From the NCBI GenBank assembly GCA_903850425.1, contig CAINLR010000043.1:1-33439 (forward strand): a stretch of DNA of 33,439 nt, read 5' to 3'. Position numbers and translations under genes: made by a program. Positions 1-33,439 of this stretch are shown here, piece after piece. Below the pieces are notes generated by a model. The model was not told where the DNA came from. It ran no database searches and was given only the letters and a program-made list of their open reading frames with translations. The number at the start of each line of letters is the position of its first letter. Position 1 is the first letter of the stretch. The DNA is from an uncultured Verrucomicrobia subdivision 3 bacterium (GTDB lineage: Bacteria; Verrucomicrobiota; Verrucomicrobiia; Limisphaerales; UBA11358).

Positions 1-128
1 GAAGAGTTCAGGGTTGCAAACTGTAGCCTTCGTCGCGGTGGGCTGCGTGTTCATTCCACCCACATAGACATTGGGCAGAATCCATCGTTACAATTTTTGC
101 CGTGAATTTTTCAGGCTAGGCGGCGCGT

Positions 129-776
129 TCATCGTGAAACCAGAGCGAGTTCATCGGCTGCCAACACCCGCCACTGTCCCACCGGCAAATCGCCGAGCCA
201 GAAATTCCCGATCCGCGCGCGCAGCAGCCGCAGCGTGGGATGGCCGATGGCCGCCGTCATGCGCCGCACCTGGCGATTTTTACCTTCGATGAGTTCCAGT
301 CCAATCCAGCAATCGGGCACGCTTTTCCGAAAGCGGATGGGCGGATCGCGCGGGGGAATCTTTGGCGTAGCGGCGTCCCGGCAGAGCGCCGTATTATCCT
401 CTGAAGGATTGTCAGCGGCACTCTGCCGAGGTGCCGCGACAACTTGAGGCTGCGGCTCGAGCAACCAAGCACGGCACGGCAAAGTTTTGTGACCTTGAAT
501 CACGCGGCCGCGTTGCAACTGGTCCAGCGCCGCGCGCGTGGGGATTTTTTCGACCTGCGCCCAATACTCGCGTTCATGCGCGTGGCGCGGGTGCAGGAGT
601 TTTTCGTTCCACTGCGCCTCGTCGCTCAGGAGCAGCAGGCCCTCGGAATCCGCATCCAGCCGGCCGATGGCATAGACGTTTTTCGGAAAACCAAACTCCG
701 CCAGCGCGCGATTGGGCGAGCCGTCGCGGGTGAATTGCGACAGCACGCCGTAGGGTTTGTTGAAAGCGATGAGCAC
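129..776 (-). CDS. rluE: 23S rRNA pseudouridine synthase, RluE/RsuA family
   Basis: Isomerises a specific uridine to pseudouridine in 23S rRNA during ribosome maturation in the cytoplasm (family knowledge). The N-terminal FNKPYGVLSQFT, the catalytic GRLDADSEGLLLL motif (Asp41) and the C-terminal KNRQVRRMTA block match E. coli RluE from memory. The start is GTG at 776. No S4 domain precedes the catalytic domain, as in RluE. Compared with E. coli RluE there are about 29 extra residues before PPIRFRKS. Residues 114-136 of that insert are encoded by a 68-nt palindrome (positions 370-437), so the reading frame survived insertion of a repeat. The gene is divergent from the HAD-Nudix gene. Confidence 0.93.
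   Translation of the reverse strand: MLIAFNKPYGVLSQFTRDGSPNRALAEFGFPKNVYAIGRLDADSEGLLLLSDEAQWNEKLLHPRHAHEREYWAQVEKIPTRAALDQLQRGRVIQGHKTLPCRAWLLEPQPQVVAAPRQSAADNPSEDNTALCRDAATPKIPPRDPPIRFRKSVPDCWIGLELIEGKNRQVRRMTAAIGHPTLRLLRARIGNFWLGDLPVGQWRVLAADELALVSR
370..437. repeat. Palindromic element inside the rluE reading frame
   Basis: A nested hairpin seen directly. GCGGC (370-374) pairs with GCCGC (433-437). CGGCAGAG (379-386) pairs with CTCTGCCG (421-428). GCCG (388-391) pairs with CGGC (416-419). ATCCT (396-400) pairs with AGGAT (405-409) around a CTGA loop. It coincides with the part of the protein that has no counterpart in E. coli RluE, which suggests a mobile palindrome inserted in frame. 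I saw no second copy in this window. Confidence 0.75.
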
Positions 777-782
777 GCGGAA

Positions 783-873
783 AAGGATGAAGTATGAATG
801 CTGAATGATGAAGTCAAATTGATCGCTGCGGATGGCGAAAAAATTGTTTCATCATTCAGCCTTCATCCTTCAT
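783..873. repeat. Imperfect inverted repeat in the rluE/HAD-Nudix divergent spacer
   Basis: The 13-nt arm at 800-812 (gctgaatgatgaa) is repeated in reverse complement at 848-860. The match continues outward as aaggatgaag (783-792) against cttcatcctt (861-870), after a 7-nt insertion in the left arm. It lies between two divergent genes and could act as a shared regulatory or structural element. It also looks like a dispersed intergenic repeat. Confidence 0.7.
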
Positions 874-883
874 AATTCGTTGC

Positions 884-1966
884 GTGATTCGCAACATCAT
901 TTTCGACTGGTCCGGGACGTTGGTGGACGATCTGCCCGCGGTCTTGCAGGCCTCCAATTTCGTGCTGGTGCAAGCGGGCAAAGCCGAAATGTCGCTCGCC
1001 ACCTTTCGCGCCGAGTTTTCCCTGCCGTTCAAGAAGTTTTACGACCGCCACACGCCCGAAGTGCCGATGCCGCAATTAGAGGACTGGTTTCACGCCAGCT
1101 TCAAGGAGGCGCAAGCTTCCGTGGTGGCGCTGCCGCATGCGCGCGAGTTCCTGGAATTTTGCCGCGCCCAAAAAATCCGCACGTTTCTCCTGAGCACGGT
1201 GCATGGCGACTATTTCAAGACGCAGTGCGATGTGACCGGCTTCGCCGTGTTCATTGACCGGCCTTATACCGATGTGTGGGACAAGCGCGAGAAGATTCAT
1301 GAGATCCTGCGCGAAAATGCTTTGAAACCCGACGAAACCCTTTTCATCGGCGACATGGAGCATGACATCGAGACGGCCAAGCACGGCGGCGTGCATTCGT
1401 GCGCCGTATTGACGGGTTACAACACGCTGGACCAACTGCGCGGCGCGCAGCCGGATTTGATCGTGGAACATTTGAGTGAACTGCGGCGGGTGTTGGAGCA
1501 AAACCAGTTTCAACTGAAACCGCTCGCGGAACAAAGTGAAACGCATCCGCTCGCCACGGTCGGCGCATTGATTTTCAATCGCAAAAACGAGGCGTTGATG
1601 ATCCGCACGCACAAATGGTCGAACAAGTGGGGCATTCCCGGCGGCAAGATCGACTGGGGCGAAACGTCCGAAGCCGCCTTGCGCCGCGAAATCAAGGAGG
1701 AGACGAATCTCAAGGTCGCCGGCATTGATTTCATCCTCGTGCAGGATTGCATCCGTTCGAAGGAGTTTTACAAGGCCGCGCATTTCGTGTTGCTCAATTA
1801 CACTTGCCGCGCCACCGGCAAACTCGACGTCCAGTTGAACCACGAAGGCCAGGAGTTCCGCTGGCTCAAACTGGCCGACGCGCAGAAGCTGAAGCTAAAC
1901 CAGCCCACGAAGATTTTGATCGCGGCGGTCTTGAAACAGCGAAAAGGGGAAGGCGGACAGCGATAA
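884..1966 (+). CDS. HAD-superfamily hydrolase fused to a Nudix hydrolase
   Basis: A two-domain protein of 360 residues. Residues 1-205 form a HAD domain: motif I IFDWSGTLVD (Asp8), motif II Ser104 (LLST), a motif III Lys near 134-137, and motif IV IGDMEHD (Asp157, Asp161). Residues 222-355 form a Nudix domain with a complete Nudix box at 254-276 (G-x5-E260-x7-REIKEE). The likely substrates are small phosphorylated or nucleotide metabolites, but the specific one is not visible. The HAD motif has Ser at the position two after the nucleophile, where phosphatases have the acid/base Asp. The start is GTG at 884, which directly precedes the conserved beta-strand. It is upstream of and on the same strand as the hydroxyproline cluster, about 80 nt away, so cotranscription is possible but unproven. 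Confidence 0.88.
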   Translation: MIRNIIFDWSGTLVDDLPAVLQASNFVLVQAGKAEMSLATFRAEFSLPFKKFYDRHTPEVPMPQLEDWFHASFKEAQASVVALPHAREFLEFCRAQKIRTFLLSTVHGDYFKTQCDVTGFAVFIDRPYTDVWDKREKIHEILRENALKPDETLFIGDMEHDIETAKHGGVHSCAVLTGYNTLDQLRGAQPDLIVEHLSELRRVLEQNQFQLKPLAEQSETHPLATVGALIFNRKNEALMIRTHKWSNKWGIPGGKIDWGETSEAALRREIKEETNLKVAGIDFILVQDCIRSKEFYKAAHFVLLNYTCRATGKLDVQLNHEGQEFRWLKLADAQKLKLNQPTKILIAAVLKQRKGEGGQR

Positions 1967-2047
1967 ATCTATTGCGCCGCGCATGGATGGCCGGTGTTCT
2001 CCCCCATCCAAAAGCAGGGCAATCTTTTCAATCAAACCAAACCAACC

Positions 2048-2959
2048 ATGAGCAAACCATTCTGGAGCGGAGTTTTCCCCGCCATCACCACCCAACTGAA
2101 AAAAGATCAGGCCATTGACTTCGATGCGACCGCCCAGCACGCCGAAGTCTTGCTTCAGTCTGGCGTCTCCGGCCTCATCTTCCTTGGTTCGCTGGGCGAA
2201 AACCAAGCGCTCCTGCCCAATGAAAAACGCCGGCTCATCGCCGAGATGCTGAAGGTGGTGAGCGGCCGCGTCCCCGTCTTGAGTTGTGTGGCCGAGACCA
2301 GCACCGCCGAAGCCTGCCGCTACGCCCGTGATGTCGAGAAGCTCGGCGTGGATGGCATCATGCTTCTGCCGGGCATGCTCTACAAAGGCGATCCGCGCGA
2401 GACGCTGGCGCACTTCCGCACGGTGGCCAAGGCGAGCGATTTGCCGATCATGATTTACAACAACCCGCTCAGCTATGGCAACGACATCACGCCCGAGCTG
2501 TTTGCCCAGCTCGCGGCTGAGAAGAAATTCGTCGCGCTCAAGGAAAGTTCCGGCGACGTGCGCCGCATCACGGATTTGCACAACACCGTGGGCGACCGCT
2601 ACGCGCTGTTCACCGGCGTGGACAATTTGGCGCTCGAAGCGAGCATCCTCGGCATTGATGGCTGGGTGGCGGGTAGCGGCATCGCGTTTCCAGCGGAGAA
2701 CCAATATTTCTGGGAACTCACGCGCAAGGGCGAATGGGACAAGGCGCGTGAAATCTACCGCTGGTTCACGCCGTTGCTGCATCTCGATGTCAGCACCAAG
2801 TTCGTCCAATACATCAAGCTCGCCGTGCAGGAAACCGGACTGGGCAAAGAATATGTCCGCGCCCCGCGCCTCACGCTGGCTGGCGAGGAACGCAAGCGCG
2901 TTTTGAAAATCATCCATGACAGCATTGCGAAGCGCCCGAAAATCCCGAAGCGGAAATAA
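2048..2959 (+). CDS. DapA-family lyase, probable 1-pyrroline-4-hydroxy-2-carboxylate deaminase
   Basis: A class I Schiff-base lyase of the dihydrodipicolinate synthase family. GSLGE is at 47-51, IYNNP carries Tyr137, and the Schiff-base Lys165 is in ALKESSGD. In hydroxyproline catabolism this family (LhpC/HypD in proteobacteria) deaminates 1-pyrroline-4-hydroxy-2-carboxylate to alpha-ketoglutarate semialdehyde. That role is inferred from the neighbouring 4-hydroxyproline epimerase, D-amino-acid dehydrogenase and semialdehyde dehydrogenase. The family signature alone would not exclude DapA or another aldolase. ATG 2048 is chosen because it begins the conserved domain; an upstream in-frame start at 1994 would add 18 residues with no homology. 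A long palindrome separates it from the epimerase gene. Confidence 0.85.
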   Translation: MSKPFWSGVFPAITTQLKKDQAIDFDATAQHAEVLLQSGVSGLIFLGSLGENQALLPNEKRRLIAEMLKVVSGRVPVLSCVAETSTAEACRYARDVEKLGVDGIMLLPGMLYKGDPRETLAHFRTVAKASDLPIMIYNNPLSYGNDITPELFAQLAAEKKFVALKESSGDVRRITDLHNTVGDRYALFTGVDNLALEASILGIDGWVAGSGIAFPAENQYFWELTRKGEWDKAREIYRWFTPLLHLDVSTKFVQYIKLAVQETGLGKEYVRAPRLTLAGEERKRVLKIIHDSIAKRPKIPKRK

Positions 2960-2963
2960 ATCA

Positions 2964-3115
2964 ACCACGGATGGACACAGATGGACCCGGATAAAAAACA
3001 AACGCAGAGGCGCAGAGGCCGCAAAGAGCTGCGGAGGAATTTTTCTCGGCGCGTCTCCGCGTTCTCTGCGCCTCTGCGTTTTCCCCATCCGTGTTAATCC
3101 GTGTCCATCCGTGGT
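2964..3115. repeat. Long imperfect palindrome between the deaminase and epimerase genes
   Basis: Arms of about 65 nt. accacggatggacac at 2964-2978 is mirrored by gtgtccatccgtggt at 3101-3115, and acgcagaggcgcagag near 3001-3016 by ctctgcgcctctgcgt near 3064-3079. The composition matches dispersed intergenic repeats I associate with Verrucomicrobiota. As RNA it would form a long hairpin. It ends 6 nt before the epimerase ATG, so it may affect transcript stability or expression of the downstream genes. Confidence 0.85.
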
Positions 3116-3121
3116 CAAAAA

Positions 3122-4048
3122 ATGAAAAAGATTTCAGTCATTGATTCGCACACCGGCGGTGAGCCGACGCGCGTCGTCATCGCCGGCGGACCCGACCTCG
3201 GCCCCGGCTCCGTCGCCGATCAGCTGGAAGTTTTTCGGGAGCACCATGATCGTTTTCGCTCCGCGGTGGTCAACGAGCCGCGCGGTTCGGATGTTTTGGT
3301 GGGCGCGCTGCTGGTTGAGCCGTCGGATAAATCCTGTGTCTGCGGCGTCATTTTTTTCAACAACGTCGGCTGCCTGGCGATGTGCGGTCACGGCACGATT
3401 GGCCTGGTCGTTACGCTGGCGCATCGCGGTAAAATCAAACCGGGCGAACACAAAATCGAAACGCCCGTCGGGATCGTCACCGCCACGTTGCAGGAAAGTG
3501 GCGAGGTCTCCGTGGCCAACGTGCCGAGCTTTCGCAAAACCAAGGCCGCGACGGTAGAGGTTCCCGGTGTCGGCAAGATTACCGGCGATGTCGCGTGGGG
3601 CGGCAACTGGTTTTTTCTCGTGGGCGAACCTGGTCGTGAGCTCGCTTTGGCGAACGTCGAGGCGCTCACCGATTTGTCCTGGCGCATCCGTCAGGCGGTC
3701 AACACGCAGGGTTTTCCCGAAGTGGATCACGTCGAACTGTTCGGTCCGCCGCAAAACGGCGGCGACTCGCGGAATTTTGTTTTGTGCCCCGGCAAGGCCT
3801 ACGACCGTTCGCCCTGCGGCACCGGCACGAGCGCCAAGCTCGCGTGTCTCGCGGTGGATGGAGAGTTGGCTGAAGGCGACATGTGGATTCAAGAAAGCAT
3901 CCTCGGCAGCAAGTTCACCGGCCAATTTCGCTGGTTAAACCGGGAGCGCGGTGAAGTGATTCCAATCATTACCGGCTCGGCGCATGTCAACGCCGAGGCC
4001 ACTTTGCTGCTCAACGAGCGCGATCCATTTTGCTGGGGCATCCGATGA
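3122..4048 (+). CDS. 4-hydroxyproline 2-epimerase (proline racemase family)
   Basis: Interconverts trans-4-hydroxy-L-proline and cis-4-hydroxy-D-proline, the entry step of bacterial hydroxyproline catabolism (LhpA/HypRE type). The N-terminal IDSHTGGEPTRVV, MCGHGTIG with Cys88 and DRSPCGTGTSAK with Cys232 supply the two catalytic cysteines. Two cysteines argue against a trans-3-hydroxyproline dehydratase, which has Thr at the second site. The overall sequence reads like known 4-hydroxyproline epimerases, for example the AWGGNWFFLV and SRNFVLCPGKAYDRSP blocks. ATG 3122 is used; the open frame upstream to 3101 is only read-through of the repeat. Its stop overlaps the peptidase start as ATGA (4045-4048), indicating translational coupling. 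It is 308 residues, normal for the family. Confidence 0.94.
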   Translation: MKKISVIDSHTGGEPTRVVIAGGPDLGPGSVADQLEVFREHHDRFRSAVVNEPRGSDVLVGALLVEPSDKSCVCGVIFFNNVGCLAMCGHGTIGLVVTLAHRGKIKPGEHKIETPVGIVTATLQESGEVSVANVPSFRKTKAATVEVPGVGKITGDVAWGGNWFFLVGEPGRELALANVEALTDLSWRIRQAVNTQGFPEVDHVELFGPPQNGGDSRNFVLCPGKAYDRSPCGTGTSAKLACLAVDGELAEGDMWIQESILGSKFTGQFRWLNRERGEVIPIITGSAHVNAEATLLLNERDPFCWGIR

Positions 4049-6405
4049 AAAAATTACTTCCACGGTTTGTGCTGGCACTGTGCGTTGCGGCGCAATCGGG
4101 ATTAGCCGGTGGCGCGGAGGCAGATTATTCCCGCGCCCAAGCACTCGCCCGTCGCACCGAGGGAAAAGTCTTTCGCGATGCCGTCGCGCCGCACTGGCTG
4201 CCGGACAACCGGCATTTTTGGTATCGCGTCACGACCGGCCCAGACCAACACGAATACGCTCTGGTGGATGCTTCCACCGGCGTCATCAAGCGGGCGTCAT
4301 CCGCTGAGAAAATTGGAGTGACCGAAGGCGAACGCCTTTCTAGCTCCGCGCAAAAATCACTCGCCCCCAAACGCACGACCCATAATGGCAACGAGACGAC
4401 GGTCCGTTTTCACAACACCACGGCTGCGCCCGTAGAATTGTTTTGGGTGGATGAAGGCGGCGAGCGCAAGCCTTACGGACGTGTTCGCCCCGGCCAATCG
4501 GTTGAGCAACACACTTACGCCGGCCACGTCTGGCTCGTGACGGATTCGCTCGGCAATCCGCTGGGATTTTTTGAAGCGGCACCGGACGTTTTGGAAATTG
4601 AAATTGATGGCAAGCCGGCGAAAACTGAACCGCCGCGCCGACGCCAAGGCCAGCGTCGCTCGGCGCAGTCGCCGGATAAAAATTGGTCCATCCAGTTTAC
4701 GAATCAAAACGTGGTGCTCATTGCGAGCAATGGCGAAGCCAGGTTGCTGACCACCAACGGCACGGCGGAAACGCCTTTTCGCGGTCCGGTCGTCTGGTCG
4801 CCGGATTCGCAAAGCTGCGTGATCCAATCCGTGACCGAAGTGCCGCGCCACCTCGTGACCATCGTGGAATCCTCGCCGCGCGATCAACTTCAGCCAAAGT
4901 TGCAGACCTATGATTATTTCAAGCCTGGCGACGCGCTGCCGCAGGTGCAGCCGGTGTTGATCCGTGTCGCGGGCAAGTCGGCCAAAGTCATTTCCGATGA
5001 TTTGTTCACGAACAATTTCACGCCCGGCGGCGAGTTGAATTTTCGCTGGTCGCCGCGCGGCGACGAATTTTATTTCGATTACAACCAGCGCGGCCACCAG
5101 CTCTACCGCATCTTGGCCGTCAACTCGACGAACGGCGCGGTCCGCACGGTCGTGGCGGAGCGTAGCCAAACGTTTATAGATTATGAGCAAAAGACGTGGC
5201 GCGAGTGGCTGGAGGCTTCGGGCGAACTGCTCTGGATGAGCGAGCGCGATGGCTGGGCGCATCTGTGGCTCTACGATGTCGCGACGGGCAAAGTGAAAAA
5301 TCAGGTGACGCACGGCAACTGGGTCGTGCGCGAAGTCCTCAAGGTGGATACGGCGAAGCGTCAGGTTTGGTTTCTCGCGGGCGGCGTGCGCGCGGGCGAG
5401 GACCCGTATGAGCATCAACTTTGCCGCGTTAATTTCGACGGCTCCGGCTTCATTCAGCTCACGCAGGGCGACGGCGACCACTCGGTGGAATTTTCGCCGG
5501 ACGGAAAATATTTCATCGCGAAATATTCGCGCGCGGATTTGCCGACAGTCAGCGAATTGCGCGGCAGCGACGACGGGAAATTAATCTGCGAACTCGAGCG
5601 TGCCGATGCGTCGCTGCTGCTCAAGTCTGGCTGGACGCTGCCGGAACGCTTCGTGGCCAAGGGCCGTGATGGCCAGACGGACATTTACGGCGTGCTCATC
5701 ATGCCCTCGAACTTTGATCCGCAGAAAAAATATCCCGTCGTCGAGGAGGTTTACGCCGGACCGCAGGATTCGTTCGCGCCGAAAAAATTTAGCCGGCTGC
5801 TCCGGCAACACACACTCGCGGAACTGGGATTCATCGCCGTGCAGGCGGATGGCATGGGCACCGATAATCGCGGAAAGAAATTTCACGACGTGAGCTGGAA
5901 GAATCTCGCCGATGCCGGCTTCCCCGATCGCATCGCGTGGATCAAATCGGCGGCGAAAGCGCGGCCGTGGATGGATCTGTCGCGCGTCGGTATTTACGGT
6001 GGTTCGGCCGGTGGACAAAACGCGATGCGCGCGTTGCTCGATTACAATGATTTTTACAAAGTGGCCGTCGCGGACTGTGGCTGCCACGACAATCGCATGG
6101 ACAAGCTCTGGTGGAACGAACAATGGCTGGGCTGGCCGGTGGATGACGCCTACGCGCGCAGTTCCAACGTGGACGACGCGCACAAATTGCAAGGCAAACT
6201 CTTGCTGATGGTGGGCGAACTGGATCACAACGTAGATCCCGCCTCCACGATGCAGGTGGTCAATGCGCTGGAAAAGGCGAACAAGGATTTTGAATTCATT
6301 GTCATCACCGGCTCCGATCACGGCGCAGCGGAAACACCCTACGGCAGCCAGCGGCGGATGGATTTTCTTGTCCGCAACCTGCTGAGCGAATCGGCAAAGA
6401 AATAA
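4045..6405 (+). CDS. Secreted S9 dipeptidyl-peptidase-IV-like protease with a VHL-beta-like insert
   Basis: Counting from ATG 4045, a signal peptide spans about residues 1-23. A DPP-IV beta-propeller region follows, with the bacterial SERDGWAHLWLYD signature near 400. The C-terminal alpha/beta hydrolase has a complete triad: Ser654 in YGGSAGGQ, Asp727 in GELDHNV and His759 in GSDHGAAE. DPP-IV enzymes remove X-Pro dipeptides from peptide N-termini outside the cytoplasm. Residues 117-191 are an insert within the N-terminal region that aligns to the beta domain of human pVHL, with the hydroxyproline pocket kept (W134, Y144, T157, H161, W163). The start codon overlaps the epimerase stop, and the D-amino-acid dehydrogenase begins 5 nt after the end. 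I infer that it supplies hydroxyproline dipeptides or peptides to the pathway. Actual specificity is unknown. Confidence 0.92.
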   Translation: MKKLLPRFVLALCVAAQSGLAGGAEADYSRAQALARRTEGKVFRDAVAPHWLPDNRHFWYRVTTGPDQHEYALVDASTGVIKRASSAEKIGVTEGERLSSSAQKSLAPKRTTHNGNETTVRFHNTTAAPVELFWVDEGGERKPYGRVRPGQSVEQHTYAGHVWLVTDSLGNPLGFFEAAPDVLEIEIDGKPAKTEPPRRRQGQRRSAQSPDKNWSIQFTNQNVVLIASNGEARLLTTNGTAETPFRGPVVWSPDSQSCVIQSVTEVPRHLVTIVESSPRDQLQPKLQTYDYFKPGDALPQVQPVLIRVAGKSAKVISDDLFTNNFTPGGELNFRWSPRGDEFYFDYNQRGHQLYRILAVNSTNGAVRTVVAERSQTFIDYEQKTWREWLEASGELLWMSERDGWAHLWLYDVATGKVKNQVTHGNWVVREVLKVDTAKRQVWFLAGGVRAGEDPYEHQLCRVNFDGSGFIQLTQGDGDHSVEFSPDGKYFIAKYSRADLPTVSELRGSDDGKLICELERADASLLLKSGWTLPERFVAKGRDGQTDIYGVLIMPSNFDPQKKYPVVEEVYAGPQDSFAPKKFSRLLRQHTLAELGFIAVQADGMGTDNRGKKFHDVSWKNLADAGFPDRIAWIKSAAKARPWMDLSRVGIYGGSAGGQNAMRALLDYNDFYKVAVADCGCHDNRMDKLWWNEQWLGWPVDDAYARSSNVDDAHKLQGKLLLMVGELDHNVDPASTMQVVNALEKANKDFEFIVITGSDHGAAETPYGSQRRMDFLVRNLLSESAKK
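4393..4617 (+). other. VHL-beta-like domain within the peptidase
   Basis: Sub-gene domain. Between human pVHL W88 and W117 and this protein's W134 and W163 the alignment needs no gaps and has 12 of 30 identities. Pocket residues map as W88 to W134, Y98 to Y144, H110 to H156, S111 to T157, Y112 to Y158, H115 to H161 and W117 to W163. In pVHL these residues hold hydroxyproline 564 of HIF-1alpha (established knowledge). Flanking strands also resemble the human domain: VRFHN against VIFCN, and the terminal IDGKP against VDGQP. Confidence 0.85.
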
Positions 6406-6410
6406 ATGAA

Positions 6411-7664
6411 ATGAGTAAGAGCATTCTCATCATCGGCGCCGGGGCGATCGGGCTTTCCACCGCCCTGCATTGTGCGCGCAAAGGTCATCGCGTCACTGTG
6501 CTGGAACGGCACGGCGCACAACGCGACGGCTGCTCTTTCGGCAACGCGGGCATGATTGTGCCGAGCCATTTCGTGCCCCTCGCCGCGCCCGGCATGGTCG
6601 CGCTCGGCTTGAAATGGATGCTCAATCCTGAATCGCCATTCTACATCAAGCCGCGTTTTGACGGTGAATTATTCGACTGGGCCTGCAAATTTTGGCGGGC
6701 GTCAAACGCGGAGCACGTCCGCCGCAGCGCGCCGTTGCTGCGCGACTTGAGCTTTGCCAGCCGGGCGATGTTTGAGGAAATTGCCGCGCAAACGCAGAAT
6801 GAAATCGGCCTCGTGACGCGGGGTTTGCTGATGCTCTGCAAGACGCAGCACGGCCTGGACGCTGAAGCGGAATTTGCCGCAAAGGCAAATCAGCTTGGCG
6901 TGCCGGCGGAAGTTCTCGACGCCCAGCAGACCGCCAAACTCGATCCCGGCGTGACGATGGCGGTGGCCGGCGCGGTTTATTTTCCCAAGGACGCGCACTT
7001 CACGCCGGACCGCTATCTGGCCGTGTTGGAAGCGCAGGCCGGAAAGCTGGGCGTCAGTTTCAAATGGGATGTTGAAGTGATGGGACTGGATTGCCGCGCG
7101 GGAAAAATTGCCGCCGTGCAGACGTTGAAAGGCGAATTCTCCGCCGATGAAATTATTTTGTGTGGCGGCTCGTGGTCGCCGCTGCTCGCGCACCAACTCG
7201 GTTTGAAAATTCCCATTCAGGCCGGCAAAGGCTACAGCCTCACGCTCCCGCAGCCGCGCGAATTGCCGCAGCTTTGCTCCATCTTCACCGAGGCGCGCAT
7301 GGCGGTGACGCCGATGGGTTCCTCGCTCCGATTCGGTGGCACAATGGAGATTGCCGGGCTGAATGAAGACATCAATCCCGCCCGCTTGCGGGGCATCCTC
7401 AAAGCCGTGCCGAAGTATTTCCCCGAGTTCGCCATGGATGATTTTCTGGGCATCCAGCCGTGGCGCGGCTTGCGGCCCTGTTCGCCGGATGGTTTGCCGT
7501 ATCTCGGCCGCACGACGCAATTTTCCAATCTCATCCTCGCCACCGGCCACGCAATGATGGGCATGAGCTTGAGCCCGATCACCGGCCAGTTGGTCGGCGA
7601 AATCGTCAGCGGCGAAAAGCCGTCGTTCGACCTGAGCCTGTTCTCGCCCGATCGTTACGCCTGA
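6411..7664 (+). CDS. FAD-dependent D-amino-acid dehydrogenase, probable cis-4-hydroxy-D-proline dehydrogenase
   Basis: A DadA/HypO-type flavoenzyme that would oxidise cis-4-hydroxy-D-proline to 1-pyrroline-4-hydroxy-2-carboxylate, probably passing electrons to the respiratory chain. The N-terminal dinucleotide-binding motif ILIIGAGAIGLSTALHC is followed by an acidic residue after the second strand (VLERHG). SFGNAGMIVPSHFVPLAAPGM and the C-terminal GHAMMGMSLSPITG are typical of the family. It is 417 residues, the usual length. It starts 5 nt after the peptidase stop, so it belongs to the same operon. Its 3' end overlaps the convergent aldehyde dehydrogenase by 10 nt (7655-7664). The hydroxyproline substrate is inferred from context; another D-amino acid cannot be excluded. 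Confidence 0.88.
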   Translation: MSKSILIIGAGAIGLSTALHCARKGHRVTVLERHGAQRDGCSFGNAGMIVPSHFVPLAAPGMVALGLKWMLNPESPFYIKPRFDGELFDWACKFWRASNAEHVRRSAPLLRDLSFASRAMFEEIAAQTQNEIGLVTRGLLMLCKTQHGLDAEAEFAAKANQLGVPAEVLDAQQTAKLDPGVTMAVAGAVYFPKDAHFTPDRYLAVLEAQAGKLGVSFKWDVEVMGLDCRAGKIAAVQTLKGEFSADEIILCGGSWSPLLAHQLGLKIPIQAGKGYSLTLPQPRELPQLCSIFTEARMAVTPMGSSLRFGGTMEIAGLNEDINPARLRGILKAVPKYFPEFAMDDFLGIQPWRGLRPCSPDGLPYLGRTTQFSNLILATGHAMMGMSLSPITGQLVGEIVSGEKPSFDLSLFSPDRYA

Positions 7665-9253
7665 ATCGGATTCTTCGTCCACAGACCGTTCACAATGCGC
7701 CAGATCTCGCGCGGGTTCGCATTCTGCAATTCCACGGGCAGCAACGCGTCGGGCGCGTTTTGAAAACAGACCGGGCGCACGAACCGCTGAATCGCCAGCG
7801 CCCCGACGGACGTGGTCGCAGGCGCGCAGGTTGCGGGATAGGGTCCGCCGTGAACCATCGCGTGACAGACTTCCACGCCGGTGGGAAAACCATTGAAGAT
7901 CACACGCCCGGCGAGTTGGGCGAGTAACCCAGCGAGATCCCGGACATCCGCCTCACCATCTGAGATGCCGCTATGCAGTGTCGCCGTGAGATTTCCTCCA
8001 GCGAGCGCGATGGTCTCGCGCAAGTCTGCAATGTCGCGACAGCAGATGACCACTGCGCCCGGACCGAAGGCTTCTTCCTGCAATTCGCCATGCGCACGCC
8101 ACGTCGCGGCATCCACGGCAAACAACTGCGGCGACATGGCGGCGAAGCCAGACGGTGCTTTCGCAAGGATGGTGCGGACGCCGGAAATTTTCTGAAACGC
8201 CGTCGTTGCACCGCAAAAATTCTTTTGCATGTCGGCGGCGAGCATTGTCGTGGCCGGAACGGCAGCCATCTGTTTGGCCAGTTGCGCAATAAAATGATCC
8301 GACGCGGCACCGCTGATCACAAAAACCAAACCCGGCTTGGTGCAGAACTGGCCGGCACCGGCGGTGATGGATTGCGCGAGGCCGACGGCGATGGCGTCGC
8401 CGCGCTCGGCGATGGCGCCGGGCGAAATCACCAGCGGATTCACACTGCCCATTTCCGCGAAGACCGGAATCGGCACCGGCCGCGCTGAAGCGAGATCGAA
8501 CAGCGCGCGCCCGGCACGCTTCGAGCCGGTGAAGCCCACGGCTTGCGTGGCGGGATGTTTCACCAGCGCCTGACCAACCGTCGCGCCGGGGCCTTGCAGC
8601 AGTTGGAAAATTTCTGTGGGTAATCCGCATTCTTTCAATGCGGCGAGAACGGCCTGCGTGAACAGTTCGTTAACGCCCGGATGACGTTCGTGCGCCTTGA
8701 TGACGACGGGATTGCCCGCCGCCAGCGCGGATGCGGTGTCGCCGCCGCAGGCCCCGTAGGCAAACGGAAAATTGCCCGCGCCGAAAACCACCACCGGACC
8801 GATCGGGCGCGCCACGCGGCGAACGTCCGGCTTGGGCAGCGGCTGGCGCTGCGGATCAGCGGTATCAATGACCGCGTTGGTCCACGAACCTTCGCGCAGG
8901 ACTTCGGCAAAATGTTTGAGTTGGTTGCACGTGCGGGCGCGCTCGCCGGTGAGGCGCGCGGGCGGCAGGCCGGTTTCCAATTGGGCGCGCTGGAGGAGTT
9001 CGTCGCCGAGCGCCAGGATCTGCGCGGCGATGGCTTCCAGCAGTTGCACGCGGCGCTCGACGGAGAGTTCGCGCGTGACGGTGAAGGCGCGCTGCGCCGA
9101 CTGCATCGCGGCATCCACTTCGGCTTGGGTCGCGTGGGCGAAGGCGGGCATGAGCGTCTCACCAGTGGCGGGATTCACCGCGTGCAAAGTATCCGTGCCG
9201 CTGGCCAGCCAGTGGCCGTCGATCAGTTGCTGACCGGTTAATGGAATGTTCAT
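7655..9253 (-). CDS. Alpha-ketoglutarate semialdehyde dehydrogenase (ALDH superfamily)
   Basis: Oxidises 2,5-dioxopentanoate to 2-oxoglutarate with NAD(P)+, the last step of hydroxyproline (and also pentose or glucarate) oxidation. The sequence resembles the KGSADH class III group: GAGNFPFAYGACGGDTASAL, the catalytic Glu in FAEMGSVNP and the catalytic Cys in AGAGQFCTKPG. ATG 9253 (MNIPLTGQQLIDG) is chosen; the frame is open to 9325, but the extra 24 residues do not look conserved. The product is 532 residues. It lies on the opposite strand and converges with the dehydrogenase gene, so it must have its own promoter in the 9254-9607 spacer. It completes the pathway encoded by the plus-strand genes. 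Confidence 0.9.
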   Translation of the reverse strand: MNIPLTGQQLIDGHWLASGTDTLHAVNPATGETLMPAFAHATQAEVDAAMQSAQRAFTVTRELSVERRVQLLEAIAAQILALGDELLQRAQLETGLPPARLTGERARTCNQLKHFAEVLREGSWTNAVIDTADPQRQPLPKPDVRRVARPIGPVVVFGAGNFPFAYGACGGDTASALAAGNPVVIKAHERHPGVNELFTQAVLAALKECGLPTEIFQLLQGPGATVGQALVKHPATQAVGFTGSKRAGRALFDLASARPVPIPVFAEMGSVNPLVISPGAIAERGDAIAVGLAQSITAGAGQFCTKPGLVFVISGAASDHFIAQLAKQMAAVPATTMLAADMQKNFCGATTAFQKISGVRTILAKAPSGFAAMSPQLFAVDAATWRAHGELQEEAFGPGAVVICCRDIADLRETIALAGGNLTATLHSGISDGEADVRDLAGLLAQLAGRVIFNGFPTGVEVCHAMVHGGPYPATCAPATTSVGALAIQRFVRPVCFQNAPDALLPVELQNANPREIWRIVNGLWTKNPIQA

Positions 9254-9607
9254 GGCCGCAAGTTTGGCGGGAATCGGTTGGCTGGCAATCTGGAAAATTG
9301 GGGGAGAACGCTTTCGAACAACCAAGCAGCGAAGGAACCCAGCAGCAATGGCCAGATGGAATGGAAGCGCGGCTGTATTGCCGAGACCGGCCGCAGCTCA
9401 TTCGAAATTCGAGAATCCTCCCTAAATTGCGCGTCCGCCGCGTAGTCGCCACTGCGGCTGGTCCTCAGCAGACACCGCCGCGCTCATATAATGCCGCACA
9501 TCCGATGGGAATTCGCAGGCACCCGGCGGCAACGGGTTTTGCGTGTTGGCTTTTTCCCCCGTTTCTTCCGCTTTGTTTCTGGCGGCCTTTGTGGTTAGCT
9601 TTTCCCC
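9254..9607. other. Divergent spacer without a convincing gene
   Basis: 354 nt between the minus-strand aldehyde dehydrogenase and the plus-strand LURP-one-related gene. It should hold both promoters, but I cannot identify convincing -35/-10 pairs. The last 40 nt (9568-9607) belong to a leader repeat also found at 10178. A GC-rich stretch around 9365-9405 (gcggctg ... ggccgcagc) could fold into a hairpin. ORFs through this region show no recognisable protein. Confidence 0.6.
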
Positions 9608-9610
9608 ATG
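9568..9610 (+). repeat. 43-nt leader repeat, copy 1, ending at an ATG
   Basis: Ungapped comparison with 10178-10220 gives 33 identities in 43 positions, and both copies end exactly on an ATG. The pattern (ccgctt ... cctttg-g-ttag ... cccatg) resembles a dispersed intergenic repeat. Here it forms the immediate leader of the LURP-one-related gene and therefore occupies the ribosome-binding region; no purine-rich Shine-Dalgarno is visible. Confidence 0.65.
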
Positions 9611-10099
9611 CGCTACCTGATGAAGCAAAAACTGTTTTGTTTTGGCGACGATTTCACCATCAAAAGCGAAGCCGGGGACGACGTGTATTTCGTGGATGGC
9701 AAGGTCTTCACCCTCGGCAAAAAGCTTTCCTTCCAGGACCTGCATGGCCAGGAACTCGCCTTCATCCAACAGAAGCTCTTGTCGTGGGGACCAACTTACG
9801 AAATCTATCGCGAGGGCCAGCTCGCGGCCGTCGTGAAGAAGCATCTCTTCACTCTTTTCCGCTGCGCCTTCACGGTGGATGTGCCTGGCCCGGACGATAT
9901 CGAAGCGCAAGGCAGTTTTCTCGACATGGAATACACCTTCACGCGCGGCGGGCGGCAGGTCGCGGAAGTCTCCAAGCGCTGGTTCTCATTCGGCGACACC
10001 TACGGCGTAGATATCGCCGATGGCGAAGATCAAATCCTGCTGCTCGCCAGCACGGTGGTAATTGACATGGTCTGTCATGCCGACGGCAAGAATCGCTGA
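9608..10099 (+). CDS. LURP-one-related (Tubby-like C-terminal) family protein
   Basis: 163 residues beginning MRYLMKQKLFCFGDDFTIK, typical of bacterial members of the LURP-one-related/LOR family, which form a beta-barrel around a helix. Conserved features include the aromatic FGDDF start, repeated beta-hairpins with VYFVDGK and YEIYREGQ, the central RCAFTVDVPGPDD and the C-terminal helix LLLASTVVIDMVCH. There is no signal peptide, so it is probably cytoplasmic or membrane-associated. The molecular function of bacterial members is not established. It stands alone, followed at 10109 by a palindrome. Confidence 0.82.
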   Translation: MRYLMKQKLFCFGDDFTIKSEAGDDVYFVDGKVFTLGKKLSFQDLHGQELAFIQQKLLSWGPTYEIYREGQLAAVVKKHLFTLFRCAFTVDVPGPDDIEAQGSFLDMEYTFTRGGRQVAEVSKRWFSFGDTYGVDIADGEDQILLLASTVVIDMVCHADGKNR

Positions 10100-10108
10100 A
10101 AACTGGGG

Positions 10109-10176
10109 AAACATTCAACAATCAACATTGAACGCCGAACACTCAATGGATATTGAGCGTTGAATGTTGAATGTTT
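10109..10176. repeat. Imperfect palindrome downstream of the LURP-one-related gene
   Basis: aaacattcaac (10109-10119) mirrors gttgaatgttt (10166-10176), and inner segments ctcaat and attgag pair around tggat, with small insertions in the left arm. It starts 9 nt after the stop codon and could serve as a transcription terminator or 3' stabilising hairpin. It also has the look of a dispersed AT-rich intergenic repeat. Confidence 0.7.
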
Positions 10177-10177
10177 T

Positions 10178-10220
10178 CCGCTTCGTGTCTTGGCACCTTT
10201 GTTGTTAGATTTCCCACATG
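10178..10220 (+). repeat. 43-nt leader repeat, copy 2, ending at an ATG
   Basis: Second copy of the 9568-9610 sequence (33/43 identical without gaps). The terminal ATG (10218) opens a 40-codon ORF that overlaps the start of the GH172 gene. Confidence 0.65.
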
Positions 10221-10340
10221 TCCGCTGAACCAGAAAATTTGCACGGACGGAAAACCCTCGGCGGCCGCGCCCAGCTAATCGAGGTGGCGCACATTTGCCC
10301 GGCCACGCAACCGTCCGGTAAAAAATCCCCCTCCCTATGA
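10218..10340 (+). CDS. Small ORF (40 aa) overlapping the GH172 start
   Basis: The frame starts at ATG 10218, encodes 40 residues (beginning MSAEPENLHGRKTLGGRAQ) and stops at TGA 10338-10340, so it shares ATGA with the GH172 start at 10337. That arrangement would allow translational coupling, as for a leader peptide. I recognise no family. No good Shine-Dalgarno precedes it, and the ATG belongs to a repeat, so it may equally be a chance frame or a gene remnant. Confidence 0.3.
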   Translation: MSAEPENLHGRKTLGGRAQLIEVAHICPATQPSGKKSPSL

Positions 10341-12367
10341 ATCGCCACGCCTCAATTCTCTTCGCGGCCTTATTGATCTCCACCTCGCCTGCATTCAGCG
10401 CCGAGTCGGCGAGCCAGGTGCTGACTTACGTTGATCTGGTGCAGCGCCTCACCGATCTCGAACATCTGGCCACGCTGCCGGCGGTGGGCGAAAAGACGGC
10501 GCAATTTTCCAGCTACGACCGCGCCAGCCGTTACGACGAAAGCACTGGCAAATACATTGGCTGGGATGCGAATGGCGACAATGACGGCGTGATTCGCAAG
10601 GAAGCCGGCAAATTCGTGCTCGCGGAAATGACCGGCCCCGGTTGCATCTGGCGCATCTGGTCGGCAGCCCCGAAGCGCGGGCATGTGCGCATCTACTTGG
10701 ACGGCGACGCCAATCCGGCCGTGGATTTGCCGTTTGCGGAATATTTCTCCGGCCAGCAAGCGCCGTTCACGCGCGCCGCGATCGTTCACACGGTCGCCCA
10801 AGGCTGCAACAACTACACGCCGATTCCATTTCAAAAATCCTGCAAGATCGTCGCGGATGAAGGTTGGGGCGCCTATTACCACTTTGGCTACACGACTTAT
10901 CCGGCGGGCACGCAGGTGCCGACGTTCAAGCGCGAATTGTCGCCGGAAGAAAATGCGGCGCTCGATGCTGCAGACAAAGTTTTGAGCCACGGTGGCCCGC
11001 GCGAATTTCCCCATGGCCACGCCTCTACCAGTGGCGAGGGCCTGCTCTCTGGTCGCGGCGATTCCGGGAGCGAGCCGAGCGGCTCGGGCGCGATCACCGG
11101 CATCCGCGTCCGTTTCGATCCGCCGCTCACGCCGGCTGACCGCGACCTGCTGCGCGAAATCTCGCTTCAGATTCAGTGGGATGGTGAAGGCTCGCCGTCG
11201 GTGTGGGCACCGCTCGGCGACTTTTTTGGCACCGCGCCCGGCGCGAATGTCTATCGCTCGCTGCCGTGCGGCTACACGGAGGACGGCTGGTTTTACGCGA
11301 ACTGGTATATGCCCTTCACCAACGGCGCGAAGATCCATTTCGTCAACGAAGGCTCGAACAACCATCAGTTCAAATACGAAATTTACAGTGAAGAAATCCA
11401 CGGCGACCTCATGCGCTTTGGACGTTTCCACGCAAAGTGGCATCGCGACGCGTTGCTGCCGACGGAGCCGGAGCGCCAGATTGACTGGCCGCTGCTCAAG
11501 ACCACTGGCGCCGGCCGGTTCGTCGGCGTGATGCTGCACGTCTGGAATCCGCGCAGCGGCTGGTGGGGCGAGGGCGACGAAAAGTTTTTCGTGGACGGTG
11601 AAAAATTTCCTTCCACCTTCGGCACCGGCTCGGAAGATTATTTTGGCTACGCGTGGTGCAATCCGACCCCGTTTCAAAACGCGTATCACAACCAGACGCA
11701 CAACGATGGCAACAACAAGGGCCACGTCTCCGTGAACCGCTGGCACATCTCCGATCAGATTCCGTTTACCAAACAATTCGAGGGCGACATCGAAAAATAT
11801 TACGCGAACGACCGCCCAACGCGCTACGCTTCCACGGTGTTCTGGTATCTCGCGCCGGGTGGTCGCGATCCTTACTCGCCGGCGTCGCTGGCCGACCGCA
11901 CCAATTATTTCGCGCTGCCTGCCGTCAAAAGAACTCCCGGCGTCATCGAGGCCGAGCATTTGAAAGTCCTTTCCAAAACCGGCGGCAATCCATCGGAGCA
12001 AGATATGTCTGCATGGGGCGAAAAATGGAGCAATGAAGCTCAGCTCTGGTGGACCGGAGCCAGGCCCGGTGACAAACTCGAACTCGCGCTGCCCGTCGCC
12101 AAGGCTGGCAAATATCGCCTGCTCGCCCAATTGACCAAGGCCGTGGACTACGGCATCGTGCAGTTCTCGCTCGATGGAAAAACAATCAGCGGGCCGGTGG
12201 ATCTGTTCCACAACGGCGTCATTCCCAGCGGCGAAATTGAGTTGGCCACCGCTGACCTTGCGGCAGGCCAGCATCGGCTGGGTGTCGAGATCACCGGCGC
12301 GAATCCGGAGGCCGTGAGGAGTTTCATGTTTGGCTGTGACTATGTGAAGCTGCTGGAGGTGCGCTAA
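10337..12367 (+). CDS. Secreted DUF2961 / glycoside hydrolase family 172 protein
   Basis: 676 residues. A signal peptide (about 1-22, ending PAFSA) precedes a DUF2961/GH172 domain over roughly residues 30-480. Typical blocks are the N-terminal YDRASRYDESTGKYIGWDANGD, EMTGPGCIWRIWSA, IYLDGDANP and FGTGSEDYFGYAW. GH172 enzymes act on alpha-fructofuranosyl or arabinofuranosyl linkages (family knowledge); the substrate here is unknown. The C-terminal part from about 535 is a beta-rich module (GVIEAEHLKVL ... GKYRLLAQL) resembling carbohydrate-binding jelly rolls. Residues about 217-252 are Gly/Ser/His-rich and atypical, encoded by a stretch with a short perfect palindrome, and may be an inserted element. 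The start overlaps a 40-codon ORF. It probably acts in the periplasm or outside the cell on polysaccharide. Confidence 0.9.
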   Translation: MNRHASILFAALLISTSPAFSAESASQVLTYVDLVQRLTDLEHLATLPAVGEKTAQFSSYDRASRYDESTGKYIGWDANGDNDGVIRKEAGKFVLAEMTGPGCIWRIWSAAPKRGHVRIYLDGDANPAVDLPFAEYFSGQQAPFTRAAIVHTVAQGCNNYTPIPFQKSCKIVADEGWGAYYHFGYTTYPAGTQVPTFKRELSPEENAALDAADKVLSHGGPREFPHGHASTSGEGLLSGRGDSGSEPSGSGAITGIRVRFDPPLTPADRDLLREISLQIQWDGEGSPSVWAPLGDFFGTAPGANVYRSLPCGYTEDGWFYANWYMPFTNGAKIHFVNEGSNNHQFKYEIYSEEIHGDLMRFGRFHAKWHRDALLPTEPERQIDWPLLKTTGAGRFVGVMLHVWNPRSGWWGEGDEKFFVDGEKFPSTFGTGSEDYFGYAWCNPTPFQNAYHNQTHNDGNNKGHVSVNRWHISDQIPFTKQFEGDIEKYYANDRPTRYASTVFWYLAPGGRDPYSPASLADRTNYFALPAVKRTPGVIEAEHLKVLSKTGGNPSEQDMSAWGEKWSNEAQLWWTGARPGDKLELALPVAKAGKYRLLAQLTKAVDYGIVQFSLDGKTISGPVDLFHNGVIPSGEIELATADLAAGQHRLGVEITGANPEAVRSFMFGCDYVKLLEVR

Positions 12368-12427
12368 AATTGAAAAGTCACATTCCTTTTAGCTTGCGCG
12401 CGCCGCTGAGTTCGGGGAAATAGAAGC

Positions 12428-12871
12428 ATGGATTGTCCGGCTTGTTCCCATGCGCTGACCGAAATTCAGGTTGGCTCCGTGAAACTCGACGTCTGCGCCG
12501 GCGGCTGCGCAGGCATCTGGTTCGACGCTTTTGAATTGCAGCGCGTGGAAAAAGAACATTCCGGCATCGGCGACGCGCTGGTGAACGTCCCCCGCGACCC
12601 CGCGTTGCAAGTGGATTTTTCCTTCAAACGCAGTTGCCCGCGCTGCGACGACATCAAGCTCAAGCGCCATTTTTTCAGCGCCCGCAAGGAAGTCGAGGTG
12701 GACCAATGCCCCAACTGCGGCGGCTACTGGCTGGATGCGGGCGAATTGGAAAAAATCCACGCGGAAAAAGTCCGCGCCGCCGAGGAGGCACACTTGGCCG
12801 ACACGAACATTTCCATGGCCGCCATCCGCTTCCTCTATCGCCAGCGGCTGCAGGAACGGCCGCCGCTGTGA
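12428..12871 (+). CDS. Double zinc-ribbon protein (zf-TFIIB-like)
   Basis: 147 residues with two zinc ribbons. The first uses Cys3, Cys6, Cys23 and Cys27, the second Cys70, Cys73, Cys94 and Cys97. Each ends in the family signature W[FL]DA[FG]EL after the second knuckle. The C-terminal 40 residues are helical and charged. Bacterial proteins of this kind are widespread and their role is unknown; nucleic-acid or protein binding is a guess. It follows the GH172 gene by 60 nt on the same strand. Confidence 0.85.
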   Translation: MDCPACSHALTEIQVGSVKLDVCAGGCAGIWFDAFELQRVEKEHSGIGDALVNVPRDPALQVDFSFKRSCPRCDDIKLKRHFFSARKEVEVDQCPNCGGYWLDAGELEKIHAEKVRAAEEAHLADTNISMAAIRFLYRQRLQERPPL

Positions 12872-13083
12872 GCGACGGGAATTGCCGATTGGAGTTTTCG
12901 CTTGCGATTCAGCCAGAGCCACGCCGACCCTTGCCGGATGCGCGTCAACGCCCGATCCGCCGCCCGGCCAGGGCGAGTGGTATGGCTTTCCAGATGTTCG
13001 CCCGCATGCGCGTCAACACCGTTCATTCCAATGAATGTTCACGTTGAGCCGGTCATTACCTGCCAACCATATTCAGTTTCAAG

Positions 13084-14454
13084 TTATGCCGGCGGCGGCA
13101 GCCGCAGCGTCGCCTCCAGCGGCGGCAGTTCGGCCAGGTCTTTTCCGCCCGTGCCGCCGCCGAGCTTCTGCAGTTTTTCGCCCGACGGTTTGATGCGCGA
13201 TTCGTAGCTGCCCACGGCCTGGTTGAATGCCCGGTTCGCCGTGTCGAGTCCGCTGCGGATTTTTTCCAGATGCTCCGTGAACGTGACCACGCGCACAAAA
13301 AGCTCCTGCGCCGCCTCGGCGATCTTCTGCGCGTTCTCCGTCTGCGCATGTTGCTGCCAACTCACGCTCACCGAACGCAACAGCGCGATGAGCGAGGCCG
13401 GTGTCGCCAACAAAATCCGTTTCTCCGCCGCCCAGATAATTAAATCGTGGTCGCCTTCCAGCGCCGCGCTGAACAGCGATTCCGCTGGCACGAACAGCAC
13501 CACGTAGTCCAGCGCGTTCGGAAACAGGCGCGGATAATCGCGGTCGGCCAGCGCCTTGATGGTGCCCTTCAATTTCGCCGCGTGCGCCGCCAGGGCTTCC
13601 GCGCGCTTTTGCGGCTCGGCGGATTCCAGCGCGTTGAGAAAATCAAAATCCGGCACCTTCGCATCCACGATGATGAAGCGGTCGCCGGGCAATTTCACGA
13701 CGAGGTCCGGCCGGTTTTCAGCCGAGGACGTCTGTTCGCTGAAATCGCAATGCGCGCTCATGCCGGCGGCCTCGACGACGCGCCGGAGCGTTTCCTCGCC
13801 CCACTTGCCGCGCGCCTGGTTTGAGTGCAACACCCGTCGGAACTGCTGCGTTTCCTGCGCGAGCGACTGGTTGGATTGCGCCAATGTTTCCAGATGTTTC
13901 TTGACCTCGCCCAGCGCGGACGACTGCGCCGCGCTGCTGGACGACAAGTTTTTCTGATACGTTTCCAACTGTTGTTTGAGCGGTTCCACTAGACCTTTGA
14001 TCGCCTCCTGCCGCTGCGCGAGGTCGCCCTTGGCCGTCTCCTGCAACTTGCCGAAGGTCTGTTCCGCCAGCCGCAAGAATTCCGGCGCGGATTGCTTCAG
14101 CGCATCGGCGCTCAAAGCCTTGAAGGTGTCGCGCAAATCGGCCAGCGCCTTTTCCTGCGCGGCCTTGGCGTCGCGCAAGGTCTGTTCGTGAAGCCGCTTC
14201 TGTTCGTCGAGCAGTTTTTCAGCGGCGGCTTGATTGGCGTAGGCCGTGGCGAAGGCCGACTTGGTTTCGGTCAACTGCTCGCGCGTCGCGCCGAGTTCCG
14301 TCTCGCGCTGCGTGAGTTGCTGGCGCAATTCATTTTCGAGCCGTGAATCGGGCGGAGTAATGGTGGCCTGGCGTGCGCCCAGCAGCCAGCCGATGAACAA
14401 GCCGAGTCCGCCGGCGGTGACGGCGGTGATGAGCAGGGAGAATCCGAGTGGCAT
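13084..14454 (-). CDS. rmuC: DNA recombination protein RmuC
   Basis: 456 residues. The N-terminal membrane anchor (about 4-26) is followed by a long coiled coil (about 37-205). The RmuC core starts with the diagnostic RGKWGE (215-220). A PD-(D/E)xK-like nuclease core follows, with Asp250 and VDAK (Asp264, Lys266). RmuC is proposed to limit inversions at short inverted repeats in E. coli, which is notable in a genome rich in palindromes. It stands alone and is divergent from the histidine kinase gene. Confidence 0.93.
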   Translation of the reverse strand: MPLGFSLLITAVTAGGLGLFIGWLLGARQATITPPDSRLENELRQQLTQRETELGATREQLTETKSAFATAYANQAAAEKLLDEQKRLHEQTLRDAKAAQEKALADLRDTFKALSADALKQSAPEFLRLAEQTFGKLQETAKGDLAQRQEAIKGLVEPLKQQLETYQKNLSSSSAAQSSALGEVKKHLETLAQSNQSLAQETQQFRRVLHSNQARGKWGEETLRRVVEAAGMSAHCDFSEQTSSAENRPDLVVKLPGDRFIIVDAKVPDFDFLNALESAEPQKRAEALAAHAAKLKGTIKALADRDYPRLFPNALDYVVLFVPAESLFSAALEGDHDLIIWAAEKRILLATPASLIALLRSVSVSWQQHAQTENAQKIAEAAQELFVRVVTFTEHLEKIRSGLDTANRAFNQAVGSYESRIKPSGEKLQKLGGGTGGKDLAELPPLEATLRLPPPA

Positions 14455-14653
14455 GATAGTTGGCAGCCCGGTTGACGAGCGGCTGTTTTGCTGGCTGGAG
14501 GTTGACGCAAGCGCGCGGCGGCGTCAAGCCATGCGGGCCATTCAGGTTCGGCCTCAAGCCGGGGCGAAAATAGCCGATGCACAAATGCAGCATTGTGCCG
14601 CTCGCGGTTTTGGTGCAATGAAGCAGTGTCCCGATGAACACAAAATTTTAGCC

Positions 14654-17600
14654 ATGCCACGTTTGATTCACTTGATCGTCGGTCGAGGACGGAGCTCGTG
14701 CGCCGGGCTGCTGTTGCTTGGGTTGGCCCTGGGGTTGCCCCGACTCGAAGCGGCCTCGGAGACCAATGAGCCACCGGTCGCCAACCCGACGGTCATTACG
14801 AATCTCGCCCAATTCTGGCGGGTGGGAGCCGACCCGGCTTTTCGCGGAGAGTATTGTCATGCCCGGTTGGAAGTGCTCGTGTATTACTGCGACACCAACT
14901 GGAATGTCTATTATGGGCGCTCCGACGACTTGAATACTTTCCTGCCGCTCCGCAACCTGCCGGTCCAACTCAAACTCGGCGAGTTGGTCCGCTTTGACGG
15001 TTTGGTGCTCCCGGCGAGCCAGCAGTTTTTGTGGGACAAGACCGCGATCCAGGTGTTGTCCGCGACGAATCAAATTGCAGCCGTTGCCAGCCAGGGAAAG
15101 TTGTTGAGCCCGGCCGAACTCCAGACGCAGTTCGTCGAAACGGAGGCCCTGGTGGAGGCGGTGGAGGAAGTCTCCAGGTCACTGATCAATCTCAAGCTCG
15201 TGGCCGAGCATACCAGCCTGAAAGCGTATGTGCATTTGGAGCAACCGCTGGCAACCTTGCCTGACTTGGCCGGCCGGGTCATCCGCATCCGGGGTGTTTA
15301 TGGCGCGACTTTCGATCCGTTCGGGAAGATTGTAAATCTCACGCTGTGGGTGGCGGGGACGAACCAAATTCAGGTGCGCGGAACTTTGCAGGAAGATCCG
15401 CAATTTTTGATTCCGCTGGCCACCTCCAGCGAACTGGGCCGGCAAGACACGAATGCCCTCATTCGCATCGCCGGCATGGTCCGCAGCCAGCAGCCGGGCG
15501 AATCCATCACCGTTTGGGATGATACCGGGCAGGTTCGCGTTTTTTCTCCCCAACTGCAGCCGGTGCAGGTGGGGCAGCCGATCGAGGCCATCGGCTATCC
15601 GGTTTTGCAGGGCTACGACCGAAGTCTGCGGCAGGCGACGTTTCGCCCGATGGCCCAACCGGCCGCGGACCGGTTGAACATTTTTACGAATGGCGGCAAG
15701 CTGCATTTGGCCGACCAGGTGCGCGGACTGGACCAGGACAGTCTGAACCCTAACCCACTGGTCAGTTTGGAGGGGGAAGTCACTTGGGCGGACGCGCGGA
15801 CCAATCTCATTTTCATCCAGGACAGCAGTGGTGGCGTGCGCGTCAAGCAAAGCCGTCTTGATTCGGGCAAGCGAATTCAACCCGGCATGTTTGTCACTGT
15901 GGAAGGGGTCGCGGCGGCGGGCGAATTCGCCCCCGTCATCACCAACGCGACTGTGCGCCAGATCGGTTTCATGAGCTTGCCCGTGGCGCCCGAGGTCAGC
16001 TTTGAAGAGGCGCTGACGGGCACCGAAGATGGCCACTGGATTCAACTGCGCGGCTATGTGCGCAAAGCCACTGCCGCCGGTCGCAGTTTGGAAATTCAGC
16101 TCGTGGCACCCGGCGGTGAATTCACGGCGCGGGTTCCCGCGGAGGATGCCGCGCAGGCGCGCCCCGGCTCCGTGGTCATGGTGCGCGGCGTGTGTGTGGC
16201 CCGGGCCAACGCCCGCCGGCAGTTGACGGCCGTGGAGATCTGGTCCAGTCTCGCCGGCTCCGTCCAGACGGAACAGTTGCCGCCGGACGATTTGTTTGCG
16301 CTGCCCGAGCGCTCCATTGCCAGCCTGCGCCAGTTCAATCCGTTCAACGCGCTCAACCGCCACATCCACACGCGCGGCGTGGTGACGCTGCAATTGCCGG
16401 GACGCCTGTTGTATGTGCAGGATGGCGACACCGACCTGCTGGCTTTGAGCAGTCAAACCGATCCGTTGCAGCCGGGCGATCGGGTGGAAGTCGTCGGTTT
16501 TTCCGGCAACAGCGGCGGCAATTTTCTCCTCCGCGAAGCCGTTTATCGCCGCCTGGCCTCCGGGCTGGAACCAATCCCCAAAGACATCACGAATGAGAAA
16601 TCGTTGGATGACGATCGGGACGGATTGCTGGTGCGATTGCAAGGTCTGCTCGTCGAAACCGCCAACCGGCCGGGCAAGACCCGGCTCATCGTTCGGGCCA
16701 ATGGCCGCGCCACGGACGCCTTGCTGGAAGGCAGCGCCGCGCTGGAAAGCGTCCAATGGCTGCCAGGCAGCGTGGTGGCTGTGACCGGCGTGTATCGTGT
16801 CCAACGCGATGAAAACGGCAAACCGATCGCGTTTTTCTTGAGCCTCCGCAATCCCAACGATGTCCGCGTGCTGGTGCCGCCGCCCTGGTGGACTTCGCGC
16901 CGGCTGGCCTTGCTGGTGGTTGTCGGCCTGCCTTTATTCGGGTTCGCGCTCATGTTGGCCTGGCAAACCCGGCGCAAAAACCAGCAACTGGAACATGCGA
17001 AGGTGGCCTTGCAGGACGCCCATGACCGCTTGGAAGACCGCGTTGCGGAACGCACCCGCGAACTGCACGCCGAAGCCGACGCCCGCCAGCACGCGCTGGA
17101 CCGGCTCTCCGAGGCGCAAGCACGGCTCATCCTCGCTTCGCGCCAGGCCGGCATGGCCGAAGTGGCCACCGGCATTCTCCACAACGTGGGCAACACGCTG
17201 AACAGCGTCAATATTTCCACCACGCGGATTGGCGATTTTCTGCAACGCCTACGCATCGAAAAATTTGCCCAGGCGGCGGAGTTGCTGCGGCAACAGGGCG
17301 CCCAGCTGCCCGAATTTTTCAAGGATGATCCGCGCGGCCGCGCCCTGCCGGGCTATTTGCAGCAGTTGGCCGAAAACATGGTGATGAATGAGCAGACGCT
17401 GACGGAGGAGACCCAATCGCTCGCCAAGCAAATTGACCACGTCAAAGCCGTGATCGCGTGGCAGCAAAGCCATGCCAGCGGGTCCAGCCTTACGGAGAAT
17501 TTGAATCCCGTCGAGTTGATGGAAGACGCCCTGCAGATCAACCACCACGCCTACGAACGTCACAGCATTCAAGTGGTCCGCCAGTATGAGAATCCGCCGC

Positions 17601-17968
17601 TGATCACCGCCGACCGGCACAAAGTCCTGCAAATTCTGATTAATCTGCTGACCAACGCCAAACACGCCTTGGCGGCATCACCCGCCAAGCGCGTGGTTTT
17701 GCGCCTCCACCCTGCGGGAATCGACCGCGTGCGCTTTGAAATTTCGGATACCGGCGTCGGCATTCCGCCGGCGAATTTGGAGCGGATTTTTTCGCTGGGC
17801 TTCACCACCCGGCCCGATGGGCACGGCTTCGGTCTGCACAGCGGCGCGAATGCCGCGAAAGAAATGCACGGACGCCTGTTCGCCACCAGCGCCGGCACGG
17901 GCCAGGGCGCCACGTTTATTCTGGAACTGCCGATTGCGCCGTGCCCCCCGGCCGTGGTATCAGTGTGA
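14654..17968 (+). CDS. Membrane sensor histidine kinase with a long repetitive ectodomain
   Basis: Counting from ATG 14654, 1104 residues. A signal sequence spans about 1-34. About 700 residues of beta-rich ectodomain follow, with repeated modules of the form hhxhxGxV...hhhxDxxGxhxV...hxxGxxVxhxG, for example near VRGTLQEDP, IRIAGMVRS, LEGEVTWAD, LRGYVRKAT, TRGVVTLQL and LQGLLVETA. A single TM segment is at about 749-771. A coiled coil (LEDRVAERTRELHAEADA) leads to the dimerisation helix with the phospho-acceptor His near 842 (GILHNVGNTLNS). The HATPase domain has NLLTNAKHAL, DTGVGIP and GHGFGLH. The frame is open from 14246, but the signal peptide supports 14654. The partner is probably the broken receiver/hybrid kinase 18 nt downstream. 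The sensed ligand is unknown. Confidence 0.88.
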   Translation: MPRLIHLIVGRGRSSCAGLLLLGLALGLPRLEAASETNEPPVANPTVITNLAQFWRVGADPAFRGEYCHARLEVLVYYCDTNWNVYYGRSDDLNTFLPLRNLPVQLKLGELVRFDGLVLPASQQFLWDKTAIQVLSATNQIAAVASQGKLLSPAELQTQFVETEALVEAVEEVSRSLINLKLVAEHTSLKAYVHLEQPLATLPDLAGRVIRIRGVYGATFDPFGKIVNLTLWVAGTNQIQVRGTLQEDPQFLIPLATSSELGRQDTNALIRIAGMVRSQQPGESITVWDDTGQVRVFSPQLQPVQVGQPIEAIGYPVLQGYDRSLRQATFRPMAQPAADRLNIFTNGGKLHLADQVRGLDQDSLNPNPLVSLEGEVTWADARTNLIFIQDSSGGVRVKQSRLDSGKRIQPGMFVTVEGVAAAGEFAPVITNATVRQIGFMSLPVAPEVSFEEALTGTEDGHWIQLRGYVRKATAAGRSLEIQLVAPGGEFTARVPAEDAAQARPGSVVMVRGVCVARANARRQLTAVEIWSSLAGSVQTEQLPPDDLFALPERSIASLRQFNPFNALNRHIHTRGVVTLQLPGRLLYVQDGDTDLLALSSQTDPLQPGDRVEVVGFSGNSGGNFLLREAVYRRLASGLEPIPKDITNEKSLDDDRDGLLVRLQGLLVETANRPGKTRLIVRANGRATDALLEGSAALESVQWLPGSVVAVTGVYRVQRDENGKPIAFFLSLRNPNDVRVLVPPPWWTSRRLALLVVVGLPLFGFALMLAWQTRRKNQQLEHAKVALQDAHDRLEDRVAERTRELHAEADARQHALDRLSEAQARLILASRQAGMAEVATGILHNVGNTLNSVNISTTRIGDFLQRLRIEKFAQAAELLRQQGAQLPEFFKDDPRGRALPGYLQQLAENMVMNEQTLTEETQSLAKQIDHVKAVIAWQQSHASGSSLTENLNPVELMEDALQINHHAYERHSIQVVRQYENPPLITADRHKVLQILINLLTNAKHALAASPAKRVVLRLHPAGIDRVRFEISDTGVGIPPANLERIFSLGFTTRPDGHGFGLHSGANAAKEMHGRLFATSAGTGQGATFILELPIAPCPPAVVSV

Positions 17969-17986
17969 ATGCGCCCGAGCCAAGCC

Positions 17987-18115
17987 ATGAGCGAACCAAC
18001 GCTGCCCGCCGCGAATCGCATCCTGATCATTGATGATAACGCGGCGATTCACGCGGACTTCCGCAAAATCCTGACGGTGCCGGTGACGGCCGAGGCCGGG
18101 CTGCGCTCTACGTAA
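17987..18115 (+). pseudogene. 5' fragment of a response-regulator receiver domain, ended by an in-frame TAA
   Basis: ATG 17987 starts a frame reading RILIIDDNAAIHADFRKIL, the first strand and acidic pocket of a receiver domain. It stops at TAA 18113-18115 after 42 codons. The next ORF (from 18119) continues in the same frame with the rest of the receiver, including [12 protein letters not shown]. Related proteins, as I recall them, have Glu near this position (E-x-x-LFGE), so a single G-to-T change (GAA to TAA) would explain the break. A sequencing error is also possible. Confidence 0.7.
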
Positions 18116-18118
18116 TCA

Positions 18119-20095
18119 TTGTTGTTCAGCGAAGCCGCCGAACCGGCGCCGACCGCCCTGCCGGTCTATGAGTTGGATTCCGCGTATCAAGGCGAGGAGG
18201 GATTACGGTTGGTGGAGCGGGCCGCCCGTGAAGGCCGTCCCTATGCGCTGGCCTTTGTGGACGTGCGCATGCCGCCCGGCTGGGACGGCATCGAAACCGT
18301 GAGCCGCATCTGGCAGCAGTATCCCGATTTACCGGTCGTCATCTGCACGGCGTATTCGGACTACTCCTGGCCGGCAATGATGGCGCGGCTCGGATACTCG
18401 CCCAATCTGGTGGTCCTGCGCAAGCCGTTCGAGGTCGTCGAAGTGCTGCAACTGGCGCATTCGCTCACGAGCAAATGGCGGCTCGCCTGCCAGGTCCGCA
18501 ATCACATCGCGGCCTTGGACGGGCTGGTCGCCGCGCGCACGCGGAATTTGGAGGCAGCCAACGCCGTGCTGCAGCATTCCGAGGAGCGGTTCGCCAAGGC
18601 TTTTCGTAACAATCCGGTGCCGCTGCTGTTGGTGGATGCGGCGGATGGGCGGTTGGTGGACGTCAACGAAAGCCTGTTGCAATTGACGGGTATTCCGCGC
18701 GCCGCATTGTTGGGCAAAATGCCGAAGGAACTGAATTTATTCCGCCAGCCGGAAGTCGCTGCAGAACTTCACCGCACCTTGTCGGCCGCTCTCCCGGTGC
18801 GGAACCAGCAAACGGAATTTCAGGCGCACGACGGCAGAAATTTCACCGCGCTGCTTTCGGCCGAGCCATTGGAATTGCACCACCGGCCGCACGCGTTGCT
18901 GTCGCTGCAGGACATCACGGAGCGCATCAACGTGGAAAACCAGTTGCGGCAGGCGCAAAAAATGGAAGCCGTCGGCCAGATTGCCGCCGGGGTCGCCCAT
19001 GATTTCAACAACCTTCTGACCGTGATTCAAGGCCATGCCGAGATGCATTTGCACGACCAGAGCTGGGACGAATCGCTCCCGGATTCGATGCAGGAAATCT
19101 GCCAGGCCGCCCGCCGCGCGGCCGCGCTCACCGGCCAGTTGCTGGCGTTCAGCCGCAAACAAATGTTGCAACCGCGTGCGCTGGACTTCGCGGAATTGTT
19201 GAACAATATCGGCCGCCTGCTCCATCGCATCATCGGCGAGGAAATTCACCTGCGAATTCAATGCGCCGAAAACCTGCCGCCGGTGATGGCCGACCAGACC
19301 AATCTGGAGCAGGTGGTCATCAATCTGGCCGTGAACGCGCGCGATGCCATGCCCAAGGGCGGTCCGCTGACCATCACCGCGGAGCTGGTCGTGGTGGACG
19401 CGCAATACCAGATGCGCCAGCCGGACGCGGTGCCCGGAACCTTCGTCAAATTGAGCGTCGCCGACGAGGGGGTGGGCATGGAAGAAGCCGTGCGGAGCCG
19501 GATTTTTGAGCCGTTCTTCACCACCAAAGCCGTGGGCAAAGGCACGGGCTTGGGGTTGGCCACGGTTTACGGCATCGTCAAGCAGCATCATGGCTGGATC
19601 GAGGTGGAGTCCCGGCCGGGTGCCGGTTCCGTGTTCAAGGTCTTCCTGCCGCTCTCGCCCGGCGACGTAAAGAAGACCGCGGAACCCGGCACCGATTTAT
19701 TCCGCGCCGCCGATTTTAAACCCCGCACCATTCTCATTGTCGAAGACGAAGCGCCGCTGCGCGTGATGGCCGCGAAAATCCTGAAACGGCTGGGCCACAT
19801 TGTCGTTACCGCGCAAAATGGACCGGATGCCTTGATTCTCTGGCCGCAATATCGCGGGACCATTGAATTGCTCTTCACGGATATGCGCATGCCCGGCGGC
19901 ATGAGTGGCCGTGAGTTGGCCGAAAAACTGTTGCAGGACGAACCCGGCCTGCGCGTCCTTTATTCCACCGGCTACAGCGTGGATTTATCCAATCCGGAAC
20001 TCAACTTGGTGGAAGGCGTCAATCTGCTCATGAAGCCTTACGACGTCACCGCGCTGAAGCGGGCCGTCCGGAATATTTTTCGCAGTGCCACGTGA
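18119..20095 (+). CDS. Hybrid histidine kinase (truncated receiver - PAS - kinase - receiver)
   Basis: Open frame from TTG 18119. Order: rest of an N-terminal receiver with phospho-acceptor Asp in [13 protein letters not shown]; a PAS domain ([30 protein letters not shown]); a HisKA domain with His in [14 protein letters not shown]-like context ([10 protein letters not shown]); a HATPase domain ([32 protein letters not shown]); and a C-terminal receiver ([11 protein letters not shown], Asp in [11 protein letters not shown], Lys in LMKPYD). There is no TM segment, so it is cytoplasmic. It lacks the first strand and acidic pair of its first receiver because of the upstream TAA, so that receiver should be non-functional if this start is used. 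The kinase and second receiver look intact. It is downstream of the membrane kinase and probably in the same signalling unit. Confidence 0.85.
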
Positions 20096-20134
20096 GTCAG
20101 CCTTGCCCAAAACCGGGGGTAGGGTCGGAAAAAA

Positions 20135-20611
20135 TCAGCGCCAAGCCGTAAACAACACCGCCTGATAATTGGCCACGAGCGTCCGCTTGCCTTTGGCAAT
20201 AATCTGATGCCCTTCCGCGCGCAACCGCCGGGCCACACCGGCAACGCCGCCGGGATATTTGGGGTTGATTTCGCCGCCGCTCTTGAGTGTGCGCCAGAAC
20301 GGCGTGATGCGTTTCGCACCTTCCACCTCGGCCTCGGCGGCGGCATGCGCGGCGATCCATGAAAAAATCCCGGTCGTCAGCGGACAGGCGAAATCCGTGC
20401 CGTGCTGTTTGGCGAGCGCGGCGCGAAGTTCGTTGATGGTCACCACGCGGCCTTTGGGAACTTGTTTCATCAGCGCATCCACTTCGCGCGGCGCGGGAAT
20501 GACGAACCGCCCCACGCCCCAGGGTTGTGAATACTTGCCGGCAGCCTCGCCGATTTTCGGCAGGTCCTTGTCGTCCGCCAGTTTTTCGCACCAGGATTTT
20601 TTCGGTTTCAT
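20135..20611 (-). CDS. MGMT-family / alkyltransferase-like protein
   Basis: 158 residues with the fold signature of O6-alkylguanine-DNA alkyltransferases: VPKGRVVTINELRAAL (51-66), then a motif at 103-107 and PKYPGG (117-122). Aligning the active site PCHRV with TPFWRT places Phe105 where the alkyl-accepting Cys should be and Trp106 where His should be. This suggests an alkyltransferase-like (ATL) protein that binds lesions rather than repairing them directly. Cys76 (ACPLTTG) is elsewhere in the fold. Homologues annotated simply as MGMT family are known to me in Bacteroidetes. It converges with the hybrid kinase gene. Confidence 0.8.
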   Translation of the reverse strand: MKPKKSWCEKLADDKDLPKIGEAAGKYSQPWGVGRFVIPAPREVDALMKQVPKGRVVTINELRAALAKQHGTDFACPLTTGIFSWIAAHAAAEAEVEGAKRITPFWRTLKSGGEINPKYPGGVAGVARRLRAEGHQIIAKGKRTLVANYQAVLFTAWR

Positions 20612-20701
20612 TTTATCTATCGGGTGGCGGCCGACGTGTGGCGGCTCTAGCGTTGGTGGAGTTTTTTGTTTGAGCCTCCTTACGCCGGCTGCTGCTTGAA
20701 G

Positions 20702-21085
20702 TTAAAAGTGCGCCACGACTTCGATTTCCACGCCCGCGCCTTTGGGCAGGCCGGCGACTTGGATGGTGGAACGCGCCGGGAAGTTTTCCGTGAAGTATTT
20801 CGCATAGACTTCATTCATGCCGGCGAAGTTCGCGAGGTCGGTCAGGAACACCGTGCTTTTCACGACGTTGGCGAACGTGAGTTGCTGGTCGTCGAGAATC
20901 AGCTTCACATTTTCCAGCACACGTTCGGTCTGGGCTTTGATGTCGCCGGTGATCAAGCTGCCATCGGCGGGACGGATGGGAATCTGTCCGGCGCAGAAGA
21001 GCAGATCGCCAACGCGGACCGCGTGATTATAGGGGCCGACGGCCGCCGGTGATTTCGCGGGTTTAATGATGGTTTTAGTGGCCAT
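20702..21085 (-). CDS. ridA: RidA family reactive-intermediate deaminase
   Basis: 127 residues, full length for RidA/YjgF. It hydrolyses reactive enamine/imine intermediates, such as 2-aminoacrylate, from PLP enzymes. Diagnostic blocks are AVGPYNHAVRVGDLLFCAGQIP, the conserved Arg in FPARSTIQVAGLPKGAGVEIEVVA and the C-terminal EIE. ATG 21085 begins the conserved region. It is on the same strand as the MGMT-like and nadB genes, with 90 and 153 nt gaps, so an operon is possible but not clear. Confidence 0.94.
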   Translation of the reverse strand: MATKTIIKPAKSPAAVGPYNHAVRVGDLLFCAGQIPIRPADGSLITGDIKAQTERVLENVKLILDDQQLTFANVVKSTVFLTDLANFAGMNEVYAKYFTENFPARSTIQVAGLPKGAGVEIEVVAHF

Positions 21086-21238
21086 GAGTTGATTGGTTTT
21101 GGTTCAGAACTGCGAATCGAGTTTGTCGCTTTTAACCGCCAGCGTCAAGGTGCGGCGGATGCTGAACGGAGCGGTCCTGCTTCTTATCCGCCAGGCGGGA
21201 GGCCCGGACCTAAGGCCGAAGGCGATGCCTGCCGCCAC

Positions 21239-22840
21239 TCAATGCCCTCGCCGCACCACGCTGTCGCGTTGCGCCCACTCCGGATTCAAGCTGGGAAAAT
21301 CCAGATTGTAATTCAGCCCCCGACTTTCGGGCCGCATCAGCGCACATTGCACAATCAACTCCGCCACGGTCGCGATGTTGCGCAGTTCCAACAAGTCCGC
21401 CGTGAGGTTGAAATTCCAATAGTATTCATGGATTTCCTCCTGCAAATTGGCGATGCGTTTTTGGGCGCGCTGCAAGCGTTTGTTCGTCCGCACGATGCCG
21501 ACGTAATCCCACATGAGTCGCCGGATTTCATCCCAGTTGTGCGCCACGACCACCATCTCATCCGCATTCGTCGCGTGGCCGGCTTGCCAGGCGGGAATTT
21601 TCAAAGCCGAGCGCGGCGGCGGATTGGAAATAATTTTTACCGCCGCGCGATGCGCGCAGACCAGCGCCTCCAGCAAGGAATTGCTGGCCAGACGATTCGC
21701 GCCGTGCAGGCCCGTGCAGGCCGCCTCGCCCACCGCAAAAAGTCCCGCGATGTCCGTCTCGCCATCCACGTTCGTCACCACGCCGCCGCATTGATAATGC
21801 GCCGCCGGCACCACGGGAATCGGCTCCTTGGTGATGTCTATGCCATAGCGCAGACATGTCTCGTAGATGTTGGGAAACCGTTCGATAATAAACTTGGCCG
21901 GCTTGTGGGTGATGTCGAGCAACACGCAATCCGCCCCGCTTTTTTTCATCTCGCTGTCAATCGCCCGCGCCACGATGTCGCGCGGGGCCAGCGATTTCAT
22001 CGGATGACAACCATCCATGAACTCGCGGCCGTCGAGCGTTTTCAAAACCCCGCCTTCGCCGCGCACGGCCTCGCTGATGAGAAATGATTTCGCCTTCGGA
22101 TGGTAAAGGCAGGTGGGATGAAACTGCACAAACTCCATATTCGCCACCGCCGCGCCAGCGCGATACGCCATCGCCACCCCGTCGCCCGTCGCGATGTCGG
22201 GATTGGTCGTGTAGAGATAAACCTTGCCGCAACCGCCGGTGGCCAGCACCGTCACTGGCGCGGAGAAAATCTTCACGCGGCCGGACTTCTTCTCAAACAC
22301 ATACGCCCCCAGACATTGGTTCGGGCCGACGTAACCAAGCTTCTGGCTGGTGATCAAATTGATCGCCAGATGATTCTCAAAAATCTCGATGTTCGGCTGC
22401 GCCGCCACGGCCGCGAGCAGCGCGCGTTCGATCTCGCGCCCGGTCACATCCTTTGCGTGCAGAATGCGGCGTTCGGAATGTCCGCCTTCACGGCCGAGAT
22501 CAAGCTGTTTGCCACCGTCCTCGCTTGGCGCATCGCTCTCGGAAAATTTCATGCCGAACGCGATCAACTCCGCGATGCGCGCCGGACCATCCTCGACAAT
22601 GGCCCGGACGACACTCTCCTTGCACAAGCCCGCGCCCGCCACGAGCGTGTCGCGCACGTGCGACTCGAACGAATCCACCTTGCTGGTGACCGACGCGATG
22701 CCGCCCTGCGCGTAATTCGTGTTCGACTCCGCGCGGTCTTTTTTGGTGACGATGGCCACGCGCCCGCGCGGCGCGACTTGCAGCGCAAAGGTCAGTCCCG
22801 CGATGCCGCTGCCGAGAATGAGGTAGTCGAATTGCTTCAT
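21239..22840 (-). CDS. nadB: L-aspartate oxidase
   Basis: Oxidises L-aspartate to iminoaspartate, the first step of de novo NAD synthesis; a FAD enzyme of the cytoplasm. FAD-binding [58 protein letters not shown] and [18 protein letters not shown] are all present. The start is ATG 22840 (MKQFDYLIL); an upstream in-frame start at 22861 would overlap panC. Only one base separates the panC stop (22842) from this ATG, so the two genes are translationally linked. The length of 533 residues is normal. Confidence 0.96.
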
Positions 22841-22841
22841 T

Positions 22842-23708
22842 TCAAAGTTGCGCGTTGTCAATCAACCGCGTCTTGCCGAAGAAAACTGCCAGCGCCATCT
22901 GTGTGCCAGCCGCTACTTGCTTGACCGGTTCGAGCGTTTCCGGATCAAAGAAGGACACATAATCCAATCGTGCCAACGGTGCAGCCGTGATGAATTCCTT
23001 TAGGTCGGCATGCAAACGCTCGGCGGAAATGGACTGCTTCGTCACCGCCATCCTGGCCGCCTGCAACGCGTGGTAAAGTATCACCGCCTGCGCCCGCTGT
23101 TCGGGGTCGAGATATTTGTTGCGGGAACTCATGGCCAACCCGTCGCGTTCCCGCAATGTCGGCGCGACGATGATCCGGACAGGGAAATTCAGATCGGCCA
23201 CCATGCGTTTGATCACCGCCGCCTGTTGAAAATCCTTTTGGCCAAACACCGCTACGTCCGGCAAAACGAGGTTGAACAGTTTTGCGACTACCGTGGTGAC
23301 ACCGCGAAAATGCGTGGGCCGCGCCGCGCCTTCCATGCTTTGCGACAAATTTTCTTCGACGATATAAGTGCTGTATCCACTACCGGCTTGATGCGGATAC
23401 ATTTCGCCATCGCTGGGGGTGAACACGACATCCACGCCCAGTTCGCGCAAGGATTTCAAATCGCGCTTCAAGTCGCGCGGATACTTGGCGAGATCTTCCG
23501 TCGGCGCGAACTGCGTCGGGTTGACATAAATGCTCGCCACGACCTTGCCCGCTTTGCCGACCACTAACCGCGCGCGTTGCACCAGGCTCAAATGACCGGC
23601 GTGTAGATAACCCATCGTCGGCACGAAGCCAATGTGCGTGCCGGCGCGCTGCCACTTTCTGGCGAGCCGCTGCATCGCGGCGCTCGAGGAAACGATTTGC
23701 ATGGGCAT
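22842..23708 (-). CDS. panC: Pantothenate synthetase
   Basis: Condenses pantoate and beta-alanine with ATP to give pantothenate for CoA. The nucleotide-binding [14 protein letters not shown] contains the HIGH-like motif. SIYVNPTQF, the [27 protein letters not shown] stretch and AMSSRNKYL (KMSKS-like) are diagnostic. Candidate starts are ATG 23708 (MPMQIV) and 23702 (MQIV); the frame is open to 23780, but that extension is basic and not conserved. It is followed after one base by nadB. An ataata box at 23795-23800 (TATTAT on the minus strand) is a weak candidate -10 element. Confidence 0.96.
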
Positions 23709-23823
23709 CAGGTTGGGCGAGCGGACGCGCGGTTTCAATTCTATTTCCCGCTGGCGACGACGTGTGGAGTCTCGATTCAAGACGAGCCTGAAGGATAATA
23801 GCCCTCATGTCGTCCCCTAAACG

Positions 23824-23856
23824 TAGAAAAGCCGCGCGGATTTCTCCACGCGGCTC
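23824..23856 (-). terminator. Intrinsic terminator downstream of the glutaredoxin gene
   Basis: AGCCGCG (23830-23836) pairs with CGCGGCT (23849-23855). On the minus strand the hairpin is followed by TTTTC, a Rho-independent terminator pattern. It is about 20 nt beyond the glutaredoxin stop and separates that gene from panC. Confidence 0.7.
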
Positions 23857-23877
23857 GCCAGATTCAAAAGAATGATT

Positions 23878-24222
23878 TTACCGGCGCACGGCAAAATTGA
23901 GCGGCGCGCTTTGCGGCATTTCATGGGCGCAAGGCTGGTTGATCGGCGCGTCGGGCGTGCGGTCATTCGGCGTCACAACCTGGTTGGCGAGCATCCAGGC
24001 TTCGACTTCCTCGCCGCTGATGTCGGGCAGCATCTGGCCATTGATTTCGACGCACGGACTCATCATCTGGCCGCTCTTCTCGATCATTTCCTGTCGTTGC
24101 ATCGGGTCATTGATGATATCCCGGTCTTCAAACGGCAGGTCGTATTTGCGCAGCACGGAGCGGACACCCTGGCTCCAGCCGCAGCTCGGTTTCAAATAGG
24201 CAACAATTTTTGGTTTATTCAT
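23878..24222 (-). CDS. Monothiol-type glutaredoxin-like protein
   Basis: 114 residues from ATG 24222 (MNKPKIVAYLKPS). The thioredoxin-fold active site is CGWS in KPSCGWSQGVR, with the cis-Pro segment SPCVEINGQ and DISGEEVEAWM. It probably works in thiol redox or as an iron-sulfur or glutathione-linked oxidoreductase. Single-Cys motifs of this kind suggest a monothiol mechanism, although a second Cys is present in the cis-Pro region (SPC). About 28 C-terminal residues after the fold (APINQPCAHEMP) form a short tail with another Cys. It is divergent from the glycosylase gene and ends at a terminator. Confidence 0.87.
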   Translation of the reverse strand: MNKPKIVAYLKPSCGWSQGVRSVLRKYDLPFEDRDIINDPMQRQEMIEKSGQMMSPCVEINGQMLPDISGEEVEAWMLANQVVTPNDRTPDAPINQPCAHEMPQSAPLNFAVRR

Positions 24223-24325
24223 GGCTAGATAGTGCCACACAAGGTCTCATGAGGCAAATTCTTTGCCGACCGAACATGGACCAAAGGATCCGGCAACGAG
24301 ATTGGAGGGCGTCCAAGACCTGAAA

Positions 24326-25126
24326 ATGAGATGCCGCTTATGCGCCAAAGTTTGCGTTTTGGCCAAATTGAAATATCGTGACCGCGCCTTGAAACCGTCC
24401 AGCACCAGCAAATTGCTCATCGCCGCCGCCACCACGCTCTCCAACGAGGTGGGGCGACTGAAATTTGCCGCGCCGGTAGCCCACGTTTACAATCCGCTCA
24501 CCTACGCTTGGAAAGCCCACGCGGAATTTTTGGAGCGGTTCGGCAGTGGCCGCAAGCGCGTGGTTTTTCTGGGCATGAATCCCGGCCCGTTCGGCATGGT
24601 GCAAACGGGAATTCCCTTCGGGGAAATCGCCGCGGTGCGCGCTTGGATGAAGTTGCAGGCGACCATCCTCCGGCCCACCGCCGAACATCCGAAACGCCCG
24701 ATTCTTGGCTTTGATTGTCCGCGCTCGGAAGTCAGCGGCCGACGCTTTTGGAAACTGTTTGCCGACCGCTTCACTACGCCGGAGAAGTTTTTTGCCGGAC
24801 ACTTCGTGGTGAATTATTGTCCGCTCGCTTTTCTTGCCAGCAGCGGCGCGAACCTGACCCCAAATAAATTGCCGAAAGCCGAGCGGGAAACCCTGTTCGC
24901 AATTTGCGACGCGCATTTGCGCCGCGTGTTGGAAATTCTCGAACCGGAATGGCTGATCGGCATTGGCGGCTTCGCGCAGGAACGCGGCGAGTTGGTGGGG
25001 GCCGAAACGAAAACCCGCGTCGGCCAAGTGTTGCATCCGAGTCCCGCCAGCCCGAAAGCAAACCGGCATGATTGGACAAAAACCGCGACGCAAGAGCTCC
25101 TCCAGCTTGGCGTGTGGAAAGAATAA
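24326..25126 (+). CDS. SMUG1-like uracil-DNA glycosylase
   Basis: Removes uracil and oxidised pyrimidines from DNA, the first step of base excision repair. Motif 1 is LGMNPGPFGMVQTGIPFGE, FVVNYCPLAF lies in the core, and motif 2 is HPSPASPKAN. The core begins with LIAAATTLSNEV and HVYNPLTYAW as in other bacterial SMUG1 proteins. The start is uncertain: ATG 24326 is used, but the Cys-rich segment before residue 22 is not conserved and TTG 24389 may be the true start. The frame is open to TTG 24263. It is followed 37 nt later by a CDGSH protein. Confidence 0.85.
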   Translation: MRCRLCAKVCVLAKLKYRDRALKPSSTSKLLIAAATTLSNEVGRLKFAAPVAHVYNPLTYAWKAHAEFLERFGSGRKRVVFLGMNPGPFGMVQTGIPFGEIAAVRAWMKLQATILRPTAEHPKRPILGFDCPRSEVSGRRFWKLFADRFTTPEKFFAGHFVVNYCPLAFLASSGANLTPNKLPKAERETLFAICDAHLRRVLEILEPEWLIGIGGFAQERGELVGAETKTRVGQVLHPSPASPKANRHDWTKTATQELLQLGVWKE

Positions 25127-25163
25127 AGTTTGCCAAAACCAACAGCGCGGCTACAACGGACAG

Positions 25164-25403
25164 ATGAGCGAACCGATTATTTTTCAAAAATCCCCGATCG
25201 TGCAAAAAGTTGAGTCGGGCACTTATTTTTGGTGCAGTTGTGGAAAATCCAAGAACCAGCCGTTTTGTGATGGTTCGCACAAGGGCAGCGGCTTCGGGCC
25301 ATGGAAAACGGAAATCACCGCCGCCAAGACCGTGGCTTGGTGCGGTTGCAAGCACACGAAGAACGCGCCGTTCTGCGACGGCAACCACAGTCAGTTACCA
25401 TAA
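25164..25403 (+). CDS. Double CDGSH iron-sulfur domain protein
   Basis: 79 residues with two CDGSH motifs, each binding a [2Fe-2S] cluster through three Cys and one His. The first is CSCGKSKNQPFCDGSH and the second CGCKHTKNAPFCDGNH (Asn replaces Ser). There is no TM segment. Soluble bacterial proteins of this type are thought to act in iron-sulfur or redox metabolism. It starts 37 nt after the glycosylase and is probably cotranscribed. Confidence 0.93.
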   Translation: MSEPIIFQKSPIVQKVESGTYFWCSCGKSKNQPFCDGSHKGSGFGPWKTEITAAKTVAWCGCKHTKNAPFCDGNHSQLP

Positions 25404-25551
25404 TTGGCGGCAGCTTTTCACCCGCACGATGTGCGTTGAGACAATGCAAACAAGTGTCAATGCAAACCAGTTGCCAGCGGGCGTTGAGTCTGATAGAACA
25501 GAGTTGCAGATTCGGTTTGTCGCAACGAGCAGTGGCGTAATCCAACAGTGA

Positions 25552-25625
25552 GCGGGTGTGGTTCAATGGTAGAATGTGGCCTTCCCAAGGCTGAGACGAG
25601 GGTTCGATTCCCTTCACCCGCTCCA
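25552..25625 (+). tRNA. tRNA-Gly (anticodon CCC)
   Basis: The acceptor stem GCGGGTG pairs with CACCCGC. The D-arm is GTTCAATGGTAGAAT. The anticodon arm TGGCC-TTCCCAA-GGCTG has wobble pairs at its outer end and anticodon CCC. The T-arm contains GGGTTCGATTCCC. Discriminator T and an encoded CCA follow (25623-25625). It sits directly upstream of the defence-like gene block, a common site for island integration. An antisense ORF reading KGIEPSSQPW is the usual tRNA artefact. Confidence 0.97.
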
Positions 25626-26067
25626 ATTCACTTCTCTCCAATAGAATCAATGGTATCGTAAAACTCAGCCCCTCAAAGCGTCTGAAATGCATAAAATATG
25701 CATAAAAGGCACAGGGGGCAGTCACCGTGCTTACAGTGGCCTTTTTGGTCGCTTTGGACGTGGTTTTTATTTCGAGCCTATGACCGTATTTGTCCTACCC
25801 CTCCTGTTATCATCGCCGGCATGAGCATCAATATTTTCAGCTCGCGCGCTGGCTGGCGGACAGCCGCCGGCGGTGCCGTTTGCGCTGAAACCACAGCCAC
25901 CAAAGAAACTCTTTTCTTTACCCGATGGGTTGAGAAGGAGCATCATGGATGCTTAAGCGCGAAGGACATGAAACAACATTTGCAAAGCAAATTGGAACTC
26001 GGTTGGTCGCGGGCGGACGATCCGCGCAGCGAATCGTGTTCGGCTTGGCCATCGCGTTGATAATGAC
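25626..26067. other. Gene-poor spacer between tRNA-Gly and the defence-like operon
   Basis: 442 nt. It holds ATGCAT-AAAAT-ATGCAT (25687-25703), repeats of a self-palindromic hexamer that could be a protein-binding site, and then gcacagggggcagtcaccgtgc. Small ORFs (for example 25949-26134, 61 codons) have no recognisable homology. I see no integrase, no second copy of the tRNA 3' end and no clear promoter. The operon promoter should be here. Confidence 0.5.
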
Positions 26068-26622
26068 ATGGCTATACCGGGCTACAATTCGCAGGGGGTT
26101 CTCCCGCCGCACAACGGCAATCCGGCCGACATGAACGGAGCTTCGCCCTACCTCACCACCACCATCGAATTATGCGAGAAGTTTGGCACGACCCAGGCGC
26201 GGCGAACCATCCTCAGGGGTTTCCTCCAGCTACGCCAGGCGCTGACCGAGCTTGAGATGATTGACGGATTCCAGTGGCTGGATGGCCGCTTCATGGAAAA
26301 GGATCGCGGCCGTCACCCCGATCCCGAACACATTCAGGTCGTGACCTTTTGCCGCCCGTCCCCGGTCTTGGAAGACCCGTTGCTGGCGGAGCTCAAAGCC
26401 CGTGTGGATGATCTAAAAACCAGCCGTCGGGTCTATCGGGTGGATCACTACTATGTGAATCTGGATTTTGAGTTGCCCGACCTCATCAGCCACACCCGCT
26501 ATTATGCCGGCCTGCTTTCGCACCAATCGGAAACCGGCGTGTGGAAAGGAATGCTACAAATCAGCCTAAACACCGTTCAGGATGACGCGCAGGCATTGCA
26601 GAGCCTCGAAGAATCGGAATAA
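26068..26622 (+). CDS. DUF6932-like protein, degenerate nucleotidyltransferase fold
   Basis: 184 residues. The start (IPGYNSQGVLPP), SPYLTTTIELCEKFGTTQARR and GFQWLDG recall DUF6932 proteins, in which a GSF motif and a later D-x-D (PxDxDVVTF) form a nucleotidyltransferase-like active site. Here the GS Ser is Arg74 (GRF) and the D-x-D positions are His88 and Gln90 (PEHIQVVTF), so catalysis is unlikely. The C-terminal half keeps YYVNLDFELPDL and a VWKGMLQISLN segment. It is the first gene of the island operon, with a 2-nt gap to the next. It may be a structural or sensor component. The family call is from memory. Confidence 0.7.
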   Translation: MAIPGYNSQGVLPPHNGNPADMNGASPYLTTTIELCEKFGTTQARRTILRGFLQLRQALTELEMIDGFQWLDGRFMEKDRGRHPDPEHIQVVTFCRPSPVLEDPLLAELKARVDDLKTSRRVYRVDHYYVNLDFELPDLISHTRYYAGLLSHQSETGVWKGMLQISLNTVQDDAQALQSLEESE

Positions 26623-26624
26623 TC

Positions 26625-27647
26625 ATGACACCCCTTCGTCAGCTCCAAGATCTCCAGGCTGAACTCGCCAGCTTGAAGTCATTGCTCCAATCCACGCCGG
26701 CGGACCCGCTGGCCACGCCCCTCCTGCGGGGGCACGTCGAGGACATCGAAGATCGGATTCGGAAACTCGAAGCCAACCCGCCCCTGACCCCGGCCACCGA
26801 ATTGTTTTTCCGCGAAGGTGCCGCCTTTGGCACCGAGGGCCTCGAAGTCACCTTCGCCTCCGGTGTGCTGGAAAGCTACCAGAACATGGTCAGCGACCAC
26901 TACTCGGCCAAAAACTACGGCAAGCTGCGGCGGTTTGGCCGGCGGCGGCGTGAGGCGGAAACCCAGCTCTTTCTCACCGCGCTGCCGCGCGCCTCGTTCG
27001 GTTTGCAACTGTCGCAGAAACAGGTCGAAGACTTCGTGGCCGCCACGAATCTTTCCGACGCCATGCTGCAAATCAGTCTGCTGGTCGAAGCCACGGTGGA
27101 GAGCGACGCCACCTTCGAGCGGGCCTTGGCAGAGTATGATGCCCGCGTGTTTCGACCCCTGAAACGCTTCATTGAAACGCTCCATTCCAGCGCGGGCGAT
27201 TGCCGCATTGTCACCGGTTTTCACGAAACAAAACTCAGCCCCAACCAAATCGCCGACGCCTACGACCGTGTTTCCACTGCCGATCTGGAGGAAGAAACCA
27301 CCATCCTCCCCGGTGTTTTTGGCGGCTTGCTGACAAATTCCTGGCAGTTTGATTTTTGTCCCGACGGCGGGGATTGGATTCGCGGCTCGTTGTCGGATGA
27401 ATTGAGCGACAGCACCGTCGCCGACTGGAATCTCCATTACACGTCCAAGCTAACGCTGGCGGAATTGAAAATTTCGACGGTCGTGACGCGCACCGGAAAG
27501 AAAAAACCCGGCTACGTTCTGCTCAACTTGAAACCGTTGAACGAGCCGCCCAAAGGCTTGGGGACCACACCGCCACCGGATCAGCCCACGCCGCCGGTGC
27601 CACCAGCGAGACGGCCCAAACGCAAATTTAACCTTGGGGAAGAATGA
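26625..27647 (+). CDS. Unknown protein, partner of the DUF6932-like gene
   Basis: 340 residues, no family recognised. Visible features are an N-terminal heptad-like helical region (LRQLQDLQAELASLKSLL, about 3-50), a central mixed alpha/beta region with an RRFGRRRRE basic patch near 100-112, a region rich in acidic residues around 215-245, and a Pro-rich basic tail (PPPDQPTPPVPPARRPKR). There is no signal peptide or TM segment. It starts 2 nt after the previous gene. Its stop overlaps the helicase start as ATGA (27644-27647). The tight coupling suggests the three products act together. Confidence 0.75.
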   Translation: MTPLRQLQDLQAELASLKSLLQSTPADPLATPLLRGHVEDIEDRIRKLEANPPLTPATELFFREGAAFGTEGLEVTFASGVLESYQNMVSDHYSAKNYGKLRRFGRRRREAETQLFLTALPRASFGLQLSQKQVEDFVAATNLSDAMLQISLLVEATVESDATFERALAEYDARVFRPLKRFIETLHSSAGDCRIVTGFHETKLSPNQIADAYDRVSTADLEEETTILPGVFGGLLTNSWQFDFCPDGGDWIRGSLSDELSDSTVADWNLHYTSKLTLAELKISTVVTRTGKKKPGYVLLNLKPLNEPPKGLGTTPPPDQPTPPVPPARRPKRKFNLGEE

Positions 27648-30600
27648 ATGATCAGATGAATCCTCAGCCCAAATCCGAGGCACCCGCCGCCACTCCGCCC
27701 CCCGCCAAATCCGGCGGCGAGCTGTTCATCGTAGATAACAGCGATGAAAATTGGAAAGGGATAAAATATCTTCAGGACTGGACCGAAATTGCGAGTGCCT
27801 TTGATATCGCCACCGGCTACTTTGAGATTGGCTCGCTGCTCGCACTCGATGGCAAATGGCAGAAGCTGGATAAAATTCGCATCCTCATGGGCAACGAGGT
27901 GTCCGCGCGCACCCGCCAGGCTATCCTAGATGGCCTCAAGCAGGACATCACCGCCCGCCTCGATGCCAGCCTCGAATCCGAGAAGGAAAAAAATGATTTT
28001 CTCACCGGCGTCGCGGCCATCGTGCAAGCCTTGCGCGACGGCAAGATCGAATGTCGCGCCTACGCCAAAAAAAAATTCCACGCCAAAGCCTATATCACAC
28101 ATCCGCGTGTCGCCGTCATCGGCTCGGTCGCCCTCGTCGGCTCCAGCAATTTCACCGTCCCCGGACTCACGCAGAACATCGAGCTAAACATTCAGGTAAA
28201 GGCGGCGGGCGACGTGCGCCAGTTGCAGGATTGGTTCGAGCTGCATTGGAATGAGGCTGAGCCCATCACTGCGGATATCCTCGCCACCGTCGAGCGCCAC
28301 ATTCGGGAATACACGCCGTTCGATGTTTATACAAAAGCGCTCGACGAATTGTTTCGCCGGCACGAGCTCACCGCCAGCGAATGGGAAAAGACCCAGTCCA
28401 AAATCCATCCCATTCTCGACCAGTATCAGCGCGACGGCTACGCCTCGCTCTATCACACCGCCGCCAATTACAACGGCGCGTTTTTGTGCGACGGCGTCGG
28501 CTTGGGCAAGACCTTCATCGGCCTCATGCTCATTGAGCGGCTGGTGATGTATGAAAAAAAGCGCGTGGTTTTGTTCGTGCCCAAGTCCGGCCGTGTGCCG
28601 GTATGGGAGCGCAACATCAAGCGCTACCTGCCGCATTTGCTGAATGGTTTCCTGTCGTTCAAGATTTTCAATCACACCGACCTCATGCGCGAAGTCAGCG
28701 CCGACGGCACGGATTTTCCATCTATTTTTGAGCAGATGACCGAGCAGGCGGATGCCGTCATCATTGACGAGGCCCACCATTTTCGTAATCGCGGCCTAAC
28801 CCGCGAATCCGGCGGCTCCCGCTACTGGAAACTATTTGATCTATGTGCCAACAAGCAGGTGTTCCACCTCACGGCCACGCCCGTCAATAACGCCCTCACG
28901 GATTTCCAGCACCTGATCGAGCTTTTTTCCCGCGAGAAACCGGATTTTTTCGCCACCCGCGTCGGCATCCATAATCTCAGCGCCCATTTTCGGCAGTTGG
29001 AAAAACAGCTCGCCACCATCGTCAGTGGTCAGGGCTTGGGCGAACTCTTCGCGTCCAATTCCGTCGAGGCCGGTCAGGTCTTGTTCAGCGATAAATTATT
29101 CCGCGAGCTCGTCGTCCAGCGTAGCCGCGCCTACGTCGTCGAGAGCCAAAAACAGCAGGGTTCATCCGCCGCCTTGTTTCCCACCAAGGAAGACCCACGC
29201 GTGGCGAATTACTCGGTAAAAAAAACCTACGGCCACCTACTCGGCAAAGTTGAAGTCGCCTTCGCCAAGGACAAGCCCCTGTTCGCGCTGGCCCCGTATC
29301 ACCCGTTGGATTATCCGGTCGGCGACGCGCAGGAAAAACTCGACCTCGAGATCGGGCGCCAGCGCGGCCTCGTCCGCCTCATTCGAGTTCAGTTCCTGAA
29401 ACGCTTTGAAAGTTCCATCACCGCCTTTGAGCAGTCCTGCCAGAATTTGTTGCTGAAATTCATCGCCTTCCTTGAAGTCAACAGCCAGTCCAAGCACGAA
29501 AAGGACCACCTCGAAAAATGGCGCACCCGCAATCAGGAATTGTTGTCCCACATTCACAGCCGCCGGCAAGCGCTGGCCGAGGAGGAGGCCAGTGAGGAAA
29601 CTGAGGAAACGCTCGGTGATGAGTTTCTCGACCACTTTGAAGTGCTGGATCGCAAGACCTACCGCGTGGACGAAATCTTTGACGATACCTATGATGACCT
29701 CGAAACTCTCCGCGATTTTCTGGAGGAATTGAAAAAATTCACGCCAGCCCACGATGACAAACTCAAGGCGCTGGTCAAGCTGCTGAAATCCGACGCCGAC
29801 CTGAAAGGCCGCAAGGTGCTGGTGTTCACGGAATACATGGCTACCGCCCGTTACCTCAAGCACGAGTTGCAGGCGGCCGGCATTGAGGGCGTAGATGAAG
29901 TGGACAGTGCCACCAAACAGGATCGCACCGTCGTCCTCCAGCGATTCGCCCCTTACTACAACGATTCGTCCACCGCCGATCTCGCCGAGCGCGGCTTGAA
30001 GGAAACGCGCATCTTGCTCGCCACCGATGTTCTGTCCGAAGGTTTGAACCTCCAGGACGCCACGCGCATGATCAATTACGATCTCCACTGGAATCCAGTC
30101 CGCCTCATGCAGCGGATTGGCCGCGTGGACCGCCGTCTGAATCCCGCCGTGGAAAAAAATATCATCGCCGATCATCCCGAGGAAAAAAACCAGCGCGGCA
30201 AGGTCGTGTATTGGAATTTTCTGCCGCCCGATGATCTCGAATCCTTGTTGAAACTTTACAGCCGGGTCGCGCACAAGACCCTGCGCATTTCCAAGGTGTT
30301 CGGTATTGAGGGCAAAAAACTGTTAAAACCGGACGATGACTACGCCGCCCTTAAAGATTTTCAGCACAGCTACGAAGGATCCACCACGCCTACCGAGAAA
30401 ATGCAATTGGAGTTGGAACGTCTGTTAAAAGAAAATCCCGCCCTCGAAGCCCAACTCGGCCAGCTCCCCGGTCGCGTGTTCAGCGGCAAGGCCCACCATG
30501 AGGCCGTCGGCGCGCAGGCGGTGTTTTTCTGCTACAACCTGCCGGCTGAGGATGCCGCCACGCACGAATGGACGGATGCCGCTGGTCGCACCGAGTGGTA

Positions 30601-30823
30601 TCTCTATAATTTTTCCACCTCCAAAATTCTCGATCAGCCCGAGGAAATCCATGCCTGGATCAAATGTCAGGCCGACACGGCCCGTCGGGTGGAAATGACC
30701 GCCGAGGCGTTGCGCACCGTCCGCCTGAAAATTGAGACACACATCAAAAACACCTATCTGAAGCAGATGCAAGCACCCGTTGGCATCAAGCCCACGCTGA
30801 AATGCTGGATGGAAATAAACTAG
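27644..30823 (+). CDS. PLD-domain SNF2-type helicase
   Basis: 1059 residues. Residues about 24-190 are a phospholipase-D-like domain with HAK (His146, Lys148) and VGSSNFTVPGL (165-175). The Asp of the classical HxKx4D motif is not present. The SNF2/SF2 motor follows: Walker A DGVGLGKT (283-290), DEAH at 375-378, LTATP at 409-413, and motif VI MQRIGRVDRR near 820-830. A charged coiled-coil insert lies around 640-690. PLD-helicases occur in restriction-like anti-phage systems, where the motor moves on DNA and the PLD domain may cleave or bind it (family knowledge). Whether this domain cleaves is uncertain. It is coupled to the upstream gene by ATGA and is followed 5 nt later by the DUF3800 gene. 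Confidence 0.9.
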   Translation: MNDQMNPQPKSEAPAATPPPAKSGGELFIVDNSDENWKGIKYLQDWTEIASAFDIATGYFEIGSLLALDGKWQKLDKIRILMGNEVSARTRQAILDGLKQDITARLDASLESEKEKNDFLTGVAAIVQALRDGKIECRAYAKKKFHAKAYITHPRVAVIGSVALVGSSNFTVPGLTQNIELNIQVKAAGDVRQLQDWFELHWNEAEPITADILATVERHIREYTPFDVYTKALDELFRRHELTASEWEKTQSKIHPILDQYQRDGYASLYHTAANYNGAFLCDGVGLGKTFIGLMLIERLVMYEKKRVVLFVPKSGRVPVWERNIKRYLPHLLNGFLSFKIFNHTDLMREVSADGTDFPSIFEQMTEQADAVIIDEAHHFRNRGLTRESGGSRYWKLFDLCANKQVFHLTATPVNNALTDFQHLIELFSREKPDFFATRVGIHNLSAHFRQLEKQLATIVSGQGLGELFASNSVEAGQVLFSDKLFRELVVQRSRAYVVESQKQQGSSAALFPTKEDPRVANYSVKKTYGHLLGKVEVAFAKDKPLFALAPYHPLDYPVGDAQEKLDLEIGRQRGLVRLIRVQFLKRFESSITAFEQSCQNLLLKFIAFLEVNSQSKHEKDHLEKWRTRNQELLSHIHSRRQALAEEEASEETEETLGDEFLDHFEVLDRKTYRVDEIFDDTYDDLETLRDFLEELKKFTPAHDDKLKALVKLLKSDADLKGRKVLVFTEYMATARYLKHELQAAGIEGVDEVDSATKQDRTVVLQRFAPYYNDSSTADLAERGLKETRILLATDVLSEGLNLQDATRMINYDLHWNPVRLMQRIGRVDRRLNPAVEKNIIADHPEEKNQRGKVVYWNFLPPDDLESLLKLYSRVAHKTLRISKVFGIEGKKLLKPDDDYAALKDFQHSYEGSTTPTEKMQLELERLLKENPALEAQLGQLPGRVFSGKAHHEAVGAQAVFFCYNLPAEDAATHEWTDAAGRTEWYLYNFSTSKILDQPEEIHAWIKCQADTARRVEMTAEALRTVRLKIETHIKNTYLKQMQAPVGIKPTLKCWMEIN

Positions 30824-30828
30824 CTCCC

Positions 30829-31506
30829 ATGCCTGCCGAACCCCAACCACGATTCCTTTATATCTTCCTCGACGAGGCGGGCAATCTGGATTTTGCCCGG
30901 AATGGGTCAAAATATTTCGTCTTGGGCGGCATCACCAAGGAACGGCCATTCCATGCCTACAAGGAATTGACGGAATTCAAATACGATCAGGTGCAGCGCG
31001 GCACGGCTTTGGAGTATTTCCACGCCTCGGAAAACGCGCAGGCCGTGCGCAACGGCGTGTTCGACATCATCGAAAAGAATCTGGCCGGCGTGGCGGTGGA
31101 TGCCATCATCGTGGAAAAGCAAAAAGTCGCCGCGGCCTTGCGCGACGAGGAACAGTTTATTCCCAAAGTGCTGGGCACGTTGCTGCGGGAGATTCTCCGG
31201 CATTATCCACTGGGCGATTTCGCCGAGGTGATCGTGTTCACGGACAGTCTGCCGGTCCAGCGCAAACGCGGCGCGGTGGAAAAGGGCGTGAAGATGACGC
31301 TGGCGGCCATGCTCCCGGCCAACGTGCGGTATCGCGTGCTGCATCATGCGTCCAAGTCCAATCTGGATTTGCAGATCGCAGATTATTGCACCTGGGCCAT
31401 TTACCGGAAATGGAACGGATCGGATGACCGCTCGTTCAAACGGGTGGCGGCGGCGGTGCGGCGCGAGTGGGATGTGTTGCAAACCGGAACGGGATTTCCG
31501 GACTGA
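30829..31506 (+). CDS. DUF3800 domain protein
   Basis: 225 residues from ATG 30829. The N-terminal YIFLDEAGNLDF carries the DE pair of DUF3800, and the C-terminal SNLDLQIADYCTWAIYRKWN is the second conserved block. DUF3800 has been compared to RNase H-like nuclease folds; activity is unproven. A longer frame opens at 30802, overlapping the helicase, but ATG 30829 gives the conventional 5-nt gap. Proteins of this family recur in restriction and defence islands. The following 208 nt are non-coding and hairpin-rich. Confidence 0.87.
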   Translation: MPAEPQPRFLYIFLDEAGNLDFARNGSKYFVLGGITKERPFHAYKELTEFKYDQVQRGTALEYFHASENAQAVRNGVFDIIEKNLAGVAVDAIIVEKQKVAAALRDEEQFIPKVLGTLLREILRHYPLGDFAEVIVFTDSLPVQRKRGAVEKGVKMTLAAMLPANVRYRVLHHASKSNLDLQIADYCTWAIYRKWNGSDDRSFKRVAAAVRREWDVLQTGTGFPD

Positions 31507-31529
31507 ATCATGAAGACTGGAAAAAATGA

Positions 31530-31582
31530 CCGCCCCGGCTACTCTTGCGAGAGAACCCAATGGGTTCTTGTCACCGGGGCGG
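31530..31582 (+). ncRNA. Strong hairpin in the DUF3800-methylase spacer
   Basis: CCGCCCCGG (31530-31538) pairs perfectly with CCGGGGCGG (31574-31582). An inner stem AGAACCC (31552-31558) pairs with GGGTTCT (31562-31568) around a 3-nt loop. No T-tract follows, so it is not a standard terminator. It may be a structured RNA, a processing site, or a dispersed palindrome; I cannot tell which. Confidence 0.5.
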
Positions 31583-31612
31583 AACCTTTAAATTGTTTGT
31601 CTGGCTGCCTGC

Positions 31613-31646
31613 CAGCGGCTGCTATCATCGGCTATCGTGGCCGCTG
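31613..31646 (+). repeat. Second hairpin in the DUF3800-methylase spacer
   Basis: CAGCGGC (31613-31619) pairs with GCCGCTG (31640-31646) around a 20-nt loop. It follows the larger hairpin by 30 nt and precedes the methylase ATG by about 70 nt. Confidence 0.5.
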
Positions 31647-31714
31647 CGTCAAACCCGTTTTGCTAACTTGTTTTATCACCCGGCATCCACAACGTTGCCA
31701 ATCATAATTTTCCC

Positions 31715-33439
31715 ATGTCCAACCAACTCCGCGACATCCGCAAGTTCACCGACCTCGTCCGCTACCTGGAAAGCGAACTCGAATGGCCGGTGGAGGCGGG
31801 CAGCTTTGACGACCTCACGTTCGAGTATCAGCCTGCCGAACTCGGCTTGAAGGACGAGGACGCCGTCAAAATCAAAAAAATTCACCAGCTTCGTCCTCTG
31901 GTGACCGGCCAGCCGTGGGGCATTTTCTTCATCGAATTTGAAAAGAAAAAACTTCCGGTCGTCGTCCTGCGTTGCATCTTGAGCCATCTCGTCGTGAAAA
32001 AACGGCAGTCGGCCAATAAGTCCGACCAGGCCGTATGGAATCCCGCAGACCTCCTGTTCATCTCCGCCTATGGCGATGAAGCCAGCGACCAGCGCGAAAT
32101 CGCCTTTGCCCATTTCCACCAGCAGGCCGGCGATCTGCCTACGTTGAATGTCCTCGGCTGGGACGGCGGCGATACCCCGCTCAAACTTGATTACGTCGCC
32201 GGCCAGTTGCAGGATAAACTCCACTGGCCCGCGAATCCCAAAGACCAGAACGCCTGGCGCTCTCAATGGCGTGCGCCGTTCCGCCATCGCATCGGCCATG
32301 TCATCCGCACCGCCGACAGCCTCGCCGAAGTTCTCGCGGCGCTGGCACGCGGCATCCGCGACCGCTGCAAAATAAAAATGCGCGCCGAATCCGAACACGG
32401 CGCATTGACCAAGCTTTACAAAGGTTTCCAGACCGCGCTCATCCACGACCTCAAGCCGGATGATTTTGCCGACACCTACGCGCAGACCATCACCTACGGC
32501 CTGCTTACCGCCGCCATTTCCCGCACGGAAATGAGCGAGGGCCGCCACGGCACAGTGCTGTTCGCCGAAAACGTCACCGACATGGTGCCGGTCACGAATC
32601 CGTTTCTGAAGGAAATGCTCCAGACCTTTCTGAAAGTGGGCGGGCGCAAGGGCGGCATTGATTTCGACGAACTCGGCATTCAGGACGTGGTGGAGCTCCT
32701 GCGCGGCGAGGAAACCGACCTCCCCGCCATCCTGCGCGACTTCGGCAACAAGACGCGCGGCGAAGACCCCGTCATCCATTTCTACGAACACTTCCTGTCC
32801 GCCTACAACAAGCAGTTGAAAATCCAGCGCGGCGTTTTCTACACGCCGCAACCGGTCGTCTCCTACATCGTCCGCAGCGTCCATGAACTGCTGCAAACCG
32901 AGTTCGGCCTGGAGGACGGCCTGGCCTCGACCGCGACGTGGGGCGAAATGCTGGCAAAAAATCCCAACCTCAAATTGCCGTCCAAATCCGGCGACCCCGG
33001 TGACAAGGCCACCATCGCCCCCGGCGAAATGTTCGTCCAGATACTCGACCCCGCCACCGGCACGGCCACGTTTCTCGTCGAGGTGATTGACGTGATCCAC
33101 CGCACGCTGAAAACCAAGTGGGACAAGGGCGGACTCAAAGCCATGCCCAAGCTGCCGCCGACCTCGTTTCCCCGGCAGCCGGCGGCCTTTGGCGAGTATT
33201 GGAATCAATACGTCCCGCTCGCGCTGCTCCCGCGCCTGCACGGCTACGAATTGATGATGGCACCCTACGCCATCGCCCACATGAAGATCGGGCTGAAACT
33301 CCACGAGACCGGCTACCATTTCGGCACCGAGGAACGCGCCCGCATCTACCTCACCAACGCGCTCGAACCCAAGGTCACGCAACTCCCGCAGATTGGTTTT
33401 GACGCGCTCGCCCACGAAGCCGCCGCCGTCAACGAAATC
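31715..33439 (+). CDS. Class I N6-adenine DNA methylase (Eco57I / type ISP-like), 3' end outside the window
   Basis: The frame is open from ATG 31715 to the window end (575 codons, incomplete). The N-terminal region (about 1-190) resembles the non-catalytic or nuclease-like domain of Eco57I-type enzymes, with WGIFFIEFEKKKLP and WNPADLLFIS. A helical region follows (LTKLYKGFQTALIHDLKPDD, YAQTITYGLLTAAISR), then RGVFYTPQPVVSYIVRSV and SAM-binding motif I DPATGTATFL near 443-452, in which an Ala replaces the usual second Gly of GxG. The catalytic NPPY/F motif should lie beyond the window. In this setting it probably modifies host DNA and marks self for the helicase-nuclease components. Nearly the whole gene is overlapped by a long antisense ORF that is only a shadow. 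Confidence 0.87.
   Translation, partial: MSNQLRDIRKFTDLVRYLESELEWPVEAGSFDDLTFEYQPAELGLKDEDAVKIKKIHQLRPLVTGQPWGIFFIEFEKKKLPVVVLRCILSHLVVKKRQSANKSDQAVWNPADLLFISAYGDEASDQREIAFAHFHQQAGDLPTLNVLGWDGGDTPLKLDYVAGQLQDKLHWPANPKDQNAWRSQWRAPFRHRIGHVIRTADSLAEVLAALARGIRDRCKIKMRAESEHGALTKLYKGFQTALIHDLKPDDFADTYAQTITYGLLTAAISRTEMSEGRHGTVLFAENVTDMVPVTNPFLKEMLQTFLKVGGRKGGIDFDELGIQDVVELLRGEETDLPAILRDFGNKTRGEDPVIHFYEHFLSAYNKQLKIQRGVFYTPQPVVSYIVRSVHELLQTEFGLEDGLASTATWGEMLAKNPNLKLPSKSGDPGDKATIAPGEMFVQILDPATGTATFLVEVIDVIHRTLKTKWDKGGLKAMPKLPPTSFPRQPAAFGEYWNQYVPLALLPRLHGYELMMAPYAIAHMKIGLKLHETGYHFGTEERARIYLTNALEPKVTQLPQIGFDALAHEAAAVNEI

Follow-up and report, generated by a model that had tools for sequence, protein, structure and literature searches.

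A VHL beta domain with a conserved candidate hydroxyproline pocket in an S9-family peptidase encoded among putative hydroxyproline catabolism genes

Why would a bacterial peptidase, encoded among genes that resemble a hydroxyproline (Hyp) catabolic set, carry a domain similar to human pVHL, and could that domain recognise Hyp? The question is raised by the window analysed here, the whole 33,439-nucleotide stretch of contig CAINLR010000043.1 from an uncultured Verrucomicrobia subdivision 3 bacterium (Table 1). A first-pass annotation had proposed that a VHL-like domain with an intact Hyp pocket guides a proline-specific, DPP-IV-like protease of a Hyp catabolic operon; the VHL fold, the conserved pocket and a recurrent adjacency to Hyp genes hold up, and the identity as a proline-specific DPP-IV does not. 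The reading we favour, to which our sequence-based evidence leads us to give a probability of roughly 0.55, is that the bacterial VHL domain serves as a Hyp-peptide docking exosite on a probably secreted S9 peptidase that feeds Hyp catabolism.

Table 1 Position and basis of features at the peptidase locus; conservation counts refer to the 78-row VHL alignment.
Feature	Position	Strand	Basis
DHDPS-family protein, candidate pyrroline-4-hydroxy-2-carboxylate deaminase	2048..2959	+	Family match; role by context
4-Hydroxyproline epimerase-type proline racemase	3122..4048	+	Pro_racemase E 2.7e-98; CGHG and PCGTG Cys motifs
S9-family peptidase, 786 aa, probable Sec signal peptide	4045..6405	+	Pfam Peptidase_S9 and DPPIV_N
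VHL beta domain, residues 112–190	~4378..4614	+	Limits from strands of the model
W134 (pVHL W88), kept 78/78	4444..4446	+	Alignment
Y144 (pVHL Y98), kept 77/78 (one Phe)	4474..4476	+	Alignment
T157 (pVHL S111), 78/78 as Thr (71) or Ser (7)	4513..4515	+	Alignment
H161 (pVHL H115), kept 78/78	4525..4527	+	Alignment
W163 (pVHL W117), kept 77/78 (one Phe)	4531..4533	+	Alignment
Catalytic Ser654 (GGSAGG)	6004..6006	+	Alignment to S9 proteins
Catalytic Asp727	6223–6225	+	Alignment to S9 proteins
Catalytic His759	6319–6321	+	Alignment to S9 proteins
FAD D-amino-acid dehydrogenase/oxidase (DAAO), candidate D-hydroxyproline dehydrogenase	6411..7664	+	Role by context
Aldehyde dehydrogenase, candidate 2-oxoglutarate semialdehyde dehydrogenase, convergent	7655..9253	-	Role by context

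A VHL beta domain inserted in a DPP-IV-like chain

By profile, sequence comparison and predicted fold, residues 112–190 of the peptidase are a true VHL beta domain. The Pfam profile PF01847 (VHL) matches residues 117–168 with an E-value of 7.2e-8 and 32.8 bits (cut-off 21), and a PDB search with the VHL region alone returned 27 distinct sequences up to E 10, 24 of them pVHL (E ~1e-5), the other three being Rep (1.1), scIg12 (0.0014) and dIG14-scdim, which at 2.7e-5 scores on a par with the poorest of the pVHL matches. The predicted domain model (mean pLDDT 86) adopts the VHL beta-sandwich that the first-pass annotation had expected: the best 50 of 75 Foldseek matches at E ≤ 0.001 are all VHL entries (best E 2.1e-7), and VIA-align gave a top Z of 12.1 (3.8 Å over 87 residues) and, tied with it, a match to 4w9j with a Z of 11.6 and 1.7 Å over 83 residues. 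Chance similarity to VHL was rejected on the profile score, the PDB sequence matches and the fold matches. Three weak-threshold VHL matches occur in the same genome, of which only the window domain exceeds the VHL cut-off.

The domain is inserted in the peptidase chain after the first strands, and in the model the chain continues from it into propeller strands. It thus differs from pVHL in sitting inside a peptidase, with 24–27% identity over the aligned part. The elongin C-binding C-terminal alpha domain that defines the pVHL E3 ligase was not found in the window protein, and no C-terminal elongin-binding VHL family is among the eight Pfam families reported up to E 1. The reading frame of the peptidase opens with an ATG at 4045 and ends with a stop at 6403–6405; its N-terminus (MKKLLPRFVLALCVAAQ...), read by eye, looks like a probable Sec signal peptide, and the enzyme is probably secreted.

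The full-length model (pLDDT 88.6) has DPP4s as its top fold matches, and its superposition on P. gingivalis DPP4 (5olj) gave a Z of 33.3 and 6.5 Å over 610 residues. Like DPP-IV and bacterial DPP4 (S9B), the protein combines a propeller with an alpha/beta-hydrolase and a Ser-Asp-His triad, whose three residues are invariant in alignments A2 (19 rows) and A5 (44 rows). The DPP-IV-like fold proposed earlier is supported, but the proline specificity attached to it is not. In S9B DPP-IV enzymes a Glu-Glu motif holds the substrate N-terminus; the window peptidase has TTNGTAETPFRGPVVWSPD at the place of the DPP-IV segment that we take to be DWVYEEE and to lie opposite it. A Glu-Glu regular expression matched 0 of 121 members of the peptidase subfamily, its reach being poor, as it found only one of nine other S9 proteins. 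The S1 proline pocket is likewise absent in an ungapped alignment to 5olj, in which human DPP4 Y631, W659, Y662 and Y666 presumably correspond to A655, N683, D686 and W690 of the window, all four invariant in alignment A3 (19 rows). In addition, GGSAGG stands where DPP-IV has GWSYGG, and the hallmark DCGCHDNRMDKxWWN belongs to the window peptidase. The identity of a proline-specific DPP-IV was rejected on the missing Glu-Glu segment and the differing S1 positions.

Conservation of the pocket and its fate in other carriers

The pVHL pocket consists of W88, Y98, I109, S111, Y112, H115 and W117 (PMC6105673, excerpt). Six of these positions are kept in the window domain, with S111 as Thr and Y112 as Y158, and I109 is replaced by Gln (Q155). 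Recounting reproduced the gap-free alignment of W134–W163 to pVHL W88–W117 with 12 of 30 identities, and the five Hyp-contact residues named by the first-pass annotation were found at the expected places. We compared the window domain with those of 77 relatives found through peptidase motifs, which cover every VHL-positive named locus (78 in all) except the carrier L104; all rows had to match the VHL profile used. All five contact positions are among the seven most conserved of the 61 examined (pVHL 70–130), the hypergeometric value of 3.5e-6 being a guide only, as positions are not independent and rows are profile-selected. The pocket is thus very strongly conserved and a candidate Hyp-binding site; the tryptophans equivalent to W88 and W117 may in addition belong to the core of the domain.

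VHL is a wider bacterial module that is not restricted to peptidases. Besides S9 enzymes, its carriers include sulfatase, acetylesterase, LRR, kinase-MORN, MACPF and F5/8C-NPCBM proteins, and a second protease-like type, ~410-aa HEFAH/HEFGH (HExxH) proteins with a C-terminal VHL domain, retains H115 in 8/8 and the full pocket in 6/8 (five of the eight scanned with Pfam). H115 is also kept in standalone (3/3), kinase-MORN (1/1) and F5/8C (2/2) carriers and in both N-terminal-VHL metallopeptidase-type proteins, the latter without Y98 and W117; it is found in one of four MACPF and none of four AraC carriers, and is lost in 13 of 14 sulfatase, esterase and LRR carriers (six of the 14 assigned by eye, the rest by Pfam). 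On a poorly resolved VHL-domain-only tree (83 columns, with 75 of the 146 inner branches left open) the loss of H115 needs only three changes; the carrier contrast is therefore not made of independent events, and its p of 2.5e-15 is an overstatement.

Such a variety of carriers suggests a versatile module, and Hyp genes are missing near most VHL-S9 genes, as might be expected if the pocket were functional for another ligand (proline, the side chain of a different residue, or a ligand from cell wall or glycan) and the link to Hyp genes reflected general peptide scavenging. We regard this as rather unlikely, because the positions that touch the 4-hydroxyl in pVHL, S111 and H115, are kept together as Thr or Ser plus His in 112 of 114 S9 rows (one gene appearing twice, L107 = L236), H115 being the residue that disappears from 13 of the 14 sulfatase, esterase and LRR carriers, and because proline alone would have no need of these two positions.

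Putative hydroxyproline genes beside the peptidase and its relatives

Hyp is catabolised by an epimerase, a D-Hyp dehydrogenase, a deaminase and an aldehyde dehydrogenase, and the window holds, by family, an epimerase, a DAAO, a DHDPS-family protein and an aldehyde dehydrogenase. The best NCBIfam model for the epimerase is HypE (412.5 bits, under the cut-off of 450), and both Cys motifs are present, their Cys pair being, we assume, the catalytic one; the best model for the DAAO scores 286 bits, under its cut-off of 383, and all models for the aldehyde dehydrogenase fall far under cut-off. Both junctions given by the first-pass annotation were confirmed, with the epimerase stop overlapping the peptidase start (ATGA, 4045–4048) and the DAAO ATG (6411) following the peptidase by 5 nt.

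When all ORFs up to 6 kb away from 99 VHL-S9 genes were clustered with no family chosen beforehand, the epimerase emerged as the commonest neighbour family (22 loci), followed by DHDPS-type proteins (19), DAAO (16), AraC-PAS regulators (12), DUF1501 (11) and M24 (10). Antisense ORFs were also present among these clusters. The epimerase lies within 130 nt of the peptidase gene on the same strand in 14 of the 99, and the protein representing M24 proved to be an aminopeptidase P, whose gene is separated by 0 nt from that of the peptidase at five loci (L042, L062, L063, L065 and L116); peptide transporters, too, adjoin VHL-S9 in some loci. Adding by hand L044, a split peptidase under the score limit used, gives 100 genes, with an epimerase in the flanking DNA of 23 and none in 77, many contigs being short; among the 33 named VHL-S9 genes whose flanks each reach 9 kb or more, 10 have one. 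By record titles, the adjacency recurs in Verrucomicrobiota and Armatimonadota; a cultured example is Chthoniobacter flavus Ellin428 (L083), in which an epimerase gene immediately precedes the peptidase gene. At the 35 of 35 epimerase loci examined in the own-phylum sample, the only S9 genes found by profile search are four VHL-S9, and at genome level an epimerase occurs in 7/21 own-phylum genomes with VHL over the cut-off versus 28/366 without (p 0.0013). In Planctomycetota, no Hyp gene was seen at any of the 34 VHL loci examined, 15 of which contain S9, and the genome-level link is not significant (5/26 versus 17/173, p 0.18; 7/26 versus 23/173, p 0.08, with any epimerase hit counted). Even among the four nearest relatives (L062–L065), one has a DAAO beside the peptidase and three have no Hyp gene in their flanking DNA. 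The link of VHL-S9 to Hyp genes is hence recurrent but patchy: the claim that the domain lies near Hyp genes stands as a repeated adjacency with the epimerase as commonest neighbour, but Hyp genes are missing from the sampled Planctomycetota loci and the epimerase from the flanking DNA of 77 of 100 genes, on which counts a strict VHL–Hyp rule was rejected.

The operon link could also belong to the peptidase itself, as a supplier of peptides, with VHL a structural or protein–protein spacer unrelated to Hyp, a reading we consider distinctly unlikely. It would agree with the VHL-less members L133, L138 and L143, which have a linker at the domain's place and keep the hydrolase, and with the presence of an epimerase in 11/19 own-phylum genomes with VHL-less members, a larger share than in those with VHL, but in these 19 genomes the epimerase is never beside the peptidase. 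Across the flanking DNA, a Hyp gene accompanies 0/22 VHL-less members versus an epimerase for 23/100 VHL members (p 0.013, not corrected for phylogeny; p 0.0069 with 23 VHL-less genes), the 22 being 24 genes minus L163, the other half of the contig-split L044 gene, and L162, a 186-aa fragment. A spacer also leaves unexplained why the pocket is conserved beyond the rest of the domain. Because VHL presence changes only four times on the tree, with two independent starred pairs, VHL and Hyp linkage are inseparable from phylogeny in this comparison.

In Verrucomicrobiota of soil and freshwater, the domain could plausibly read Hyp-rich proteins from the walls of plants or algae instead of material of the collagen type, and in L077 two VHL-sulfatases lie directly upstream of an epimerase and a VHL-S9 gene. 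We nevertheless hold such a substrate to be very improbable: no glycosidase is among the eight neighbour-family representatives scanned, a small part of the neighbours, and Hyp is almost completely buried in the pVHL pocket (PMC6105673, excerpt), so that glycosylated Hyp should not fit.

A possible docking mechanism and its meaning

The Pfam VHL domain and its bacterial occurrence are already known. Nine open-access papers contain the phrase 'VHL beta domain'; judged by title and start of abstract, the only one that concerns a bacterium is PMC9002001; PMC13223302 uses it for an engineered plant system. The former published a bacterial VHL beta domain earlier, in the hypothetical VHL protein EMK97_00595 of Litorilituus sediminis, which it discusses as a tumour suppressor; unlike the present case, its main text does not contain the word peptidase and names hydroxyproline once, for HIF. 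Catabolic clusters for 4-hydroxyproline are likewise known from epimerase-family genome neighbourhoods (PMC4113996), with peptidase families mentioned near one Bacilli cluster, and a term search of that paper's main text gave no VHL, Hippel, Verrucomicrobi or Planctomyc. Among the matches listed in the open-access literature we found no prior description of the Hyp-operon link of the VHL domain, and no open-access paper, subscription journals and preprints aside, that combines hydroxyproline, Verrucomicrobi* and VHL.

Under the favoured reading of a docking exosite, we infer that the pocket would hold a Hyp residue of an extracellular peptide as in pVHL, with W134 and W163 flanking its ring, T157 and H161 contacting its 4-hydroxyl, and Y144 its carbonyl. 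Docking would bring nearby peptide bonds to the S9 active site, and the fragments would be imported and, in some relatives, trimmed by the co-encoded aminopeptidase P; free Hyp would be degraded by the putative epimerase, D-Hyp dehydrogenase, deaminase and aldehyde dehydrogenase. Gelatin or collagen are candidate sources of the peptides.

More tentatively, and at somewhat less than even odds, pVHL-type Hyp reading may not be an invention of animal oxygen sensing: intact-pocket VHL domains of the PVC group would be Hyp-specific exosites, recruited by no fewer than two unrelated kinds of protease (S9 and HExxH) for feeding on hydroxylated animal or plant protein, and this nutritional reader would be the ancestor, or else a sister, of animal pVHL. 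Animal oxygen sensing, like much of the PROTAC field, centres on the Hyp pocket of pVHL, and with the same pocket found, very strongly conserved, on bacterial proteases that are probably secreted, the origin of this recognition becomes testable. The peptidase would also be a candidate for a protease in bacteria that a post-translational mark on the substrate guides, and its domain might yield small reagents for binding Hyp.

A VHL domain within an S9 peptidase

The Pfam VHL profile matched the window's S9 peptidase N-terminal of its Peptidase_S9 and DPPIV_N matches at 32.8 bits (cut-off 21), confirming the VHL-like domain that the first-pass annotation had proposed from sequence alone. Searched against the PDB up to E 10, the isolated VHL stretch returned 27 distinct sequences, of which 24 were pVHL, at E values of about 1e-5, the others being dIG14-scdim (2.7e-5), scIg12 (0.0014) and Rep (1.1). 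Modelled alone from an alignment with 77 relatives, the domain (mean pLDDT 86) is predicted to adopt the VHL fold: VHL entries filled all of the 50 best Foldseek rows, and VIA-align gave Z scores up to 12.1, with 4w9j at Z 11.6 and 1.7 Å over 83 residues.

The pVHL pocket comprises W88, Y98, I109, S111, Y112, H115 and W117, with S111 and H115 contacting the hydroxyl and Y98 the carbonyl of hydroxyproline (PMC6105673). Re-reading the alignment upheld the reported 12 of 30 identities to pVHL and the five pocket residues (W88, Y98, S111 as Thr, H115, W117); beyond the S-to-T exchange, I109 (Q155) alone departs from the pVHL pocket.

A full-length model (pLDDT 88.6) matched DPP4s over about 610 residues, with Z 33.3 to 5olj but at 6.5 Å, and the triad Ser654, Asp727 and His759 was invariant in 19-row and 44-row alignments. 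The earlier description as DPP-IV-like holds for the fold, but the nucleophile sits in GGSAGG, reading the sequence reveals no Glu-Glu segment, and A, N, D and W occupy the S1 positions. We know of no characterised member of this S9 subfamily. The VHL domain is a removable insert: in VHL-less members, e.g. L133 and L138 (L-numbers denote loci of other genomes), the sequence at its position looks like a linker. Two further S9 peptidases, L049 and L216, carry VHL C-terminally rather than inserted near the N-terminus, so the module has apparently changed position during the history of the family.

Features of the window and of the comparison loci
Feature	Location	Remarks
S9 peptidase, 786 aa	window 4045-6405 (+)	Peptidase_S9 and DPPIV_N matches
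Helicase-like ORF	window 27644-30823	phospholipase-D-type start; by eye
Methyltransferase-type protein	window 31715 to window end	by eye
S9 peptidases, C-terminal VHL	L049:431-3205, L216:3008-4387	
HEFAH/HEFGH proteins, C-terminal VHL	L207-L214	about 410 aa (382-450 aa as called)
Two sulfatases, C-terminal VHL	L077:6816-10408	H115 replaced by Ala; directly upstream of epimerase and VHL-bearing S9 gene
AraC-family regulators, VHL-like C-terminal domain	L178:13933-15162, L179:4875-6110, L180:820-2043, L199:4352-5521	

Pocket conservation and other VHL carriers

Relatives were collected by scanning genome contigs for the peptidase motifs DCGCHDN and RMDKxWWN, without VHL as a query. The scan gave at least 584 confirmed places, and 78 of the best 80 carried the domain. 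Four loci (L076, L087, L090, L096) are named Klebsiella pneumoniae or Akkermansia muciniphila, with peptidases closest to environmental ones from Verrucomicrobiota, and are probably misnamed MAGs. Across the window and 77 VHL-bearing loci from these best 80, W88 (78/78), Y98 (77/78), S111 as T/S (78/78), H115 (78/78) and W117 (77/78) were kept. These positions fall within the top 7 of 61 for conservation, rivalled solely by N78 and G114; the hypergeometric value of 3.5e-6 is a guide only, since it assumes an independence that the positions lack and the 80 selected places lie nearest to a VHL-bearing query. In the later, full collection, exact W-Y-T/S-H-W occurred in 108 of 114 S9 rows (one gene counted twice).

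VHL also occurs on sulfatases, an acetylesterase, LRR proteins, a kinase with MORN repeats, MACPF, F5/8C and small standalone proteins. H115 was kept in 112 of those 114 S9 rows and in 8/8 HEFAH/HEFGH proteins, but 13 of the 14 domains on sulfatases, esterases and LRR proteins have lost it (6 of these 14 carriers were assigned by eye). The HEFAH/HEFGH family has an intact pocket in 6/8; its members are read here as putative zinc proteases on the basis of the motif, present in 8/8, and of a weak, below-cut-off Pfam metallopeptidase match in one of five scanned (L211). L105 and L170, metallopeptidase-type with N-terminal VHL, keep H115 and lack Y98 and W117. The full pocket thus goes with proteases, which would fit recognition of some feature of peptides, yet this reflects few independent events and the pocket is also intact in 3/3 standalone proteins.

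The four AraC-family regulators lie less than 1.5 kb from the DAAO gene of hydroxyproline operons in four genomes. Their domains score 19-23 bits with our own profile, with a pocket reading W-I-D-S-W, and none of three scanned matched Pfam VHL; they are perhaps VHL-derived sensors of the pathway.

Hydroxyproline genes beside the peptidase

In the window, the peptidase is surrounded by genes for a candidate 4-hydroxyproline epimerase and for DHDPS-type, DAAO and aldehyde dehydrogenase proteins, the last three being candidate hydroxyproline-catabolic enzymes by context. By-eye reading of ORFs also suggests a defence or restriction island at 26068-33439. When the ORFs lying up to 6 kb from each of 99 VHL-bearing S9 genes were clustered, with nothing preselected and antisense ORFs aside, epimerase (22 loci), DHDPS-type (19) and DAAO (16) were the commonest neighbours, followed by AraC-PAS regulators (12), DUF1501 (11) and M24 (10); the M24 representative, an aminopeptidase P, lies 0 nt from the peptidase in five loci, and a POT transporter also recurs. 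A same-strand epimerase lay within 130 nt in 14/99 loci. At L077, the second VHL-sulfatase overlaps the epimerase start.

Including L044, which was added manually, an epimerase was found in the surrounding contig DNA of 23 of 100 VHL-bearing S9 genes, versus 0 of 22 VHL-less members; for the named VHL-bearing loci flanked by 9 kb or more on each side the count was 10/33. Among 387 Verrucomicrobiota genomes, 35 held an epimerase, and profile searches of all 35 loci to contig limits found S9 peptidases solely in four VHL-bearing cases. Where Verrucomicrobiota genomes held both genes, they were adjacent in 4/7 with VHL and 0/11 without (p 0.011). Since VHL presence changes four times on the tree, this contrast rests on few events.

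The proposed hydroxyproline link is patchy, changing 15 times on the tree. In Planctomycetota, none of the 34 VHL loci read (37/38 matches; 15 loci with S9) has a hydroxyproline gene. Planctomycetota genomes with and without VHL did not differ significantly in epimerase at 45% identity or more (5/26 vs 17/173, p 0.18) or by any match (7/26 vs 23/173, p 0.08). Among the nearest relatives, DAAO adjoins the peptidase in L062, and no hydroxyproline gene was found in contig DNA around that of L063, L064 or L065; for L062 and L065, an epimerase gene lies elsewhere in the genome. Of the 79 genomes behind the 80 named loci, which were selected for their resemblance to the window's peptidase, 51 encode an epimerase (34/49 + 17/30). 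Because no epimerase was found in 14/21 Verrucomicrobiota VHL genomes and one was present in 11/19 with VHL-less members, co-occurrence within a genome characterises the peptidase subfamily as a whole; adjacency alone goes with VHL.

A proposed role in hydroxyproline use

VHL is an established Pfam family already known from bacteria (PMC9002001). Among the papers listed by our searches, some of which covered the best-ranked matches, in a library with few subscription journals, none was seen to describe S9 peptidases that carry VHL or a link between the domain and hydroxyproline operons.

The predicted fold, the pocket residues and the gene neighbourhood were observed directly in this analysis; hydroxyproline binding, secretion and the docking geometry are inferred. 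Hydroxyproline degradation ends in 2-oxoglutarate. The peptidase, probably secreted, would dock hydroxyproline-containing peptides via VHL and cut them; the cell would then take up the fragments and degrade them to free hydroxyproline and on to that product.
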